Assembly: GCF_000234355.1 (NCBI RefSeq)
Contig: NZ_AGQV01000006.1
Coordinates: 1 to 64,000, forward strand
Length of the DNA stretch: 64,000 nt
Direction of reading: 5' to 3'
From: Gluconobacter morbifer G707
GTDB lineage: Bacteria; Pseudomonadota; Alphaproteobacteria; Acetobacterales; Acetobacteraceae
The notes beneath the pieces were generated by a model. It searched no databases, was not told the origin of the DNA, and worked only from the letters and a program-made list of their open reading frames with translations. This document shows, piece after piece, positions 1 to 64,000 of this stretch (the first letter of the stretch is position 1; the number at the start of each line of letters is the position of its first letter). The translations under genes and the position numbers were made by a program.

Positions 1-665
1 GGCCCTTCGGAAATCAGGGCCGTGACGACAAGATCCGGAGAGCGGGCGACAAGCTGTTCGAGCGGCATGGTTCCGTCCGCGCGCTGGGACGCGAGGGGAT
101 GAAATCCTGACAGGGTCAGAAGATCCTGCATCAGGCCTGTGCCCTCATCGGTCATGTTGGCCCCGATGACCGCCACGCTCAGGATCTTTTCAGGATGCGC
201 CGGATGAAGCGTGGCCAGCCGCGCCTCGAACGCCTGAATGAGACGCTCACCGCGATCCTGTTCGTGAATGGCGCGGGCGACCGTACGGATCTGGGTGGGG
301 ATATCCTTCAGGCCCGTCACGCCGGAAAGCTGGACGAGTGGAACATGCAGCGCGTCAGTGACGAGCGAGACAGTGGGCTTGCGCCATGTTCCGTCAAACA
401 CGACGGTCGGATGGGCGGTGATGAGGTCCTCCCCGCCCGCCCGCTGGATGGGAAAGCCCCGTGCTTTCCGGCACAGGACAGATTCCGCACAATCTGTCGC
501 CAACGGACTGAGACCGGCAATATCAGCCGGGTCCGCCAGCTCCAGCAGGAGCTGGTCCGTGCAGAGGTTCAGCGATATGAAACGGGGATGCGCCGCCCGG
601 GCGGAAACGGTCAGAAGCACCGCCGCGAGCATCATGGGGACGCCAGAAGCCACCCGTTTCAGCAC
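1..665 (-). CDS. BtuF-like periplasmic binding protein (partial, 3' end cut by window)
   Basis: The minus frame is open from about 665 to the window edge. It reads as a periplasmic substrate-binding protein of the cobalamin/iron ABC family: an N-terminal hydrophobic segment ending SARA, then LNLCTDQLLLELADP, a typical start of the BtuF/FepB fold, and later DLLTLSGFHPLA and LVARSPDLVVTAL. The start is uncertain: a GTG at 665 gives a basic-then-hydrophobic signal peptide (MLKRVASGVPMMLAAVLL), while ATG at 635 shortens it. The gene begins 7 bases after the stop of btuB, so the two are almost certainly cotranscribed under the cobalamin riboswitch, which is the main argument for B12 rather than iron as ligand. 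Permease and ATPase genes would be expected beyond the window edge. Confidence 0.8.
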   Translation of the reverse strand, partial: MLKRVASGVPMMLAAVLLTVSARAAHPRFISLNLCTDQLLLELADPADIAGLSPLATDCAESVLCRKARGFPIQRAGGEDLITAHPTVVFDGTWRKPTVSLVTDALHVPLVQLSGVTGLKDIPTQIRTVARAIHEQDRGERLIQAFEARLATLHPAHPEKILSVAVIGANMTDEGTGLMQDLLTLSGFHPLASQRADGTMPLEQLVARSPDLVVTALISEG

Positions 666-672
666 TGTTGCC

Positions 673-2661
673 TTACAGCCCAAATGTTACGCCACCATAA
701 AAAGACCGACCGGGCTGGAGGTAACCCACGGGATTTTCATAATAGCGGTTCCCGAGATTGTCTCCACGGGCAAAGAGCGTGACGAAACTGGCCAACTTGT
801 ATTCGACCGCGACATTCACCGTCACGTAGTCATGGGCGATGACGGAACTGATGTCATAACGATCGTAATCATGCCAGCCGCTGACATAGAGCAGGCTTGG
901 CGTCACGGTCAGGCGCTTGGTCGGCGTCCAGACGATGCTGGCGGTCGCCTTGTGGCGCGGACGCCGGGTCAGGGCGGCCCCCGTCGCCCTGTTCGTGGCC
1001 ACGGTCCAGGTATAGGTGCCGCGCAGGTCGACATCCTTGCGCAGACGGTAATCCACGAATGCTTCCACACCATGTGTCTGAGCGCGGGCGACGTTTACAT
1101 AAGTATAGTTATAACCGGACAGTCCGGTGTCGATCAGGTTGCGGACATGATTTCCGTAATAATTCGCGCCGAATGTCAGACGGCCATCCAGAAGACGTTC
1201 CTCGAACCCGGCGTCAAACCCGATCAGGCGTTCCGCCCGGAGTTTCGGGTTGGCGAGGAAGTAATAGGCCGGATAGCTGACGAAAAGCTGATTGAGGGAC
1301 GGGCCGTGGAAGCCGGTGCCGCCACTGGCTTTCAGCGTCAGGCCCGTACCGGGAATCTTGACGGCCGGAGCAACGCGCCAGGTGACATAGTCACCGTAGC
1401 GGGAGTTGTTATCATAGCGGATATTGGCCGAACCGAACAGGATGTCATGCCAGTGACCTTCCAGCTGTCCCCATGCGGCGTGGGTCGTCGTCTGGGCATC
1501 GATCGGCGTCATGATGCGTTCGCGGATATAATCGTAACCCACGAGGAAAGACCCGTTGTGACCCAGATGGGTCAGGCCCTGCCAGTCCACTTTCAGGCGG
1601 TCACCACGGTTGGAAGCGATCTCCGGATCGCCTGCCGTGATGTCATGGCGGCGATAGGTGATGTATCCGACGCCCAGCGTCTGTTCGAATACGCCCTGAA
1701 AGGATTTCAGATGGGCTGTTCCCCGCAGGATGGCCTGCTTGAGGTCACTTTCGTTCTGCTGATTGGTGGGGAGTTCGGGATAGATGCTGTAATCATCCGC
1801 TGCATATTCGTAATCGGACTGTGTCAGGTGGGCCGTGAACCCCAGATCGAAGTTGTCCGTCACGTCATAGCCGAGACGGACATTGGCCGTCCGGTTGTCA
1901 TTCCGGTTCGAGGCGACGTCGTGGTCCTTCACCTTGTCACGCAGGTTCCTTGGAATGGCCTGATAGTCCCCGACGTGGTTATGGGAAACTTCCACCATGT
2001 AATGGAAACGGTTCACGGACCCTGACAGTCCGGCCGTCTGGTTCTTGGTGGAATAGCTTCCCCCTTCCAGACGCACGAACCCGTGCAGGGGGCCCTGCCC
2101 CTGCTTCGTCGTCATGTCGATCACGCCGCCCATCGCATCCGCGCCATACAGGCCGCTCTGCGGCCCGCGCAGGATTTCCACCCGTGCCAGACCGTCCGTC
2201 AGGAACTGTGCAGGATCAAAAGCGCCACCGGGCGTCGAGGGATCGTTGATGTCCATGCCATCAAGCCGGACCTTCACCTCGTTCGAGTTGATGCCCCGCA
2301 TGAAAATGGAGCCTGTTCCCCCCGGGCCACCTGTCCGCACCATGTTGAGGCCGGGCTGACGGACCAGAAGGTCTGACAGGTCACGCCGTTGCAGCACTTC
2401 GATGTCCCGCTGCGTGATCACCGTGACCTGCGATCCCACCTGGCTGACATCGTGCGGGATACGATCGGCCGTGACCGTGACCGTTTCGGGGGCGGTTGTG
2501 CTTGCAGACCGGGTGGTGACGTGCTGGTGCACCGGTTTTCTGGCCCGGGCGGGAGTAGTCTGGGTGGAGGCGGTCTGGTCCGGAGCTGTCTGGTCCTGCG
2601 CCATGGCAGGAACAGCCACCATCATGCTGGACCCAAGAAGCACAAGGGAAATACGGGACAT
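673..2661 (-). CDS. btuB: TonB-dependent vitamin B12 receptor BtuB
   Basis: A 662-residue outer-membrane receptor. The chosen ATG at 2661 gives a clean signal peptide (MSRISLVLLGSSMMVAVPAMAQ); the frame stays open further upstream into the riboswitch, which is not coding. A Thr/Gln/Pro-rich linker follows, then a TonB box-like ETVTVTADRIP, a plug domain with VRTGGPGGTGSIFMRGINSNEVKVRLDG split over residues about 95-125 and VEILRGPQSGLYGADAMGGV, and a beta-barrel ending in Phe-Gly-Leu. Size and plug motifs fit BtuB (E. coli about 600 residues). The cobalamin riboswitch directly upstream supports B12 as substrate. It leads an operon with the BtuF-like protein. The role is inferred from family and riboswitch context. 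Confidence 0.88.
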   Translation of the reverse strand: MSRISLVLLGSSMMVAVPAMAQDQTAPDQTASTQTTPARARKPVHQHVTTRSASTTAPETVTVTADRIPHDVSQVGSQVTVITQRDIEVLQRRDLSDLLVRQPGLNMVRTGGPGGTGSIFMRGINSNEVKVRLDGMDINDPSTPGGAFDPAQFLTDGLARVEILRGPQSGLYGADAMGGVIDMTTKQGQGPLHGFVRLEGGSYSTKNQTAGLSGSVNRFHYMVEVSHNHVGDYQAIPRNLRDKVKDHDVASNRNDNRTANVRLGYDVTDNFDLGFTAHLTQSDYEYAADDYSIYPELPTNQQNESDLKQAILRGTAHLKSFQGVFEQTLGVGYITYRRHDITAGDPEIASNRGDRLKVDWQGLTHLGHNGSFLVGYDYIRERIMTPIDAQTTTHAAWGQLEGHWHDILFGSANIRYDNNSRYGDYVTWRVAPAVKIPGTGLTLKASGGTGFHGPSLNQLFVSYPAYYFLANPKLRAERLIGFDAGFEERLLDGRLTFGANYYGNHVRNLIDTGLSGYNYTYVNVARAQTHGVEAFVDYRLRKDVDLRGTYTWTVATNRATGAALTRRPRHKATASIVWTPTKRLTVTPSLLYVSGWHDYDRYDISSVIAHDYVTVNVAVEYKLASFVTLFARGDNLGNRYYENPVGYLQPGRSFYGGVTFGL

Positions 2662-2779
2662 GGAGTCTTCTGACCTCGTCAAACACGACGTTGTCCTCAG
2701 AAAAACAGACGTCACCCCGGCAACGGGTCGGTCTGGCGTTCCGGCACACCCCGGCCGGCCCGTCTTTCGGACAACTCCT

Positions 2780-2950
2780 GCGACGGCAGGTCTCCTGGCT
2801 CGTACCGGGTCAGCGCCCCCTTCCCAGCAGAAAAACAGTCTGCCAGTGGTTTTATGGCCCTGACGATCCTCCATCCCTGTGGATGGCGATACTTACAGTT
2901 GCGGGGGCAGCCGCAGCATTTCACTGCGTTCCCTTTTTAAGTCCGCTGGT
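2780..2950 (-). promoter_or_regulatory. Cobalamin (B12) riboswitch
   Basis: Read on the minus strand, this leader contains the conserved cobalamin aptamer blocks in the right order: GGGAACGCAGTGAAATGC, then GGCTGCCCCCGCAACTGTAA, then GCCACTG, then GGGAAGG and finally the canonical B12 box AGCCAGGAGACCTGCC at 2785-2800. It sits about 120 bases ahead of the btuB start, the usual distance for a riboswitch that folds the ribosome-binding region away when adenosylcobalamin is bound. Exact 5' and 3' edges are estimates. Confidence 0.95.
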
Positions 2951-2980
2951 CACGGACACCGTCAGGCCCGTCATGAACCT

Positions 2981-3289
2981 TCATGCCATGATGATGTCAA
3001 TCAAATTTGAAGGATTGTGACCTGTCCGACACACCCCCAGTGTCCTGAAAGCACCCTGCCTGACATGATCCGCCAGACTGTCCGTCAGGGCTGCCAGCCG
3101 GATTTCATCTGCCGGGTCCAGACGCTGCGCCTGGACACAATATGCCGTGCCAATGTCCAATGACCTTCCTGACTCCAGCGGCCTGTCCGGCCCTCCCTCC
3201 TGACGCAGTCGCGTTCCCTGTTCCGGATATTCCTGCCGTTGCGGCGCTCTCTTGCGCCTGACAAAAGGATATGGACAATTGAGGCGCAC
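2981..3289 (-). CDS. Possible small hypothetical protein
   Basis: An open minus-strand frame of up to 102 codons between the B12 leader and the DUF892 gene. Its second half (LDPADEIRLAALTDSL... ADHVRQGAFRTLGV) has amino-acid and codon use like neighbouring real genes, while the first half does not. A TTG at about 3164 behind AGGAAGG is another possible start. No family is recognised. It may be nothing more than a fortuitous frame in GC-rich DNA. Confidence 0.28.
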   Translation of the reverse strand: MRLNCPYPFVRRKRAPQRQEYPEQGTRLRQEGGPDRPLESGRSLDIGTAYCVQAQRLDPADEIRLAALTDSLADHVRQGAFRTLGVCRTGHNPSNLIDIIMA

Positions 3290-3309
3290 CGGGACGGAAG
3301 AGGGAAACC

Positions 3310-3816
3310 ATGGGCGGCAAAGCGAAATCCACGGAGCGGACAGCCTTGGATGTTTATGTTGACTGTCTGCGGGGTCATCTCGCCATCGAGACGAGGGCCG
3401 TTGAAAACGCCCTGTCCGACCTGCCTGCCTGCGAACAGCAGGCGCGCCTGAGCGCGCGGCTGGAGCAGGATCTGACCATGGGCCGCAGCCATGTCAACGA
3501 AATCACGATCATCCTTGCCCGCCATGGCCATCATCCGCCTGTCCCGCATGAGACCGTATCTTCTGTCCTCAGCACCGTTTCCAGCTTCCTGCATGGCGGA
3601 GACGACGACGACATTCTCCAGAGAACGCTTAAAACCGTAGGCTACAGGGCGCATCAACTGGCTTCCTTCGAAACACTGATCCGTCTTGCCTCCCGTCTGG
3701 GCTTTGCGGAGGACGTGAAGATCCTCACCTGCCTGCGGGACGAGGAAATCACGTCTGCCGACTGGCTTGGCGCCAATCTCACCAGCATCATCGACGATTA
3801 TATCGACGCGCTCTGA
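3310..3816 (+). CDS. DUF892 (YciE/YciF-like) ferritin-like protein
   Basis: A 168-residue, mostly helical protein. The pattern YVDCLRGHLAIETRAVENAL, a central RSHVNEITIILARHGH, and a C-terminal ADWLGANLTSIIDDYI matches the DUF892 family: dimeric four-helix bundles related to ferritin, known as YciE/YciF and often tied to stress responses. Glu and His residues at helix positions suit a di-metal site but cannot be confirmed here. No signal peptide or membrane segment. The start ATG has GGAAGAGGGAAACC ahead of it. It precedes the YhaO/YhaN pair by 55 bases on the same strand, so cotranscription is possible. Confidence 0.7.
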   Translation: MGGKAKSTERTALDVYVDCLRGHLAIETRAVENALSDLPACEQQARLSARLEQDLTMGRSHVNEITIILARHGHHPPVPHETVSSVLSTVSSFLHGGDDDDILQRTLKTVGYRAHQLASFETLIRLASRLGFAEDVKILTCLRDEEITSADWLGANLTSIIDDYIDAL

Positions 3817-3871
3817 GCCGTCGTCACGGGGAAGGATTGGCCCCTTCCCTGAGGAAGGGTAGGATAGATGC

Positions 3872-5113
3872 ATGTCCTGCTTCCGTTTTCTTCATGCTGC
3901 CGACATCCATCTTGATAGTCCTCTCCGGGGTCTGGGCCGATACGAAGGCCTTCCGGTAGACGAAATCCGGGGGGCAACCCGCCGGGCCCTGGACCGGCTG
4001 GTTGAAACCGCACTGGAACGGGACGTGGCCTTCGTCATCCTTGCAGGGGATCTGTATGACGGGACATGGCAGGATGTCGGGACCGGCCTGTACATGCTCC
4101 GCGCCCTCAGCCGGCTGGCACAGGCGGGTATTCGCGTCATCACGCTTTCCGGCAACCATGACGCGCAGTCCGTCATCGCGCGGGAGCTACCCCTGCCCGA
4201 GGGGATCGACCACTTCCCCTATGATCACCCGCGCACCATCGTGCTGGAAGGCCTGAAGGTAGCGCTCCATGGACAGAGCTTCCGGGACCGGCACGTCAAA
4301 AAGGACATGACGGCCGCCTATCCCGCGCCTCTTCCCGGATACTTCAACATCGGCGTGCTCCACACGTCTCTCTCCGGTTATGGGGAGCATGAAACCTACG
4401 CACCCTGCTCCATCGAGGCACTTTCGGCAAAAGGTTATGATTACTGGGCACTCGGTCATGTCCATGCCCGGCAGACCGTCTGCGAGCATCCATGGGTCGT
4501 GTTCCCGGGTGTTCTCCAGGGGCGTCATGCCCGCGAGACCGGGCCGTGCGGCGCCATGATGGTGGCCGTGGAAGACCGGGCTGTCCGGAGTGTCGATTTC
4601 GTGGAATGCGATGTGGTGCGCTGGGAGCATCTGACGCTGCCGCTGGACGTCGTGGAGGACATGGACGGGCTGACGGTGCTTCTTCGCCGGAAGATGGAGG
4701 CATTGCAGGATCAGGCGGCAGGACGGACCGTCGTGGTGCGTGTGATCCTGACGGGACGTACGGCCCTGCATGACCGCTTATGCGCCTCCGTCCAGTGGCA
4801 TGACGAGATCCGTGGTATTGCCATTTCCCTCAGCGGGAGTGCTGGCCAGATCGCTGTCGAAAAAATCATGGACCGGACATCACCCCTGCGCCGCCCGGCG
4901 GATCAGGCGAATACAGAGGAACTGGACGCGGCGCTGGAGGGTCTTCTCTCCGATCCGGAATTCCTGGACGGCCTGCCCGAGGCATTCGAAACTTTCCTGT
5001 CCGCCCTGCCCGCCTGTGTGGAGCGGGACAGTCTGCTGGATGGCGATGGCAAATGGCCGCTTGAACAGGCAAAGACGGCCCTGCGCGCGCGCCTCCTGGG
5101 AGACATTGCCTGA
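3872..5113 (+). CDS. SbcD/YhaO-type DNA repair metallophosphoesterase
   Basis: A 413-residue calcineurin-like phosphoesterase with all the Mre11/SbcD nuclease motifs in order: HAADIHLDSPLRGL near the N terminus, VILAGDLYDG, SGNHD, HTSLSG and LGHVHAR by about residue 195. These supply the Asp, His and Asn ligands for two metal ions. The C-terminal half is the variable capping region. It overlaps the next gene by one base (TGATG), the arrangement of Bacillus yhaO-yhaN and of sbcD-sbcC, so the two probably form a complex that processes DNA ends. YhaO-like is preferred over SbcD because the partner is YhaN-like. Confidence 0.88.
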   Translation: MSCFRFLHAADIHLDSPLRGLGRYEGLPVDEIRGATRRALDRLVETALERDVAFVILAGDLYDGTWQDVGTGLYMLRALSRLAQAGIRVITLSGNHDAQSVIARELPLPEGIDHFPYDHPRTIVLEGLKVALHGQSFRDRHVKKDMTAAYPAPLPGYFNIGVLHTSLSGYGEHETYAPCSIEALSAKGYDYWALGHVHARQTVCEHPWVVFPGVLQGRHARETGPCGAMMVAVEDRAVRSVDFVECDVVRWEHLTLPLDVVEDMDGLTVLLRRKMEALQDQAAGRTVVVRVILTGRTALHDRLCASVQWHDEIRGIAISLSGSAGQIAVEKIMDRTSPLRRPADQANTEELDAALEGLLSDPEFLDGLPEAFETFLSALPACVERDSLLDGDGKWPLEQAKTALRARLLGDIA

Positions 5114-8100
5114 TGCGTTTCGAACGGCTGGATCTTCTGCGGTATGGCGGCTTTCAGGACCGGAGCCTGACGTTCCCGAACGGGAAACAGGACCTTCATA
5201 TCCTCTACGGAGACAACGAGGCGGGAAAATCGACTACCCTTGCAGCCATCCGGGACTTCCTGTTTGGCTTTCCCCATCATGTCGGAGCGGACTGGGTGAC
5301 GGCGGGACCGCTTCTACGGATCGGTGGCTGTCTGGAGCGTGACGGTACGGTTCTGTCCGGCATCCGCAGGCGGGGCCGCAACCAGACATTCTATATGCCC
5401 GATGACGAGACGGCGGCTGATGACGCCCTGCTGCGGAACTGGCTCGGCAATCTGGACGCGAAGGGATTCGAAGCGGGCTGGGCCCTCGATCATACACGCC
5501 TGCGAAATGGCGGTGAGGAAATGCGCCGACTGAAGGATGATGCCGGACTGCAGATCCTTGCGGCCGGGCTGGGACTGGGTGGTGTCAGTGCGCTTTCGGC
5601 GGCCCTGGAAAAGGACATGAACGCCGAATGGCGCAAGGGGGGCAGCAAAAGCGCCATGGCGCTGGCGCGGCGCGAACTGACGGACCTGACGCGGGATCTC
5701 CGCGCTGATGCGATCACGCCCCGGGAACTGACCGATGCACAGAAAGCGGTCGCGGAGGCGGAAGCTGCCCGTCAGGCCTGCGAGAACGACTACCAGACCC
5801 TGAGCGCGCAACTGCGCGACAATGCGCGCCTGCGGACCATTGCCGTTCCCTACCGGCAGCTTGTCACGCTGGAAGCCGAACTGGCAGCCTATCCGGTGCC
5901 GGATGTGACGCTGGAAGAGTGCGCCCGGGCGGAAAACACCCTTAAGGCCATCCGGGAGGAAGAACTGGCCTGCCAGACTACTGCAGCCTGGCTCCGGACG
6001 GCTCTTGCCCAGATTGAAGAGCTTGGACCGGTTGCGCCGGTACTGGCGGAAAAAACCATTATCGCCAGACTGACCCAGGACGCCGTTGCACTGGCACAGG
6101 ACCGCGACCGGAAGATGGACCGGCAGGAGCGTATCCGCCGTGACCGGATCTGGCTGGAGCAGTTCTGGTCACGGCACGGAAGTGCGCCCTGCGAACTGCC
6201 TGATGTCGCGGCACTCGAGCGTCTTCAGAAGGCGCTGGACCGGCGGGAGCAGCTGGTGGCTCGTATCCGCGACGTTCAGGCTCGTCTGATGGACGCGCAG
6301 CGCAATCTCGCCGCCTGTTCCCGATCTTCCGGGGAAGAGGACATCCGGCAGAACGAGGACCGGATCCGTCATCTGCGGCTCGGGATTGACTATGCACGGG
6401 CTCTGGGGCCGATCGACAGGACCGTTGATGACCGCCGGGCCGAGCTTGAAGCCGCGATACACCGTCTGGACACGGCGTTTCTCCAGCTTGCCCCCTGGAC
6501 ACCGCCCGGACCTGCTGCGGCGCAGGCACTGGAGGGCATGGCGCTCCCGCCCCGGCGGCAGGTCGAGGAAACTGGGCAGCTCTGGAAGACGCAGGAAGAC
6601 AGGCAGCGTCAGGCGCAGGATACCGTTCACGCAGCACGGCATGAGTCCGCGCGGCTGAAAGAGGAACAGTGCCGGCTGGAACAGGACGGTCAGGCCGTCT
6701 CACGCGAGCAGCTTCTTCAGGCCCGGCAGAACCGGGACAGTGCATGGGAAGGTCTGCAAGATACCCTGCGGACCGGGCATGTTCCTGCATTGCCCGTGCT
6801 GGAGGCGTTCGAAGTGCTTGTCCGGGAAGCCGACACACTGGCGGACCGCCGTCATGCCCATGCTGAGCTGTCAGGGCGGCTGAATGACCTGAAGGCCCGC
6901 ATCCGGGAACAGGATCTTCTCGCCGCGCAGGCGCTGGATACGGCAGAGATGGCCGAAACCGGACTGACGGCCCTGCGGACCGACTGGAACGCGCATCTTC
7001 AGGCCCTAGGCACCCCCCTGCTCCCACCTGTGGTCCTGCTGGACTGGATGGACAGGCGCGACAGCGTGCTTGCCCTCATCCAGAGCATCCAGAGCCTGAA
7101 AAACAGCCTGCGGGATGAAGAACGGCGCCGGGCAGAAGCGATGGCGCTGCTGGAACCTTTCACGGGTGCTCTTCCCCATGCATCCCTCTCCTTCTGGATG
7201 AACCATGCCATAACGCTTCTGGGAGAACAGGAGGCCCAGCTGAAGGCCCTGCGCGAAAAGCAGGACCAGCAGGGACGTCTGCGGGACGAGATCGGAACTG
7301 AAACCGCGCGTCTTTCGGCCATGCAGGACGAACAGGCCATCTGGGAAGAGGACTGGAAAGCTGTCTGTACGGACACACGCTATCCGGGGCAGGCCACGCG
7401 GGCGGATCTCGAAGACATCCGGGAAGCCCGCACGCTTCAGATCCGTCTTCCCAAGGAAGAGGCGGAATTTGCGGACATCGAACAGCGCGCCGCCCGGTTT
7501 GACAGCACGTTGACCCCGCTTCTCGAACGCTATGGCCAGCCTTCTCTGGAAGCGCTCTGCGCGCTGCTGGAACAGGCCCGGGAGGCCGAACAGCGCCGGC
7601 AGACCCTGCGCGAGACGGAAGCGGGTCACCGGAAGGACCTGGAAGAGCGTCAGGTGCGCCTTTCAGCCCTCCAGGCCGATCTCTCCACCCTTCATCAGCG
7701 TCTGTGCAAAACGGAAGACGATGATTTCAGTGCCTGTCTCGCGCAGGCCCGCGCCCGGGCAGAGCGCCTTCAGCAATGCGAGCACTTCCGGACGGCCATC
7801 CTTCAGGCCGGTAACGGGCGGTCTCTCGAGACCCTGCGTCAGGAAGCGGCACAGTCGGACGTGGAGACGCTGGAACATGATTACAACCGTCTGGAAAGTC
7901 AGGCCAAAGACCTGAATGATCGCCGCTCCGAGACCGACCGGGTCCTCTGGGAAGCGCGGCAGGCGCTCTCTGCCCTGGTAAACCGGAAGGGCGCGCATGA
8001 AACGGCGGAACGCATCCAGACGGTGGAAGCGGAACTGACGGACCATGCCAGCCGGTATGTTTCCCTCCGGCTCCAGCATCTGCTCCTGCGCCGCCTTGTT

Positions 8101-8532
8101 GAAGACAGGCGACAGAAAGCGCATGGCCCCCTGCTGGCGCGGGCTGGCGCCCTGTTTTCCCGCCTGACGCTGAACCATTATGCCGGGCTGGCCATGGACG
8201 ATGACGGCGGCGACAGTCTGCTGCTGGCCGGACGTCTGCCCGGGGACCGGGCACTCGTCCCTGTCCATGCCATGAGTGAAGGCACGCGGGACCAGCTTTA
8301 CCTTGCCCTGCGTCTGGCATCCGTGGAGCAGGCGCTGGATCGCGGCATCAGGCTTCCCTTCCTGGCGGATGACCTGTTCATCACGTTCGATGACAGGAGG
8401 ACGGCGGCCGGATTACGGATCCTTGCGGAACTTTCGGAGAAAACACAGGTTCTTTTCTTTACACATCATACCCGGATCAGCAAACAGGCGAGAGAATTGT
8501 CCATTTCGTCAAAATCGGAACAAATACTGTGA
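5113..8532 (+). CDS. YhaN-like (SbcC/Rad50-type) AAA ATPase
   Basis: A 1139-residue SMC-like protein. Walker A is GDNEAGKSTTLAAIRDFLFG at residues about 34-53. Then come some 900 residues of coiled coil very rich in Arg, Gln, Glu and Leu, and at the C terminus an ABC signature region (SEGTRDQLYLALRLASVEQ) followed by Walker B-like LPFLADDLFITFDD. There is no obvious CxxC zinc hook in mid-coil as in Rad50/SbcC, which fits the YhaN branch. It is translationally coupled to the upstream phosphoesterase. Expected cytoplasmic role: ATP-driven DNA-end processing with that nuclease. Confidence 0.87.
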   Translation: MRFERLDLLRYGGFQDRSLTFPNGKQDLHILYGDNEAGKSTTLAAIRDFLFGFPHHVGADWVTAGPLLRIGGCLERDGTVLSGIRRRGRNQTFYMPDDETAADDALLRNWLGNLDAKGFEAGWALDHTRLRNGGEEMRRLKDDAGLQILAAGLGLGGVSALSAALEKDMNAEWRKGGSKSAMALARRELTDLTRDLRADAITPRELTDAQKAVAEAEAARQACENDYQTLSAQLRDNARLRTIAVPYRQLVTLEAELAAYPVPDVTLEECARAENTLKAIREEELACQTTAAWLRTALAQIEELGPVAPVLAEKTIIARLTQDAVALAQDRDRKMDRQERIRRDRIWLEQFWSRHGSAPCELPDVAALERLQKALDRREQLVARIRDVQARLMDAQRNLAACSRSSGEEDIRQNEDRIRHLRLGIDYARALGPIDRTVDDRRAELEAAIHRLDTAFLQLAPWTPPGPAAAQALEGMALPPRRQVEETGQLWKTQEDRQRQAQDTVHAARHESARLKEEQCRLEQDGQAVSREQLLQARQNRDSAWEGLQDTLRTGHVPALPVLEAFEVLVREADTLADRRHAHAELSGRLNDLKARIREQDLLAAQALDTAEMAETGLTALRTDWNAHLQALGTPLLPPVVLLDWMDRRDSVLALIQSIQSLKNSLRDEERRRAEAMALLEPFTGALPHASLSFWMNHAITLLGEQEAQLKALREKQDQQGRLRDEIGTETARLSAMQDEQAIWEEDWKAVCTDTRYPGQATRADLEDIREARTLQIRLPKEEAEFADIEQRAARFDSTLTPLLERYGQPSLEALCALLEQAREAEQRRQTLRETEAGHRKDLEERQVRLSALQADLSTLHQRLCKTEDDDFSACLAQARARAERLQQCEHFRTAILQAGNGRSLETLRQEAAQSDVETLEHDYNRLESQAKDLNDRRSETDRVLWEARQALSALVNRKGAHETAERIQTVEAELTDHASRYVSLRLQHLLLRRLVEDRRQKAHGPLLARAGALFSRLTLNHYAGLAMDDDGGDSLLLAGRLPGDRALVPVHAMSEGTRDQLYLALRLASVEQALDRGIRLPFLADDLFITFDDRRTAAGLRILAELSEKTQVLFFTHHTRISKQARELSISSKSEQIL

Positions 8533-8544
8533 AAATTAATTTAT

Positions 8545-8559
8545 GACCCTGAAAGGGTC
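8545..8559 (+). terminator. Weak hairpin after the YhaN-like gene
   Basis: A perfect 6-bp stem with a 3-base loop (GACCCT GAA AGGGTC), 12 bases after the stop, followed by TATTTCATC. The T tract is poor, so this is only a candidate terminator. Confidence 0.35.
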
Positions 8560-8737
8560 TATTTCATCAGAAACAAACAAACTCTGTTTTCTGTGACACA
8601 ATAAAAAATAAATAATATCTATTTATATTGCCCTGTGTCTTGCCTATGTCTTTGTCGAAATCTTCCAATAACGTCTGGGAAATATCTTCGGGTATTTTCC
8701 TGCCCGGCTTTCCGGCCCATGAGTTCACGGTCTCACC

Positions 8738-9601
8738 ATGACTGACATGCCTTCCGAAGACCTGTCTGCACACCGCATCATCCCACTGGCCACGCTGGCT
8801 GGTCAGCCACGGGGCCTGAGCCCGCTTGTCAGCAGGTTCGAAGCCTTTCCGCGTGGAGACATGAAAGCGGCTTTCGGGCGTGGACAGGCCGTCTGTCTGA
8901 TGACCGAAAACACGGGTGGACGGCTGTTTCTCGATGCGGCACAGCTTGCCGATTTTCAGCAGCAGCTGGCCGATGAGCGGCAGGATAGAGACGCTGATCC
9001 GGACAGTCCGGAGTTCTTTCTCCTGACCGTTATCCGCAGCGCGCTCCTGCGCCATCTGCCGGTTCTGAGCGGATTGCCGACTGTTTCTTTCCCGACGGAA
9101 GCCGGCCCCGGCACATTCCTGCTGATGACGGCGAGGTTGATGGAACAGGGCAAGCTGTCGGACAGTCTCGTCCAGACACGTCAGCGCCTGTTCCAGCATA
9201 TGACAGACCTGCTGATGACCACGCTTCTGGATGCGCTGGATCTGGAGGTCAGCGTCGCGGGACGGCGACGTCATCGTCAGAAGCATATCCGCCATTATAT
9301 CGAGGCCCGCCTTCATGAACCGGACCTCACACCGCAGACCATTGCCAGTGCTTACGGCATTTCGGCCCGGGCCCTTTATCAGCTTTTTGATGGTGAGCCC
9401 GGTGCGGTTGCGGGTTGGATCCTGAACAGGCGTCTGGAACGCATCCATGCCGATCTGACGGACCCTGCCCATGATGCCCTGACCATCGCAGATATTGCCC
9501 TGCGGCATGGTTTCCGGAACGCCGCCCATTTCTCGCGGCGCTTCAGGCAGAAATTCGGGGTCTCGCCCCGTGATATCCGGCAGAAACGCCTGTCCGCCTG
9601 A
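8738..9601 (+). CDS. AraC-family transcriptional regulator
   Basis: A 287-residue protein. The C-terminal 100 residues are an AraC/XylS double helix-turn-helix: IRHYIEARLHEPDLTPQTIA with ASAYGISARALYQLF, then LTIADIALRHGFRNAAHFSR followed by RFRQKFGVSPRDIR. The N-terminal part fits the cupin-like AraC_binding_2 sensor (ETRUE: MTENTGGRLFL and the helical stretch around FQQQLADERQDRD). The ligand is unknown and no divergent target is obvious, since its neighbours are the YhaN-like gene upstream and hldE convergent downstream. The ATG at 8738 has no strong ribosome-binding site. Confidence 0.85.
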   Translation: MTDMPSEDLSAHRIIPLATLAGQPRGLSPLVSRFEAFPRGDMKAAFGRGQAVCLMTENTGGRLFLDAAQLADFQQQLADERQDRDADPDSPEFFLLTVIRSALLRHLPVLSGLPTVSFPTEAGPGTFLLMTARLMEQGKLSDSLVQTRQRLFQHMTDLLMTTLLDALDLEVSVAGRRRHRQKHIRHYIEARLHEPDLTPQTIASAYGISARALYQLFDGEPGAVAGWILNRRLERIHADLTDPAHDALTIADIALRHGFRNAAHFSRRFRQKFGVSPRDIRQKRLSA

Positions 9602-9625
9602 TCCTGTGTCGACCGGGAGCAGAGG

Positions 9626-11065
9626 TCAGGCCGGCGTTTTCCGTGTTTCACTGACAAGGCGCGTGGTGGACTGCCCGGCGACCAATTGCGCCAGAACCAC
9701 GCGACCGCCCCTCGCCTTCACGACGTCCGCTCCCACAACCTGATCTTCCGTATAGTCAGCCCCTTTCACCAAGACATCGGGCTGAAGGGCGCGAATGGTT
9801 TCAAGCGGGGTCTCTTCATCGAACAGGACGACCAGATCCACCTGACGCAGCGCTCCCATGACGGTTGCGCGGGCCTGTTCGGACTGGATGGGACGCGAGG
9901 GTCCTTTCAGGTGTGAAACCGAGCGATCCGTATTCAGCGCCACGATCAGCCTGTCGCCCTCACGGGCGGCGGCCTGAATGAGCGCGACATGCCCCGGATG
10001 AAGCAGGTCGAAACAGCCATTGGTGAAGACGACCTTCGCGCCATGACGATGCCAGTCTTCCACGATGCGTACGGCCTGCTGCAACGGCACAAGCGCGCCG
10101 GATTCCGGAATTTCCTGAAGCAGTTCGCGAGTCAGCTCTTCCCGGGAGACGACGGCCGTTCCGAGTTTGCTGACAGAAATGGAGGCTGCGGCCGTGGCGA
10201 TAACCACAGCTGTTTCAAGCGGCTGACCGGCCGACAGCACGGCTGCCACCGTCGCCACAACAGTATCCCCCGCACCAGACACATCGAAGACTTCCGTCCT
10301 GCGGGTCGCGACATGTGTGGCGTTTCCGGTCCTGCGCCAGAGTGTCATGCCGTCTTCGGAACGGGTCACGAGCACATCACCCCCAAACTGTCCGGACAGT
10401 GTCTCCGCAACCTGGAGCACTTCGGCATCCGTCCGGACGGGAAGGCCACTGGCCTGTTCCGCCTCCAGCCGGTTGGGGGTGATGAGCGTCGCCCCGCGAT
10501 AGGCTTCGAAAGTTGGGCGCTTGGGATCGACAATGACTGGAATACCGCGTGCCCGCCCGGCAGCAATCACGGCTTTCAGGACGTCATCATCCAGTACGCC
10601 CTTGGCATAATCCGAGCAGACGACAACATCGGATTCCACAATGGCTTCTTCCGCGGCGCGGATCAGGGCCTGACGGGTCTCTTTCTCTAAGGGGAGAATT
10701 TTTTCGACATCGATCCGGACGATCTGCTGGCGGCCACTGACGATGCGGGTCTTGGTGATAGTCGTCCAGTCCGGTGAAGACACGATCCCTTCCAGTCTGA
10801 CTCCGCGCCTGTCCTGAAGGGCAGCACGAAGTTGCCGGGCGGCATCATCCTCACCCACAAGCCCGACAAGCCGGACTTCCGCGCCCAGAGCCGCTGCATT
10901 AACAGCCACATTGGCCGCTCCGCCGGGCACAAGCCGGAAATCGTCATGCAGGACGACAGGAACCGGGGCCTCCGGTGAAATCCGGCTGACGCTCCCGGAA
11001 ATATACTGATCCAGCAGCAGGTCTCCGATGACCGTCACACGTCCAAAGCGGAAATCATCGATCAC
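9626..11065 (-). CDS. hldE: Bifunctional heptose-7-phosphate kinase / heptose-1-phosphate adenylyltransferase HldE
   Basis: A 479-residue fusion of two enzymes of ADP-heptose synthesis for the lipopolysaccharide inner core. The N-terminal PfkB/ribokinase domain has VPGGAANVAVNAAALGAEVR, VDPKRPTFEAYRGATLITPN and the catalytic DVSGAGDTV. The C-terminal nucleotidyltransferase, from about residue 340, has VVFTNGCFDLLHPGHV with the HxGH motif. Length and order match E. coli HldE (477). It makes ADP-D-glycero-beta-D-manno-heptose together with GmhA/GmhB, not seen here. It is followed head-on by the AraC gene and preceded by the htpG terminator. Confidence 0.96.
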   Translation of the reverse strand: MIDDFRFGRVTVIGDLLLDQYISGSVSRISPEAPVPVVLHDDFRLVPGGAANVAVNAAALGAEVRLVGLVGEDDAARQLRAALQDRRGVRLEGIVSSPDWTTITKTRIVSGRQQIVRIDVEKILPLEKETRQALIRAAEEAIVESDVVVCSDYAKGVLDDDVLKAVIAAGRARGIPVIVDPKRPTFEAYRGATLITPNRLEAEQASGLPVRTDAEVLQVAETLSGQFGGDVLVTRSEDGMTLWRRTGNATHVATRRTEVFDVSGAGDTVVATVAAVLSAGQPLETAVVIATAAASISVSKLGTAVVSREELTRELLQEIPESGALVPLQQAVRIVEDWHRHGAKVVFTNGCFDLLHPGHVALIQAAAREGDRLIVALNTDRSVSHLKGPSRPIQSEQARATVMGALRQVDLVVLFDEETPLETIRALQPDVLVKGADYTEDQVVGADVVKARGGRVVLAQLVAGQSTTRLVSETRKTPA

Positions 11066-11131
11066 GACCTGTCTTTCTCCGGCGTTGCTACAGGAATGGC
11101 GTTTTCATTTTCGCAGGAGAGCACAATAAAG

Positions 11132-11161
11132 AAAAGGCGGGGCAAGAACCCCGCCTTTTTT
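11132..11161 (-). terminator. Rho-independent terminator of htpG
   Basis: An 11-bp perfect stem (AAAAGGCGGGG / CCCCGCCTTTT) with a 6-base loop, starting about 25 bases after the htpG stop. U-rich tracts follow on both strands, so it could act in either direction, but both flanking genes are on the minus strand. It separates htpG from hldE. Confidence 0.92.
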
Positions 11162-11184
11162 GCAAGATGCCGAAGCCTCTTCTG

Positions 11185-13056
11185 TCAGCCTGCGGTGGAA
11201 CCGGCCAGCAGACCAGCCAGAATGCGGGCGAAGCCGGTCGGATCAGGCAGCGGCTCGCCTTCCTGGACACGGGCGAGATCCAGCAGAACCTGCGCATGGT
11301 CCTTGATGCTTTCGCCCTTGGCCACACGCTCCGCCAGCGCACGGATCAGCGGATGGCGCGGATTGATTTCCAGAATAGGCGGCATCGGTGGGAGGGCCTG
11401 ACCCGAGCGGCGCATCAGGCGCTGCATGGCGAGGTCGGGGCCCCCTTCGGACGTAATGACCACTGCGCTTCCCGTCAGGCGGACCGTGCTGCGGACATCC
11501 TTGACTTCATCGCCTAGGGCTTCCTTCAGAGCCGGAACGAGTTTCTCGACATCAGCCGGTTGGCTCTTGTCCTCGTTCTCGGCTTCGAACTTCTCCAGAT
11601 CCCCATGGGAGTGGGTCACGGAACGCAGGGTCTTTTCCTTGTAGGTCCCGAGCCGCTCCGGCCAGAAACCGTCAACCGGATCGGAAAGCAGCAGGACTTC
11701 TAGACCACGGGCGCGGAAGCCTTCCAGCTGTGCGGATGCCTTCAGGGCGTCCAGGTTGTCACCCGTCAGGTAATAGATGACATCCTGTCCGTCTTTCATC
11801 CGGGAAATATAGTCATCCAGCGTCGTCAGGTCGTCACCATGTGTGGAATGAAAACGGGCAAAACCAGCGATTTCCTGCCGGTGTTCGCTGTCTTCCCACA
11901 GGCCTTCCTTGATGACGGCGCCAAAGTTTTCCCAGAAGGAATTGAATCCGGCGTCTGCTTCTTTCGCACGGTTCCTGATCTCGCTGAGCACCCGTTTCGT
12001 CACGGCCTTGCGGATACGGGCCAACACCGGCGTCGCCTGCAACATTTCACGCGAGACGTTCAGCGGGAGGTCTTCCGTATCAACCACACCCTGCACGAAA
12101 CGCATCCAGCTCGGGACCAGATCGGCTTCATCCGTGATAAACATGCGACGGACGTGGAGATGGATCTTGCTCTCGCGAGACTGTTCCATGAAGTCGAACG
12201 GACGCGTGCTGGGCAGGAACAGCAGGGCCGTGAATTCAGTCGTGCCTTCCGCATGCCAGTGCATCGTGGCGTAAGGCTCATCAAACGCATGTGCGATGTG
12301 ACGATAGAATTCCGTGTATTGTTCGGGCGTGATTTCCGACTTCGGCTTCCGCCACAAGGCCGTTCCCTCATTGGCGGATTTGTCTTCAATCGTACCATCT
12401 TCCTTCGTTTCACGCAGAGTGATGGGCCAGGAAATATGATCGGCCCATTTCCGGATGATGGATTGCAGGCGCCAGCTGTCCAGGAATTCCGTCGCGTCGT
12501 CCTTCATGTGAAGGACAATGTCAGTTCCCGGTGTGGAACGGGAGGCGGGAGCAATGGTGAAGGAACCCTTGCCATCTGAAGACCAGGTCCAGGCCTCGTC
12601 CGTGCCGGCCTTGCGGGATGTAACGTCCACACGATCCGCCACCATGAATGCGGCATAGAATCCCACACCGAACTGGCCGATGAGGCTGGGACGTTCTTCC
12701 GGCTTTGCCGCCGTCAGTTTCTCGCCAAACGCCTTGGTGCCAGAACGGGCGATCGTTCCGAGATTCTGGGCCAGTTCATCATGGGACATGCCCAGACCGT
12801 CATCGGAAATGATGAGATCCTTGTCCGCCTTGTCCGGCGTGATGCGGATAGATGCATTTTCCGGCAGGGCCAGCGCCGGGTCCGTCAGGGCTTCAAAGCG
12901 CCTCTTGTCCGTCGCATCGGCGGCATTGGCCACCAGTTCACGCAGGAAGATCTCACGGTCTGAATAAAGGGCGTGAACCACAAGGTCCAGCAGGCGACCG
13001 ACCTCGGCGCTGAACTCATGCTTTTCAGCTGGTTTTTGGTTTTCCGTTTCGCTCAT
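11185..13056 (-). CDS. htpG: Chaperone HtpG (Hsp90)
   Basis: A 623-residue cytosolic Hsp90. The N-terminal GHKL ATPase shows [42 protein letters not shown] and [19 protein letters not shown]. The middle domain has [19 protein letters not shown] and [11 protein letters not shown], and the C-terminal dimerisation domain ends before [10 protein letters not shown]. Length matches E. coli HtpG (624). The start at 13056 lies behind GAGGCGGACAAGACA, with GAGGAGG-like sequence for ribosome binding. Confidence 0.97.
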
Positions 13057-13128
13057 TGTCTTGTCCGCCTCCTCGTTAAAGAAATTAATGAGGATATGCG
13101 TCCTGAAAATCCTCTTTTCAACATCTGC

Positions 13129-14202
13129 TCAGAGGTAACTGGCCAGTGTCATGCTCTTCATGTCGGCAATAATGGAGTAAGAAGCCTGTAACTGGTTGTT
13201 GGTATCGGTAAACTGGGTCGAGACCTGCGCCAGATCGGCGTCTTTCGTATTGCCCAACTGTGTCGTCAGGGCACTGCTCATCTGGCTCAGAAGGGAGCTG
13301 TGTGTCGTCAGGGAATCCTGCTGTACACCCATGACACCACTCATATCCGCAAGGCTTGAGGTGACATTCTGGGTAGAAGTCTGGAGATCCTGGATTATGT
13401 CCGTGTAATCCCTGCTTCCTGTATCGGTAGTGCCCAACGAGGCTACCATCATCAGGTTCCTGACGAGATCCCGGACCGGAGAGCCGGTGGAGAGTGCTGA
13501 AGCTGCCTCTCCCTGCGTGGCCACCAGCCCAACGGAGACTGTCTCGTTCTGGCCCATCACGATCTTCTGGTTCTCATTGGCAGCGGATACGGGATCAGTC
13601 GAAAGGGATGCGGAAAACGGGCTATCCGGTTTGGTGTTTGCGGCGCATGTGGTGGCTTGGCTCAGAACAGCGGAAGCATCTTTCGTGCCAAGCTGTGAGA
13701 CGGCATTCTCAACCTGAGTGTAAAGGTCCGAACCCTCCAGGTTTTCGCTGACAGGAGCAACAGAGGATTGCTGTCCGGCGAAGACGTATGTGTCCCCCTG
13801 CTGTGTATTCAGGAGGCCCGTCAGTGTGGAGAGGGCATTTTTTGCCTGTGCCGATGCCGTGACGACGGATTGTGTGCTGATGGATGAGGTGCTGCTCAGG
13901 ACGCCAAGCGTTGAGGTCAGGTCAGAGGCAATGTCTGAAATCTGGCTCAGGGCCGTCTGGGTGGAGGTCAGTTTGTTCTGGGCCGCGGTGACATTACCGC
14001 TCCAGGAGGAAATCCGGGTAATGGCAGGCTGAAGCGCCAGAGCCTGTGTGCGGGCTGAACCGAGACCGGCATAGCTGTCAGCCGTCACACCCGTTGATGT
14101 CTGACCCTGAAGGCTGCTCTGGGATTTGGTCAGGGTCTGGAGCCCCAGCAGCATCTGGCCTGACAGACCACCGAAACCGAAAGAAGAAACTGTTCCCGTC
14201 AT
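13129..14202 (-). CDS. flgL: Flagellar hook-filament junction protein FlgL
   Basis: A 357-residue flagellin-like protein, very rich in Ser, Thr, Gln and Ala and without Cys except one. The N-terminal helix has the FlgL/flagellin pattern (LLGLQTLTKSQSSLQGQTST, then SSWSGNVTAAQNKLTSTQTAL). The C terminus is a matching amphipathic helix (ALTTQLGNTKDADLAQVSTQ). These ends pack as coiled coils in the junction. It starts two bases after the flgK stop and is the last gene of a flgE-flgK-flgL unit. Exported by the flagellar type III system, so no signal peptide. Confidence 0.9.
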   Translation of the reverse strand: MTGTVSSFGFGGLSGQMLLGLQTLTKSQSSLQGQTSTGVTADSYAGLGSARTQALALQPAITRISSWSGNVTAAQNKLTSTQTALSQISDIASDLTSTLGVLSSTSSISTQSVVTASAQAKNALSTLTGLLNTQQGDTYVFAGQQSSVAPVSENLEGSDLYTQVENAVSQLGTKDASAVLSQATTCAANTKPDSPFSASLSTDPVSAANENQKIVMGQNETVSVGLVATQGEAASALSTGSPVRDLVRNLMMVASLGTTDTGSRDYTDIIQDLQTSTQNVTSSLADMSGVMGVQQDSLTTHSSLLSQMSSALTTQLGNTKDADLAQVSTQFTDTNNQLQASYSIIADMKSMTLASYL

Positions 14203-14204
14203 CG

Positions 14205-15728
14205 TCAGGTTCCAATCGCATTGAGGAAAGCCGAGAACATGGTCTGGACGGTCGATATGACCTTGGCATTCGCGGAATAGGCATTCTGCAACGTGACGAT
14301 GTTCGCCATTTCCGTATCAACGGAAACGGAAGACGTTTCGGACAGGCCGGAGGACAGGCTGCTCTGTGACGTCTGGGCATAGGAGAGGTCGGTACTGGCG
14401 TTACTGGCCGTTGCCGCCTGGTTGGCGGTGAGAGTTGTTGCCAAAGAAACCAGCCCCTGATTTCCGCTGTAACCCGTTACCAGCGTCCCACTCATCCCGA
14501 GACCCGAAGTGGGAGAGGCGGGCTGGGACGTCCCGTCTGCCAGTGTCGTTCCGAAGGAATATTTCAGGACGTTCTGGACGGTATCCGTATCGGCGCTGTT
14601 GCCGTCAACGAGGAGAGACGGGTCATTCGTATAGGTGGAAGAGACCGTGATATCCTGTGATAAACCGATGCTTCCATCGGGGCTCAGTGTTGTCTGGGAC
14701 GTGCCTGGCACCTGATCGGAAGATATCGTGAAAAGACTCATGCCCTGTGCCTGGAAACGGCTGGCGACGGTGGAGGAAAAGGCGTCCAGCTGGGCCTGCA
14801 TCGTGGGCAGGGTCGTATCCCGAAGGGTGATGTTCGCACCCAGCGTTCCGCCTGTCAGATGGCTGGTGATGTCCTTGCCGTTCAGGGTGATGCCGGAAAT
14901 GCTGTTGGCGTCTCCGTTACCGGGATAGACGCTGCTGGCTGAGATCTGCATGCCGGAGGTGGAGAGCGGCCAGTCTGAGGAAATTGTGGGTCCGCTGGCG
15001 GAGGACGTGTCCCGGGTGGGGAGGGTCATGCCATCGGCCGTGGAAATCGACATGTCTCCGCTGGATGTCACGGACCAGTTGACCGAGAGTTCACTGGACA
15101 GGGAAGAAAGGGCCGTGAAACGCTGGTTTTCCAGACTGGCCGTGTCTGCATCCTGACTTTTCAAGGTCATGATGCGCGTGGAGAGAGTGCCGATCGTCGT
15201 CAGATCGGTGTTGATGTCCGAAATGGAGGAGACAATCCCATCCTGTGCGGTCTGGCGCTGCTGCTGGTAGGTATCGGCAAGGGTGTGGACAGAGTCACAG
15301 AAACTGGACGCATCCGAGAGGACGGTGTTCTGGGCGGAGGCGCTGGTAGGTATGGCGGTGAGGGCTGTCAGCGAGGACTGGAGATTGCCCAGCAGGTCGG
15401 GCAGGGTACCGCTGCTGCCGGAAGATGCGCTCGTCGATCCCTGAAGGGCCGTGATGGCGGAGAGGGCCGTCTGTGTCGTGCTGTACGAGGCCACATCCGC
15501 ATTCTGGCTGTACAGGGCTTTCTGAAGCTGCTCGCTGGTGGCCAGCGTGGTGGCTGCGACACGAACCCCGGAACCCGTATTGCCCGCCACCGTAGACTGG
15601 ACGTTCGCGACTTCCCTGATGTAGCCGGCCGTTCCGGAATTGGATACATTGTTGGAGGCCACGTTCATGGCGTTCTGAACGGCATTCAGACCGGATGCCG
15701 CGATAGACAGTGCGCTGTTCAGTCCCAC
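14205..15728 (-). CDS. flgK: Flagellar hook-associated protein FlgK
   Basis: A 507-residue HAP1. The N terminus is the flagellar rod/hook motif (SALSIAASGLNAVQNAMNVA, then SNNVSNSGTAGYIREV). The C terminus is the paired helix (VSVDTEMANIVTLQNAYSAN, then AKVISTVQTMF). It starts with GTG at 15728 behind AGGAAATCC, 25 bases after flgE. Forms the hook side of the hook-filament junction. Confidence 0.93.
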   Translation of the reverse strand: MGLNSALSIAASGLNAVQNAMNVASNNVSNSGTAGYIREVANVQSTVAGNTGSGVRVAATTLATSEQLQKALYSQNADVASYSTTQTALSAITALQGSTSASSGSSGTLPDLLGNLQSSLTALTAIPTSASAQNTVLSDASSFCDSVHTLADTYQQQRQTAQDGIVSSISDINTDLTTIGTLSTRIMTLKSQDADTASLENQRFTALSSLSSELSVNWSVTSSGDMSISTADGMTLPTRDTSSASGPTISSDWPLSTSGMQISASSVYPGNGDANSISGITLNGKDITSHLTGGTLGANITLRDTTLPTMQAQLDAFSSTVASRFQAQGMSLFTISSDQVPGTSQTTLSPDGSIGLSQDITVSSTYTNDPSLLVDGNSADTDTVQNVLKYSFGTTLADGTSQPASPTSGLGMSGTLVTGYSGNQGLVSLATTLTANQAATASNASTDLSYAQTSQSSLSSGLSETSSVSVDTEMANIVTLQNAYSANAKVISTVQTMFSAFLNAIGT

Positions 15729-15753
15729 GAAGCGGATTTCCTGTTCGGTTGTC

Positions 15754-17040
15754 TTACTGGATCATCGCCAGTGTGGTCTGGAGAAGCTGATCGGCCGTAG
15801 TGACGACCTTGGTGTTCGCCCCGTAGGCCTGCTGCGCGACGATCAGTTTGCTGAGATCGCTTGTCAGGTCCGTCGTGGATTCCTCGACGGAGCCTGTGGT
15901 GAGGGTGCCGGCGCCATTGGTGTTGACGGCGCTGACCTGTGGGGAGCCCGAGCTGGATGTCGCCGTGTAGGCCTGCCCGTTCTGGGCGGCGAGACCATTC
16001 GCATCCGAGAAGGTGGCCAGCGGGACCTTGGCTACGAGCTGTGACAGGCCATTGTCGAAATTCGCCATGACGGATCCATCCGACTGCATGGAGATGCCGG
16101 TATAGGTTCCACTGGTCACGCTGTCTGTCGTCATGGTCGGATCGATCGTAACGTCCGAAGAGGATGTCGCGAGGTGGACGCCACTTGTGCTGCCGATCGT
16201 TCCCAGACTGACGGTCATGTCCTGTGGCGTACCGGTATAGGGTAATGTGGCGGAAGCGCCCTTGGCCTGCGAAGTTCCGTTGACGGAGATGATGGAGCCG
16301 TCGGAAGTGCTGAAGGAGACCGTTCCGAGCGTACTGCCGTCAGCATCGCTGGTGACAGTCCATGTTGTCTGGCTCTTGTCGGTATCCGACTGTGTCTGGG
16401 CGTCCTGCGTCCAGTTCAGTTTCAGGGGCGTCTGGGACGGATTGCCGCTGCTGTCATAGACGGTGGCGCTGGAAGTATTGGTCTGCCCGCTGCCGGAGGT
16501 GGTCCCAATGGCGGAGGACAGGGAGAGTGTGGTTGTTTTCGTCGGAGTGAAATTGACGTTGCTGACCTGGATGGGTTTCAGGTCGCTGCTCAGGGCACCG
16601 TTCGAGGAGGTGACGTTATATCCCTCCAGGTAATATCCGGATGTATTGACGAGATAGCCGTCTGTGTCTTTCGAGAAGTCACCATTCCTTGTGTAATACT
16701 GCTGGCTGCTGAACGTGGGATTGCCTGTAGTGCCCGTCCCGGATTTCTGCACCACATTGAAAAAACCATTCCCGGAAACGGCGAGAGCGAGGGAATTCGT
16801 GGAACTGACGACCGAACCCTGGGTGTCATTGTGCTGCCGGGTCGTGGCTTCCACGCTGTCGCTGAGGGAATTCCCGTCATTCGCCAACAGGTTGCTGGTT
16901 ACGAAGTCCTCGAAACTGGTGGAACTGGCCTTGTAGCCGGTCGTGTCGCTGTTCGCGATGTTGTTCGAAAGGTCGGTGAAGGCGTGGGACTGGGAGTTCA
17001 GGCCACTGACGGCGGTATTGAGGGAATTGATGATCGACAT
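15754..17040 (-). CDS. flgE: Flagellar hook protein FlgE
   Basis: A 428-residue hook subunit. The start at 17040 (MSIINSLNTAVSGLNSQSHA) gives the standard N-terminal motif followed by FTDLSNNIANSDTTGYKAS. The open frame extends 61 codons upstream, but that stretch has no such motif. The middle is Ser/Thr-rich barrel sequence (ALAVSGNGFFNV is the FlgE/FlgG core block). The C terminus ends with the helix LSKLIVAQQAYGANTKVVTT. First gene of the flgE-K-L unit. A stable hairpin lies in its leader (17142-17174). Confidence 0.92.
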   Translation of the reverse strand: MSIINSLNTAVSGLNSQSHAFTDLSNNIANSDTTGYKASSTSFEDFVTSNLLANDGNSLSDSVEATTRQHNDTQGSVVSSTNSLALAVSGNGFFNVVQKSGTGTTGNPTFSSQQYYTRNGDFSKDTDGYLVNTSGYYLEGYNVTSSNGALSSDLKPIQVSNVNFTPTKTTTLSLSSAIGTTSGSGQTNTSSATVYDSSGNPSQTPLKLNWTQDAQTQSDTDKSQTTWTVTSDADGSTLGTVSFSTSDGSIISVNGTSQAKGASATLPYTGTPQDMTVSLGTIGSTSGVHLATSSSDVTIDPTMTTDSVTSGTYTGISMQSDGSVMANFDNGLSQLVAKVPLATFSDANGLAAQNGQAYTATSSSGSPQVSAVNTNGAGTLTTGSVEESTTDLTSDLSKLIVAQQAYGANTKVVTTADQLLQTTLAMIQ

Positions 17041-17234
17041 GACGGACTCCGCGGCGGGCTCAGATGTCGGGCCATGCGCCCGAGCAGGGATCAGGAGCGT
17101 GAGGATTCCACAGGAACCGTTAATAAAGTCCTTACACCCCTGTCCCCGCGGCAACGGAGACTGACAGCGGGGACGGAGCAAAAATACCGGCTGGCACTGG
17201 CTCTCCGGATGGATACCGGGCACTATGCGGGGAC

Positions 17235-18650
17235 ATGCCAGCGCCTTGTGATGATTCCGCCTCGCCAGCCATTCCCGACGACTCCCCGGTCAGACCGGCA
17301 AGATTCGTTCATGGCAGCATCATGCGACATGTCATCACCATGGCCGGAACAGGCGCCATCGGCCTGATGGCCGTGTTCGCGGTCGATCTGCTGAATTATG
17401 GGTACATTTCCCATCTTCATGATCCGACGCTGACGGCCGGCATTGCGTTTGCGACGTCCCTGAGTTTCGTGCAGGTCGCTGTTTCCATTGGTCTGACGAT
17501 CGGACTCGGAGCCTGTACAGGACGTCTGATCGGGGCGCGGGATCATGCTGAAGCGCGGCGGCTGGCCTCTGCTTTCATCGCTATCATGGTGGGGGTGACG
17601 GCTGTTCTGGGGTTGTTGACGGCCACGTTTGCAACGCCGCTTCTCGGGCTTCTGGGCGCGCAGGGTGGCGCGCAGATGCAGGCTGCGACCTTCCTGCATA
17701 TTGTTTCGCCCGCCTTGCCGCTTGTCTGCCTCGGCATGGCGCTCTCGGCGCTGCTACGGGCTGTGGGGGATGCGAAACGTTCCATGCGGGTGACCCTGAC
17801 AGGCGCGGTGGTGGCAGCCTGTCTCGACCCGATCATGATTTTCGGTCTACATCTTGGTCTTGAAGGGGCGGCGATCAGCACCGTCCTGTCCCGCTGTGCC
17901 ATTACGGGCAGCGGTTTTCTGAACCTGCGGGGCCATGCGATGCTGCAATGGCCTGAACGGTCTGCCTTTCGTCCGGCCCTGCGGAAAATCGGCTGCATCG
18001 CTCTGCCAGCTATCGCCACCAATCTTGCCACGCCGACGGGCGCACTGTTTGTCACACATGCCATGTCCCGGTTCGGGCTGGACGCCATTTCCGGGCAGGC
18101 GACGATTGACCGGATTGTTCCGGTGGCTTTTTCCCTTGTTTTTGCCCTGACCGGTTCTGTCGGGCCGATCATGGCCCAGAATCTGGGCGCCCGGCAGATC
18201 GGGCGGGTGCAGGAAACACTGCTGGCGGCGCTGAAGCTGACCGTGCTGTGCGTGACGGTGACATGGATCATTCTGGCTGCCGGGCATAATGTGGTGCTGC
18301 ATGTCTTCCCGGTTCATGGCGTGGGTGTGGATGTCGTGCGGCTGTTCTGCTGCTGGCTGGTCCTGAGTTACATGTTCGTCGGACTGCTGTTCGTGGCGAA
18401 CACGGCGTTCAACAATCTTGGCCATCCGCTTTATTCCACCGCGTTCAACTGGGGGCGGGCAACGCTGGGCACCATTCCATTCGTCTGGATCGGGTCGGCT
18501 TATGGGCCGGTGGGGATTCTGGTGGGACAGTCGCTGGGGGTGGTGCTGTTCGGATCGCTGGCGGTGCTGACAGCTTTTGGCGTCGTCCGGAAGCTTGAGC
18601 CTGAACTTCTGGAATCGGAACATTCCGCAGAGGCAGAGCCGACGTCCTGA
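17235..18650 (+). CDS. MATE-family efflux transporter
   Basis: A 471-residue integral membrane protein with about 12 hydrophobic helices. It has the MATE features: a duplicated six-helix layout, GLGACTGRLIGARDHAEARR between early helices, LLRAVGDAKRSMRVTLTGAV, and in the second half AQNLGARQIGRVQETLLAAL. MATE proteins exchange Na+ or H+ for cationic drugs or metabolites at the inner membrane. The substrate is not predictable. It is divergent from the flgE unit, sharing a 194-bp intergenic region. The ATG at 17235 follows GCGGGGAC. Confidence 0.88.
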   Translation: MPAPCDDSASPAIPDDSPVRPARFVHGSIMRHVITMAGTGAIGLMAVFAVDLLNYGYISHLHDPTLTAGIAFATSLSFVQVAVSIGLTIGLGACTGRLIGARDHAEARRLASAFIAIMVGVTAVLGLLTATFATPLLGLLGAQGGAQMQAATFLHIVSPALPLVCLGMALSALLRAVGDAKRSMRVTLTGAVVAACLDPIMIFGLHLGLEGAAISTVLSRCAITGSGFLNLRGHAMLQWPERSAFRPALRKIGCIALPAIATNLATPTGALFVTHAMSRFGLDAISGQATIDRIVPVAFSLVFALTGSVGPIMAQNLGARQIGRVQETLLAALKLTVLCVTVTWIILAAGHNVVLHVFPVHGVGVDVVRLFCCWLVLSYMFVGLLFVANTAFNNLGHPLYSTAFNWGRATLGTIPFVWIGSAYGPVGILVGQSLGVVLFGSLAVLTAFGVVRKLEPELLESEHSAEAEPTS

Positions 18651-18985
18651 AACGGGCATTTTCCGCAATCGTGAATTTCATTGTTCTACCGGTCTGAAAT
18701 CCGATCCAGATAAAAATGACTCCGGCGCTCAGAAAAAAGGCCGGATGGAATCCAATTACAAATGTTACATTCAGTCGCGTATCAAGATGAAATGTCCAAG
18801 AAACGTTTCAGATAAATTCATATATAATCCAGAATGAAACCAAGTTTCTGTAACTGTATTACTTTTATGTTGTTTTGAACACAGTTCGTTTTTCTGTTTT
18901 GGTTTGATGATGTTCTTCGTGGACAGATCTGGTTTTTAAACACATCTTTTCCGGGCAAGAGAAATTCCTTCATTTCGAGGCCCAT
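18651..18985 (+). other. AT-rich intergenic region, leader of the TonB receptor
   Basis: About 335 bases without a credible gene. It is markedly more AT-rich than its surroundings (for example TTCATATATAATCCAG near 18817-18832, a plausible promoter core). The long distance to the next start suggests regulatory sites for the TonB receptor. No clear Fur box, riboswitch or repeat was recognised. Confidence 0.5.
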
Positions 18986-21952
18986 ATGGCTTTTTATCGC
19001 AAACGGGCGCTCCTTTTCTGTGCGTCGGTTCTGGCAACAGGACTGGCAACGGATGCTGGAGCGCAGACAGTTTCCGGCACAGATACGACCCAGCGTACGA
19101 CCCGGCATCACACCACGCCCCGTAACAGGTCCGTTTCGTCTGCCCGGAAAACCACATCTCCGGTCTCCTCACAGCCTGTCCGTGCCACGGCGACAGCGCC
19201 GGCCGTTACGGCTCCGGCCCGCAGAACAGTGGCAAGTGCGGATACATTCCGTTCCATCGAGGGCCGAAACGCGGAAAGCGTTGTGGTGACGGGTTCGGCT
19301 CTGAGCACGTCCAACAATGCCAATGCGAACCCGGTTCAGGTCGTGACCAGCAAGCAGATCGAGCAGACCGGCGCCACGACACTGGGAGACTTCCTGCAGC
19401 GTCTGCCTTCCATCGGGTCGTCGGGTACGACGAACAGCCAGACAAACGGCACCGGGGGCCTGTCCTGCACGGATATCCGCAATCTTGGCCAGAGCCGTGT
19501 GCTGGTGCTTGTTGATGGCAAGCGCGCCGCCATCAATGGCGAAGGCAGCTGCTTTGACATGAACACCATCAACGTTCACCAGGTGGCGAGCGTTGAAATC
19601 CTGAAGGATGGTGGTTCCGAGCTTTATGGTGCGGATGCGGTCTCCGGCGTCATCAACATCAAGCTCAAGCACAACCTGAACGATGCCAACATCACCATCC
19701 GTGGTGGCATCACCGACCGTGGCGACGGCGAGACAGGCATGATTTCCGGTTACAAGGGCTGGAACTTCGATCATGGCAGGGGCAACGTCACGGTTGCCGG
19801 TTCCTACATGACGCAGTCCGGTATCATGCAGCGCAACCGGGCTTGGGCCAATCCGGTTCAGTCCAATGATCCGTCTTCCGCTTCAGAGGTTGCTTTCGGT
19901 TCTTCCATTCCGACGGCTGGCCGGTTTCTGGGCCTGAACAGCAATGATGACTTCGTTGCGACAGGCAATGGCGGGGTCAAGAATTTCACAAGCGCCGACC
20001 GATATAACTACGGTGCAGACCAGTCCCTGACGAATTCCCTGCAGGATGCGACCCTGTCATTCGATGCCCATTACGACATCAATGACCATTTCACGCCTTA
20101 CGCCAATTTCAACTACAGCCATCGCGACTCCTCCACCACGATGGCACCGGAACCGGTTGAAGGCAGTATCTATCCTTCAACCCTGCCGACCACGCTGGAG
20201 ATCCCTGCCAACGATCCTTACAATACGACTGGTGAGGATCTGGCCATGTATAAACGCATGTCGGAGTGGGGAAACCGGCGGACTGAAACGGCTTCCGATA
20301 CTTATACCGGGATTGCCGGTGTGAAGGGGCTTATCACGCATGGCTGGAAATATGACCTGTCCTATACCTATGGTTGGAACCAGGTCATGAGCCAGATGTC
20401 TGGCATTGGAAATTATGAGAAGCTTCTGGAAACTTATGGACTGGAGCAGGCCGAACCTGGAAATTCCGACAGTGCGCTGATCTACAATCCCTCTGTCTGC
20501 AACGCGGCGGCCGGCTGTGTTCTTTCCAACCCGTTCGAGAAACTGTCTTCGGCGGCGGCGGCGTATTCGAACTATACCAGTCACGATCATTATTATTACC
20601 AGCTGCGGGATCTGAACCTGCGCATCAACAACAACCATGTCGCGCACATGCCGTGGAAAAACGGTGGCGATCTGGGTATTGCGCTGGGCATGGAACATCG
20701 TGGCGAGCAGCTTTCCTATTCGCCTGATCCGCTGGTGGCGGCTGGCGAAACGTTGACGAACTCCGCGTCCTACACGGGCGGTGGCTTCAACGTGACGGAG
20801 GGATATCTGGAAGGTAAAGCCACTCTCCTGAAGGATGCGTTCCTCGCCAAGGATCTGACACTCGACGCGCAGGGCCGGTATTCGTCCTACAACACCTTCG
20901 GCGCCACCAAGAACTGGAAAGCCTCCATCAACTGGGCGCCGATCCGGGACATCCGCTTCCGCGCCACGCTGGGCACATCCTATCGTCAGCCGAACGTCTA
21001 TGAGCTGTATGGCGGCCAGACGCTTGGTTACGCTTCAGCAACTGACCCCTGTGATTCCGTGCAGGCGGCGTCCTATGGCTCACTGTCGCCGATGGTTGCG
21101 GCGAACTGCGCCAAGGCGGGCATCAACACGAGCACGTTCAGTTCGGCATATTCGGGCCAGACGCCCACGCTTTCAGGCGGCAACAGCGCCCTGCGTCCGG
21201 AAACCGGCAAGACCTACACGATTGGTACGGTCATTACGCCACGCTGGATTCCGGGTCTGTCCGCTTCTGTCGAATACTGGCACTACACACTCAAGAACAT
21301 GATTTCCGAACTGCCGACGCAGTATATCATGGACGAGTGCTACACGGGGGCGAACACGTCCTATTGTAGCGACATCACCCGTGTTTCCAGCACGGGACAG
21401 ATCAACTCTGTGTCGGCGCTGTATGAAAATATCGGTGGCCTGAAGACGAGCGGTATCGATTTCGATCTCGATTACCGTATCCGTGTGACGCATCAGGATG
21501 TGCTGACCCTCAGCAACAACTTCCAGCAACTGGTCAGCTATCTTGAGCAGTATGAGCCGGGTGGCGCATGGTACAACTATGCCGGACGGATGCTGTATCA
21601 GTCGGGCTACGGTATGCCGCGAGTTCGTGATTATGCCACTGTCGGCTGGCAGCATGGCGCCTTCGGCATCACCTATATGATGCAGTATATCGGCGGTATG
21701 GTCTGGAATGACGGTACCAGTGACCTGACACGCGCCAATGGTTATGGTCGCACCAACACACCGGGCATTTTCTCCCATGATGTTACTGTATCGTATCGCT
21801 GGAAAGACTGGAATTTCCAGGGAGGTGTCAACAACCTGCTCGACAAGAAACCGCCTTTTGTCGCCAGTGCAACGGATAACAGTGCTGCCGCGCTCTACGG
21901 TAATCTTTATGAAGGACGTTATGTCTTCCTTCAGGCTGGTGTGAACTTCTGA
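18986..21952 (+). CDS. TonB-dependent outer-membrane receptor
   Basis: A 988-residue receptor, longer than typical siderophore receptors. The signal peptide is MAFYRKRALLFCASVLATGL ending at DAGAQ. A Thr/Arg/Pro-rich linker follows, then a TonB-box-like SVVVTGSAL, a plug with NPVQVVTSKQIEQTGATTLG, ILKDGGSELYGADAVSGVIN and a disulfide-like CTDIRNLGQSRVLVLVDGKRA region split around residue 165. The barrel ends YVFLQAGVNF with the terminal Phe needed for assembly. The plug type (DFLQRLPSIGSSGT) is common in the large receptors of acetic acid bacteria and sphingomonads, many of unknown ligand. It stands alone between an AT-rich leader and a strong terminator. Confidence 0.9.
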   Translation: MAFYRKRALLFCASVLATGLATDAGAQTVSGTDTTQRTTRHHTTPRNRSVSSARKTTSPVSSQPVRATATAPAVTAPARRTVASADTFRSIEGRNAESVVVTGSALSTSNNANANPVQVVTSKQIEQTGATTLGDFLQRLPSIGSSGTTNSQTNGTGGLSCTDIRNLGQSRVLVLVDGKRAAINGEGSCFDMNTINVHQVASVEILKDGGSELYGADAVSGVINIKLKHNLNDANITIRGGITDRGDGETGMISGYKGWNFDHGRGNVTVAGSYMTQSGIMQRNRAWANPVQSNDPSSASEVAFGSSIPTAGRFLGLNSNDDFVATGNGGVKNFTSADRYNYGADQSLTNSLQDATLSFDAHYDINDHFTPYANFNYSHRDSSTTMAPEPVEGSIYPSTLPTTLEIPANDPYNTTGEDLAMYKRMSEWGNRRTETASDTYTGIAGVKGLITHGWKYDLSYTYGWNQVMSQMSGIGNYEKLLETYGLEQAEPGNSDSALIYNPSVCNAAAGCVLSNPFEKLSSAAAAYSNYTSHDHYYYQLRDLNLRINNNHVAHMPWKNGGDLGIALGMEHRGEQLSYSPDPLVAAGETLTNSASYTGGGFNVTEGYLEGKATLLKDAFLAKDLTLDAQGRYSSYNTFGATKNWKASINWAPIRDIRFRATLGTSYRQPNVYELYGGQTLGYASATDPCDSVQAASYGSLSPMVAANCAKAGINTSTFSSAYSGQTPTLSGGNSALRPETGKTYTIGTVITPRWIPGLSASVEYWHYTLKNMISELPTQYIMDECYTGANTSYCSDITRVSSTGQINSVSALYENIGGLKTSGIDFDLDYRIRVTHQDVLTLSNNFQQLVSYLEQYEPGGAWYNYAGRMLYQSGYGMPRVRDYATVGWQHGAFGITYMMQYIGGMVWNDGTSDLTRANGYGRTNTPGIFSHDVTVSYRWKDWNFQGGVNNLLDKKPPFVASATDNSAAALYGNLYEGRYVFLQAGVNF

Positions 21953-21974
21953 TCCAATCTTCTGTGCCGGACTT

Positions 21975-22006
21975 CATCCCCTGCAACGGTAACGTTGCAG
22001 GGGATG
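21975..22006 (+). terminator. Terminator of the TonB receptor gene
   Basis: A perfect 14-bp stem (CATCCCCTGCAACG with its complement) closed by a 4-base loop, 22 bases after the stop, followed by ATCCTTTT. It is a convincing intrinsic terminator despite the short T tract. Confidence 0.85.
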
Positions 22007-22202
22007 ATCCTTTTCGGGGACAGAGGGGACCTGAGATGTTTCTGTCTCAGAAAACGGAACCGGTGTGTATTATTCCTGATACGTAGTATTTAGAATTTCA
22101 ATTCTATTCCAAAATGGATTTGTTGGGGAACGCGGTTCAGATGGGATTGATTTTCCAGTACGGAACAGAACTTCCCTATTCTGTTTTTAATATGAAATGA
22201 CT

Positions 22203-24122
22203 TCAGGGCCTAGATGCGGGCCGTCTGCCTGCGAAGATGTTCTGGTAAAAATGAAGTTCACGCAGCAGGGCATCCTCAATGGTAGCTGTTCCCCGGAAGC
22301 CGTGTGTTTCCTCCGGATAAACCTTCAGTTCGGAATGTTCGAGTTTTGTACGCATGGCTTCAGCCTGCGAGAGCGGAACGACCTTGTCTGCACCTCCATG
22401 CAGGAACAGGACGGGAACGCTGATCCTGTCCGCATGGGTGAGGGGAGAACGTTCGAGGTACACAGATTCGGCTTCCGGGTAGGGACCAATCAGACCGTCA
22501 AGGTAGCGTGCCTCGAATTTATGGGTTTCTTCCGCCAGGGCCCGCAGATCCGTGACACCATAGAGAGATGTTCCGGCGGTAAAGAGATCGGAACGGGCGA
22601 GGGCGCCCAGAACGGTCAGGCCTCCGGCGCTGCTACCCCGGATGACGCAGCGCGCCGGGTCGACCAGTCCACGCTCCACCACGGTCCTGACTCCGGCGAG
22701 GCAGTCCTCCACGTCGGCCACGCCCCACTGGCCGTCCAGTGCTTCGCGGTATTGCCGCCCAAATCCCGTTGAGCCCCGGTAGTTCACATCCAGAACGGCG
22801 AAACCACGCGACGTCCACCACTGCACCTTGAAAGCGAAAGCGGGATTAGCGCGTCCGGTCGGGCCACCATGGGCCATGACGACGAGCGGGGGTTTCTCGC
22901 CCGGGTTCAGGGAACTGGTGCTACTGGCAGGTGCATAGAACAGGGCATGGGCCTGTGTTCCGTCAGCGGTCGGGAAGGAGATGGGAACGGGAACCGAAAT
23001 ATCCGCTGCCGTGACTCCGGCAGGAAGAACAACACTGGGCCGGAAGCGCTGGACCGGCTTTCCGGGAAGGCCCAGTGCGAGGGCAGGAGGCTCATCAGGT
23101 GAGGCGTCGATCCAGGCGAAGCGGCCATCTGCCAGCGGTTGGGGCACGTTGACCGGCGAACCAAGAGACAGTTCATGCCATTTGCCGTTATCGAACATCA
23201 GCACATGACCGAGACCGTCCCGGATCCCCAGCGTCAGAAGCCGTCCGTCCCGCAGGGGCGCCATGGTCCGTTGTCCGAAAACCCAGTGCGGCAGTCCGAT
23301 TTCCGCGCCGGCATCAGGCAGATAGCGGGCGTGCCAGCCGATGGGGGTGCGGCGGAAATGAACCGGCGTCCAACGCCCCTGCGCATCCAACGTGGCGTAA
23401 AGCGTTCCGTCAGGCGCCCAGCAGGGTTCGATGACGCTGGCGCGTTCACCGCCCGTCAGGTCCGTGACGTTCGCGGGCTTCAGGCCAGGGCGCAGGAGGG
23501 ATGCCACGAGAAGACGGGTGGCCGTCCATGGCATGTCGGGGTCCTGCCAGGTGAACCACGCGAGGAATGCACCGTCGGGAGACGGGCGGGGAGCGGCGTA
23601 GAAGTCGTTTCCTTCCGCCAGCATGGTCTGGATGCCGGAGGATGCGATATGCACGATAGCTGCGACCGGGACGCCTTCGCCATGTGTCTCACGAACGCAG
23701 AAAACGCCGTCTCCGGCCGGGTCGAAGGCGAGATCGGCGTAGCGCTGTTCGGAGTCTGTCCCGGCCTGCGCCCACTGGACGGATGCGCCATGACGGCAGA
23801 ACCAGATACCGCCGCTCCTGCGGTCGCTGAACACGACTTCAGGCGCACCGTCACGCAGGCGCACGTCCCATGCGCCGCCACCATATTCGTGAACGCGCGT
23901 TCCTACGGTATGGTCCACCGGCACCAGATCCGCGAATGTGCCGTCCGGAGCACGACCGGTGATGACGGAGCGGCCCTGTTCTTCCGGTCGTGTTTCCTGC
24001 CAGAAAATCCAGTTCCCGGCGGTCCGGAGTTCGGAGAAGGACAGGGTGCGTCCCGCTACAAGTTCAGGGCCGACCCATGACGGCCAGTTTCCAGCAGAAA
24101 AGGAAGAAGGCAGCTCGGTCAT
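22203..24122 (-). CDS. S9-family (prolyl oligopeptidase-like) serine peptidase
   Basis: A 639-residue protein. An N-terminal beta-propeller-like half (repeats such as FDPAGDGVFCVRETHGEGVP and WAPDGTLYATLDAQGRWTPV) is followed by an alpha/beta-hydrolase domain: PLVVMAHGGPTGRANPAF, DVNYRGSTGFGRQYREAL, nucleophile in RGSSAGGLTVLGAL, the Asp in LHGGADKVVPLSQAEAM and the His in PEETHGFRG. This is the catalytic Ser-Asp-His order of S9 acylaminoacyl/dipeptidyl peptidases. No signal peptide, so probably cytoplasmic peptide turnover. Divergent from dedA. Confidence 0.9.
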   Translation of the reverse strand: MTELPSSFSAGNWPSWVGPELVAGRTLSFSELRTAGNWIFWQETRPEEQGRSVITGRAPDGTFADLVPVDHTVGTRVHEYGGGAWDVRLRDGAPEVVFSDRRSGGIWFCRHGASVQWAQAGTDSEQRYADLAFDPAGDGVFCVRETHGEGVPVAAIVHIASSGIQTMLAEGNDFYAAPRPSPDGAFLAWFTWQDPDMPWTATRLLVASLLRPGLKPANVTDLTGGERASVIEPCWAPDGTLYATLDAQGRWTPVHFRRTPIGWHARYLPDAGAEIGLPHWVFGQRTMAPLRDGRLLTLGIRDGLGHVLMFDNGKWHELSLGSPVNVPQPLADGRFAWIDASPDEPPALALGLPGKPVQRFRPSVVLPAGVTAADISVPVPISFPTADGTQAHALFYAPASSTSSLNPGEKPPLVVMAHGGPTGRANPAFAFKVQWWTSRGFAVLDVNYRGSTGFGRQYREALDGQWGVADVEDCLAGVRTVVERGLVDPARCVIRGSSAGGLTVLGALARSDLFTAGTSLYGVTDLRALAEETHKFEARYLDGLIGPYPEAESVYLERSPLTHADRISVPVLFLHGGADKVVPLSQAEAMRTKLEHSELKVYPEETHGFRGTATIEDALLRELHFYQNIFAGRRPASRP

Positions 24123-24167
24123 TTCTCATCCTGTGTCTAATGCCTTAGTATCGTAACCGGCGGCAGG

Positions 24168-24869
24168 ATGTTCCGCCACATCTTGTACAGGATCAGGACA
24201 CTGCTACATCTCACGCATATTCTCGATCAGCTGCTCAGGCAGTACGGCTATGGCGTGATTGGCGTCACGGTCATGTTCGAGAGCATGGGTCTTCCCCTGC
24301 CGGCGGAAAGTCTCATCATTGGCGCCTCCCTTTATGCCGGCAGTACGCATCACCTCGAAATCCGCTGGATTGCCCTCGCTGCCGTTCTGGGCGCGATCAT
24401 GGGAGACAACATCGGTTATCTTCTGGGTCATCACTTCGGATACAGCATCCTCCAGAAACACGGCAAGAAGGTCGGTCTGACGGAAGAGCGCCTGATGCTG
24501 GGGCGGTATCTTTTTCGCAAACATGGCGGGATCGTCGTCTTTTTCGGGCGTTTCATCGCTGTCCTGCGCGTCTTTGTGGCCATTCTGGCGGGAGCGAACC
24601 GGATGCCCTGGCATTCGTTCCTGATATTCAATGCCATGGGAGGCATCTGCTGGGCCGGTGGCTATGCATTTGTCACCTATGAACTGGGACAGCAGATCGA
24701 GAAGATCAGCGGGCCCGTTGGCATTATCATGGCTGTGCTGGGCGTGTGCTGTCTGCTCGGGGCGTTTCTCTTCCTGAAAAAGAACGAGAAACGCCTGACC
24801 GAAGAAGCCATGAAACATGCGGAAGCCGAGGAAAAGAAAGATAATAGCCGGCAGAAAAAGCCGGCCTGA
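24168..24869 (+). CDS. DedA-family membrane protein
   Basis: A 233-residue inner-membrane protein of the DedA/SNARE-associated family. The hallmark blocks are present: FESMGLPLPAESLIIGASLY, GAIMGDNIGYLLGHHFG, FFGRFIAVLRVFVAILAGAN (with the conserved FxRF/R pattern) and NAMGGICWAGGYAF. The tail is charged and cytosolic. DedA proteins flip phospholipids such as undecaprenyl phosphate or phosphatidylethanolamine and affect envelope stress. The start ATG at 24168 lies 45 bases from the divergent peptidase gene. Confidence 0.9.
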   Translation: MFRHILYRIRTLLHLTHILDQLLRQYGYGVIGVTVMFESMGLPLPAESLIIGASLYAGSTHHLEIRWIALAAVLGAIMGDNIGYLLGHHFGYSILQKHGKKVGLTEERLMLGRYLFRKHGGIVVFFGRFIAVLRVFVAILAGANRMPWHSFLIFNAMGGICWAGGYAFVTYELGQQIEKISGPVGIIMAVLGVCCLLGAFLFLKKNEKRLTEEAMKHAEAEEKKDNSRQKKPA

Positions 24870-24888
24870 ACACAAGAGGAAAGCCCTG

Positions 24889-25860
24889 ATGACGCGCTCC
24901 ACCACCCCGGCCTGGTCCATCACGGAACTCGAGCGTCTGGACGGGAAGACCGCTCTTGTGACGGGATCGACAGGCGGGCTCGGTTTTGAAACGGCTGTCG
25001 GGCTGGCACGACAGGGGGCGCAGATCCTCCTGACGGGCCGGAACCGCGAGAAGGGCCGGGCGGCTCTTAACCGGCTTTACGAGCGGGTACCAGGTGTGCA
25101 GGCTCGGTTCGAGGCTCTGGATCTGGCGTCCCTGAAATCAATTGCCGATTTTTCCGGTCAGCTCAGGGCGCATCATCAGACCATCCATCTTCTGGCCAAT
25201 AATGCCGGGATCATGGGGCCGGCCTCCCGCATGACGACCAAGGATGGCTTCGAACTCCAGTTCGGGATCAACCATCTCGGGCATTTCGCCCTGACGGGAC
25301 GGCTGCTTCCCCTGCTCGCGGCAGGTAACGCCACCATCATGACCGTGGCTTCGCTTGCGGCGCTGAACGGGGAACTGCCGTTCGGGGACCTGAATGCGCG
25401 CCATCGGTACAGCCCGATGACCCGCTATCGCCAGAGCAAGCTGTCTAATCTCCTTTTCGCACTTGAACTCGACCGCCGGGCCAGAAAGGCGCCTTGGCCC
25501 ATTCATTCCCGCGCAGCCCATCCGGGCTGGGCAGCCAGTGACATCGTGGCCAATAACGGCAGTCTCGATCAGGGTGGAACAGCGCTGGGGCGGTTCGGAC
25601 GGAAGATTGCCCGCGGTGTCGCCGGGCCGGTTTTTCATGCCATGGGTCAGAGCGTGGAAGAGGGTGCCTGGCCGCTGCTCTATGCTCTGGCCTCACCACA
25701 CGCGGAGGATGGGGGATATTACGGTCCGGTCGGGCCAGGTGAACGGCGTGGACCGCCGGGCGTGGCCGGGCTTCCAGCGCTGGCCTATGACCGGAAACTG
25801 GCCGCCCGCCTGTGGGAGGTCTCGGAGCAGATGACGGGCGTGAAATACGGTCTGGTCTGA
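24889..25860 (+). CDS. Short-chain dehydrogenase/reductase
   Basis: A 323-residue NAD(P)-dependent oxidoreductase. The start is placed at 24889 behind AAGAGGAAAGCCCTG; the frame is open further upstream but overlaps dedA. Motifs: cofactor-binding TALVTGSTGGLGFETAVGLA, NNAGIM, catalytic MTRYRQSKLSN (YxxxK, here YRQSK) and the HPGW stretch RAAHPGWAASDIV. This pattern resembles the retinol-dehydrogenase/protochlorophyllide-reductase-like SDR subgroup. The substrate is unknown. It probably shares a transcript with dedA (20-base gap). Confidence 0.85.
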   Translation: MTRSTTPAWSITELERLDGKTALVTGSTGGLGFETAVGLARQGAQILLTGRNREKGRAALNRLYERVPGVQARFEALDLASLKSIADFSGQLRAHHQTIHLLANNAGIMGPASRMTTKDGFELQFGINHLGHFALTGRLLPLLAAGNATIMTVASLAALNGELPFGDLNARHRYSPMTRYRQSKLSNLLFALELDRRARKAPWPIHSRAAHPGWAASDIVANNGSLDQGGTALGRFGRKIARGVAGPVFHAMGQSVEEGAWPLLYALASPHAEDGGYYGPVGPGERRGPPGVAGLPALAYDRKLAARLWEVSEQMTGVKYGLV

Positions 25861-25883
25861 GGCCAGCCCGTGACGACCGGGTT

Positions 25884-26336
25884 TCAGAAACCCGGTCGGA
25901 CAACGATCATGATGACGATGATCGCCATGAGGATCGTCGGAACTTCATTTGCGATGCGATAGTATTTCTCAGGATGGGTATTGCGGTCTTCCGCGAATTC
26001 CCGCCGCCATTTGGCGCACATGCCATGAAATGCGAAAAGGCCGAAAACACAGGCAAGCTTCGTCCACCACCATCCTGCGCTCCAGTCAATGACGCCGGGG
26101 ATGGAGGCCATGGCTCCACCCGCAAGAAGCGTCACAATCATGGCCGGGGTCATGATCTGCCGCAGGAGCTTGCGTTCCATAACCTTGAAACGTTCGCTTT
26201 CCGTAGAGCCCGGCGCCGTCTGGCAATGGTACACGTAGAGGCGCGGGAGATAGAACATGGCCGCCATCCATGCGATGAAAGCCATGATGTGCAGTGACAG
26301 GAGCCAGCTCAGATGGGCGGCGAGAAAGTCTGTCAT
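25884..26336 (-). CDS. hemJ: Protoporphyrinogen IX oxidase HemJ
   Basis: A 150-residue protein with four hydrophobic helices and the HemJ (UPF0093) signature: LSLHIMAFIAWMAAMFYLPR with its conserved His, then KVMERKLLRQIMTPAMIVTL, WWWTKLACVFGLFAFHG and RIANEVPTILMAIIVI. HemJ is the oxidase for protoporphyrinogen IX in many alphaproteobacteria. It overlaps the HAD gene by four bases and forms the tail of a hemE-HAD-hemJ operon, which strengthens the heme assignment. Confidence 0.9.
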   Translation of the reverse strand: MTDFLAAHLSWLLSLHIMAFIAWMAAMFYLPRLYVYHCQTAPGSTESERFKVMERKLLRQIMTPAMIVTLLAGGAMASIPGVIDWSAGWWWTKLACVFGLFAFHGMCAKWRREFAEDRNTHPEKYYRIANEVPTILMAIIVIMIVVRPGF

Positions 26337-27040
26337 GCCTGCGCCTTCTGGCTTTCAAGCGTTTTCCGGAGCAGTGGCACCAGCTGGGAGATATCGGTGA
26401 TGCGAACGAAGCCCGGCGCCGGCCAGAAGGCGGGCAGGGGAAGGCCTTCGGCACGGAGGAGAACACAGGCCATTCCCGCCCGGCGCGCGGCTTCCGCTCC
26501 GGTATCGCTGTCTTCGATCACGAGACAGGAATCCGGCGTTACGCCTTCCGCCTTCGCCGCGTACAGATAGACCTCCGGAGAGGGTTTGGGATGGTTCATG
26601 TCATTGGCGGAGTGAACACGGTTTTCGGGGAAAAACTGCATCATATGACAGGCCTGGAACTTGGCTTCCATCTCCCGGACGGAAGAATTCGATCCGACAC
26701 GAAACGGCACTCCCAGATGCCGCACGCCTTCGATCATTTCGGGCGCTCCCTCTACGGGAACTGCCATTTTCTTCATGAGCTGTACAAGGTTTTCGCGCAT
26801 TCTGAGTGCCGTATCGTCTGGCAGACTGTGCCCCAGATCATGCTCCATTTCCTTCACGATCTGGGGCAGCGCCTTGCCCATGAAACGGTCATACGCTTCC
26901 TGATCCGAGATTTTCAGTCCCTGGGAACGTGCGAATTCCGCTGTTGCACGGCAGGACGGCTTCTCGCTGTCCACCAGTACGCCATCGCAATCGAAAATGA
27001 TCAGCCTGAGATATCCGTTCGGATCAAGGGCGTTCGTCAT
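26333..27040 (-). CDS. HAD-superfamily hydrolase (phosphatase/phosphomutase-like)
   Basis: A 235-residue HAD protein: nucleophile motif LIIFDCDGVLVDSE, Ser/Thr motif RVGSNSS, Lys motif MNHPKPSPEVYLYAA and acidic VIEDSDTGAEAARRAGM. The helical cap inserted after motif I places it in the beta-phosphoglucomutase/phosphoglycolate phosphatase group. The substrate is unknown. It overlaps hemE upstream and hemJ downstream by four bases each, so it is embedded in the heme operon; whether it serves heme synthesis is not known. Confidence 0.88.
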   Translation of the reverse strand: MTNALDPNGYLRLIIFDCDGVLVDSEKPSCRATAEFARSQGLKISDQEAYDRFMGKALPQIVKEMEHDLGHSLPDDTALRMRENLVQLMKKMAVPVEGAPEMIEGVRHLGVPFRVGSNSSVREMEAKFQACHMMQFFPENRVHSANDMNHPKPSPEVYLYAAKAEGVTPDSCLVIEDSDTGAEAARRAGMACVLLRAEGLPLPAFWPAPGFVRITDISQLVPLLRKTLESQKAQA

Positions 27041-28086
27041 ATGGCGCGTACAGCCTCCACAAGTGCGGCAACATTTTCAGGCGGCGTATGCTGCATCACG
27101 CCGTGGCCGAGGTTGAAAACATGAGGTTTTCCGCGCATTGCATCACGAATGGCCTGTGCTTCACGAACCATCGGTTCGCCCCCGGCGAACAGGACCATCG
27201 GGTCCATGTTTCCCTGAAGCGTTACACCCGGCACGAGGTCGGAAATCTGCGCCGGATCAGCAACCGTATCCAGCGCCAGCGTGTTCACGCCGGTTTTTTC
27301 CGCATATTCCCGCACCATGATGCCGCCAAGCCGCGGGAAGCCAATGATCGGCGTCTGCGGATGACGTTCACGGATATGACGCACGATGCGCCGGGTTGGT
27401 TCAATCACATAGCGGCGGAAAGCGGAAGGCGGCAGGATTCCGGCCCAGGAATCGAACAGCATCACCGCTTCCGCCCCGGCTTCGATCTGGCCGCAGAGCA
27501 TCTCAGCAGTACTGGTCGTCAGGGTTTCGATCAGACGGTCGAAAAGAGCCGGTTCAGTCTGCATCATGGTGCGGGTATGGACGAAATCCCGTGATCCTCC
27601 GCCCTCGACCATGTAGCACGAAACCGTAAAAGGACTGCCGGCGAAGCCCAGGAGCGTTGTGACATCCGGCAGTTCCCGTGACAGGCGGAACAGTGTTTCC
27701 CGGACAGGAGCGGTAGCGTCCTTTACGTGGCGGGGATCAAGTTTCGCGAGATCGGCTTCGGAGCGGATTGCGCCCAGCACGGGGCCGCGTCCGTCAATGA
27801 ATTCAAGGGACTGACCCATGGCCCAGGGCAGGATCAGGATATCGGAAAACAGGATCGCCCCATCCATGCCGTAACGCCGGATCGGCTGGATGGTCAGTTC
27901 TGTTGCGATGTCGGGCGTCATGCAGCGGGTCAGGAAATCGGCCTTTTCGCGCATGGCGCGGAATTCCGGGAGGTAACGGCCGGCCTGACGCATCAGCCAG
28001 ATCGGAGGAGGCCAGACCGCTTCTCCCCTGAGAGCTCTGAGAAGCGGCTTTGCCGACGGAGAAGGTGATGCGTTTTCCAAAATCAT
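27037..28086 (-). CDS. hemE: Uroporphyrinogen decarboxylase HemE
   Basis: A 349-residue enzyme that converts uroporphyrinogen III to coproporphyrinogen III. The start at 28086 (MILENASPSPSAKPLLRALR) gives the usual length; the open frame continues upstream into the predicted origin but is not coding. Conserved: PIWLMRQAGRYLPEFR with the substrate-binding Arg residues, ILFSDILILPWAMG, LLGFAGSPFTVSCYMVEGGG, FDSWAGILPPSAFRR and the C-terminal FNLGHGVMQHTPPENVAALV. First gene of the hemE-HAD-hemJ operon. In several alphaproteobacteria hemE borders the chromosome origin. Confidence 0.97.
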   Translation of the reverse strand: MILENASPSPSAKPLLRALRGEAVWPPPIWLMRQAGRYLPEFRAMREKADFLTRCMTPDIATELTIQPIRRYGMDGAILFSDILILPWAMGQSLEFIDGRGPVLGAIRSEADLAKLDPRHVKDATAPVRETLFRLSRELPDVTTLLGFAGSPFTVSCYMVEGGGSRDFVHTRTMMQTEPALFDRLIETLTTSTAEMLCGQIEAGAEAVMLFDSWAGILPPSAFRRYVIEPTRRIVRHIRERHPQTPIIGFPRLGGIMVREYAEKTGVNTLALDTVADPAQISDLVPGVTLQGNMDPMVLFAGGEPMVREAQAIRDAMRGKPHVFNLGHGVMQHTPPENVAALVEAVRAI

Positions 28087-28439
28087 GCCGCCCACTAACC
28101 ATGAAAGAAAAAAGAAAGAAATCCTGGAGGGATAGATGAACCCTGTGGATACCGGGGTACCCGGCTTTCTGGAAATGTACCCCGTCTTACCCACACTGTG
28201 TACAACTCGCGACTCCCGGGTTTGCAAGGGATGGAGGATTCTATCCCGAATTGCCCACAGAAGGGCTGTGTACAACCCCCAGTTTCCGGAGGTGTACCCC
28301 TTCATCCACGGTACTCGGTACCCGATTTGTGGACTCGGAGTACTATCCCCATGTACCCCAGTACTGACACAATCCTTTCACAGGACTACCCGCAGTACTG
28401 ATGCAGGACCGGGCAGTCGATAGTACGGAGTCGTACTTC
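28087..28439. other. Predicted chromosomal origin of replication (oriC)
   Basis: A 353-bp non-coding segment between divergent hemE and maf. It contains DnaA-box-like 9-mers: TGTGGATAC at 28144-28152, TTACCCACA at 28187-28195, TTGCCCACA at 28251-28259, and weaker TCATCCACG near 28302. A purine-rich, A-rich tract (28103-28121) next to hemE could be an unwinding element. Three GANTC sites (CcrM-type methylation) lie inside. GTAC occurs 13 times between 28157 and 28436. Known from the family: Caulobacter and Rickettsia origins lie beside hemE. The nearby parAB/parS supports this. The assignment is an inference, not proof. Confidence 0.72.
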
Positions 28440-29051
28440 ATGACCATGTTGAGTACTTCGCTGATCCTTGCCAGTGGTTCTTCTGCACGGAGGATGCTGC
28501 TGGAGAACAGTGGTCTGTCCGTCATCTGCCGTCCCGTGGATCTGGATGAAGAGTCCCTTCGGCTTCAATGTCAGGATCAGGGCCGGTCCCTGGCTGAGAC
28601 CGCCATTGCCCTTGCCGATGCGAAAGCTGATCTGGCGTCCCGGGTTGCCGGGCCGGGCAAGCTGATCGTGGCGGCGGACCAGATCCTGGATCTGGAAGGC
28701 GAGGCGTTTGCAAAACCCCGTTCCTTTCAGGAGGCTCGACGGCACCTGCTGCGGTTGCGCAACCGGACCCATACCCTGCAATCCGCCGTGGTTCTGTACA
28801 GAGGAAAAGAGAAGCTGTGGGCTCATGTAGCGTCTCCTGTTCTGACCATGCGGAATTTTTCGGATGGTTTTCTGGACGCCTATCTGGCCCGGGAAGGAGA
28901 GGAGATCCTCTCCTGTGTCGGAGCCTACCGACTGGAAGGACTGGGCATTCAGCTTTTCTCGGAAATCCACGGCACCCATGATGCCATCCTTGGTCTGCCC
29001 GTGCTGCCGCTGCTGGATGTCCTGCGGAAGATAAAAGTGCTGGAGAGCTGA
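28440..29051 (+). CDS. maf: Maf-family nucleotide pyrophosphatase
   Basis: A 203-residue Maf/Ham1-like pyrophosphatase. The N terminus has the phosphate-binding LILASGSSARRMLLENSGLS. Then AKLIVAADQILDLEG-like sequence (here GKLIVAADQILDLEGEAFAK), the catalytic region FQEARRHLLRLRNRTHTLQS, and GAYRLEGLGIQLFSEIHGTH. Maf proteins hydrolyse modified or canonical NTPs to the monophosphates. Start is ATG at 28440 or 28446. The first codons abut the predicted origin, divergent from hemE. Confidence 0.92.
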   Translation: MTMLSTSLILASGSSARRMLLENSGLSVICRPVDLDEESLRLQCQDQGRSLAETAIALADAKADLASRVAGPGKLIVAADQILDLEGEAFAKPRSFQEARRHLLRLRNRTHTLQSAVVLYRGKEKLWAHVASPVLTMRNFSDGFLDAYLAREGEEILSCVGAYRLEGLGIQLFSEIHGTHDAILGLPVLPLLDVLRKIKVLES

Positions 29052-29144
29052 AAAATCTTCTTTTGACGCTTGTCAGGGGAGAATCAGGGCGATATACCGC
29101 CCTCATCCGGTCCCACCCCAATGGGATTGTCGATGAAACAGTGT

Positions 29145-29220
<76 letters not shown>

Positions 29221-29313
29221 GTTTCCTCTTTTTCTCCTGAAAATTGATTTTCTTGTTTTTTCGCTGATGCGGAGTTGCGTCGTCCTGTTCAGGCGATGGC
29301 GTTGACGGATGGA

Positions 29314-29799
29314 TCAGCCCGGAGGCTTGACCAGATCCGCTGTGATTCCGTTCGTTGCGGTCAGGGCGTCCTGTGGGGAAAGTTCCAGCAGCAGACCCTG
29401 TGCGCCACCGTTGATGACGATGGGTGCTCCGTCCATGGCGCATTGTTCGAATGCGGTGGGAACAGTGCTGCGCTGTCCGAAGGGGCTGACGCCACCGATA
29501 CGGTATCCCGTGCGCTGTTCGGCGTCCGGACGGGAGAGCATCTTGGCTTTCCGGCCACCGAACGCACTGACAACCCGCGTGAAATCCAGTTCACGGTCCG
29601 CAGGAAGGACCACGCAGGCCGGGCGCCCATCCAACTGCACCATCAGCGTCTTGAGAACATGGTCCGGTGAGAGGCCAAGGGCTGCCGCTGCGGCCACGCC
29701 GAGTTTTCCGGCCGAAGGATCATAGTCATAAACCCGGCGTTCATACGGAATGCCGAGTGCGTCCAGTGTCAGGGTTGCGGAAGTGTCCTGTTCGCTCAT
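29314..29799 (-). CDS. ybaK: YbaK/EbsC-type Cys-tRNA(Pro) deacylase
   Basis: A 161-residue single-domain protein of the YbaK/ProX editing family. Motifs: LDALGIPYERRVYDYDPSA, VLKTLMVQLDGRPACVVLPA with the conserved Lys, FGGRKAKMLS, GYRIGGVSPFGQRS and a C-terminal GAQGLLLELSPQDALTATN. It hydrolyses Cys mischarged on tRNA(Pro). No signal peptide. It is on the opposite strand to tRNA-Ala and the transglycosylase gene. Confidence 0.93.
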   Translation of the reverse strand: MSEQDTSATLTLDALGIPYERRVYDYDPSAGKLGVAAAAALGLSPDHVLKTLMVQLDGRPACVVLPADRELDFTRVVSAFGGRKAKMLSRPDAEQRTGYRIGGVSPFGQRSTVPTAFEQCAMDGAPIVINGGAQGLLLELSPQDALTATNGITADLVKPPG

Positions 29800-29864
29800 C
29801 TGGGAGTCCTCATTATCGTCAAATGGCGTACAGGATGGTAGGGTGTTGCGGGGGATGCTAGGGT

Positions 29865-30311
29865 ATGACCCTGGCTTTCATCATCGAAGGCGGTTTTCCG
29901 ATGGCTGCATCCCTGCTGGCCTGCATGCTGGCTTCTGCTCTTCATTATCATGTTCCACCCCGAATTTTGCCCGCCATCCAGCGGGTGGAAGGGGGAATGA
30001 CGGGAAATATCAGCCATAATACGGACGGTTCGGTCGATATCGGGCTCATGCAGATCAACTCGCGCTGGATCCTGCCAATCGCGGGCATGACACAACTTCA
30101 GCCGTCCCAGGTGGCGGCGCGTCTGGCGCTGGACCCGTGTTTCAATATCGCCGCTGCGGCCATGATCCTGCATCGCGCCCTTGCGCAGGAGCACGGCAAC
30201 ATCATGCAGGCGATCGGGGATTACCATTCCCGGACCCTTCCCCTGAACCTGGCCTATCAGCGCAGGGTCATCGCGGCGGCATCGGAGTTGTATTTCCGGA
30301 AAAGAGCCTGA
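29865..30311 (+). CDS. Lytic transglycosylase (SLT/VirB1-like)
   Basis: A 148-residue protein with a single lysozyme-like domain: PAIQRVEGGMTGNISHN with the catalytic Glu, then DIGLMQINSRWI and the later DPCFNIAAAAMILHRAL and IGDYHSRT. A hydrophobic N terminus (MAASLLACMLASALHYH) may be a signal peptide, favouring ATG at 29901 behind GAAGGCGG over 29865. The compact form resembles IagB/VirB1-type enzymes that open peptidoglycan for secretion machines, but no secretion system is nearby. Cleaves glycan strands in the periplasm. Confidence 0.87.
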   Translation: MTLAFIIEGGFPMAASLLACMLASALHYHVPPRILPAIQRVEGGMTGNISHNTDGSVDIGLMQINSRWILPIAGMTQLQPSQVAARLALDPCFNIAAAAMILHRALAQEHGNIMQAIGDYHSRTLPLNLAYQRRVIAAASELYFRKRA

Positions 30312-30354
30312 TTTCGGAGCATTGAGGACCGGGAAGGATGGCCAGGGAGGAGAT

Positions 30355-30367
30355 GTTATCTTATAAC
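30355..30367 (+). promoter_or_regulatory. Candidate Zur operator
   Basis: A perfect inverted repeat, GTTAT CTT ATAAC, 33 bases ahead of the znuA-like start. It resembles the GTTAT-n3-ATAAC Zur boxes described in alphaproteobacteria. It stands ahead of a zinc transporter operon. The family pattern is known; binding here is inferred. Confidence 0.65.
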
Positions 30368-30399
30368 GCCCGCTTTGCCAGTCTGTGCCGAGGATTGTC

Positions 30400-31257
30400 A
30401 TGCGCCGTTTTATGGCCCCGTTTCTGGCCGGGCTGTTTTTGCTTCTTCCCGCGTACGGCAGTGCCGCGCCTCTGCCCGTGGTCTGTGTGGAAGCAGTGTG
30501 GTGCGATATTGCTGCGCAGATCGGTGGCAAGGATGTCCGGACACAGGCACTTTTCTCCATGCCGGGTCTTGATCCTCACGATCTGACGCCGTCGCCCTCC
30601 ATGGCGCGGGCCCTAGTGGAGGGGTCTTTCGTCATCATCAATGGCGCGACATACGATGACTGGGCACGTCCGTTTGTTGCAGGCCGCCCTGACCGTCTGA
30701 TTGTCGCGGATCTGGCCGAATGGCAGCCGGGCCAGAACCCGCATCTTTTTTTCGATACGGCTGTCGTGCGGCAGGTGGCGCAGGATCTTGCAGCATGGTT
30801 CGGGCGGCAGTCCGGGCTTGACCAAGAGGGCGTGCAGAGTCGTCTGGCGGCTTTTCTGCACCAGGTGGATGGCGTGGATGCCGTCCTGTCCGACATGCGC
30901 GCGCGCCATGGAGGCACACCCATTGCGGCTGTTGAGCCGGTTGGGCAACCGCTTCTGGAAAAGGCGGGGCTTCATCTCGTGGATCAGGCTTTTGCCTATG
31001 CGATCATGAACCATGTGACACCATCTCCCCGGGACGTGGCGCAGCTGGATCAGGTGCTGGCCCGGAAGGAGGTGCGGATGCTGGTTGTCAATCCGGCCAT
31101 TCATTCTCCTCAGATTGACCGTCTGTTGGAACAAGCCGCGGCGGATGGGGTGCCGCAGGTCAGGCTCGGGGAAATCTTGTCCCCGGGACAGACCTGGCAG
31201 GGTTGGGTCGGGGCGTTCCTTCAGGCTGTTGGACAGGTTCTTGATGGCCATGCCTAA
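30400..31257 (+). CDS. znuA: Zinc ABC transporter substrate-binding protein (ZnuA-like)
   Basis: A 285-residue periplasmic protein. The ATG at 30400 behind CCGAGGATTGTC gives signal peptide MRRFMAPFLAGLFLLLPAYG ending SAA. Cluster A-I metal-binding pattern: GLDPHDLTPSPSMARAL with the first His, QNPHLFFDTAVVRQV with the second, and a later AYAIMNHVTPSPRDVAQL. It lacks the long His-rich loop of many ZnuA proteins. Its gene overlaps znuC and follows a Zur-like operator, so zinc is favoured over manganese. Confidence 0.85.
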   Translation: MRRFMAPFLAGLFLLLPAYGSAAPLPVVCVEAVWCDIAAQIGGKDVRTQALFSMPGLDPHDLTPSPSMARALVEGSFVIINGATYDDWARPFVAGRPDRLIVADLAEWQPGQNPHLFFDTAVVRQVAQDLAAWFGRQSGLDQEGVQSRLAAFLHQVDGVDAVLSDMRARHGGTPIAAVEPVGQPLLEKAGLHLVDQAFAYAIMNHVTPSPRDVAQLDQVLARKEVRMLVVNPAIHSPQIDRLLEQAAADGVPQVRLGEILSPGQTWQGWVGAFLQAVGQVLDGHA

Positions 31258-31924
31258 TATTTCCGGGCCTGGTTTTCTGGAGTTTCAGGACGTGACACTG
31301 TTCGCCGGACGGAAAAATGTCCTAGATCATGTGTCATGCACTATTCCCCTGACGGACATGACTCTTCTGACGGGACGCAATGGTGTGGGAAAATCCACTC
31401 TTCTGCGGGCCATGCTGGGGCTTTGCCCGGTGCAGGGCGGAAAGATCCTGATTGACGGGGCTGCTCCTGTCCGGGCCCGGCGTCGGATTGGTTACATGCC
31501 ACAGCGCGTGACGGATGCAGCGCTTCTGGTCCCGGCCATTAGTCACGTTCTGGCTGCCATCGGTGGAACGGGCTGGGGTTTCCCCCTGAACTGGCGTTCG
31601 CGCCAGCGGGAAGCGGAACGGTTGCTGGATCTGACAGGGGCGGGTTGTTTTGCATCCCGTCCGCTTGGGCTTCTGTCGGGCGGTGAGAGGCAGCGGATCG
31701 GTCTGGCGCAGGCTCTGGCGGATGTGCCGTCGTTGTTGTTGCTGGATGAGCCGCTGGCCGCGCTCGATCAGGCGGGACAGAGGCAGATTGTCACGTTGCT
31801 GGAGACCCTGATCCGCAAGCTGGGGATCGGGGTCCTGATGACGTCCCATGAGGTTCTGGCGCTGGAGGGGCAGGTCAGCCGGAAGCTGCATCTGGCGGAA
31901 GGAGCGCTGCATGTTCGAATTTGA
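31244..31924 (+). CDS. znuC: Zinc ABC transporter ATP-binding protein (ZnuC-like)
   Basis: A 226-residue ABC ATPase. Walker A is LTGRNGVGKSTLLRAMLG, Q-loop near GYMPQRVTDA, signature LLSGGERQRIGLAQALAD, Walker B SLLLLDEPLAALDQAG, and the switch His in LMTSHEVLAL. Start is ATG at 31244 or 31250, inside the end of znuA, so the genes are translationally coupled. Powers zinc import with the permease that follows. Confidence 0.9.
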   Translation: MAMPNISGPGFLEFQDVTLFAGRKNVLDHVSCTIPLTDMTLLTGRNGVGKSTLLRAMLGLCPVQGGKILIDGAAPVRARRRIGYMPQRVTDAALLVPAISHVLAAIGGTGWGFPLNWRSRQREAERLLDLTGAGCFASRPLGLLSGGERQRIGLAQALADVPSLLLLDEPLAALDQAGQRQIVTLLETLIRKLGIGVLMTSHEVLALEGQVSRKLHLAEGALHVRI

Positions 31925-32726
31925 TTTCATGCGGCATGCCTTCGAGGGCAGTGCGATCGTTTCCGTGATGGCGGGATCGGTCGGGTGGTTCCTGAGTCTG
32001 CGTCGACAGGCTTTTGCGGCACATGCCCTGTCCCATGTCGGGTTCAGCGGAGCAGCGGGCGCGGTCTGGCTGGGATATCCTCCATTGGGAGGGATGGTGC
32101 TGTTCAGTCTCCTGACCGGACTGGCCATGGGCTGTGAGCGTGATGCTGGCGAGGGGGCTTCCGTCCAGCGGGACAGCTCGATCGGGCTGGTTCTTGCGGC
32201 CAGTCTCGGACTGGGGACGTGGTTTCTGCACAAGGCCAACGGGGCATCCAGTCTTGCGACGACGCTGCTTTTCGGGGATGTGCTGGGGATTGACGGACGG
32301 ACGCTTGGTGAGCTGGGCGTGGTGGCTCTGATTTGTCTGACGGGGCTGACGATGCTGGCCCGGCCTTTGCTGTTTGCCAGTCTTGCTCCTGAAGTGGCGC
32401 GGGCCAGAGGCGTGCCTGTCAGGGCGGTGTCTCTGGCGTTCATGCTTGTCGCGGCGCTGACCTGCGCTGCCTGCGCGGAGGTTGCGGGGGCTTTGCTGGC
32501 GTTCAGTCTGATGATCGGCCCGGCGGCGGGAGCGCTGCGGCTGTCCCTGCGGCCGCTGGCGGGGCTGGTGTTCTCGGTTGGGGGCGCGCTGGTGCTGTCA
32601 TGGGGCGGGTTGGTGCTGTCATGGCAGACGGATGTGCCCGTGCCCTTCTGGACCGGAATGGGGGCGGCTGGTGTTTACGGACTGGCGTGTCTGGGCAGCC
32701 GGTTCAGGACCCTTTCATGTGCGTGA
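31911..32726 (+). CDS. znuB: Zinc ABC transporter permease (ZnuB-like)
   Basis: A 271-residue protein with about eight hydrophobic helices. It belongs to the ABC-3 metal permease family: AFAAHALSHVGFSGAAGAVW is the typical N-terminal block, LFGDVLGI the mid block, and EVAGALLAFSLMIGPAAGAL the conserved C-terminal region. The ATG at 31911 lies 14 bases inside znuC. Third and last gene of the operon. Confidence 0.9.
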   Translation: MFEFDFMRHAFEGSAIVSVMAGSVGWFLSLRRQAFAAHALSHVGFSGAAGAVWLGYPPLGGMVLFSLLTGLAMGCERDAGEGASVQRDSSIGLVLAASLGLGTWFLHKANGASSLATTLLFGDVLGIDGRTLGELGVVALICLTGLTMLARPLLFASLAPEVARARGVPVRAVSLAFMLVAALTCAACAEVAGALLAFSLMIGPAAGALRLSLRPLAGLVFSVGGALVLSWGGLVLSWQTDVPVPFWTGMGAAGVYGLACLGSRFRTLSCA

Positions 32727-32838
32727 GTTTCAGATGAACCAGCACGATGAAGGCGATCAGCAGAACATGCATGATGATCAGCGCCTTCATCGTGATGACG
32801 CGCGCATCCTTGGTTGTATCGGGAACTTCACTCGGCAC
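32704..32838 (-). CDS. Candidate 44-residue single-pass membrane protein
   Basis: A short minus-strand frame starting with GTG at 32838, preceded by GAGGAGACA at good ribosome-binding distance. It encodes VPSEVPDTTKDARVITMK, then a strongly hydrophobic ALIIMHVLLIAFIVLVHL, and a short basic tail LKLTHMKGS. One transmembrane helix with a hydrophilic N terminus is a common small-protein design. It overlaps the end of znuB tail to tail by 23 bp and is divergent from the sugar transporter. No family recognised. Confidence 0.55.
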   Translation of the reverse strand: MPSEVPDTTKDARVITMKALIIMHVLLIAFIVLVHLKLTHMKGS

Positions 32839-32967
32839 TGGCTGTCTCCTCTGCCTCTTTTTCAGGAATAGCCTGTACTGCCGGGATTGGCCAGATTGGA
32901 CGTCACCAGCATTTCATCGAGATTGTTCCGGAAAAAGCGCGAAAAACTATCGCGGTTCCGGTATGTT

Positions 32968-34452
32968 ATGAATGTTATGTCAAATGATACAAAAAATTCC
33001 CGACCTGAGCGGGAGCATGTGGATCCCGCAACGATCCAGATTTCTCCCAATGCAAAGCTGACGCTTTTCCTGGCTGCACTTGTGGCTGCCATCTGCGGCG
33101 GCCTTTACGGTTATGATACAGGTATCATTTCCGGCACGCTCCCCCTGATCGGCGATGATTTCGGGCTTAACGCTACCATGAAGGAGAGTGTTGCCTCGGC
33201 AATTCTTCTCGGGGCCATCTTCGGTGCCTTCGGTGCGGGGAACCTTTCGGAGAAATACGGCCGCAGGGCGACGACCTGTATCGTCAGCGGTATTTTTGTC
33301 ATGGGGGCCACGGCCTGTTCCATGGCGCCGGGTGTCTGGAGCCTGATTGCGGCGCGCTTTGTGCTGGGACTGGCGGTGGGTGGCTCCACGCAGGTCGTAC
33401 CCATGTATATTTCCGAGCTGGCCCCGCAGGAGCGGCGCGGCACGCTGGTGACAATGTTCAATGTGGCCATAGGTCTTGGCATTCTCATTGCGAACATCAT
33501 CGGATTTACGGAGCGCACCAACTGGGGCTGGCGTCCTATGGTGGGTATTGCTGCAGCACCGGCATTTCTGGTGTTTGTATCCATGTTCTTCATGCCCAAA
33601 AGTCCGCGCTGGGCGGCTGAAAATGAGGGTATCAAGAGCGCCATCGAACAGCTGAGCCGGATCCGGACGACCAAGCGCGCCGTGCGCCGGGAAATCCAGT
33701 CCATCCGTGAAAACGCCGTGAGTGATCCGAAAAACCGTGGCTGGGGCGGGCTGTTCCGTCCATGGGTCCGTCCGGCCCTGATCGCAGCGTTGGGTGTGGC
33801 GTTCTTCACCCAGTGCGGTGGGCTGGAGATGATGATCTATTATGCGCCGACCTTTCTGAATGATGCAGGTTTTGGCACGTCTTCCGCTCTGCTGGCGTCG
33901 CTCGGCGTGGCGGTTGTCTACTGCATCATGACCTTTCTGGGCTGCATGTTCGTGGACAGGATCGGCCGCCGTCGCCTGATGCTGGTCATGGGGCCGGGGG
34001 CTGCCCTGTCGCTGGTCGGGCTGGGCTTCATGTTCCTGAGCCATCCGGCACCGGGAAGTGTGGGAGCTTACATGATCGTGGCGTTCCTGCTGCTGTTCAT
34101 GATGTTCAATTCCGGCGGGATCCAGGTCTGTGGCTGGCTTCTGGGGGCAGAGATGTTCCCACTTTCCATGCGCGGGCAGGCGACATCGCTTCATGCCGCC
34201 ACGCTGTGGGGGGCAGATCTGCTCGTGACCAGTACGGCCCTGACGATGGCCGAGGCCATTGGTCTGACATGGACGATGTGGTTCTATGCGTTCGTCAACC
34301 TCGCTTCTGTTATATTCGTGTATTTCTTCGTGCCCGAGACGTCGGGGGCTTCGCTGGAAGACATTGAGGACGCCCTGCTTGAAAAGCGCTTCCGCCCGAC
34401 GCCGGGGCACACCCGCATCGTTCCGGAAGAGGACGCCGAAGAAGCCGCATGA
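32968..34452 (+). CDS. MFS sugar transporter (GalP/XylE sugar-porter family)
   Basis: About 494 residues, 12 transmembrane helices. Sugar-porter signatures: GYDTGIISGTLP, GRRATTCIVSG, RFVLGLAVGGSTQVVPMYIS with ELAPQERRGTLV, MPKSPRWAAENE, DRIGRRRLMLV and the closing VPETSGASLEDIED. These match proton-linked hexose/pentose symporters. Start may be 32968 or 32977; neither has a strong ribosome-binding site. The substrate cannot be told. Stands alone, followed closely by the HIT gene. Confidence 0.92.
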   Translation: MNVMSNDTKNSRPEREHVDPATIQISPNAKLTLFLAALVAAICGGLYGYDTGIISGTLPLIGDDFGLNATMKESVASAILLGAIFGAFGAGNLSEKYGRRATTCIVSGIFVMGATACSMAPGVWSLIAARFVLGLAVGGSTQVVPMYISELAPQERRGTLVTMFNVAIGLGILIANIIGFTERTNWGWRPMVGIAAAPAFLVFVSMFFMPKSPRWAAENEGIKSAIEQLSRIRTTKRAVRREIQSIRENAVSDPKNRGWGGLFRPWVRPALIAALGVAFFTQCGGLEMMIYYAPTFLNDAGFGTSSALLASLGVAVVYCIMTFLGCMFVDRIGRRRLMLVMGPGAALSLVGLGFMFLSHPAPGSVGAYMIVAFLLLFMMFNSGGIQVCGWLLGAEMFPLSMRGQATSLHAATLWGADLLVTSTALTMAEAIGLTWTMWFYAFVNLASVIFVYFFVPETSGASLEDIEDALLEKRFRPTPGHTRIVPEEDAEEAA

Positions 34453-34481
34453 TACGGTCTCCCTTTTGAGGGAGATTACTC

Positions 34482-34919
34482 ATGGCGGATGTTATTGCAG
34501 AACGGGTTGTTGCCGCGCGGCGTGGTAACAACCCTTCTGTTATCGGGCGTATGAAATCCGGCTGGCTTGTCATGGGCGAGACGCAGCCGCTTCCAGGGTA
34601 CTGTCAGCTTCTGGCCGATCCCGTTGTGCCGTCCATCAATGATCTCAAGGGTGCCGACCGTCTTCAGTATCTGTCGGACATGGCGGAAGCGGGCGATGCG
34701 CTTCTGGCCGTGACCGGCGCGACGCGGATCAATTACGAAACGTGGTGCAATCTCGCGCCATCCCTTCATACGCATCTCGTGCCCCGTTATGTGGATGAGC
34801 CCGAGGAAAAACGGATCAGGCCGGCTGGGACGGTCTATGATTATGCAACCGCGCGTCCCTTCAGCCCGGAGGTCGACCGGGCATTCATGGATGCCATGCG
34901 GAAGCGGCTGGGGCTTTAG
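34482..34919 (+). CDS. HIT-family (histidine triad) protein
   Basis: A 145-residue protein. The core SGWLVMGETQPLPGYCQLLA and a diagnostic SLHTHLVPRYVDEPEE with HxH(xx)PRY identify the HIT fold: nucleotide phosphoramidases and hydrolases. Usual HIT proteins have HxHxHxx; here only two His are seen, the third position being replaced by Val-Pro. It follows the sugar transporter by 29 bases, with its ribosome-binding site (AGGGAG) inside a 7-bp hairpin at 34458-34475. Confidence 0.78.
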   Translation: MADVIAERVVAARRGNNPSVIGRMKSGWLVMGETQPLPGYCQLLADPVVPSINDLKGADRLQYLSDMAEAGDALLAVTGATRINYETWCNLAPSLHTHLVPRYVDEPEEKRIRPAGTVYDYATARPFSPEVDRAFMDAMRKRLGL

Positions 34920-34921
34920 GG

Positions 34922-35923
34922 TCAGGAGCGTAGGGTGCGCAGCAGATACCAGACCTGAAAGACGGCCGTTTCACACCAGGTCTGGCGTTTGAGATCTGGA
35001 TACTGTTTCAGGATATGCAGGCGGGCGGAAAAGGATTTCGCCCGGGCTAGGGCTTCGAGCAGGCGCAGCGCTTCCGGAGACAGTATTTCCGACCATTCCA
35101 GCAGATAGCGGACATTGCCTTCAAAAATCGACATGAACACGTTCGGTCCGCGCCGGAGGGCAGCGTATCCGCGATGCAGGAGGGATGTCTGGGCGCCAAT
35201 GGTGTTGCGTCCATGCTGCCTGTAATGACTGACGCAGCGATCGTCGAAAACGATCCTGCCACCGCTTCCGCTGGTCAGCAGGTAGGCCCACCAGTCATGC
35301 AGCACCGAAGGCGGGGGCGCATGATTCTGAAGGAGGTGATGGGTGGCGGCGTTGAAAAGGATCGTGTGGCCTGTTGCGATGTTCTGGGTCAGGGCATTGG
35401 GAAAACCGGGAGAACGGCGCAGGGGACTGGATTGTCCGATAATGTTCAGGTTCTCGTCCGTCAGGTACTGCCGGGCGCAGTAGAGGGCTGCGACATGCGC
35501 GGGGATCGGGGCAATGCTTTCCATGGCCCATGCCAGTTTCCGGGGATGCCAGACGTCGTCCTGATCGGCAAAGGCGACATGGGACGCTGTTGGAATGGCA
35601 TTCAGAAGATAGGCGTATGAGGCGGCAACACCCAGTCGTCCCGGGTGGGACGTGATCTCGATGAAGCGTTCCTGACCGGCTCGGGCGGCGAATTCCCGCA
35701 TGAGGATCGGTGAGTCGTCCGATGAGGCATCGTCCCGCCAGTACAGGAGCCAGTCCTCATGGGTCTGGGCCAGGATGCTCTCAAGTTGGGCGGGCAGGTA
35801 AGCTGCACCGTTATGGAGCGAGAGCAGGATGGCGATTGTGTCCGATCCCCGCTTCAGATGCGAGCCGGCTTCCCCGTTCAGGAAAGAATGCCGCATGGAG
35901 GCACCGGAAGGGGGAAGGGGCAT
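34922..35923 (-). CDS. Family 2 glycosyltransferase (rhamnosyltransferase-like)
   Basis: A 333-residue GT-A glycosyltransferase. TIAILLSLHNGAAYLPAQLE, LLYWRDDASSDDSP and FADQDDVWHPRKLAWAM (the DQDD nucleotide-sugar motif) place it in the GT2 group rich in rhamnosyltransferases, and DWWAYLLTSGSGG is its typical C-terminal block. No membrane segments. The frame may instead begin at the second ATG (MRHSFLNGEAG). It ends the minus-strand rfbB-A-C-D cluster, 82 bases after rfbD, so adding rhamnose from dTDP-rhamnose is the natural inference. Confidence 0.85.
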   Translation of the reverse strand: MPLPPSGASMRHSFLNGEAGSHLKRGSDTIAILLSLHNGAAYLPAQLESILAQTHEDWLLYWRDDASSDDSPILMREFAARAGQERFIEITSHPGRLGVAASYAYLLNAIPTASHVAFADQDDVWHPRKLAWAMESIAPIPAHVAALYCARQYLTDENLNIIGQSSPLRRSPGFPNALTQNIATGHTILFNAATHHLLQNHAPPPSVLHDWWAYLLTSGSGGRIVFDDRCVSHYRQHGRNTIGAQTSLLHRGYAALRRGPNVFMSIFEGNVRYLLEWSEILSPEALRLLEALARAKSFSARLHILKQYPDLKRQTWCETAVFQVWYLLRTLRS

Positions 35924-36005
35924 GTCATCCTGAAGCAGGGTATGAGAAAAGGGGTAGAAAACGAATAGGGAAGTTCACACCAGACAGGCCGGTGTGAACC
36001 CGGGA

Positions 36006-36908
36006 TCAGGCTGCTGAGAACAGTTTGTGAACCGTACGGGCAATGCTGTCCCGCCATTCAGGAAGGCGCACGCCGAAGATACGGTGCAGTTTCGTGTTAT
36101 CCAGCCGGGAATCCTGCGGCCTTTTGGCCGGCGTTGGCCAGTCTTCAGTGCGGATGGCGGTAACGCTCGGCATGGACTGTCCGTGTTTCGCGGCTTCCTC
36201 AAGGGCTGCTACGGCCAAGCCATGCCATGTTGTCGAACCGGTTCCGCTGGCGTGATAGATACCGGCGTAATTGGCCTTCCACCCGTCTTTTTCGATCAGG
36301 TCGATAATGGCGAGGATGGCTTCCGCCAGGTCGTCCGAACTGGTCGGGTTGCCGTGCTGGTCTCCAACGACCTTCAGGGCCGGGTTCTTGGCGCCGGCAT
36401 TGACCATGGTCTTGACGAAGTTCTTGCCATGCGCGGAATAGACCCACGCCGTGCGCAGAATGATACTTTTCGGGTTGGCCGCCAGAACCGCCTGTTCGCC
36501 GTCGGCTTTCGTGCTGCCATAGACGGTCTGCGGTGTGGTAGGGTCCTGCTCGGTATAGGGCTCGCCCTTGTCACCAGAAAAGACGTAGTCCGTCGAGACA
36601 TGGATGAAAGGAATGCCGGCTTTCGCACAGGCCGCAGCGAGGGCGGCCGGACCGGAGCAGTTGGCGCGCTCGGCGCCTTCCTTTTCTGTTTCCGCCCGGT
36701 CAACCGCCGTCCATGCCGCAGCGTTCACGACGACGGAGGGATGGTATTTCGCGACAGTCGCGGCAATTGTTTCCGGATGGTCGAAATCAAATTCCGGGCG
36801 TCCGACCCGAACGACACGTGCGCCGCCAAGATTGGCGAGTGACGTGGCGAGCTGGCCGTTACCACCCGTTACGAGAATGGGGCCTGTACTGGACATGGTG
36901 CTGCTCAC
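36006..36908 (-). CDS. rfbD: dTDP-4-dehydrorhamnose reductase RfbD/RmlD
   Basis: A 300-residue reductase of the extended SDR family. Cofactor site ILVTGGNGQLATSLANLG, VVVNAAAWTAVDRAE, HVSTDYVFSGDKGEPYTEQD, catalytic YGSTKADGEQAV and RTAWVYSAHGKNFVKTM. Performs the last step to dTDP-L-rhamnose. Overlaps rfbC by four bases. Confidence 0.95.
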   Translation of the reverse strand: MSSTMSSTGPILVTGGNGQLATSLANLGGARVVRVGRPEFDFDHPETIAATVAKYHPSVVVNAAAWTAVDRAETEKEGAERANCSGPAALAAACAKAGIPFIHVSTDYVFSGDKGEPYTEQDPTTPQTVYGSTKADGEQAVLAANPKSIILRTAWVYSAHGKNFVKTMVNAGAKNPALKVVGDQHGNPTSSDDLAEAILAIIDLIEKDGWKANYAGIYHASGTGSTTWHGLAVAALEEAAKHGQSMPSVTAIRTEDWPTPAKRPQDSRLDNTKLHRIFGVRLPEWRDSIARTVHKLFSAA

Positions 36909-37468
36909 TTTTCGTACTGAAACCAGCCCTTGGCTTCGGAGAAATGCGGAGCGATCTTGTCCTTGTCGGACAGGACGGCGTCAGCTTCGGAAACCGGCCA
37001 GTCAATCTTGAGTTCCGGACAGTTCCAGATAACAGCGCGTTCAGAGACCTTGCTGTAGAGCGAGGTGCATTTGTACTGAACTTCGGTATTCTCGGCCAAA
37101 GTGACGAAACCATGCAGAAAGCCCGGCGGGATCCAGAGCTGCGACCAGTTTTCGGCTGAAAGCTCGGCAGCGACCCATTTGCCGTAGGTCGGGGAACCTG
37201 TGCGGGCATCCACCGCGACGTCCCAGATGGCGCCCTGCGTGACACGGACGAGCTTGCCCTGTTCATAGGGTGCGAGCTGACAGTGAAGGCCGCGGACCAC
37301 GCCTTTCTGGCGGGAGAGGCTCTGGTTGTCCTGGACGAAAGGCAGGTCGATACCGGCTTCCGCCATGCGTTCGACATTGTAGGTTTCGGAAAAGAAACCG
37401 CGATTGTCACCGAAGCGCGGAGGCGTGACGAGAATGACCTCGGGGATGGCGAGACGTTCGACTTTCAT
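36905..37468 (-). CDS. rfbC: dTDP-4-dehydrorhamnose 3,5-epimerase RfbC/RmlC
   Basis: A 187-residue cupin. FGDNRGFFSETYNVERM, FVQDNQSLSRQKGVVRGLHC with the catalytic His, VRVTQGAIWDVAVDARTGSP and IPPGFLHGFVTLAENTEVQY are all family blocks. Epimerises C3 and C5 of dTDP-4-keto-6-deoxyglucose. Third gene of the rhamnose operon, 73 bases after rfbA. Confidence 0.96.
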   Translation of the reverse strand: MKVERLAIPEVILVTPPRFGDNRGFFSETYNVERMAEAGIDLPFVQDNQSLSRQKGVVRGLHCQLAPYEQGKLVRVTQGAIWDVAVDARTGSPTYGKWVAAELSAENWSQLWIPPGFLHGFVTLAENTEVQYKCTSLYSKVSERAVIWNCPELKIDWPVSEADAVLSDKDKIAPHFSEAKGWFQYEK

Positions 37469-37541
37469 GCGCGGGCTCCTTTGAAAATGATGTCATGCGG
37501 GGGCGCGAAAAACCGGGTTTCGCACCCCTGGAAATGTGGTT

Positions 37542-38453
37542 TCAGACGTCCGCCGTGGATTTGCTGCTGTCAGCCAGTTCGAGAAGCAGGCGGCCCAGTT
37601 CGGTCTTGCCCATTTTCTTTGCGTGATCGCGAAGCTGGTCGGCGTTGATGAACTTGTTGCGGAACGCCACTTCGGCGGGAGAACCGACCAGCATTCCCTG
37701 ACGGGACTGGATGGTCTGAACGAAAGTGCCCGCCTGCATCAGGCTGTCGGGGATGCCGGCGTCAAGCCAGGCGCAGCCACGGCCGAGACGATCGACCTGA
37801 AGGGTGCCTTCTTCAAGATACATGCGGTTGAGGTCGGTGATTTCCAGTTCGCCACGCGGGCTGGGTTTTACCTTCTTGGCGAATTCCACGACGCGGCTGT
37901 CGTAAAAATATAACCCGGTGATGGCCCAGTTGGACGTCGGATGAGTAGGCTTTTCCTCGACTTTGAGGGCGCGGCCCGTTTCGTCGAAGGCTACCACGCC
38001 GTAGCGTTCCGGATCGCGGACCTGATAGGCGAAGACGGTGGCGCCTTCAGGACGGTTTGCAGCCGCGCGCAGCAGGACACCGAGGTGCTCGGAGAAAATC
38101 AGGTTGTCGCCCAAGGCGAGGGCACAGGGCGATCCCTGAATCCAGTCTTCCGCGATGAGGAAGGCCTGTGCCAGGCCGTCCGGAGTGGGCTGGACGCGGT
38201 ATTCGAACCGGACGCCGAACTGGGAACCGTCCCCCAGAAGCCGCTGGAACTGCGGCATGTCATGGGGTGTCGTGATGATCATGATGTCCCTGATCCCCGC
38301 CAGCATCAGCGTGGAAAGGGGATAATAGACCATCGGCTTGTCATAGACGGGCAGCAGCTGTTTCGAACAGGCTATCGTCATGGGATACAGGCGCGTGCCC
38401 GAACCGCCGGCGAGGATAATGCCCTTCATGGGCTTGGTTTCTATCGTGCTCAT
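37542..38453 (-). CDS. rfbA: Glucose-1-phosphate thymidylyltransferase RfbA/RmlA
   Basis: About 303 residues. [18 protein letters not shown] is the nucleotide-binding signature; then [33 protein letters not shown] and [20 protein letters not shown]. The start at 38453 ([10 protein letters not shown]...) overlaps rfbB by four bases; the frame extends further but into rfbB. Converts glucose-1-phosphate and dTTP to dTDP-glucose. Confidence 0.96.
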
Positions 38454-39505
38454 GAACGTGTCCCCAGTCGCTGGCCAGTATAGCGCTTGGCGCGGATGCC
38501 TTCCCACCAGTCGCGGTTGTCGAGATACCACTGCACGGTCTTGCGAATGCCGCTGTCAAAGTCGTGTTCGGCCTTCCAGTGGAGCTCCTTCTCCGCATGG
38601 GAGGGATCGATCTCGTAGCGGAAGTCGTGACCCGGGCGGTCGCTCACGAAACGGATCAGGCGCTCACGCGGGCCGGCAGGATCGGGGGACAGCTCATCAA
38701 GGACGGAACAGATTTTCCTGACGACTTCCAGATTGGTACGAGGCTGGCGGGCACCGATGGCGTAGGTCTCGCCTGGCTTGCCGATTTCTACGGCCCGCAC
38801 GAGGGCCTTGGCATGGTCCTCCACGAACAGCCAGTCACGGATGTTCTCGCCCTTGCCATAGACAGGCAGGTCACGGCCTTCGATGGCGTTGATCGTCACA
38901 AGCGGGATCAGCTTTTCGGGGAAATGCCAGATGCCATAATTGTTGGTGGTGTTGGTGACGAAGGTGGGCAGGCCGTAGGTATGATGCCACGCGCGGACTA
39001 GATGATCAGAGGACGCCTTGGACGCGGAATAGGGGCTGCGCGGATCGTAGGGAGTGGTTTCCGTAAAGGGCGGATCGTTCGGTTCCAGATGGCCAAAGAC
39101 TTCGTCTGTCGAGATGTGGTGGAAGCGGAATGCGGCCTTTTCTTCGTTTCCGAGCGTATTCCAGTATTTGCGGGCGGCTTCCAGAAGGGAATAGGTGCCG
39201 ACCACGTTGGTCTGGATGAAAATGCCCGGACCGTCGATGGAGCGGTCGACATGGCTTTCCGCGGCCAGATGCATCACGGCGTCGGGGCGGTATTCCTCGA
39301 ACAGACGTTGCATCTCGACGCCGTTGACGATGTTGGCACGGGCATGCGAGTACCGCGGATCCCCTGCAACTTCCGCGACCGTGTCTTCCGAAGCGGCATA
39401 GGTCATGCAGTCAACGTTCAGGACACTGTGTTCTGTATTCTTGATCAGATGACGCACTACGGCCGACCCGATGAAGCCGCATCCGCCTGTCAGCAAAATC
39501 CGCAT
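38450..39505 (-). CDS. rfbB: dTDP-glucose 4,6-dehydratase RfbB/RmlB
   Basis: A 351-residue extended [54 protein letters not shown], catalytic [20 protein letters not shown] and [20 protein letters not shown] all match RmlB. Ribosome-binding site GAGGAAAAGAT precedes the ATG at 39505. First gene of the rfbB-A-C-D-glycosyltransferase operon; dTDP-rhamnose feeds surface polysaccharide. Confidence 0.97.
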
Positions 39506-39696
39506 ATCTTTTCCTCAGCATGCCAGATGAGGTTCTACCCTCACCAGTTTGGCAAGTATCTTACAGAGTTGTCGAAGAGGCGCAAATGACGGCTGAAAGT
39601 AACATCGGCTCCGCAATACGGAACAGGATAAGGTCTCGCGCTGTGGCGTCGAATAGGCTACCCCCTCTCTGCTGTTGATGAGACAGGAGAACGGGC

Positions 39697-41745
39697 ATGC
39701 TGGATGATACTTTGACACGGGGTCTGACCAATGTTCTGGAACGGCCGGATCTCAGAGTCGTGGCGGAAGGGCTGTCCCCTGTTCTGGATGTTTCCCTCTC
39801 CCTTCCTTTCCGTCTTGAGGGGGAACTGGCGGTCCGGCAGCCTTTTCCACTGTCATCTATACATCTGAAACTGGGTGCACCCTGTCTTCAGACGCCCCGT
39901 CTTGCTCCGACCTATCTGCGTCATGCGATCGAACTTGCGCGTCTGCTGGAGCCCGGAGCCAATCCATGGCTTGCCAGTTTTGCAGCTGCCCGGGTAGCGG
40001 CCCTTTTTCATGCGCTGGACACGGAAGACGCCCTGCCGCTTCCGGCTGTTCTGGATGTTTTCAACCGGGATGTGCCTGACAGCCAGACTCTTCTGAAGAT
40101 ATGGCCTGCCCTTGCGGCGTTGCTGCCTCCATTGCCGAATTTTTCCGAAGCGCAGGCAGCCCGGCTTCAGCCGATTCTGGCGTCACTCTGGCCGCTTCTG
40201 GCGCCGGCTGAAACGTTGATGAGCAGTGGCGGAGACTCCAGACTGCTGGTTGATCCACGCACGGGGCTGAATCGTTACGCGTGTTCGCATCGCCCGCGAC
40301 CGTGGGCGATCACTTTTGGTTCATCAACGGCTTCTTCCCTGTCCGAACGGGGATTTGGCGGCGCGGAGCAGGCCCGGCGGGACATGATGAACGCCCTGCT
40401 GAGCAAACAGGATCCTGAAACCGTTCAGGAGGGTGTCGTCCGGAGTGCCCGGATGCGGATTGCCCGCCATTACGGGCTGCCGGAAGAAGCAGTTCTTCTG
40501 TCCGCATCAGGGACGGATTGCGAAGTGGCAGTTTTGGCCCTTGTGGCGGCACAAGGTGGACGGCCAGTCAGTTCCATTCTGCTGGCTCCGGATGAAACAG
40601 GCAGTGGCGTTCCGCTGGCCGCGCGTGGGCGGCATTTCGCGACGGATAGCGCCTGCGCCACACTGGTGGGCAAGGGAGAGCTGATCGAAGGTTTCGATGA
40701 AGACACGCGTCTGCTCGGTATCCCGATCCGGAACGAAGACGGGACAGCCCGGCAGGCTGTGGACATTGATGCCGACTGCCGGCGTCTGGTGCACGAGGAG
40801 GCTGCGCAGGGACGGCAGGTTCTGCTGCATCGTCTGGACCAGTCCAAGACCGGACTTGCAGCGCCGGACATGACTCTTGTGCAGGCATTGCGTGAAGAGC
40901 TTGGCGACCGTCTTAGCGTTGTGGTGGATGCGTGTCAGGCCCGGCTCAGCCCGTCACGGATTACAGACTGGGTGGAGCAGGGTCTTATGGTCATGATCAC
41001 CGGGTCTAAGTTCTTTACCGGCCCACCTTTCTGTGGCGCCATCCTGCTGCCGGAAAATCTGCCGGAAAATCTGCCTTCCCTGTCACTTCCGGCCGGATTG
41101 CGGGCTTATGGCAACCGTGATGAGTGGCCGGCAGGTGCGGATGCGCATGCTCTCAATGATGGCCACAATATTGGTCTGGCCCTGCGCTGGCATGCGGCCC
41201 TAGCTGAGATGGACGCGCTTTTTGCCCTTCCGGAAGCGGTGATTCGCTGTCGTCTGACCTGTTTCATGGAGCAGGCGCAGAACATGGTGCAGGAAAGGGG
41301 GTGTCTGACTCCGTTGCCGATGGGACAGCCTTTCGATGACGGGCGCTGGGACGCCGTATCAACCATCCTGCCATTTCTGATTGATGATCCCCGATGTCCG
41401 GGAACACCTCTTACCCTTGAAGATGCCCGGCGGCTTCACCGCTGGCTGAATGCTGATCTGTCCCCCTGGGTTCAAGAGGGAGAAGCGGCGCTTCTGTGTG
41501 TGCTGGGCCAGCCTGTTCCGGTTCCGCACCCGCGTCTGGATGAGCCAGCCGGAGCGCTGCGCCTGTGTGCCGGAGCCCGTCTTGTCTCCGGCGAGCCGTC
41601 CCATGAAGGGCTGGATGAAGCCCGGCGTCTGGCGCGGGAATGTGCTGATGCCCGTCGTGTGCTTTCCAAACTGGAACTGATCCTGAAAAACTGGGATATT
41701 CTGCTGGACGTCAATCCGGCGCCCCGTTACGCCCCTTTTGCATGA
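39697..41745 (+). CDS. Uncharacterised protein with PLP-dependent (fold type I) transferase-like core
   Basis: A 682-residue protein. The first 200 residues are unfamiliar. From about residue 205 the sequence resembles the aspartate-aminotransferase/decarboxylase fold: TFGSSTASSLSERGFGG, LLSASGTDCEVAVLALVAAQ, LLHRLDQSKTGLAAP, LSVVVDACQARLS (the Asp that would hold the PLP nitrogen) and MVMITGSKFFTGPPFCGAIL with a candidate Schiff-base Lys438. The C-terminal 150 residues are again unfamiliar. Start ATG at 39697 lies behind ACAGGAGAACGGGC. It overlaps the histidine phosphatase gene by four bases. Reaction and substrate are unknown. Confidence 0.75.
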   Translation: MLDDTLTRGLTNVLERPDLRVVAEGLSPVLDVSLSLPFRLEGELAVRQPFPLSSIHLKLGAPCLQTPRLAPTYLRHAIELARLLEPGANPWLASFAAARVAALFHALDTEDALPLPAVLDVFNRDVPDSQTLLKIWPALAALLPPLPNFSEAQAARLQPILASLWPLLAPAETLMSSGGDSRLLVDPRTGLNRYACSHRPRPWAITFGSSTASSLSERGFGGAEQARRDMMNALLSKQDPETVQEGVVRSARMRIARHYGLPEEAVLLSASGTDCEVAVLALVAAQGGRPVSSILLAPDETGSGVPLAARGRHFATDSACATLVGKGELIEGFDEDTRLLGIPIRNEDGTARQAVDIDADCRRLVHEEAAQGRQVLLHRLDQSKTGLAAPDMTLVQALREELGDRLSVVVDACQARLSPSRITDWVEQGLMVMITGSKFFTGPPFCGAILLPENLPENLPSLSLPAGLRAYGNRDEWPAGADAHALNDGHNIGLALRWHAALAEMDALFALPEAVIRCRLTCFMEQAQNMVQERGCLTPLPMGQPFDDGRWDAVSTILPFLIDDPRCPGTPLTLEDARRLHRWLNADLSPWVQEGEAALLCVLGQPVPVPHPRLDEPAGALRLCAGARLVSGEPSHEGLDEARRLARECADARRVLSKLELILKNWDILLDVNPAPRYAPFA

Positions 41746-42428
41746 CCAGTTCTGACCAAGCGGTCCCGCACGGGCATTTCCTCGATACTCCTGAACTGCC
41801 GCGAGGCGTAACACGGTTCTGGCTGATTCGTCATGCTGTTGTAGAAGCCAGCGCCCGCAGGACGATGTATGGCGCGCTGGATGTTCCCCTATGTCGGGAG
41901 ACCATGGTCAGTCAGCAGGGGGGGTACGCAGCTCTTGCCCGGCGCCTGCCGGAGGACGCCCTGTGGTACAGCTCTCCACTTCAGCGCGCCCGTGATACGG
42001 CTGAGGAAATTCGCAGGGCGGGTAATTTCGCGCCTGACGTTACGATTGATGACCGTTTCATCGAACAGTCCATTGGAGACTGGCACGGCACGCCGCATGA
42101 GGATTTTCTGTCTCTTCTGACGCTGCCACCTAATCCGTTCTGGTCCATCTCAGCCGCTGAACTTCCGCCTGCCGGAGAAAGCATGCTGGATGTCTGTGCG
42201 CGTGTTTCACATGGACTTGAAGATCTGGCGACGGCTCATGAGGGCCGTGATATGGTGATCGTCAGTCACGGTGGAGCTATTCGTGCGGCCCTGGCGCATG
42301 CACTGTCCGTCCATCCCGACACGGCTCTTCATTTTACCATACAGAACCTCTCGATCACGATTATTGAACGGATTGATGGTCTGTGGCGTGTTGTTGCGGT
42401 CAACGAACTTCCCTTCTTCCAAGGGTGA
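41742..42428 (+). CDS. Histidine phosphatase (phosphoglycerate-mutase-like) family protein
   Basis: A 228-residue protein. FWLIRHAVVEASARRTMYGA holds the catalytic RH (RHA rather than the usual RHG), followed by LDVPLCRETM, WYSSPLQRARDTAEEIRRAG, a Glu-bearing IEQSIGDWHGTPHEDF and the second His in VIVSHGGAIRAALA. Similar to alpha-ribazole phosphatase and other small broad-substrate phosphatases. Coupled by ATGA overlap to the PLP-fold gene, so they likely act together. Last core gene before the integrated element. Confidence 0.83.
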   Translation: MTSSDQAVPHGHFLDTPELPRGVTRFWLIRHAVVEASARRTMYGALDVPLCRETMVSQQGGYAALARRLPEDALWYSSPLQRARDTAEEIRRAGNFAPDVTIDDRFIEQSIGDWHGTPHEDFLSLLTLPPNPFWSISAAELPPAGESMLDVCARVSHGLEDLATAHEGRDMVIVSHGGAIRAALAHALSVHPDTALHFTIQNLSITIIERIDGLWRVVAVNELPFFQG

Positions 42429-42818
42429 TAGGAAGGGCATCCGGTTTTCAGGATAGATGAAAGAACTGTCCTGTTTCGGTTAGTTTGCAGGGGGATATAC
42501 GGGTCAGCATGAGGTTGGGTGACCAAGATCATCCAAAGCATACGACATTTTTCACCGGAATTGTTGTTGTGAAATCGGAATAATACGGAAGTATAAAGTC
42601 CAAGGTACCCAAAAGACGGGGCGGAAAATGACAGGCATAACTACCGATCTTTGTTCTTGATCCTGACATCAGCCCAACAGGAATATCAATTCCGTCATTT
42701 GTGAGCAGATGGACAGAAGATTTTCAAATGAGGCTGGATGGAGTCTAGGAGATTAGGCCCGGCTTCATGAAGCTCAAAGAAAAGGCTGATGATAGCCGCC
42801 TAGAAAGGTTCAAGAGAC
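42429..42818. other. Intergenic region left of the integrated element
   Basis: About 390 bases between the phosphatase gene and the left att repeat, more AT-rich than the core genes. No credible gene, tRNA or terminator was recognised. It should have lain downstream of tRNA-Lys before insertion. Confidence 0.5.
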
Positions 42819-42898
42819 CGCAGATTTTCAAGAGAATAACCGGAGACGGGCATGGTGGGCACACAAGGGCTCGAACCTTGGACCCGCTGATTAAGAGT
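42819..42898. repeat. Left attachment site (displaced 3' half of tRNA-Lys)
   Basis: 80 bases that match 60765-60844 at 79 of 80 positions by eye (single A/G difference in CAAGAGAAT versus CAAGGGAAT). Bases 42853-42898 equal the 3' 46 bases of tRNA-Lys, from CCA end through the anticodon. The match stops inside the anticodon arm, so this copy is not a functional tRNA. Confidence 0.95.
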
Positions 42899-43019
42899 TA
42901 CGCCCGGAGAAATGCAGTTAAGGCGCAAGGAAACGCAAAGCCACGCAATAACAACGCTTTACAGAAGCGCGCCTGAGACGGTTCACGCAAAGAGATGCAC
43001 AGAGACGCCACAGTTGCTA

Positions 43020-43045
43020 TTTCAGATGAGTCCGGATTGAGTCCG
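43020..43045 (+). repeat. 26-bp repeat shared by both element ends (left copy)
   Basis: TTTCAGATGAGTCCGGATTG then AGTCCG; identical to 60669-60694 and in the same orientation. It contains two TGAGTCCG octamers 11 bp apart. Likely a protein-binding site in the attachment region. Confidence 0.8.
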
Positions 43046-43113
43046 CGAAAACCCGTCAGCGGGTCCGGATAGGGGAAATAGGCAAAATGAAATTCAGGGA
43101 GCTACACAATTAC

Positions 43114-43225
43114 GGTGTTATAAGTGTTATTAGTGTTACTCACATATATAATATATTGATTTCATTTTGTTTTTCTCCGGTTTCTCCACTAACACCTTTC
43201 GATTTTGAAGGTGTTAAAGGTGTTA
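43114..43225. repeat. GGTGTTA iteron array, left end
   Basis: Six copies of an AGGTGTTA-like octamer: GGTGTTA at 43114, AGTGTTA at 43123 and 43132, an inverted TAACACCT at 43190, and AGGTGTTA at 43209 and 43218. The inverted pair at 43190-43216 can form a 9-bp hairpin (TAACACCTT/AAGGTGTTA). An equivalent array lies at 60292-60398. The array ends 13 bases before the integrase start, so it could also control that gene. Confidence 0.85.
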
Positions 43226-43238
43226 TGGAGCCTCGGGC

Positions 43239-44555
43239 ATGAGGTTTTCAAAACGGGAAATAGACGCTCTCACCTGCCCGCCGGGCAAACGGGACGCGTT
43301 ATTTTCGGATACGGAGACGAAGGGCTTCCTGGTCCGTGTCACGGCAACCGGGGCAAAGATCTTCCTCTTTCAGTATCGCTACGCGGGGAAGGTCCGTCGC
43401 CTCAAGCTGGGAGAGTATGGGGCTGTCACCATTGCACAGGCTCGGAAGATGGCTGAGGAGGCTCGTGGGCGCGTCCTGGCTGGCGGAGATCCAGTAGGCG
43501 AACGCAAGGCGGAGGTGGTGGCCTATCAGGCCTCCCTTCAGGAGCAGGCAGCGCAGGCCGCAATAGATGCACTGACCTTGGATGTCCTGATTGATCGCTG
43601 GGCCAGCATGGCGCTCAGGGAACATAGCGCGGTCTACAAGAGGGAAGGGCCGCAGCGCATCCGCTATAACTTCCAGCAGTTTCTGGATCGGCCTGCCCAG
43701 TCCCTAACTGCCTCTGAGCTTCAGACGCGACTGGATGAGATCGCAGCAGAGCACCCCACCACAGCCCGGCGGCTGCAAGCCTATGCCCGTTCCATGTACG
43801 CCTGGGCTGTAAAGCGTCAGCTGGTGGATGATAATCCGTTTATCCGCCTGATCGTGGAAGGACGGGAGATCTCGCGGGATCGCGTTCTGACTGATGAAGA
43901 GGTCGGTGAGATATGGCGGGCGGCTGGACAGATGGCCTACCCCTTTGGGCCCTTCTTTCGGTTGCTGTTGCTGACCCTGCAGCGCCGAACAGAGGTTGCG
44001 GAGATGCGATGGGAGGAGATCTCGCCAGATCTGACGACCTGGACCATTCCGGCTGAGCGGACAAAAAACAGTAAAGCCCATATCGTCCATCTCTCTGAAC
44101 CGGCGCGGCATGTTTTGGCGGCATTGCACAGGCAGACAGATCCGAAGACAGGCGCCATTTCCACCTACGTCTTCACTAACACCGGGAGAACGCCCATCTC
44201 GGACTTCTCAGGGGCCAAGGAGCGCCTGGAGAAGCTGATCGAGGCGGATCCGGCCAAAAATTCATCGGGAAAAGAAGTCTGCGCCTTGCCTGCGCCGGGC
44301 TGGAGGTTGCATGACCTGAGGCGGACGGGTGTGACAGTCATGGCTCGCCTTGGGATTGGACCGCATGTGGCTGATCGGGTGCTGAACCATGTGCAGGGAA
44401 CGATCAAAGGGGTGGCAGCCGTCTATCAGCGGCATGAGTTTCTCAAAGAGCGGGAGATTGCTCTGGATCGCTGGGCCGTCCATGTCCTTCAGTTGGATAA
44501 GGAGGCGGCTCTGGATGGTGCTAGTGGCAAGGTGGTTTCTTTGCGGAGTCCCTGA
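43239..44555 (+). CDS. int: Tyrosine recombinase/integrase (DUF4102 arm-binding type)
   Basis: A 438-residue P4-like integrase. The N-terminal arm-binding domain has LTCPPGKRDALFSDTETKGF and FLFQYRYAGKVRRLKLGEYG. The catalytic domain has Arg249 in LQRRTEVAEMRWEEI, Lys in TKNSKAHIVHLSE, His358/Arg361 in LHDLRRTGVT, His384 in VLNHVQG and the nucleophile candidate Tyr396 in AAVYQRHEF. All catalytic residues seem intact. It faces inward from the left att site; expected target is the 3' half of tRNA-Lys, matching the repeats. AGGTGTTA iterons lie in its promoter region. Confidence 0.96.
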   Translation: MRFSKREIDALTCPPGKRDALFSDTETKGFLVRVTATGAKIFLFQYRYAGKVRRLKLGEYGAVTIAQARKMAEEARGRVLAGGDPVGERKAEVVAYQASLQEQAAQAAIDALTLDVLIDRWASMALREHSAVYKREGPQRIRYNFQQFLDRPAQSLTASELQTRLDEIAAEHPTTARRLQAYARSMYAWAVKRQLVDDNPFIRLIVEGREISRDRVLTDEEVGEIWRAAGQMAYPFGPFFRLLLLTLQRRTEVAEMRWEEISPDLTTWTIPAERTKNSKAHIVHLSEPARHVLAALHRQTDPKTGAISTYVFTNTGRTPISDFSGAKERLEKLIEADPAKNSSGKEVCALPAPGWRLHDLRRTGVTVMARLGIGPHVADRVLNHVQGTIKGVAAVYQRHEFLKEREIALDRWAVHVLQLDKEAALDGASGKVVSLRSP

Positions 44556-44700
44556 AACGCAGGAAATCACAAGGGGCCAACCTCTAAATATCGTGCAGGT
44601 TGGCCACGCATCTGAGTCTGAAGCGCTCATAGCCCAGTTTTTTTGAGCTACTTTTCCTCTGTTCGGATGGGCAGGAATAGGTAAGTCGCAAATTTTCCGC

Positions 44701-45849
44701 TTATGAGGCTACCGTCTCATCAGGTGGAGGGATCTGTGGCGTATTATCAATTTCAGGAGCCTGTACGACCTTCAAACGAAGTGGATGAATGGTCGCGATA
44801 AAATTTTTTGCGACACCGTTTTTTGAGAACTCGACCAATTCTTGAAGCCCGCTTTCGCTTCTGAGATGTAAGGCTTCGTAGAGACAAATAGGTAGACGAG
44901 GATTTACCCTGAAACGTTTATCAGGGCCGCCCTTTTTATTTGGATGTTTCCACGTATGATCAACAACCATTGCATCGGAAGGTACTCTGCCTTCTTCTAT
45001 GAAGCGGCTATCCTGAGAGCGTAATTGTAGATCGGTGTATCCAATGGCACCCATTTTTTTGCCGTCATCCACAAGAGCCACATCAGGCAGAAAATAAATG
45101 GTTTGTTTTCCTACCTTCAAGGAAGGAGGTGTAATGTTGCAGCGTATTTCACGGGGTAAAGCATAGGAAAGGGAAGTTGGCTTCTTTTTGACGAGGTAAG
45201 CTGCACCAGCGTTTCTCTTCCAAGTCGTAAGATCCTTAACTGCTCCTCCAGCCTCAATGTGCCATTTTCCATGGCATTTAGACATTCGATCAAACGCGAC
45301 CGTCATTTGTTGAAAGGCTGTCTGGATATTGTCTTCCAGATTGTAGAGGAGAACCGTTGTACGATGAGCGGCATCGAGGGCATGGCCAACACCCCAAAGG
45401 ATAGGACTAAGTAGGCCTATGAGTATAAACTCGGGTTTTAGAAATATGGCCATGACCGCAGCCACAATAACCGTTGCCCAGAACAGCAGAGGTGCCGCTC
45501 GCATTTGACGGCGTTTGGCGTTCAATTCGTCTAAGATATCTTGATAGGCTTCATTTCGCATTTCCAATACATCACCAGATTCAATCTCTATCATCTGTAC
45601 GGGATCAGTATTGGGCAGCGTATATGCTGGTTTTTTGAAGGGAGCGTTTGTTCTGCTCTGATATTTTTCTCCCGCTCGACCTATCGAAGCCCGGTAGTAA
45701 ATTCCACCTCTTCCGGCATGTACATAATGCCCTCTAGGGCCAGTACCAATGCGTAGTCCTCTTACTCCAGCAGAAATACCCATCCCATTTTTTGAAAAAT
45801 TGAATCGGAAAGGGCCAGCGCTAACAGATTTTCGAATATAAAAAGGCAT
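44701..45849 (-). CDS. DUF4236 domain protein with two transmembrane helices
   Basis: A 382-residue protein of visibly lower GC than its neighbours. The N-terminal 55 residues are a DUF4236 domain (MPFYIRKSVSAGPFRFNFSK, then GMGISAGVRGLRIGTGPRG and GRGGIYYRAS), Gly-rich and beta-structured. After a linker come two adjacent hydrophobic helices (LLFWATVIVAAVMAIFL and EFILIGLLSPILWGVGHAL). The C-terminal 230 residues are soluble and unfamiliar. DUF4236 has no established function. It is the last gene of a minus-strand group with the Abi_C and RhuM genes, but with an 82-base gap, so it may have its own promoter. Confidence 0.75.
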   Translation of the reverse strand: MPFYIRKSVSAGPFRFNFSKNGMGISAGVRGLRIGTGPRGHYVHAGRGGIYYRASIGRAGEKYQSRTNAPFKKPAYTLPNTDPVQMIEIESGDVLEMRNEAYQDILDELNAKRRQMRAAPLLFWATVIVAAVMAIFLKPEFILIGLLSPILWGVGHALDAAHRTTVLLYNLEDNIQTAFQQMTVAFDRMSKCHGKWHIEAGGAVKDLTTWKRNAGAAYLVKKKPTSLSYALPREIRCNITPPSLKVGKQTIYFLPDVALVDDGKKMGAIGYTDLQLRSQDSRFIEEGRVPSDAMVVDHTWKHPNKKGGPDKRFRVNPRLPICLYEALHLRSESGLQELVEFSKNGVAKNFIATIHPLRLKVVQAPEIDNTPQIPPPDETVAS

Positions 45850-45931
45850 AAAAATACTTTCTATAAATCAATTTATTTCGGGGCATGTATAATATTTGTG
45901 TCTATGGAAAACTATATTAATACTTGTCCAT

Positions 45932-46705
45932 TCAGGTGGAGGCTTTTTCCTTCCATGTCGTAACAAGAAATGACGCCATGGTTCCAGCGAGGTTCACCGC
46001 CAATTCAGCATGGCGTGGTTTGGGTTTTATAGGTCGACGCCCCTGCCCATGGGCATCACCGATCTTGTTCCGGATTGAGCCCAGTCCGTTCACCACCGAT
46101 TGGCAGTTGCCCAGAATGGTCTTGAAGGCATCTTCCTGATGCTGGTGAGGAGCAAGGTTCAGCAATGTGGCTGTAAGGGCCCAGAGCTTTGGCAGGTCAG
46201 CTTTTTCGGAATAGGCTTCTCCTGCGTCGTCCAGGATATGTTTGCAGACGGTTTCGAGCAGTGTCCGGGCTGCGGTAATTGCTCCATCGGGATCGACCAA
46301 ACGGCGATCCAGTGCCTTTTGCCAGATCGCACTTACATGCTCGGGATCAAAGGCTTCCAGAGCTTCGGTCATGGGAGCCACACCTACGCCAGTCGCCTGC
46401 GCCTCAAGATAATCCAGCGTTGGCCGAAAGCCGCCCCAGATATATTTCCGGCGTTCCAGATAGGTCCTGTAGCGGGCTTTGATGAACTGCCAGAACTGAT
46501 CGTTGTTGCGGTGACGTCGTACGAAATCAGGGAGGCGGCTTGATATGGTTGGATCGCTTAAGAGCTCTTGGCGAAGTCGGCTGAACGTCTCTTCATCCAT
46601 TCTGCTATCGCCTGTGGCGTTGCAGATGAGCGCCATCTGGAATTTTTCCACCTTCTCCAGAAGGGTGCGCTCATCCATTTCATCGTCGTTAAAGTCGAAG
46701 CCCAC
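45932..46705 (-). CDS. Abi_C (abortive infection C-terminal, HEPN-like) protein
   Basis: About 257 residues. The C-terminal half matches the Abi_C family: DGAITAARTLLETVCKHILD, YSEKADLPKLWALTATLLNL, then SVVNGLGSIRNKIGDAHGQG and a helix to the end. RNKIGDAH (Arg212 to His219) is an Rx6H-type HEPN RNase motif. The start is placed at GTG 46705, behind GGAGG with a 5-base gap; an upstream GTG at 46717 abuts the RhuM stop. The N-terminal part (DEMDERTLLEKVEKFQMALI and following) is unfamiliar. Known of the family: Abi_C proteins stop phage growth by suicide or dormancy, presumably RNA cleavage. Transcribed with RhuM just upstream. Confidence 0.8.
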   Translation of the reverse strand: MGFDFNDDEMDERTLLEKVEKFQMALICNATGDSRMDEETFSRLRQELLSDPTISSRLPDFVRRHRNNDQFWQFIKARYRTYLERRKYIWGGFRPTLDYLEAQATGVGVAPMTEALEAFDPEHVSAIWQKALDRRLVDPDGAITAARTLLETVCKHILDDAGEAYSEKADLPKLWALTATLLNLAPHQHQEDAFKTILGNCQSVVNGLGSIRNKIGDAHGQGRRPIKPKPRHAELAVNLAGTMASFLVTTWKEKAST

Positions 46706-46717
46706 GCAAACCTCCAC

Positions 46718-47743
46718 TCAGTTCGGCCGCTTCTTTGGTCTGCTCTTTGCCAGCTGCTTCACGTTGCCAATGGCTTCCATGAAATGTCGCTCCGCCGGGC
46801 TCGGATTTTCAATGGCCCGTTTGCGCCAACGTTCAAATTCTTCAACGCTTTTCAATTTCGCTGTTAACGCGCTGCACTTTCCTGCATGCGTCAACACGTC
46901 CCGATCGCCCAAGCGCAGGAAGTCGTCCAGTTTGGAGATCCAATCTTTCATCGTCATTTGCCTGCGGCCCATGGCTTGAAATTCGGCAAACTCCAAGTAG
47001 GCAGAAACGATACGATTGAGGGCTGCAATCTCTTCGTCTTCGAGATAATTCTTCGCTATGTCCACGTCTGCCTTACGTGGAGGACCACCTTTCGACTGGT
47101 TGGCCCATGACGTAAGGCCCATGTGATCCCGATCTGCGTTGGCTCTGCTATTGATGACTTCGGCCGCTGTATGGCCATGCGCTGCCCAATGCATCTTGTT
47201 CTGCACGGCTTGGAAAAACCGGCCGGAGGTCTCCGCTTTCGGATCGTAGTCAACGCTGGTTGCGTAGATTTCCAATACCTTTTTGTAGAACAGCTTTTCT
47301 GATGACCGGATGTCCCGGATGCGTTCGAGCAGTTCATCGAAATAATCGGAATCCGGATCCTTCAGGCGCTCGTCATCCATGGCAAAGCCTTTGACGAGAT
47401 ATTCCGAAAGGACTGTCGAAGCCCAGCGACGGAACTGCGTGCCACGTGGGCTGCGGACGCGGAACCCGATAGCCAGAATCATAGGCAAGCTATAATGGGC
47501 AACCAGCCTCTCAACCGAGCGGTCGCCTTCAGTTTGAACTATTGAGTAATTCTCAATAGTTGCCTCGCTCTGCTCGCCTTCGGCGATTATCCCTTTGATA
47601 TGCTTGTTGATATTCGAGACAGTGGTTTGAAAAAGATCGGCGATCTCAGTCTGCGTGAGCCAGACCGTGCCTTTGATCGCTCGAAGCTGGATGGTCTGTT
47701 CTCCGTCCTCGGTCGTGTAGAGAATGATTTCGCCGTTGCTCAT
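46718..47743 (-). CDS. RhuM-family protein (copy 1)
   Basis: A 341-residue RhuM homologue. N-terminal MSNGEIILYTTEDGEQTIQL and VWLTQTEIADLFQTTVSNIN (a DNA-binding-like motif), then VRSPRGTQFRRWASTVLSEY, LVKGFAMDDERLKDPDSDYF, and HGHTAAEVINSRANADRDHM. The family is named from Salmonella SPI-3; its biochemical role is not settled. A longer frame begins at 47815, but ATG 47743 aligns with copy 2. The first 20 residues are nearly identical to copy 2 at 50903-51925, while the C-terminal 130 differ. The Abi_C gene follows directly, the small 59-residue gene precedes by 34 bases. Confidence 0.88.
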   Translation of the reverse strand: MSNGEIILYTTEDGEQTIQLRAIKGTVWLTQTEIADLFQTTVSNINKHIKGIIAEGEQSEATIENYSIVQTEGDRSVERLVAHYSLPMILAIGFRVRSPRGTQFRRWASTVLSEYLVKGFAMDDERLKDPDSDYFDELLERIRDIRSSEKLFYKKVLEIYATSVDYDPKAETSGRFFQAVQNKMHWAAHGHTAAEVINSRANADRDHMGLTSWANQSKGGPPRKADVDIAKNYLEDEEIAALNRIVSAYLEFAEFQAMGRRQMTMKDWISKLDDFLRLGDRDVLTHAGKCSALTAKLKSVEEFERWRKRAIENPSPAERHFMEAIGNVKQLAKSRPKKRPN

Positions 47744-47777
47744 TGGGTGCGCTTTCTTCAGGATCTGAGTGCAGGCT

Positions 47778-47957
47778 TCAGGAAGCCCATGGTTCGTGCA
47801 GCATAAGGCGGGCAAGACCCTCGTTATCCCCTGTTGATGCGCGTATTGTTTTGGAACGTGCGTTCTTGGCGCTGGTCACAATGATCAGGCCTTTATCGAC
47901 GCGATACCAGCCGATCCTTTTACCATCTTTCATAACGTCGATCCGCTGGTTGTTCAT
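47778..47957 (-). CDS. 59-residue hypothetical protein upstream of RhuM copy 1
   Basis: MNNQRIDVMKDGKRIGWYRV followed by DKGLIIVTSAKNARSKTIRA and a GDNEGLARLMLHEPWAS tail. The ATG at 47957 has CAGGAGTAGAGCGC ahead of it; a longer frame to 48089 runs through the decayed regulator sequence and is rejected. It looks like a small beta-strand domain with a helix. Position directly before RhuM is where copy 2 has its XRE regulator, so an antitoxin or partner role is possible but unproven. Confidence 0.6.
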   Translation of the reverse strand: MNNQRIDVMKDGKRIGWYRVDKGLIIVTSAKNARSKTIRASTGDNEGLARLMLHEPWAS

Positions 47958-47962
47958 GCGCT

Positions 47963-48060
47963 CTACTCCTGTTGGGCAGAGGCCAGCCACACGCCGGGGC
48001 CGCCTCCGTTTTGGGGGATGAACTCTACGCCTGCAGGTTCCAAGCTTTTCAGATGCCTGT
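47963..48060 (-). pseudogene. Decayed C-terminal remnant of an XRE regulator
   Basis: In the minus frame this reads LKSLEPAGVEFIPQNGGGPG then VWLASAQQE and stop TAG at 47965-47963. It matches the C terminus of the intact XRE gene at 51922-52164 (ALEAAGVEFIPQNGGGPGV). About 44 bases (47991-48034) are identical to the 51950 region. A stop lies just upstream and the helix-turn-helix part is missing. Confidence 0.82.
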
Positions 48061-48267
48061 GATCGTGGCGGCGCACAATATCGTTTCATCTACTTTGAGG
48101 TGGTTATTATCACGAAATTGTGAATAACTGTTATTTCTCCCCATTGCGCTTCCTTGCGTCTTATTGCGCGACAAATACCAACGCCAATAAATTCCTAAAA
48201 TTTCCGCTATTGTCTTAAAAATTCTCTAAGGCAATTCTCTCATCCGGAATGGATTCGGAGGATAATA

Positions 48268-48459
48268 GTGGAAGAATCCAAGCTTCTTTCTTTAGAAGAG
48301 GTTGCGCATTTGGCGAGAGTTACTTCTCGAACGATGCGTAAATATCTCTCGGAACAGAAAGGGCCAGTAATGACCCGGATTGGCGGGCGGGTTTTTGTTC
48401 GCCGAGATCATTTCGAGAGCTGGTTAGCGTCCTGTGTGGTTTCGCAGAACGCGTCTTAA
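48268..48459 (+). CDS. Small helix-turn-helix (AlpA/excisionase-like) protein
   Basis: A 63-residue winged-helix-like DNA-binding protein: LLSLEEVAHLARVTSRTMRK then GPVMTRIGGRVFVRRDHFES, the pattern of HTH_17/excisionase proteins. It starts with GTG at 48268 behind CGGAGGATAATA. It may act as recombination directionality factor or as regulator of the two genes that follow. The 178-bp leader has palindromic AT-rich sequence and a 13-mer shared with the leader of the second AlpA-like gene. Confidence 0.78.
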   Translation: MEESKLLSLEEVAHLARVTSRTMRKYLSEQKGPVMTRIGGRVFVRRDHFESWLASCVVSQNAS

Positions 48460-48474
48460 TTTCAGAGGTACAAT

Positions 48475-48678
48475 ATGAAGAAGAAAATGAAGAAAGACCG
48501 CAGTCTTTCAAACCGTTTTGCACACCTCAATTCCGGACTTATTTCCGATGTTGAGGCTTCCCAGGCGCAGAAGTCGTCCGGCGTTGCGCGTCGGATGCTC
48601 GCCACTCATCAAAAATTATATGCCGATCACGCGCCGGGATCTCCGAAGCAAGCGCTGACAAAATCGGGAAGGGCATAA
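48475..48678 (+). CDS. 67-residue basic hypothetical protein
   Basis: MKKKMKKDRSLSNRFAHLNS onward: lysine-rich start, then a helical, hydrophilic chain ending SPKQALTKSGRA. The start has AGAGGTACAAT ahead. It lies 15 bases after the helix-turn-helix gene and one base before the coiled-coil gene, clearly one operon. No family recognised. Confidence 0.6.
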   Translation: MKKKMKKDRSLSNRFAHLNSGLISDVEASQAQKSSGVARRMLATHQKLYADHAPGSPKQALTKSGRA

Positions 48679-48679
48679 G

Positions 48680-49423
48680 ATGAACATGGAAACTGCAAAA
48701 ATCGCTGATTTTCGCCCATTGTCCAGCAGCTTTGATGATCTGAAAAACGCGCTTGTAGCGATTGACGCTGAGATTTCTTCGATCAAATCCGCTTTGAGCG
48801 ATGGAGAAGTGGCACGAAATGGCCTGCTCTCTACAGGAACTGCGAAAGAGGTCGTTAATCACGATGTCCTTTTGAAAGAAGCCAAAATCTCTTTGGCGCA
48901 ATTTGAAAAGCTTCGGAAGACCACGGCCGATCAGCTGCGCAATGCTGAAGAAGAAGCCGAGGTGGCCGAATTCCTTGGGAAGATCGAACGTCACAATCAG
49001 CTTGTTGCAAGCCTGACCGACTGGAAGGATTCAGAATACGTCAGGATGCAGGAACTGCTTACCATGGGTGTTTCGCTCGCTACCCAGATTAAGGACAGCG
49101 AGAAGAAGCTGGAAGCAGCGAGAAACGCATTTGCGTCGCTTCCCAATGATGACCGTAGGCGCTCTCTTCTTGCCGCCCAGGCACCTACTGTCGTGACAGG
49201 TATTCGTGGAACCGTCCAGGTCGTGAAATACGGAGCTTCAGGTGCATTCCGGGGCGAGCGTACGGATCTGCTGCCTGAAGTGATCAACCTGCCCGAGCCG
49301 CATGGTGGTGGAGAGGTTGCTATGACGGTGTCTCGTCGGTCTGAGAGGCACCGACAGCATGTCCAGCCTTCGACCCGACCTATGGTTACGCGATCTGGCG
49401 GCCCTGTAATCACGTACGGGTGA
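48680..49423 (+). CDS. Coiled-coil hypothetical protein
   Basis: A 247-residue protein. Residues about 15-165 are mostly charged helix with heptad-like spacing (SIKSALSDGEVARNGLLSTG, AQFEKLRKTTADQLRNAEEE, QIKDSEKKLEAARNAFASLP). The last 70 residues are Gly/Arg-rich and probably unstructured (GASGAFRGERTDLLPEV, SRRSERHRQHVQPSTRP). No membrane segment. Third gene of the short plus-strand operon between the two defence clusters. No family recognised; a structural or DNA-associated role is only a guess. Confidence 0.6.
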   Translation: MNMETAKIADFRPLSSSFDDLKNALVAIDAEISSIKSALSDGEVARNGLLSTGTAKEVVNHDVLLKEAKISLAQFEKLRKTTADQLRNAEEEAEVAEFLGKIERHNQLVASLTDWKDSEYVRMQELLTMGVSLATQIKDSEKKLEAARNAFASLPNDDRRRSLLAAQAPTVVTGIRGTVQVVKYGASGAFRGERTDLLPEVINLPEPHGGGEVAMTVSRRSERHRQHVQPSTRPMVTRSGGPVITYG

Positions 49424-49495
49424 CGGCGGCGAGGTTACCACTGCGCAAGAATGGCGGAATGAATGTCCTGGTCTTAGGTATCAGCCATCAGACAT

Positions 49496-50842
49496 TCAAG
49501 CCGCCAACCGTTCGCAGAAAGAGGCCAGCTCCTGATGATGCAACAGATGCACACCTGTAGTGGCCGCGATTTGGCGGGCCGGAATGGTGTAGCCGGCATT
49601 TGAGACCACGATGGCCTCATCTGCCTGCTGGTGTTGCTTGGCGGCGTAGACTTCCTGCACGGCTTTGTTGCCGACAGGCTGGCTATAGAGTTTGCACTGC
49701 ACCACGATTTTCCGGCCGCCTTTGGTTGCGATGACATCCGCGCCCTGGTCGCCACTGGCTTGGGTAACGCGCGCATTCCAGCCCGCCTGTTCCAGAAGCA
49801 GCGCGCAATGGCGTTCATAGTCGATGGGATCCATCTGTGGATCGAATACACGTGGATCGCTTAGAGGCTTCTGGTTCAAGACGGCGCCTGGTGGTGTGCC
49901 TTGGGCCACATCATCAATGAGCTGGCGGGCGCGATCTTGGATCAAAGGCCATTGATCCACCATGTTCCCCAGGCTCAGAAGGGGCAGAAGTCGGCTGCTA
50001 CAAAAATAATCAATCTCTTTCATCCATCTGCTGACATCGAGAGTTCCGTAGTCATCACGAATCAGCTTCTGAAAGCGCTTGATCTGTAGCGTGCTCGCCT
50101 GAGCATAAATTTCTCGTTGTGCAATTTCCCAGGCTTGTTGTTCTCGCTCCATGCGGCGTCGGCGATCATCAGCACGTTGCCAAAAGCGAAAGCCGTAATA
50201 GCCGGCTACTCCACAAAAAATCAGTAGAAGAAACAGGATTCCGCCGTAGCCAGAGTTCGTGTCTGGTGCGGATTTGGAAACAGTAGGAGGCGAGACAGGA
50301 GAGGCGGGTTCGTTTGGAGCAGAATCTTCTTCTGTGGTCGCATCTTTCGGAGGCGCTGTGTCGTGCCGGGGCTTTTGCCAGCCCTTCGGAAGAATATCGG
50401 TGGTTTCGCCAGAGGACTGCGGTGGTGTTTCTGGCTCTGGGCTTACAGGGGCAAGCTGCACCGGTCCGTTTGTTGGGGCCTCAGCAGAAGGCTGAGGAGC
50501 TATGGGGACGCCGGAAGATACCTGCTGGGGAAGGAAGAATAGTGGCGGCATGCCAGTGCGTGGCGGATCGCGGCGCAAAAGGAGCAGCCCATTTTCCTGG
50601 CTGATCTGTTCCCATTTCTCGCCGGGATCCACCTGAAAGCACCGACCGTCCGTGATGACGAAGTGGACCCAGCCGGGATCGTTCTGGCGCGGATCCGTGT
50701 GATTGGCGAGTGCGCGTGTGGCTCGTGGGTTCACACAGGCATAGGACTGCCCGGTGGGATGAAAAACGCCGTCTGCCAAAGCGGTGGCAGGAGAGAGCAG
50801 CGCAAGAGCCATGAGAAGCGTTTTGGTATTAAGGCGGCGCAT
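49496..50842 (-). CDS. Membrane-anchored Mrr-type restriction endonuclease
   Basis: A 448-residue protein with an unusual plan. The ATG at 50842 (AGGAGAAAGA before it) gives a signal peptide MRRLNTKTLLMALALLSPAT ending ALA; then about 90 residues of probable periplasmic domain, a Pro/Glu/Thr-rich stretch, a transmembrane helix (GILFLLLIFCGVAGYYGFRF), a charged coiled region, and a C-terminal Mrr/PD-(D/E)xK domain: IDYERHCALLLEQAGWNARV, ASGDQGADVIA with the Asp, and KIVVQCKLYS with the QxK. Mrr nucleases cut modified or foreign DNA. Here the nuclease would face the cytoplasm while tied to the inner membrane. Lies 60 bases after RhuM copy 2. Confidence 0.85.
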   Translation of the reverse strand: MRRLNTKTLLMALALLSPATALADGVFHPTGQSYACVNPRATRALANHTDPRQNDPGWVHFVITDGRCFQVDPGEKWEQISQENGLLLLRRDPPRTGMPPLFFLPQQVSSGVPIAPQPSAEAPTNGPVQLAPVSPEPETPPQSSGETTDILPKGWQKPRHDTAPPKDATTEEDSAPNEPASPVSPPTVSKSAPDTNSGYGGILFLLLIFCGVAGYYGFRFWQRADDRRRRMEREQQAWEIAQREIYAQASTLQIKRFQKLIRDDYGTLDVSRWMKEIDYFCSSRLLPLLSLGNMVDQWPLIQDRARQLIDDVAQGTPPGAVLNQKPLSDPRVFDPQMDPIDYERHCALLLEQAGWNARVTQASGDQGADVIATKGGRKIVVQCKLYSQPVGNKAVQEVYAAKQHQQADEAIVVSNAGYTIPARQIAATTGVHLLHHQELASFCERLAA

Positions 50843-50902
50843 TCTTTCTCCTGACGTTCTCAATGACTGTTCTAGGCGCATGTGAGGTTCTGATGCTGAC
50901 GC

Positions 50903-51925
50903 TCAGTCCTGCCTTCTCTTTCGAGTAAGCCGTACAGCTTTCTCGATGTCTTCCAGGGCGACGCTCACGTCTATGTCCGGCTCGCTTTCCGTCTTCTTGC
51001 GGTTTGCGAGCTTACGGCCTGCGTCAAAAGTTTCGTATCTTTGGTGAGCAACGGTCTTGGCCTGTGTCTGGGATCGGCTTCCCGGCCCGTGCAGAACAGG
51101 GAACTCGTTGCTTTTCAGGAAGGTGTCCAACACCCCTTCCCATTCTTTAAGCTGAATGGTCCGGCGGCGTTGGGCACGAAGCTCGGCCGTATCAAGAAAC
51201 ATCGTGACGATCTGGTTGAGTTCTTGGATTTCCTGATTGCCCAGGTAATTTTTGGCGACCGTGACGTCTTCTTTGCAGACACGCTGCTTTTTCCATGACG
51301 TCAGCCCCATGTTCGGGGCTTGAGGGTCTGAACGCGCAATAATCAGTTCTGCAGCTGTGTGCCCTGTGACGGCATGAAGCATTTTGTTCTGGATCGTGGC
51401 GTAGAAGTCTCTCGCCACTTGGCTTCTTCCGTCATAGTTCTCGCTGAGCGAGAGGATATCCCGGACCTTGTGATAGAAGCGTGCCTCCGATGCCCGGATT
51501 TCCCGGATGCGCCCGAGAAGCTCATCGAAATAATCATGCTTCGGGTCCTTCAGGCGCTCATCATCCATGGCAAAGCCTTTGACGAGATACTCTTTCAGGA
51601 CGCTGTTAGCCCAGCGTCGGAACTGGGTCCCTCGTGGTGACCGAACGCGCATGCCGATGGCGAGCACGGCGTCGAGATTATACTGGAGCGTATTGTAGGC
51701 TTTGCCGTCTGCGGCAGTTATCAAGGATTCCTTGACAACTGAATCGGGGGCCAACTCCTGGTCCGAAAATATGTTGTTAAGGTGAAGGCTGACGTTCTGT
51801 TTTGTTGTATCGAATAATTCTGCAATCTCAGCTTGGGTAAGCCAGATGGTGCCCTCGATGGCTCGGAGTTGAATCGTCGTAAGGCCATCTTCGGTGTTGT
51901 AGAGAATGATCTCGCCGTTGCTCAT
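50903..51925 (-). CDS. RhuM-family protein (copy 2)
   Basis: A 340-residue RhuM homologue: MSNGEIILYNTEDGLTTIQL, IWLTQAEIAELFDTTKQNVS, LDAVLAIGMRVRSPRGTQFR, KEYLVKGFAMDDERLKDPKH and VTGHTAAELIIARSDPQAPN. The C-terminal tail is Lys/Arg-rich and unlike copy 1. It overlaps the XRE regulator by four bases (ATGA), so the pair looks like a regulator/effector module. The anchored Mrr gene follows. Confidence 0.88.
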   Translation of the reverse strand: MSNGEIILYNTEDGLTTIQLRAIEGTIWLTQAEIAELFDTTKQNVSLHLNNIFSDQELAPDSVVKESLITAADGKAYNTLQYNLDAVLAIGMRVRSPRGTQFRRWANSVLKEYLVKGFAMDDERLKDPKHDYFDELLGRIREIRASEARFYHKVRDILSLSENYDGRSQVARDFYATIQNKMLHAVTGHTAAELIIARSDPQAPNMGLTSWKKQRVCKEDVTVAKNYLGNQEIQELNQIVTMFLDTAELRAQRRRTIQLKEWEGVLDTFLKSNEFPVLHGPGSRSQTQAKTVAHQRYETFDAGRKLANRKKTESEPDIDVSVALEDIEKAVRLTRKRRQD

Positions 51926-52164
51926 CGGGATGTTTTCTCCTTCAGGCGCACGCCGGGGCCGCCTCCGTTTTGGGGGATGAACTCTACGCCTGCGGCTTCC
52001 AAGGCTTTTCGAAGGGCTGCGAGATTGTTCGCGTATGGGGTGCGGGCACCTCTCTCAAAATCGACAATAGTCTGGCGCGACACAGACGCAGCCTCTGCCA
52101 ATTCAGTTTGGCTGATGCCTAGCATTGCACGGGCACCACGGCATTGAGCAGCTGACAGTTCCAC
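51922..52164 (-). CDS. XRE-family transcriptional regulator
   Basis: An 80-residue protein with a clear helix-turn-helix: ARAMLGISQTELAEAASVSR then QTIVDFERGARTPYANNLAA, followed by LRKALEAAGVEFIPQNGGGP, a tail common in small alphaproteobacterial XRE proteins. Starts with GTG at 52164. Two GATAGAGGT boxes lie at and just before its ribosome-binding site, so autoregulation is likely. Coupled to RhuM copy 2; may act as its transcriptional brake or antitoxin (inference). Confidence 0.9.
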   Translation of the reverse strand: MELSAAQCRGARAMLGISQTELAEAASVSRQTIVDFERGARTPYANNLAALRKALEAAGVEFIPQNGGGPGVRLKEKTSR

Positions 52165-52167
52165 CGG

Positions 52168-52207
52168 ACCTCTATCTTTTTGATTGACGTTGGATCAAAC
52201 CTCTATC
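52168..52207 (-). promoter_or_regulatory. Candidate operator pair for the XRE regulator
   Basis: Two identical 9-mers (GATAGAGGT read on the minus strand) at 52168-52176 and 52199-52207, 31 bp apart, about three helical turns. The inner one overlaps the Shine-Dalgarno region of the XRE gene. Confidence 0.5.
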
Positions 52208-52308
52208 AGAGTAATTGAGGTTGGACGTTGTGCCAATCGAAAAGCGGCACGGTTGAGAGCTGGAACCTCTTAACCGCGCCTAACCATAACCCGAGGGAGT
52301 ACTCGGCA

Positions 52309-52536
52309 ATGGCTATTCATGCCTTTACCACGTCCGGCTTATGCCGGGCAGTGATTGCGTCTGTGCATCTTGCATCTGAGGCAGCCCCTGCTGTTCTGGG
52401 TGCAGGCCTGTTCCTGCTTTCCGCCCTGACACTGGCTCAGCCTGAGCACCTGCACGGTCCGGCGAAATCCGTTCATCATCATGCCAGACCCTCGCTTCTG
52501 CTGGCGTCTGCGAAAGCGGGAGGAGCACGGCCATGA
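52309..52536 (+). CDS. 75-residue hypothetical protein
   Basis: MAIHAFTTSGLCRAVIASVH then a hydrophobic AAPAVLGAGLFLLSALTLAQ and a His-rich tail (HLHGPAKSVHHHARP). One possible transmembrane helix. ATG at 52309 is behind GAGGGAGTACTCGGCA. First gene of the long plus-strand operon, overlapping the next by four bases. No family recognised. Confidence 0.6.
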   Translation: MAIHAFTTSGLCRAVIASVHLASEAAPAVLGAGLFLLSALTLAQPEHLHGPAKSVHHHARPSLLLASAKAGGARP

Positions 52537-52949
52537 CGCACAATCAATCCAAAGCCAGAACGGCGACTGTGACCGGTCTGGCCCGTCTCGCTGGGCTTGC
52601 TGCCATTACGGGAGCAGAGGCCATCACGGCGGACTCAGTGACGCTCTGTGCGCCCCCAGCTGATGCGCGTCTGGTCGGACTGTGTGCGGATCTGACCGAG
52701 ATAGAACAGTGGCGGCAATCCCGGCTCGCAGGGAGGTGCAATTTTCCGGCTGTCCAGTTGGGTGGATTGTTGGCCCAGCGTCAGCTTCTGATTGCCGACG
52801 TCTGCGAAACGAAGGCTGCAACTCGGGACGGCCTCAAAGCCAAAGCCCGCGCTGTTCGGCTGGTGCTAGGTGACGCTGTGGTGCCGCGCAACATGCGGGA
52901 AGCCCTGATGCGCTCTCTGCTGGAAGACATGCGGGGAGGGCTTCTGTGA
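52533..52949 (+). CDS. 138-residue hypothetical protein with one LxxLCxxL-type repeat unit
   Basis: N terminus with small residues (GLARLAGLAAITGAEAITA). From residue 48 on it resembles one unit of the repeat found three times in the next gene: ARLVGLCADLTEIEQWRQSR, CETKAATRDGLKAKARAVRL and LMRSLLEDMRGG. Overlaps both neighbours, so translation is coupled. No family name can be given. Confidence 0.6.
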   Translation: MTHNQSKARTATVTGLARLAGLAAITGAEAITADSVTLCAPPADARLVGLCADLTEIEQWRQSRLAGRCNFPAVQLGGLLAQRQLLIADVCETKAATRDGLKAKARAVRLVLGDAVVPRNMREALMRSLLEDMRGGLL

Positions 52950-54505
52950 TGATCGAGGCAATACAGGGGGCAGAGATTGCTGCCGGGCCTGAAGACGTGT
53001 CTGTGGCGTCGGGACAGCCGGATGAGGCTCTGATCCGAGCCTGTCAGGAGCTGATCGGACTTGAACGGAGACGCATCCAGCAAGAGGCCGATCCTATGGC
53101 GCTTCCTGCGGTGTCGGCTCTTTGGGAGAAGAACTTCCGCCGGGCATTGGACTGCGCGTGTTCGCTGCCGGCTCTGACGATTGAGGGACAACGGGCACGG
53201 GCAGAGGCGTTGCAGTTGATCGGCGGCGGTGTTGCAGACGACATCGAGGCATCGCCTACGGAGCGGCTTTCTTCCGCGCTGGCGCGTGATGCAATGCGTG
53301 CGCCTACCGTGAGTGTGCGGAATGTCAGGGTTGATGGCGCGTTGGTTCAGGCTTGTGACGCCTTCGTATCCGCGCTGGATGAGCGGAATCGTATGCGGAT
53401 TGAGCGGGATGCGAACCCCTCTGATGGCCGCCGCTGGGCTGATAGGCATGCGTCTCTAGAAACGCGGATTGAGATGCTCATGCAGGAGATCGTGTCACGC
53501 CGGGCTTGTGGGCCGGAAGGCCGAACAGCGCAAATGCGGGCGCTGCTGGCGGCTCAAGGGCCGTTGCGATCATTCGATGAACTGATCGCCCATGCGCCTG
53601 ACGGGTTCGGACGGCTTGTGCATGTGGTGTTGCGGGATCTAGCGGCGGAGCAGTCAGCACAGGAGGTGCCGGATAGGGATGCTGCGTCAAAATGTGGCGA
53701 CGGTGCTGATGCTGTTCTGGTCCGTCTGTGTGGTGAGTTCGTCCAGGTGATGCGGGCCAAGGATGAACTGATGGAAACAGATCCTGCCAGCCCTGAGGCT
53801 CAGGCTGTGTCTGATCGGGCGCGTGAGCTGCTGGATGATCTCCTGGTGCAGCGGGCGACAACGCCGGAAGGACATAAGGCTCAGATGGAAGCTCTGGCCG
53901 CGCTGGGGCGTCCTCAGATGGATTATGATCGTCTGATTGCCGAGGCTCCGGACTGGTTCGGGCAGGTGGCTGCGGCGATCCTGCGGGATCAGGCGCAGGT
54001 CATGCGCGGTGGCCCGGCGCAAGTGCCTGCTGCCGCTTCTGTGGATGTGCTTGGGCCCTATGAGGCAGTGCAGCGAATGCGCCGCGCCCAGCGCCTCAAG
54101 GATCAGCGGACTGATGCAGAAGATGACCTAGCGGGACCTACAGTGATTGCGCAGAAGAGGCGGCTTGCTCTGGATGCCGCTGCGGCCGAAAGCGTGGAGC
54201 TTGCGCTTCATGACATGCTGCCGCTCTTGCCATCCGTCTCTCTGGCTGATGCTGCTGTGCAGGTCTGCGCAGCGTTGGAAACGCTCCGTGCAGTGGATCT
54301 TGAGCCAGTGGGTGGGAGCGCTCCTCTGTACCGCTCAGAGAATGTGACGCGGGTGGTGAGGTGCTTGTCCTCTGCGTTGCCGGTTCTCATGAAAGCCAGT
54401 GAGCGCGATCTGAGCGAGGTGGTGGATGCAGTAACGCTCCAGATGCCAGACCAGGAGCATGGACTGTTCGGGCAGCTCTGGCAGGGCGTGGAGATGCCGG
54501 CATGA
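52946..54505 (+). CDS. 519-residue hypothetical protein with three internal repeats
   Basis: Start is GTG 52946 or, more likely, ATG 52949 (TGATG overlap). Three units of about 100 residues begin with EALIRACQELIGLERRRIQQ (about 27), ALVQACDAFVSALDERNRMR (about 132) and AVLVRLCGEFVQVMRAKDEL (about 256). Each has a conserved middle (VSRRACGPEGRTAQMRALLA; LVQRATTPEGHKAQMEALAA) and ends DLAAEQ- or LRDQAQ-like. The last 160 residues are non-repeated. All-helical, soluble. Function unknown. Confidence 0.65.
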   Translation: MMIEAIQGAEIAAGPEDVSVASGQPDEALIRACQELIGLERRRIQQEADPMALPAVSALWEKNFRRALDCACSLPALTIEGQRARAEALQLIGGGVADDIEASPTERLSSALARDAMRAPTVSVRNVRVDGALVQACDAFVSALDERNRMRIERDANPSDGRRWADRHASLETRIEMLMQEIVSRRACGPEGRTAQMRALLAAQGPLRSFDELIAHAPDGFGRLVHVVLRDLAAEQSAQEVPDRDAASKCGDGADAVLVRLCGEFVQVMRAKDELMETDPASPEAQAVSDRARELLDDLLVQRATTPEGHKAQMEALAALGRPQMDYDRLIAEAPDWFGQVAAAILRDQAQVMRGGPAQVPAAASVDVLGPYEAVQRMRRAQRLKDQRTDAEDDLAGPTVIAQKRRLALDAAAAESVELALHDMLPLLPSVSLADAAVQVCAALETLRAVDLEPVGGSAPLYRSENVTRVVRCLSSALPVLMKASERDLSEVVDAVTLQMPDQEHGLFGQLWQGVEMPA

Positions 54506-55503
54506 ACGGGACTGCATTACGATCGAGCGGTTCTACGCGGGCCGGTTCTGTTCAGGGCTTGTTCTCGGTTTGCACGGGGCGCATGGTTGGAACTGGCGCG
54601 GCTAGGTCTGGCCGCCGAACGCCGGAACCCCACGTCTGGCCCGCCGCGCCGCTCCAGTTCATGCGTGGGGACGGCTGGCGTGGGGCGGCTATGGAAGAAA
54701 CTACCGGTAAATGGGTAGGGCTGGCTGATGCCTTGCGTGAGATCGTCTCTGCGCAGGTCTGGGATCAGTGCCGTGTCGCTTGGGAGGCCTGCGCAAAGGA
54801 TGGTCGCTATAACGAAATCTCGGAAGCTGTTCGGAAAAGTCGGATACGTTTCAGTGTCTCAAAATTGCCTTCCTCATCTCCGGCATTATATCGGCCTGTT
54901 CCGCAAATCCCTGTAGAAATCCAGGCATTAGAGACTGCTCTCAATACCATGAGAGATGAATTTCGGTCTTTTGCCTGTGCGTCTGGGGAAAGGTGTCGGA
55001 TCTTCGAGGACAAGGGTTCTTATCAGCCACCTGGCGGCGTCTGGAAGGATTGCAGTTTCGTCCGGCCTCCGAAATCGAGTTCTTCCTTTTTTGAGGATTT
55101 CATCGGATCTCTTACGATCCGGATATGGCTTCCCAAGTCCAAGTTTATTCGTCTTGCTTACATCCAAATATTCCGGGCGGAAGAAACTGCTGCATCTGAG
55201 CCTGCCGTCTCCAGTGTGAAAAAGTCGGGCGGTCCCGGTCGACCTGAGAAAGCAGAGACCACGTTTGCCAGAAGTGTCGCGCGTGCCTGGTTGGAAGAAG
55301 AAGGTGAGCTTTTTAAAGAGCGTGGAAAGCAGGCGGAATGCGAGCGGTATGTTCTAGATCAGCTCGCAAAAAAAGATCTGAAGCTCAGTCCGGCCAAGGT
55401 TCGAACGGTGGTCAAAGAAGAAAGCGCAAAGCTGGCGGCAAAAAAAGCAAGCGAAAAGCTAGAGGCAGAAAAGGAAAAGGCCCGGAAATCTGCCAATAAT
55501 TGA
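54502..55503 (+). CDS. 333-residue hypothetical protein
   Basis: Coupled to the previous gene by ATGA. The first 63 residues have poor coding character, and ATG at 54691 (MEETTGKWVGLADALREIVS) may be the true start. Middle region SSSSFFEDFIGSLTIRIWLP is a possible folded domain. The C terminus is highly charged helix (VRTVVKEESAKLAAKKASEK, then LEAEKEKARKSANN), suggesting nucleic-acid or protein contact. No family recognised. Confidence 0.55.
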   Translation: MNGTALRSSGSTRAGSVQGLFSVCTGRMVGTGAARSGRRTPEPHVWPAAPLQFMRGDGWRGAAMEETTGKWVGLADALREIVSAQVWDQCRVAWEACAKDGRYNEISEAVRKSRIRFSVSKLPSSSPALYRPVPQIPVEIQALETALNTMRDEFRSFACASGERCRIFEDKGSYQPPGGVWKDCSFVRPPKSSSSFFEDFIGSLTIRIWLPKSKFIRLAYIQIFRAEETAASEPAVSSVKKSGGPGRPEKAETTFARSVARAWLEEEGELFKERGKQAECERYVLDQLAKKDLKLSPAKVRTVVKEESAKLAAKKASEKLEAEKEKARKSANN

Positions 55504-55623
55504 AATAGTCAGTAATTCATTTCTGACCTAACTGGCCGACATTCCAAGACGTTCCTGAACATCCTCGCATCATTCGGACACGGCGTGACGCTGCTGTTTG
55601 AGACGCAAGGAAGGTAAAAATTC

Positions 55624-55881
55624 ATGCTTTCTATTAAGGACAAGGGGTCATCCCCTGCGCCGCTGGTCGTGTCTGAGCGGCAGGCTGCTGCAATGACTGG
55701 ACTAGGTTATCGGACCCTTCAGGCGATGCGGCTCAGTGGCAACGGGCCTGCTTTCGTCCAGCTGAGTAAGCGGCGTGTCGGTTATAGCGTTGCGGAGTTG
55801 GAACGCTGGATTTCTGAGCGCTCTGTGCAGTCCACGGCTGACGCAACAGTACGTTCTCAGAAGGGGCGGCCAGCATGCTGA
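55624..55881 (+). CDS. AlpA-like helix-turn-helix regulator
   Basis: An 85-residue protein: VVSERQAAAMTGLGYRTLQA then GPAFVQLSKRRVGYSVAELE and RWISERS, the typical AlpA/MerR-like excisionase pattern. ATG at 55624 after GCAAGGAAGGTAAAAATTC. The leader shares AGACGCAAGGAAG with the leader of the 48268 gene. It opens the replication part of the element and may control it or excision. Confidence 0.8.
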   Translation: MLSIKDKGSSPAPLVVSERQAAAMTGLGYRTLQAMRLSGNGPAFVQLSKRRVGYSVAELERWISERSVQSTADATVRSQKGRPAC

Positions 55882-56441
55882 CAAATTCTCATGCTGCTCC
55901 CTCTGCTGTGTCTCGGGCTTCTCAGGTGGGTGTCCTGCTCTGGGCTCCTCCGGCTGATTCAAAGCCGAATATCTTGGTCCGCTTCCTGAAATTCTGTCGG
56001 GGGTGTGACGACTATGTTTGGAATAGTTTTTGGCGGCCAGGCATGGACGAAACGCTTCGGCGGCATGGCCGCTATCAGTTCCGGCCTGTCCCTTCTCAGG
56101 CTGCGGTGGTTGGGCTTATGGCGGCCTGGTCCGAATTGCGGAAGATCCTCTTAGCTGATGATTCTTTCGCGGCTTTGGTCCAAGCGAATGGGGAAAAAGA
56201 AGCCGCAGATCACTTTCAGTCTCTCAAAGCAGCGCTGATCTGGTTTCGGATCAGTCTGGATGAGGATCTTCGTGCAGTGGAGGCTCGCCGCTGGCTTGAT
56301 GCCATTGGCTGGCAGAGCATTCTTGCACTGGCTGGAAAGCGCGATAGAGCAGCGGAAAGACTGATCGCTGGAAAGGCGATCGTCGGGTTGGCAGGCGACA
56401 TTGTAGTTTTGCGCGGCTCCTCCCGAGAGGGCACGCCATGA
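55875..56441 (+). CDS. 188-residue hypothetical protein
   Basis: Begins inside the end of the AlpA-like gene (7-base overlap). A Trp/Arg-bearing core (FCRGCDDYVWNSFWRPGMDE) and helical remainder (SLKAALIWFRISLDEDLRAV, AGKRDRAAERLIAGKAIVGL). No membrane segment. No family recognised; position suggests a role in element maintenance. Confidence 0.55.
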   Translation: MLTNSHAAPSAVSRASQVGVLLWAPPADSKPNILVRFLKFCRGCDDYVWNSFWRPGMDETLRRHGRYQFRPVPSQAAVVGLMAAWSELRKILLADDSFAALVQANGEKEAADHFQSLKAALIWFRISLDEDLRAVEARRWLDAIGWQSILALAGKRDRAAERLIAGKAIVGLAGDIVVLRGSSREGTP

Positions 56442-57001
56442 GTGTCGGTTTTGTGCAATTCCGTCTTGGGGTTGCTGAACTGGCGATCCTGGGACTGCTC
56501 TTTCCGGCAGAATGCGACGATCTGCCTGCATGGACTATGGAGGAAAGGGCGATCTTTCGCCGCGCTGCTGACCTGGTGGCGCAAAAGGGTGATGATCTGC
56601 TCGTTCCGCCCGGCGCCGGATGGGATGCGCTTTCTGAGGCGCAGTGGGAAGCCCATGTGCGGGAGCCGGGGTGGTGGCCCTTAACGTGGATGATGGCGGG
56701 GCCAGACGGCGCGTGTTGCGAGCAGTTTCATGACCTGACGCTTCCTTTGCTCTGGGGGGCAGAATGGCTCCTGATGGAATTGGAACGGCGGCGCTTTGCC
56801 TATGCAGATCCGGCGATCAGGGCAGCGTCTAATCTTATACGGCAGGCCAAAGCCCGTCTGGATGTGTTGCGTGAGCGTGAAGGTGGTGTCGTCAATGACG
56901 TGCCGGATCTTCATGACGCCTGCACTACCCTCTCGGACGCGCTGCAAGGGCGCTGCCCTGTTCTCATGGTGTGGCCTAATCTGGAGCCTGAACCCGTATG
57001 A
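56438..57001 (+). CDS. 187-residue hypothetical protein
   Basis: Four-base overlaps with both neighbours put it in the replication operon. Acidic and Trp-rich (PPGAGWDALSEAQWEAHVRE, PGWWPLTWMMAGPDGACCEQ). Predicted soluble. No family recognised. Confidence 0.55.
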   Translation: MSVGFVQFRLGVAELAILGLLFPAECDDLPAWTMEERAIFRRAADLVAQKGDDLLVPPGAGWDALSEAQWEAHVREPGWWPLTWMMAGPDGACCEQFHDLTLPLLWGAEWLLMELERRRFAYADPAIRAASNLIRQAKARLDVLREREGGVVNDVPDLHDACTTLSDALQGRCPVLMVWPNLEPEPV

Positions 57002-58068
57002 GGTACGACGCGGGCACGCTCTCACGGATGCTGGCAGAGCGCATTGGCGCTCTGGCGCGGGAGCTGCTGCCGAACGGTCGAAAGGACGGTGCCGAATGGC
57101 GGTGTGGCTCTCTGGCTGGCGAAAAGGGACAGAGCCTTGCCGTCCATCTGAATGGTTCCCGGGCAGGTGTCTGGGCTGACTTCAGTTCAGGCGAGCGCGG
57201 GGATGCGCTGGATCTGGTGGCGGCCGTCCTGTTCGCGGAAGATCGGCGGGAAGCGATGAAGTGGGCTGTCAGCTGGCTGGGGCTGGGTGACGGAGTTGCG
57301 CCGACCTTTCGGGCTCCTGAGCGCAGGCAAGTTGCGCTGGATCGCGGGCGTGAGGATCTGGATCAGGAAGCCCAGCGCAAGCGGGCATCCGCGCGGAAGC
57401 TCTGGCATGACACTCCGGCCGGTATCGCCGGAACACCGGTTGAGGCGTATCTCGCCGGGCGGGGCATTATTCTGCGTGAGCTGGGCCGTGCTCCTGGTGC
57501 GCTGCGGTTTAATCCGTCTGTCTGGTGTGCCGAGGTGCAGAGACCGCTTCCCGCCATGATCGCGGCCATCTGCGGACCATCCGGAAAGCTGGTGGCTGTG
57601 CATCGGACCTGGTTGGGTGAGACGCCCGGCGGCGGCTGGGTAAAGGCCGACCTTCAGAACGCCAAGAAGGTGCTCGGATCATTCGCGGGCGGATGCGTGC
57701 GCCTGTGGCGTGGGGCATCAGGCAAAGCTCTGGGCGTGGCTCAGGAAGGTGACGTGACGGTCATCGCGGAAGGTATCGAGACGGCGCTGTCCGTGGCTGT
57801 GGCCTGCCCCGAGTTCCGGGTGTTGTCGGCTGTGTCACTTAGCAATATGGCGGCCGTCGCTCTGCCGGACACTCTCAAAGACATCATCATCGCGGCTGAC
57901 AATGACAGCGGGAATGAAAAAGCCCGTCGCGCTCTGGAAGCCGCTCTCAAGAAATTCGCATCGCAGAGCCGCACAGTTCGGCTCGCCATGCCTGAAATCG
58001 TACATGGAGACTGGAACGATGTCCTCCGGGGAAAAGACACAGACGGGAAGCCAGAGCGGCCGGTCTGA
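56998..58068 (+). CDS. Toprim-domain primase-like protein
   Basis: A 356-residue protein of the phage/plasmid primase type. N-terminal region AGVWADFSSGERGDALDLVA is the degenerate zinc-binding domain seen in such primases. The middle KLWHDTPAGIAGTPVEAYLA and RGIILRELGRAPGALRFNP precede a Toprim fold: VTVIAEGIETALSVAVACPE with the catalytic Glu and DIIIAADNDSGNEKARRAL with the DxD. It likely primes replication of the element. Overlaps the DUF927 gene by about 50 bases. Confidence 0.87.
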   Translation: MRYDAGTLSRMLAERIGALARELLPNGRKDGAEWRCGSLAGEKGQSLAVHLNGSRAGVWADFSSGERGDALDLVAAVLFAEDRREAMKWAVSWLGLGDGVAPTFRAPERRQVALDRGREDLDQEAQRKRASARKLWHDTPAGIAGTPVEAYLAGRGIILRELGRAPGALRFNPSVWCAEVQRPLPAMIAAICGPSGKLVAVHRTWLGETPGGGWVKADLQNAKKVLGSFAGGCVRLWRGASGKALGVAQEGDVTVIAEGIETALSVAVACPEFRVLSAVSLSNMAAVALPDTLKDIIIAADNDSGNEKARRALEAALKKFASQSRTVRLAMPEIVHGDWNDVLRGKDTDGKPERPV

Positions 58069-59932
58069 TATTCGCAAGGGAATTGAGAACGCCAAGGTGG
58101 TCCAGTTTCCAGAAGCCAATCAGGGCAGCGCGAAGGCGCAGGAGGTCAGTGAAGACCGGCGGTTCATTTATCGAGATGATGGGATCTGGCGTCGGAATGG
58201 TGATGGCGCTCCCTTTTTCCTCTGCGGTCCCGTCCAGGTGTTGGGAGAATCACGTGATGAGGCTGGGCAGAACTGGGGGTTGCTTCTCGCCTGGCATGAT
58301 CGTGACGGTCATCGGCATGAGGAAGCCTTTGCGCGTGCCCTGATCGCTGGTGATGGTAATGAGATCCGGGCGCGGTTGGCAGATGGCGGCCTGACGCTGG
58401 GCGCAGGCGCTAAAGCCAAGGCGGCTTTCCTGGAGTGGCTGGCGAGTTTGCGGAATTCTGAGCGGGCCAGAAGTGTCACGCGGATCGGCTGGCATCGGTT
58501 TGGTGGCGGGGATGTGTTTGTCCTGCCAGATGAAACGCTGGGAGAGACCTCTGAGCGTGTGGTGTTGCAGACGTTGGATCGTGAAGCATCGCTGTTCGGG
58601 GTGGCCGGCACGGTTGAGGACTGGAAGATCCAGATTGGTGCGCTGTGCATGAAAAACAGCCGGCTGGTCTTTGCCGCGTCCTGTGCGTTTGCCGCGCCGC
58701 TTCTGGGGCTGCTGGGTGAAGAAGGCGGCGGTATCTCGTTCAAGGGCTCCAGTCGGTTGGGCAAGAGCACGGCTTTAAGGGTGGCGGCGTCGGTCTGTGG
58801 TGGCACGTCTCAGAATGGGGCAGGAGGCTATATTCGCTCCTGGCGCTCTACTGGAAACGGGATCGAAAGCACGGCGCTGGCGAGCTGTGATGTGCTGCTG
58901 CCTTTGGATGAAATTGGACAGCTGGATCCGCGTGAAGCTGGTGAGGTCGCCTATCTGCTTTCGAACGGGCAGGGCAAGGCGCGTGCTTCTCGCACGGGTG
59001 GAGCGCGGACCGTGGCGCGGTTTCGCATTCTCTTTCTGTCTACCGGTGAGCTCGGGCTGGCCGATCTGAACCGGGAGGCCGGAAAGGCGACAAAGGCCGG
59101 GCAGGAAGTGCGGTTTGCGGATCTGCCTGCTGATGCCGGACATGGACAGGGACTGTTTGAGCATGTCCATGACCACGACACGCCGGACGCCTTTGCCCGT
59201 CATCTGCGGGTGGTCACGGGGCAATATTTTGGTGCGCCGCTGCGTGCCTTTCTCCATCAGCTCACACAGGAGCTGGCGCAGTCAGGGAATGAAGTTGTCC
59301 AGGATCGGCTCCGGGCCCGGATGGGTGATATCATGCGTGAATGGTTGCAGCCCTATCCTGAAGCTTCGGGACAGGTGCGGAGTGTTGCTGCCCGGTTTGC
59401 GATGGTGGCGGCGGCCGGTGAACTGGCGACGCAATATGGACTGACAGGCTGGGATCTGGACACGCCCGGCGTGATGGCTGGGATCTGCTTCGAGGCGTGG
59501 CTTGCAGAACGGGGCACGGTTGGACGGCGGGAGGATGAGCAAGCCGTGGCTCAGCTACGCGATTTCATTGCCAAGAATGGTGAGGCGCGGTTTGAGCGCT
59601 GGGTTGATCCTGTCCAGGCGGATGCCGCGCAATCAGAAGAGAGCCAGCCGCCGGGCGAACGGTTCCGGACTCAGAACCGGGCAGGCTGGAAGCGTTGGAT
59701 GAAGGGAGACGGCGGACGGTATGAATGGCGCTACTTCCTGACCGCTGAAGGGATGTCCGAAGCTCTGGCGGGGCTGAACCGGCGCAATGCTGTGCAGACG
59801 CTGATTGAGACGGGATATCTGCTGCCGGGGAAGGCAAAGAACTCTGCAGTCATTTCTCCGCCTGGTCATCGCAACGTCAGGGCCTATGAGGTGAAGGCGT
59901 CTATCCTCGGAACGGAGGAGGGGGACCGCTGA
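58019..59932 (+). CDS. DUF927-family ATPase/helicase-like protein
   Basis: A 637-residue protein. The start at 58019 is behind GGAGACTGGAACG and within the end of the primase gene; ATG 58004 is an alternative. DUF927 core: RSVTRIGWHRFGGGDVFVLP, AFAAPLLGLLGEEGGGISFK, Walker A GSSRLGKSTALRVAASVCGG, TALASCDVLLPLDEIGQLDP (Walker B-like) and FLSTGELGLADLNREAGKAT. The C terminus has a GWKRWMKGDGGRYEWRYFL winged-helix-like part. Such proteins accompany primases in mobile elements and probably act as replicative helicase. Last gene before the right end. Confidence 0.85.
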   Translation: MSSGEKTQTGSQSGRSDIRKGIENAKVVQFPEANQGSAKAQEVSEDRRFIYRDDGIWRRNGDGAPFFLCGPVQVLGESRDEAGQNWGLLLAWHDRDGHRHEEAFARALIAGDGNEIRARLADGGLTLGAGAKAKAAFLEWLASLRNSERARSVTRIGWHRFGGGDVFVLPDETLGETSERVVLQTLDREASLFGVAGTVEDWKIQIGALCMKNSRLVFAASCAFAAPLLGLLGEEGGGISFKGSSRLGKSTALRVAASVCGGTSQNGAGGYIRSWRSTGNGIESTALASCDVLLPLDEIGQLDPREAGEVAYLLSNGQGKARASRTGGARTVARFRILFLSTGELGLADLNREAGKATKAGQEVRFADLPADAGHGQGLFEHVHDHDTPDAFARHLRVVTGQYFGAPLRAFLHQLTQELAQSGNEVVQDRLRARMGDIMREWLQPYPEASGQVRSVAARFAMVAAAGELATQYGLTGWDLDTPGVMAGICFEAWLAERGTVGRREDEQAVAQLRDFIAKNGEARFERWVDPVQADAAQSEESQPPGERFRTQNRAGWKRWMKGDGGRYEWRYFLTAEGMSEALAGLNRRNAVQTLIETGYLLPGKAKNSAVISPPGHRNVRAYEVKASILGTEEGDR

Positions 59933-60291
59933 GGCGGTCTCCTTTTGCTAGGGTCTGACAATTCAGGAGCAGACTCTTCAGGCAGCCGGGCGGCAAATCA
60001 TTCGATCGGAAAAGAGGGTGGGGGCTTCCACCGCCGGGCGCAAAGCGCCTGGGCATTGGAGGGCCAGTGTCTACCGCATTCTGCCTGCTGGGTCCTGAGA
60101 TCGGACTGGTCCGGCGCGGCCCGGATGTGTGGTCTGCGCGGTCAGCGCAGGAAGTTTCCTTCCCGCAATTTTCGTCTTGTTATGCGTTATGCGCATGGCT
60201 TGTCCATATGAGGCTGGCAGAGCGGAGTTGAACCCAGAAGCGACCGATAGAAGAAAACCGCAGTTTTCCGGGAAATTGTGCGAGCGATCAA

Positions 60292-60398
60292 TAACACCTT
60301 TTAGAAGGTGTTACGGGGCAATCCCAAAAGGTGTTATTGAAAAGACCATATAAAACAATGGGTTGCGAGGCGAATAACACCTTAACACCTTTAACACC
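60292..60398. repeat. AGGTGTTA iteron array, right end
   Basis: Six copies: TAACACCT at 60292, AGGTGTTA at 60306 and 60329, TAACACCT at 60375 and 60383, and TAACACC at 60392. The pair at 60292-60313 forms a 9-bp hairpin (TAACACCTT/AAGGTGTTA), mirrored at the left end. Confidence 0.87.
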
Positions 60399-60668
60399 GT
60401 TTTTGATGCTAGGTAGAGAAAGGCAGAGCCAATACCCTCGGAAGTATGCAAAAAACGCATATCTCTCGAAGGAGGAAAGGGGTGGCGGGGGAGGGGGCCC
60501 GGAAAAACGTTTGGGTCCTTCCTGGAGGGGGTGCCATCCGGGGGTAGTTCGCACCCCGGTAAGAGGCACTTTCTGCATAAACCGAAAAATGGGTTTGTGT
60601 TGTTGTTGTTGCTGTTGAGAGCGTGACGTTCCGGGGTGGCCCATGCTGGCAGCAAAAAGGCCAATGTT

Positions 60669-60694
60669 TTTCAGATGAGTCCGGATTGAGTCCG
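60669..60694 (+). repeat. 26-bp repeat shared by both element ends (right copy)
   Basis: Identical to 43020-43045, same orientation, with two TGAGTCCG octamers. It lies 71 bases inside the right att repeat. Confidence 0.8.
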
Positions 60695-60764
60695 GGAGAT
60701 TCGCAGAGTCCGCAAAGCCACAATCCAGCAAGAGCCTTGTAGGCTGCTGGGACAGTCTAAAAAT

Positions 60765-60874
<110 letters not shown>

Positions 60875-60898
60875 ATGGCCCGTCTACCGGTGGACCGC

Positions 60899-60928
60899 TT
60901 TATAACGGCAGGATGGGTTGTCCTGCAA
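60899..60928 (-). promoter_or_regulatory. Candidate promoter of tRNA-Lys
   Basis: Minus strand: TTGCAG (-35-like), 18 bases, TATAAA (-10-like), ending 24 bases before the tRNA. Confidence 0.5.
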
Positions 60929-60932
60929 GAGG

Positions 60933-60965
60933 GTTTTTCCATTTCAGGCTAAAAAATGGAAAAAC
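60933..60965 (-). terminator. Candidate terminator of the parB operon
   Basis: A 12-bp AT-rich stem (GTTTTTCCATTT with its complement) and 9-base loop, 16 bases after the parB stop. T-rich arms serve as the U tract. Confidence 0.6.
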
Positions 60966-60980
60966 TGTCTGGAGAGGGTC

Positions 60981-61862
60981 TTATTCTGGTTTCAGAAGCC
61001 GGAGGACGCCTTCGAACTGTTCCAGCGATTTGTAATCGATCTTCAGCGTGCCGCCTTTTTTTCCGTCATAGGAAATGTGGACCTTCAGGCCGAGACGAGC
61101 AGAGAGATCGCGTTCAAGCTGGACAATTTCGGTGTCACGGCGCGTCTTTTCTGGTTCCCGGGTCTCGCTTGTCCGACCAGCGACGAGGGCTTCGGTCTGG
61201 CGGACATTGAGGCCGCGCTCCAGAACGATTCTTGCGGCGGCGGTGGGATCCGGGTGGCCGAGAAGGGCACGCGCATGCCCGGCTGACAGTTCACCCCGAC
61301 GGACATGGGCCCGCACGGCGTCGGGCAGGTTCAGAAGGCGCATCATGTTGGTGATGTGCGGCCGTGACTTGCCGACTGCGCCTGCCAGTTCTTCCTGTGT
61401 CAGGGTATAGTCCGTGATGAGGCGTTGCAGACCTTCTGCTTCCTCGATCGGGTTCAGATCGGCACGCTGTAGGTTCTCGACCAGCGCGGCCGCCATGGCG
61501 TCCGTATCGTCAAGCTGGCGGACATGAACGGGCACATTGTGCAGGCCTGCCAGTTGGGATGCGCGCCACCGGCGTTCGCCTGCGATGATCTGATAACGCT
61601 CTGGATTCTGGGGATCGGGACGGACAAGCAGTGGCTGAAGCACGCCTCGTGACCGGATGGAATCCGCGAGTTCTTCCAGTCGCTCGGGGTTCATGTCCAG
61701 GCGGGGCTGAAAGGGACTGGGCTCCAGTACATCGACGGGCAGGGAAGTATGCTGGGGAGTAGGCGCATTGGGCCGGGTAGCACGGGCCAGTTGCGGAGCC
61801 TGATCGCCCAGAAGAGCGGCAAGACCGCGACCAAGACGGGGAGAGCTGTCTTTTTTGGCCAT
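60981..61862 (-). CDS. parB: Chromosome partitioning protein ParB
   Basis: A 293-residue ParB. SPRLGRGLAALLGDQ is the ParA-contacting N terminus; PFQPRLDMNPERLEELADSI and IIAGERRWRASQLAGL (GERRxRA arginine patch, CTP-binding fold) follow; ALVENLQRADLNPIEEAEGL; helix-turn-helix LTQEELAGAVGKSRPHITNM; and a Lys-rich C-terminal dimer domain ending LLKPE. Binds parS and spreads as a CTP clamp. Six bases after parA. A perfect parS lies 1.4 kb upstream. Confidence 0.97.
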   Translation of the reverse strand: MAKKDSSPRLGRGLAALLGDQAPQLARATRPNAPTPQHTSLPVDVLEPSPFQPRLDMNPERLEELADSIRSRGVLQPLLVRPDPQNPERYQIIAGERRWRASQLAGLHNVPVHVRQLDDTDAMAAALVENLQRADLNPIEEAEGLQRLITDYTLTQEELAGAVGKSRPHITNMMRLLNLPDAVRAHVRRGELSAGHARALLGHPDPTAAARIVLERGLNVRQTEALVAGRTSETREPEKTRRDTEIVQLERDLSARLGLKVHISYDGKKGGTLKIDYKSLEQFEGVLRLLKPE

Positions 61863-61868
61863 CGCGCC

Positions 61869-62711
61869 TTACGCCTTCTTCCTGCTGTCAGTTCGTTTCA
61901 TGAGTTCTTCCGCCAGCGCCAGATAAGCCGTTGCGCCTGTGGAGCGGGCTTCATAGTGCAGCACGGGACTGCCGTGGCTCTGTGCTTCGGAGATGCGGAT
62001 ATTACGGGGGATCAGGGTTTCGAAGACCTGCTCTCCGAAGAAGCCGCGGGCGTCCTGGGCCACCAGTTCGGAGAGATTGTTGCGGCGGTCGTACATGGTG
62101 AGCACGATGCCTTCGAGGTGGAGATCGGCATTGAAGGCACGACGGACGCGGTCAATCGTGCGGACGAGCTGGCTGATACCTTCCAGTGCAAAAAACTCAC
62201 ACTGTAGCGGAACAAGCACGGCATCGGCTGCGACCAGTGCGTTCAGGGTCAGCAGGCCGAGGCTGGGGGGACAATCGATCAGGATGGTATCGTACTGGCC
62301 TTCGAGGGCGCGCAGGGCATCCCTTAGACGGTATTCCCGCCGTCCATCGCCGATCATCTCGATTTCCGCACCTGCCAGTTCGTTATTGGCGGTGATGATC
62401 GAAAGATTGTCAAACTGGGTTGGTTGGGCCAGGGCGTCCGGTTCGGATTCCTGCATCAGGGCGGCATAAGTACCTGTGCTGCGCTGATCGTATTCGATGC
62501 CGAGACCGGTGGACGCGTTGCCCTGCGGGTCAAGGTCTACCAGCAGGACGCGCTGCCCTTTTGCCGCCAGGGAAGCGGCGAGATTGATGGTTGTCGTGGT
62601 CTTGCCGACGCCACCCTTCTGGTTGGTGACGGCAACGATCCGGGTAAGGGGGGATGCAGGATTAGACGACACGCTTGAAATCACTGACCTTGATGATGGC
62701 CCCGCCGCCAT
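61869..62711 (-). CDS. parA: Chromosome partitioning ATPase ParA
   Basis: A 280-residue maximum. [20 protein letters not shown] is the deviant Walker [38 protein letters not shown] and [20 protein letters not shown] follow, all typical of chromosomal ParA/Soj. The ATG at 62711 would overlap rsmG by 50 bases; GTG at 62684 or 62672 may be the true start. The ATPase moves ParB-parS complexes over the nucleoid. Confidence 0.96.
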
Positions 62712-63243
62712 CGGTGCGGCTGGGCAGAATGGTGGAGGTCATGTGCCAGTCACGGCTTGCCTCGGTCAACTCTTCCGGGGCTTTCTGACCTTTGAGAAAC
62801 AGGCAGACGCCATCCTCCCTGAGAAGGGGGCGCGCCCAGTTCAGAAGCTTGTTCAGGGGGGCAAGCGCACGGGCAGTGATGATGTCTGCCGGCGGTGGGA
62901 ATGCGGCTTCGATCCGCTTTGGAATGACGGTGACCTTTGCGCCGCAGATACGGGCAGCTTCCCGCAGGAAGGCACATTTGCGCTGGTCGGATTCAATAAG
63001 GGTGACGGGATTATCCGTCGCGATGGCAAGGATCAGGCCGGGGAAGCCTCCGCCGGAGCCGAGATCCGTGATGGTTGCTCCCGCCGGAATCAGTTCCGCA
63101 AGCTGAAGGCTGTCTTCGATGTGGCGGGGCCAGAGAGATGCCACGTCACGCGGGCTGACCAGATTGATCTTCGTGTTCCATTGCGCGAGCAGGTCGGCGA
63201 AGCGTTCCAGTCTTGCGTGCGTTTCACGTGAAACGGTGGTCAT
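62662..63243 (-). CDS. rsmG: 16S rRNA (guanine-527-N7) methyltransferase RsmG
   Basis: A 193-residue SAM-dependent methyltransferase (GidB). [23 protein letters not shown]-binding [55 protein letters not shown] and [12 protein letters not shown] are family blocks. Overlaps mnmG by four bases. Codons 4-8 (VSRET) carry a parS site. Confidence 0.96.
63221..63234. promoter_or_regulatory. parS centromere site inside rsmG
   Basis: A perfect palindrome GTTTCACGTGAAAC, the consensus ParB site. It is the only exact copy noticed in the window and lies 1.36 kb upstream of parB. Confidence 0.93.
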
Positions 63244-64000
63244 GACAGCGTCCTTACATGCGCCAGCAGAGCCACGAGCGCGGCAGGTGTGACCCCTCGG
63301 ACACGCTGCGCCGCTGCAAAACTGGTGGGACGGGCCTGCGCCAGACGCTCACGCATCTCGCTGCTCAGGCCGCCAATGGCAGTGTAATCCAGATTGGCAG
63401 GAAGCGCGATGGCGCTTTCAGAGGCAAGCTGTCTGATCTCGCGTTCCTGACGGTGAAGGTATCCACCGTATCGCGCTTCAGTTTCCACGTGACGTTTCAC
63501 ACGCAGCGGCAGCATGGTGAACCAGGGGGCAAGGCTTCCCAGCTTCGTGTAATCTCCATTGCTGGCGAGCACGTCCAGCAGGGTCCGCCGTCGACCATCC
63601 AGCGAGACTTCAAACCCGGCATCCCGCAGAACCTGTGGCAGAAAGGTCGTGTCAGCCGCTTTGCGCATGGCGGCATCAAGGGCGTTTTTCTCCGCAGTGA
63701 AGGCTGTCTGTCGCGCGGTAAGGACACATCCTGCCGCGATGCCTTTTGGTGTCAGACGCAGGTCCGCGTTATCCGCCCGCAGGGTCAGGCGGTATTCGGC
63801 GCGGGAGGTGAACATGCGATAGGGTTCGCTGATGCCATGCAGGGTCAGGTCATCGATCATGACACCCAGATAGGCCTCGCTCCGGTCAAGGATCAGGGGA
63901 GCGTTGCCTCCGGTGGCTCGTGCTGCGTTCAGACCCGCCAGCAGGCCCTGTGCGCCCGCTTCCTCATAGCCGGTTGTGCCGTTGATCTGTCCTGCCAGAT
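63240..64000 (-). CDS. mnmG: tRNA uridine 5-carboxymethylaminomethyl modification enzyme MnmG (partial, 5' end beyond window)
   Basis: The C-terminal part of MnmG (GidA), open to the window edge. [75 protein letters not shown] and [20 protein letters not shown] are all family blocks. With MnmE it modifies the wobble uridine of several tRNAs, using FAD. First of the mnmG-rsmG-parA-parB set, with a four-base overlap to rsmG. Confidence 0.96.

Follow-up and report, generated by a model that had tools for sequence, protein, structure and literature searches.

Initiation at the Escherichia coli origin is limited to once per cycle by Dam together with SeqA, and to our knowledge this Dam/SeqA system is the only case in which control of an origin by DNA methylation has been well worked out. 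A few analogues have been predicted; with GATC included, four cases are described in which clusters of GATC, TTAA, CTCGAG, or CATG at origins go together with orphan enzymes (Blow et al. 2016, PMC4752239, from the available part of that text). GTAC, Acetobacter, and Gluconobacter do not occur in its main text. In Rhodobacter blasticus 28/5, GTAC carries N4-methylcytosine (m4C) that was assigned to M.RsaI (PMC6256690). The Caulobacter origin is located beside hemE (PMC1914354, accessible portion). For acetic acid bacteria (AAB), no paper on GTAC methylation or on a GTAC origin was found among the matches listed in the open PubMed Central subset.

Here, we analyzed a stretch of 64,000 nucleotides from Gluconobacter morbifer G707 (contig NZ_AGQV01000006.1, positions 1 to 64,000; "the window"). 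An origin packed with GTAC, combined with a lone methylating enzyme of the GTAC type, suggests that a GTAC mark helps to time chromosome copying in AAB.

Results

A GTAC cluster occupies the gap between hemE and maf

The two genes flanking the gap are assumed to be hemE and maf, names that were adopted from the original prediction made for this DNA. The features of the locus are listed below by window position; "rows" are those of the 30-row alignment described in the next section.

27040 to 28086, minus strand: presumed hemE, uroporphyrinogen decarboxylase; start codon 28084-28086, stop codon 27037-27039
28087 to 28439, no strand assigned: intergenic origin region bounded by the start codons of hemE and maf; 13 GTAC; two relatives have their skew minimum at the corresponding position
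28103 to 28121, plus strand: A-rich purine tract beside hemE, conserved (several A columns kept in 90% or more of the 30 rows); candidate unwinding element
28144 to 28163, plus strand: DnaA-box-like TGTGGATAC, then GGGGTACCC, the hemE-proximal GTAC element (from alignment and box scan)
28175 to 28183, plus strand: ATGTACCCC; GTAC column in 27/27 AAB rows
28187 to 28195, plus strand: DnaA-box-like TTACCCACA, 1 mismatch
28196 to 28206, plus strand: CTGTGTACAAC, the DnaA-box-like 9-mer TGTGTACAA with GTAC at its center; GTAC column in 27/27 AAB rows
28266 to 28276, plus strand: CTGTGTACAAC, second copy; GTAC column in 27/27 AAB rows
28291 to 28300, plus strand: GGTGTACCCC; GTAC column in 14/27 AAB rows
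28302 to 28321, plus strand: TCATCCACGGTACTCGGTAC, a pair of GTAC with a degenerate DnaA box; GTAC columns in 27/27 and 26/27 AAB rows
28340 to 28365, plus strand: GTACTATCCCCATGTACCCCAGTACT, three conserved GTAC (27, 27, and 25 of 27 AAB rows) plus DnaA-like CTATCCCCA (2 mismatches)
28395 to 28456, plus strand: maf-side GTAC at 28395, 28423, 28433, and 28453; 28423 in 23/27 AAB rows, 28395 and 28433 in 12 and 8 of 27
28211 to 28432, no strand assigned: four GANTC (CcrM-type) sites, at 28211, 28237, 28332, and 28428
28440 to 29051, plus strand: maf-like gene, presumed maf; its codons contain the 14th GTAC (28453)

The gap of 353 bp contains 13 GTAC, spanning 28157 to 28436, versus 0.43 expected when the remainder of the window is taken as reference (Poisson probability of at least 13, 2e-15). 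These coordinates and that of the 14th copy had been given correctly in the original prediction, as had the places of the longer repeated words (ATGTACCCC at 28175 and again at 28351, GGTGTACCCC at 28291, and CTGTGTACAAC at 28196 and 28266). Outside the gap, no segment of 353 bp in the window contained more than 3 GTAC. Among the palindromic tetramers only GTAC was strongly enriched in the gap, with CCGG as the runner-up (5 versus 3.4). When the forward strand of the 2.89-Mb draft genome was scanned for GTAC-N0-28-GTAC-N0-28-GTAC, 8 of 19 matches fell inside the hemE-maf gap and the remaining 11 were scattered singles, except for one overlapping pair; this triple-GTAC scan of the draft genome detected no second cluster like the one between hemE and maf. 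The flanks vary among the GTAC sites within one origin, and GTAC alone is common to all of them.

DnaA-box-like 9-mers are interspersed between these sites as had been claimed, two of them with one mismatch (28144 and 28187) and five with two, and a perfect DnaA box is absent from the gap. Of the DnaA boxes and AT-rich element expected at a hemE-linked alphaproteobacterial origin, only these degenerate boxes and the short A-rich tract were seen. For GANTC, three sites had been reported; we counted four, versus 0.55 expected. Given this enrichment of the CcrM motif at the same origin, two methylation motifs may act there.

Other identities of the gap were considered. CtrA sites have the form TTAA-N7-TTAA, and the half-site TTAA does not occur at all in 28087-28456, so that no CtrA-type site is present and a CtrA-controlled origin of the Caulobacter type was rejected. 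A mobile element or plasmid origin was dismissed because no plasmid match was obtained at distant sensitivity, and a structured RNA because nothing but a tRNA reached its gathering score in 27500-29300. This tRNA gene is located at 29145-29217, ~90 bp downstream of maf.

The cluster is conserved across acetic acid bacteria and has moved in one group

Eighty hemE loci were compared. In 60 of them maf was placed; the 20 without a placed maf, which include two metagenome-assembled genomes (MAGs) labelled Asaia bogorensis (L043 and L064), were left uncounted. All 31 maf-placed loci of six genera contained 11 to 16 GTAC in the gap (Gluconobacter, 9; Acetobacter, 10; Komagataeibacter, 6; Gluconacetobacter, 2; Novacetimonas, 2; Asaia, 2; two of the Acetobacter loci and one of the Gluconobacter loci are from MAGs). 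Three further loci (two MAGs and Endobacter) had 6 to 7 GTAC, six loci of the Bombella-Saccharibacter group had 0 to 1, and the other 20, which are more distant, had 0 to 4 in ~1.1 to 1.5 kb.

Alignment of 30 rows revealed that the gap is conserved at the base level across genera. GTAC was present in all 27 AAB rows in seven columns and in 26 and 25 rows in two more; the comparison across relatives that had been proposed with the original prediction thus yielded nine columns with GTAC in at least 25/27 AAB rows. Single-genus columns accounted for 18 of the 34 GTAC columns (a few of these may be alignment splits), and such turnover of sites at a steadily high GTAC number suits selection for the tetramer. 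It might be argued that a short, repetitive intergenic region accumulates GTAC by chance or through its composition. The dinucleotides of the gap itself do lift the expectation, but only to 2.3, and in view of the P value of ~2e-15 and of recurrence in 31/31 loci from six genera, at positions that turn over, we ruled out such an artefact as vanishingly improbable.

From the 0 to 1 GTAC in the gaps of the Bombella-Saccharibacter group it could have been concluded that the cluster was lost in Bombella. This was refuted, since the cluster was found elsewhere in 5/5 genomes examined (G207, G208, G209, G210, and G249; the sixth low-GTAC locus of the group, L011, lies outside these five). Bombella, Parasaccharibacter, Saccharibacter, and a related MAG carry an intact cluster with recognizable origin words away from hemE-maf. 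In G207 the moved cluster is located at C10:55520-55719, and hemE lies near 77 kb on a contig of equal length (396,480 bases). In G208 it is located at C12:42196-42411, and hemE lies near 62 kb on a contig of 255,803 bases that is numbered C12 in G101, which appears to be the same genome. Further moved clusters are at G209:C2:346120-346319 and G249:C6:49031-49195. L240 (G207) and L242 (G210) are moved-cluster loci as well. Bombella and Saccharibacter retain both the enzyme described below and the cluster, although the cluster has left hemE. Overall, GTAC clusters were present in every AAB lineage looked at but one.

GC skew supports the hemE-maf gap as the replication origin

Since the genome of the window is a draft of 19 contigs, we tested skew in two relatives that are assembled as one contig and carry the cluster, Commensalibacter (G234) and G149. 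Coarse skew (20 stretches of 12 kb each) changed sign close to hemE and again at roughly half a chromosome's distance. At finer scale, the cumulative G-C minimum of Commensalibacter was clear and fell in the 2-kb bin centered at 1,997,001, with the cluster at 1,996,998-1,997,168. That of G149 fell in the 2-kb bin at 3,193,001 but was shallow (-1390 versus -1366 ~14 kb further on); here hemE starts at 3,192,702, with the cluster just upstream (11 GTAC within 450 bp). The dnaA genes lie at 1.01 Mb in Commensalibacter and 1.33 Mb in G149, far from the cluster in both, and the origin is therefore not at dnaA in these genomes. In Commensalibacter, dnaA is about half a chromosome off the origin and near the skew maximum; in G149, its contig measures 3.2 Mb.

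Skew in the two relatives and conservation across genera support the hemE-maf gap as the chromosome replication origin of this Gluconobacter-like acetic acid bacterium. The predicted origin, as well as the skew check suggested for it, has in this respect held up: the minimum was at the cluster and not elsewhere, if shallow in G149. Published placings differ. In Acetobacter pasteurianus 386B, oriC was predicted near dnaA (PMC3751514, available part), which conflicts with a place between hemE and maf, and in Acetobacter cerevisiae KSO5 it was assigned, together with at least seven DnaA boxes, to the GC-skew maximum (PMC13209655, available part) and not to the minimum as here. The place of the Caulobacter origin, as given in the accessible portion of PMC1914354, agrees with ours. 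The GTAC cluster could serve as an origin marker for AAB genomes, for which such predictions differ.

An orphan methyltransferase related to RsaI systems

A PF01555 search of the genome of the window (G000) returned three genes, encoding a presumably CcrM-like enzyme with a neighbor that we take to be rnhB-like, a 1006-aa methyltransferase, and P0001:

G000:C19:625722-626573, outside the window: P0001, orphan methyltransferase, 284 aa

The 1006-aa methyltransferase (L113, G000:C16) stands beside a ~227-aa gene that is a possible restriction partner, and this pair resembles a restriction-modification system. The neighborhood of P0001 consists of secB, tim44, mltA, P0001, cytochrome c peroxidase, and smr, with an mltA match that scores below NCBIfam's own cutoff. 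No cognate endonuclease was seen among these identified neighbors, and a query with an RsaI-type endonuclease gave no match in G000 in a search run without a positive control. mltA precedes the P0001 homologue in G067 and G143, too, and was found directly upstream of the enzyme gene in 60 of 86 loci compared, a number that includes genomes fetched twice. The other 26 comprised 13 loci with too little upstream DNA, 6 phage or plasmid records, and 7 Acetobacteraceae without detectable mltA. This shared mltA-P0001 neighborhood points to vertical inheritance.

At a threshold of E = 1e-20, 92 of the 200 Acetobacteraceae genomes searched contained a relative of P0001 (weak in three, with E of ~1e-22), and at 1e-15 so did 40 of the 50 genomes reached via hemE loci. 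These 40 comprise 36/36 AAB and near-AAB genomes, three Acidisoma (50 to 52% identity), and one MAG; no match was obtained in two Roseomonas, two Azospirillum, two Niveispirillum, Hyphomicrobium, Acidocella, and two MAGs. Within a class-wide sample, the P0001 type occurred in 3 of 289 genomes, all of them Acetobacteraceae.

The closest relatives found outside Acetobacteraceae were a Paracoccus plasmid gene (50% identity), a gene of an uncultured phage (48%), and cyanophage genes (45 to 47%). The homologue in each of the cyanophages ACG-2014j and Syn19 (45 to 46%) overlaps a gene annotated by the depositors as "R.RsaI endonuclease"; Syn2 has the same gene pair under other names, and in ACG-2014f the enzyme adjoins genes annotated otherwise, not as RsaI. 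The phage "R.RsaI" gene matched neither Pfam nor NCBIfam entries, gave a weak REase_II match in PADLOC (E of 1.4e-3), and had no relatives in a 398-genome search that lacked a positive control. In a tree, P0001, its orthologues, the phage genes, and the Paracoccus alcaliphilus gene formed a 36-member group apart from CcrM and others (95/83), inside which branching was poorly resolved. TSPPY, DPF.G.GT, and many noncatalytic residues were near-invariant in the 36 rows, phage enzymes included. Based on this homology of 45 to 50% and on the depositors' names, P0001 is predicted to recognize GTAC; homology and the TSPPY motif indicate that its product is probably N4-methylcytosine. The P. alcaliphilus relative (L177, plasmid p305818) looks like an orphan itself: it is next to an IS4 transposase, has no annotated endonuclease directly adjoining, and lies ~2 kb from a GIY-YIG nuclease gene.

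The cluster is found only with the enzyme

GTAC was counted in the 450 bp upstream of hemE in a first set of 40 enzyme-bearing and 20 enzyme-lacking genomes, which were hand-chosen and whose members are, as kin, not independent. Enzyme-lacking genomes had 0 to 2 GTAC (mean, 0.55), none of the 20 exceeding 2. Enzyme-bearing genomes had 0 to 11 (mean, 2.9), with at least 5 in 8/40 and no more than 4 in 32/40. All members of a second set of 20 further enzyme-bearing genomes contained 6 to 14 GTAC within 450 bp of hemE; their hemE genes are 54 to 75% identical to that of the window, and few were placed in the hemE tree. One of them, G157, probably lies outside the AAB, like its congener G100. The association is one-way: the cluster implies the enzyme, and many enzyme-bearing genomes are GTAC-poor, so that a strict two-way association was rejected on the 32/40.

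Presence of the enzyme without a cluster at hemE means that it has one or more additional roles or else reflects a simpler and older state. In Acidisoma (G231), the only such lineage scanned genome-wide, a displaced origin-like cluster was not found. One might go further and assume that the GTAC sites are methylated but that the enzyme serves mismatch repair, gene regulation, or protection against RsaI-type restriction by phages or plasmids, the origin being only a sensitive mark with no part in timing. The 32 genomes mentioned above would fit such a role, and so would the phage relatives of the enzyme in their apparent restriction-modification pairs. A general role, however, would not need enrichment at the origin alone, and the cluster is unique in the genome, coincides with the skew minimum, and has persisted where the origin moved; we regard this explanation as quite improbable.

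In the first set, a GTAC 44 to 93 bp upstream of hemE was found in 31/40 enzyme-bearing versus 5/20 enzyme-lacking genomes, and GGGTACC-type words occurred in 31/40 versus 2/20 regions. The distances of these hemE-proximal sites and the GGGTACC-type words suggest an ancestral single GTAC site at the origin that was multiplied later.

The AAB lineage without a cluster consists of G066, G029, and G116, which in the hemE tree form one clade (100/98) nested in the 11-row AAB set (100/99). Neither a match to the enzyme nor a GTAC cluster was detected in these three genomes, which had isolated triples only, plus a GTACT microsatellite in G116 [(GTACT)n at G116:C1:536876-536914]. The joint absence concerns one clade in a single-gene tree with long branches and, if read as loss, is one event. 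Perfect DnaA boxes in the homologous region number 14 in G066, 2 in G029, and 1 in G116, and the G066 origin has apparently been rebuilt with consensus boxes. At L233 (G066:C1:947939-949138) and L244, the 14 perfect boxes (TTATCCACA/TGTGGATAA) and zero GTAC are found in the 1.2 kb upstream of hemE. A clade without enzyme and cluster, with a member carrying perfect DnaA boxes instead, represents a natural control experiment.

GTAC lies inside DnaA-box-like words

The word TGTGTACAA, with GTAC at its center, differs from TGTGGATAA at two positions and occurs twice in the gap and nowhere else in the window. It was present 1 to 3 times in 19/20 enzyme-bearing regions of the second set and in 7/40 of the first (among them that of the cluster-free G111), compared to 0/20 enzyme-lacking regions. 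Perfect TTATCCACA boxes were absent from 19/20 second-set regions, the exception being G157. These distributions would be in line with GTAC words that are not methylated at all but bind a lineage-specific protein or an altered DnaA, with TGTGTACAA as the family's own DnaA box; the nine nearly fixed GTAC columns with their conserved flanks and the exchange of GTAC for perfect boxes in the enzyme-lacking G066 argue in the same direction. Still, we consider simple binding sites unlikely, because the flanks differ among sites of one origin, which share GTAC alone, because lineage-specific GTAC sites arise without a fixed flank, and because the one AAB clade without the RsaI-type enzyme is also without the cluster. 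The original prediction had left room for an unrecognized family of initiator or regulator sites. This was right in spirit but can be narrowed: targets of methylation are likelier than sites of an unknown initiator, since the shared core is GTAC only and is accompanied by an orphan RsaI-type methyltransferase.

Discussion

We think it likely that the GTAC sites of the origin are targets of the orphan RsaI-type methyltransferase P0001 and that their methylation controls initiation. We infer that the origin sites are methylated in vivo and, by analogy with Dam/GATC, that this methylation may time initiation. In such a mechanism, P0001 would methylate GTAC on both strands, probably forming m4C, and a passing fork would leave the GTAC cluster hemimethylated. 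Hemimethylation could then alter the loading of DnaA, either directly at GTAC-containing boxes such as TGTGTACAA or via a reader protein, and altered loading would limit initiation to once per cycle. A bolder version, which we put forward only tentatively and with more doubt than confidence, is that m4C-GTAC acts as a replication licence in AAB: a domesticated RsaI-type enzyme and a rebuilt origin with GTAC inside the DnaA boxes would gate DnaA loading directly, without a SeqA-type reader and alongside CcrM/GANTC.

AAB, an industrially important family, appear to have evolved their own origin control from a restriction methyltransferase. This opens testable questions on how restriction enzymes become cell cycle regulators, on m4C in the control of bacterial replication, and on methylation inside DnaA boxes. 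In addition, a GTAC origin could provide a design rule for replicating vectors.

Comparison with known systems

Sequence and tree, as judged from the phage members, place P0001 in the enzyme family of the RsaI restriction-modification systems (R. blasticus 28/5; cyanophages Syn19 and ACG-2014j), with the expected target GTAC. Unlike in those systems, P0001 resides in a tim44-mltA-smr neighborhood, and an RsaI-type endonuclease was not matched in G000 (search without positive control). As in Caulobacter Cori, the origin is beside hemE (PMC1914354, accessible portion), a presumably CcrM-like gene is present, and the gap here contains 4 GANTC; in contrast, the gap lacks TTAA, its other flank is maf instead of COG1806, and a GTAC cluster and a second orphan enzyme are added.

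With Dam/GATC at E. coli oriC, the AAB system shares an orphan methyltransferase and a dense origin cluster of its tetranucleotide, which co-occur across genomes (for Dam, PMC4752239, available part). Traits of this kind that we observed are a significant noncoding cluster of the motif at the origin, its conservation in relatives, and its occurrence only with the orphan enzyme; the converse fails. The differences are the tetranucleotide itself, GTAC, an RsaI-type enzyme that probably forms m4C and not m6A, the absence of a known SeqA, and another bacterial class and origin place. The systems of Blow et al. 2016 (TTAA in Arthrobacter, CTCGAG in Nocardia, and CATG with m4C in haloarchaea; PMC4752239, available part) likewise combine a noncoding motif cluster at a putative origin with a conserved orphan enzyme, with which it correlates. 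Compared with these, as far as the available text describes them, the AAB cluster moves with the origin, is missing alongside the enzyme in one clade, and has GTAC inside DnaA-box-like words. Next to the four cases in the available part of that study, GTAC in AAB would be a fifth, and a variant in which the methylation motif is built into DnaA-box-like words.
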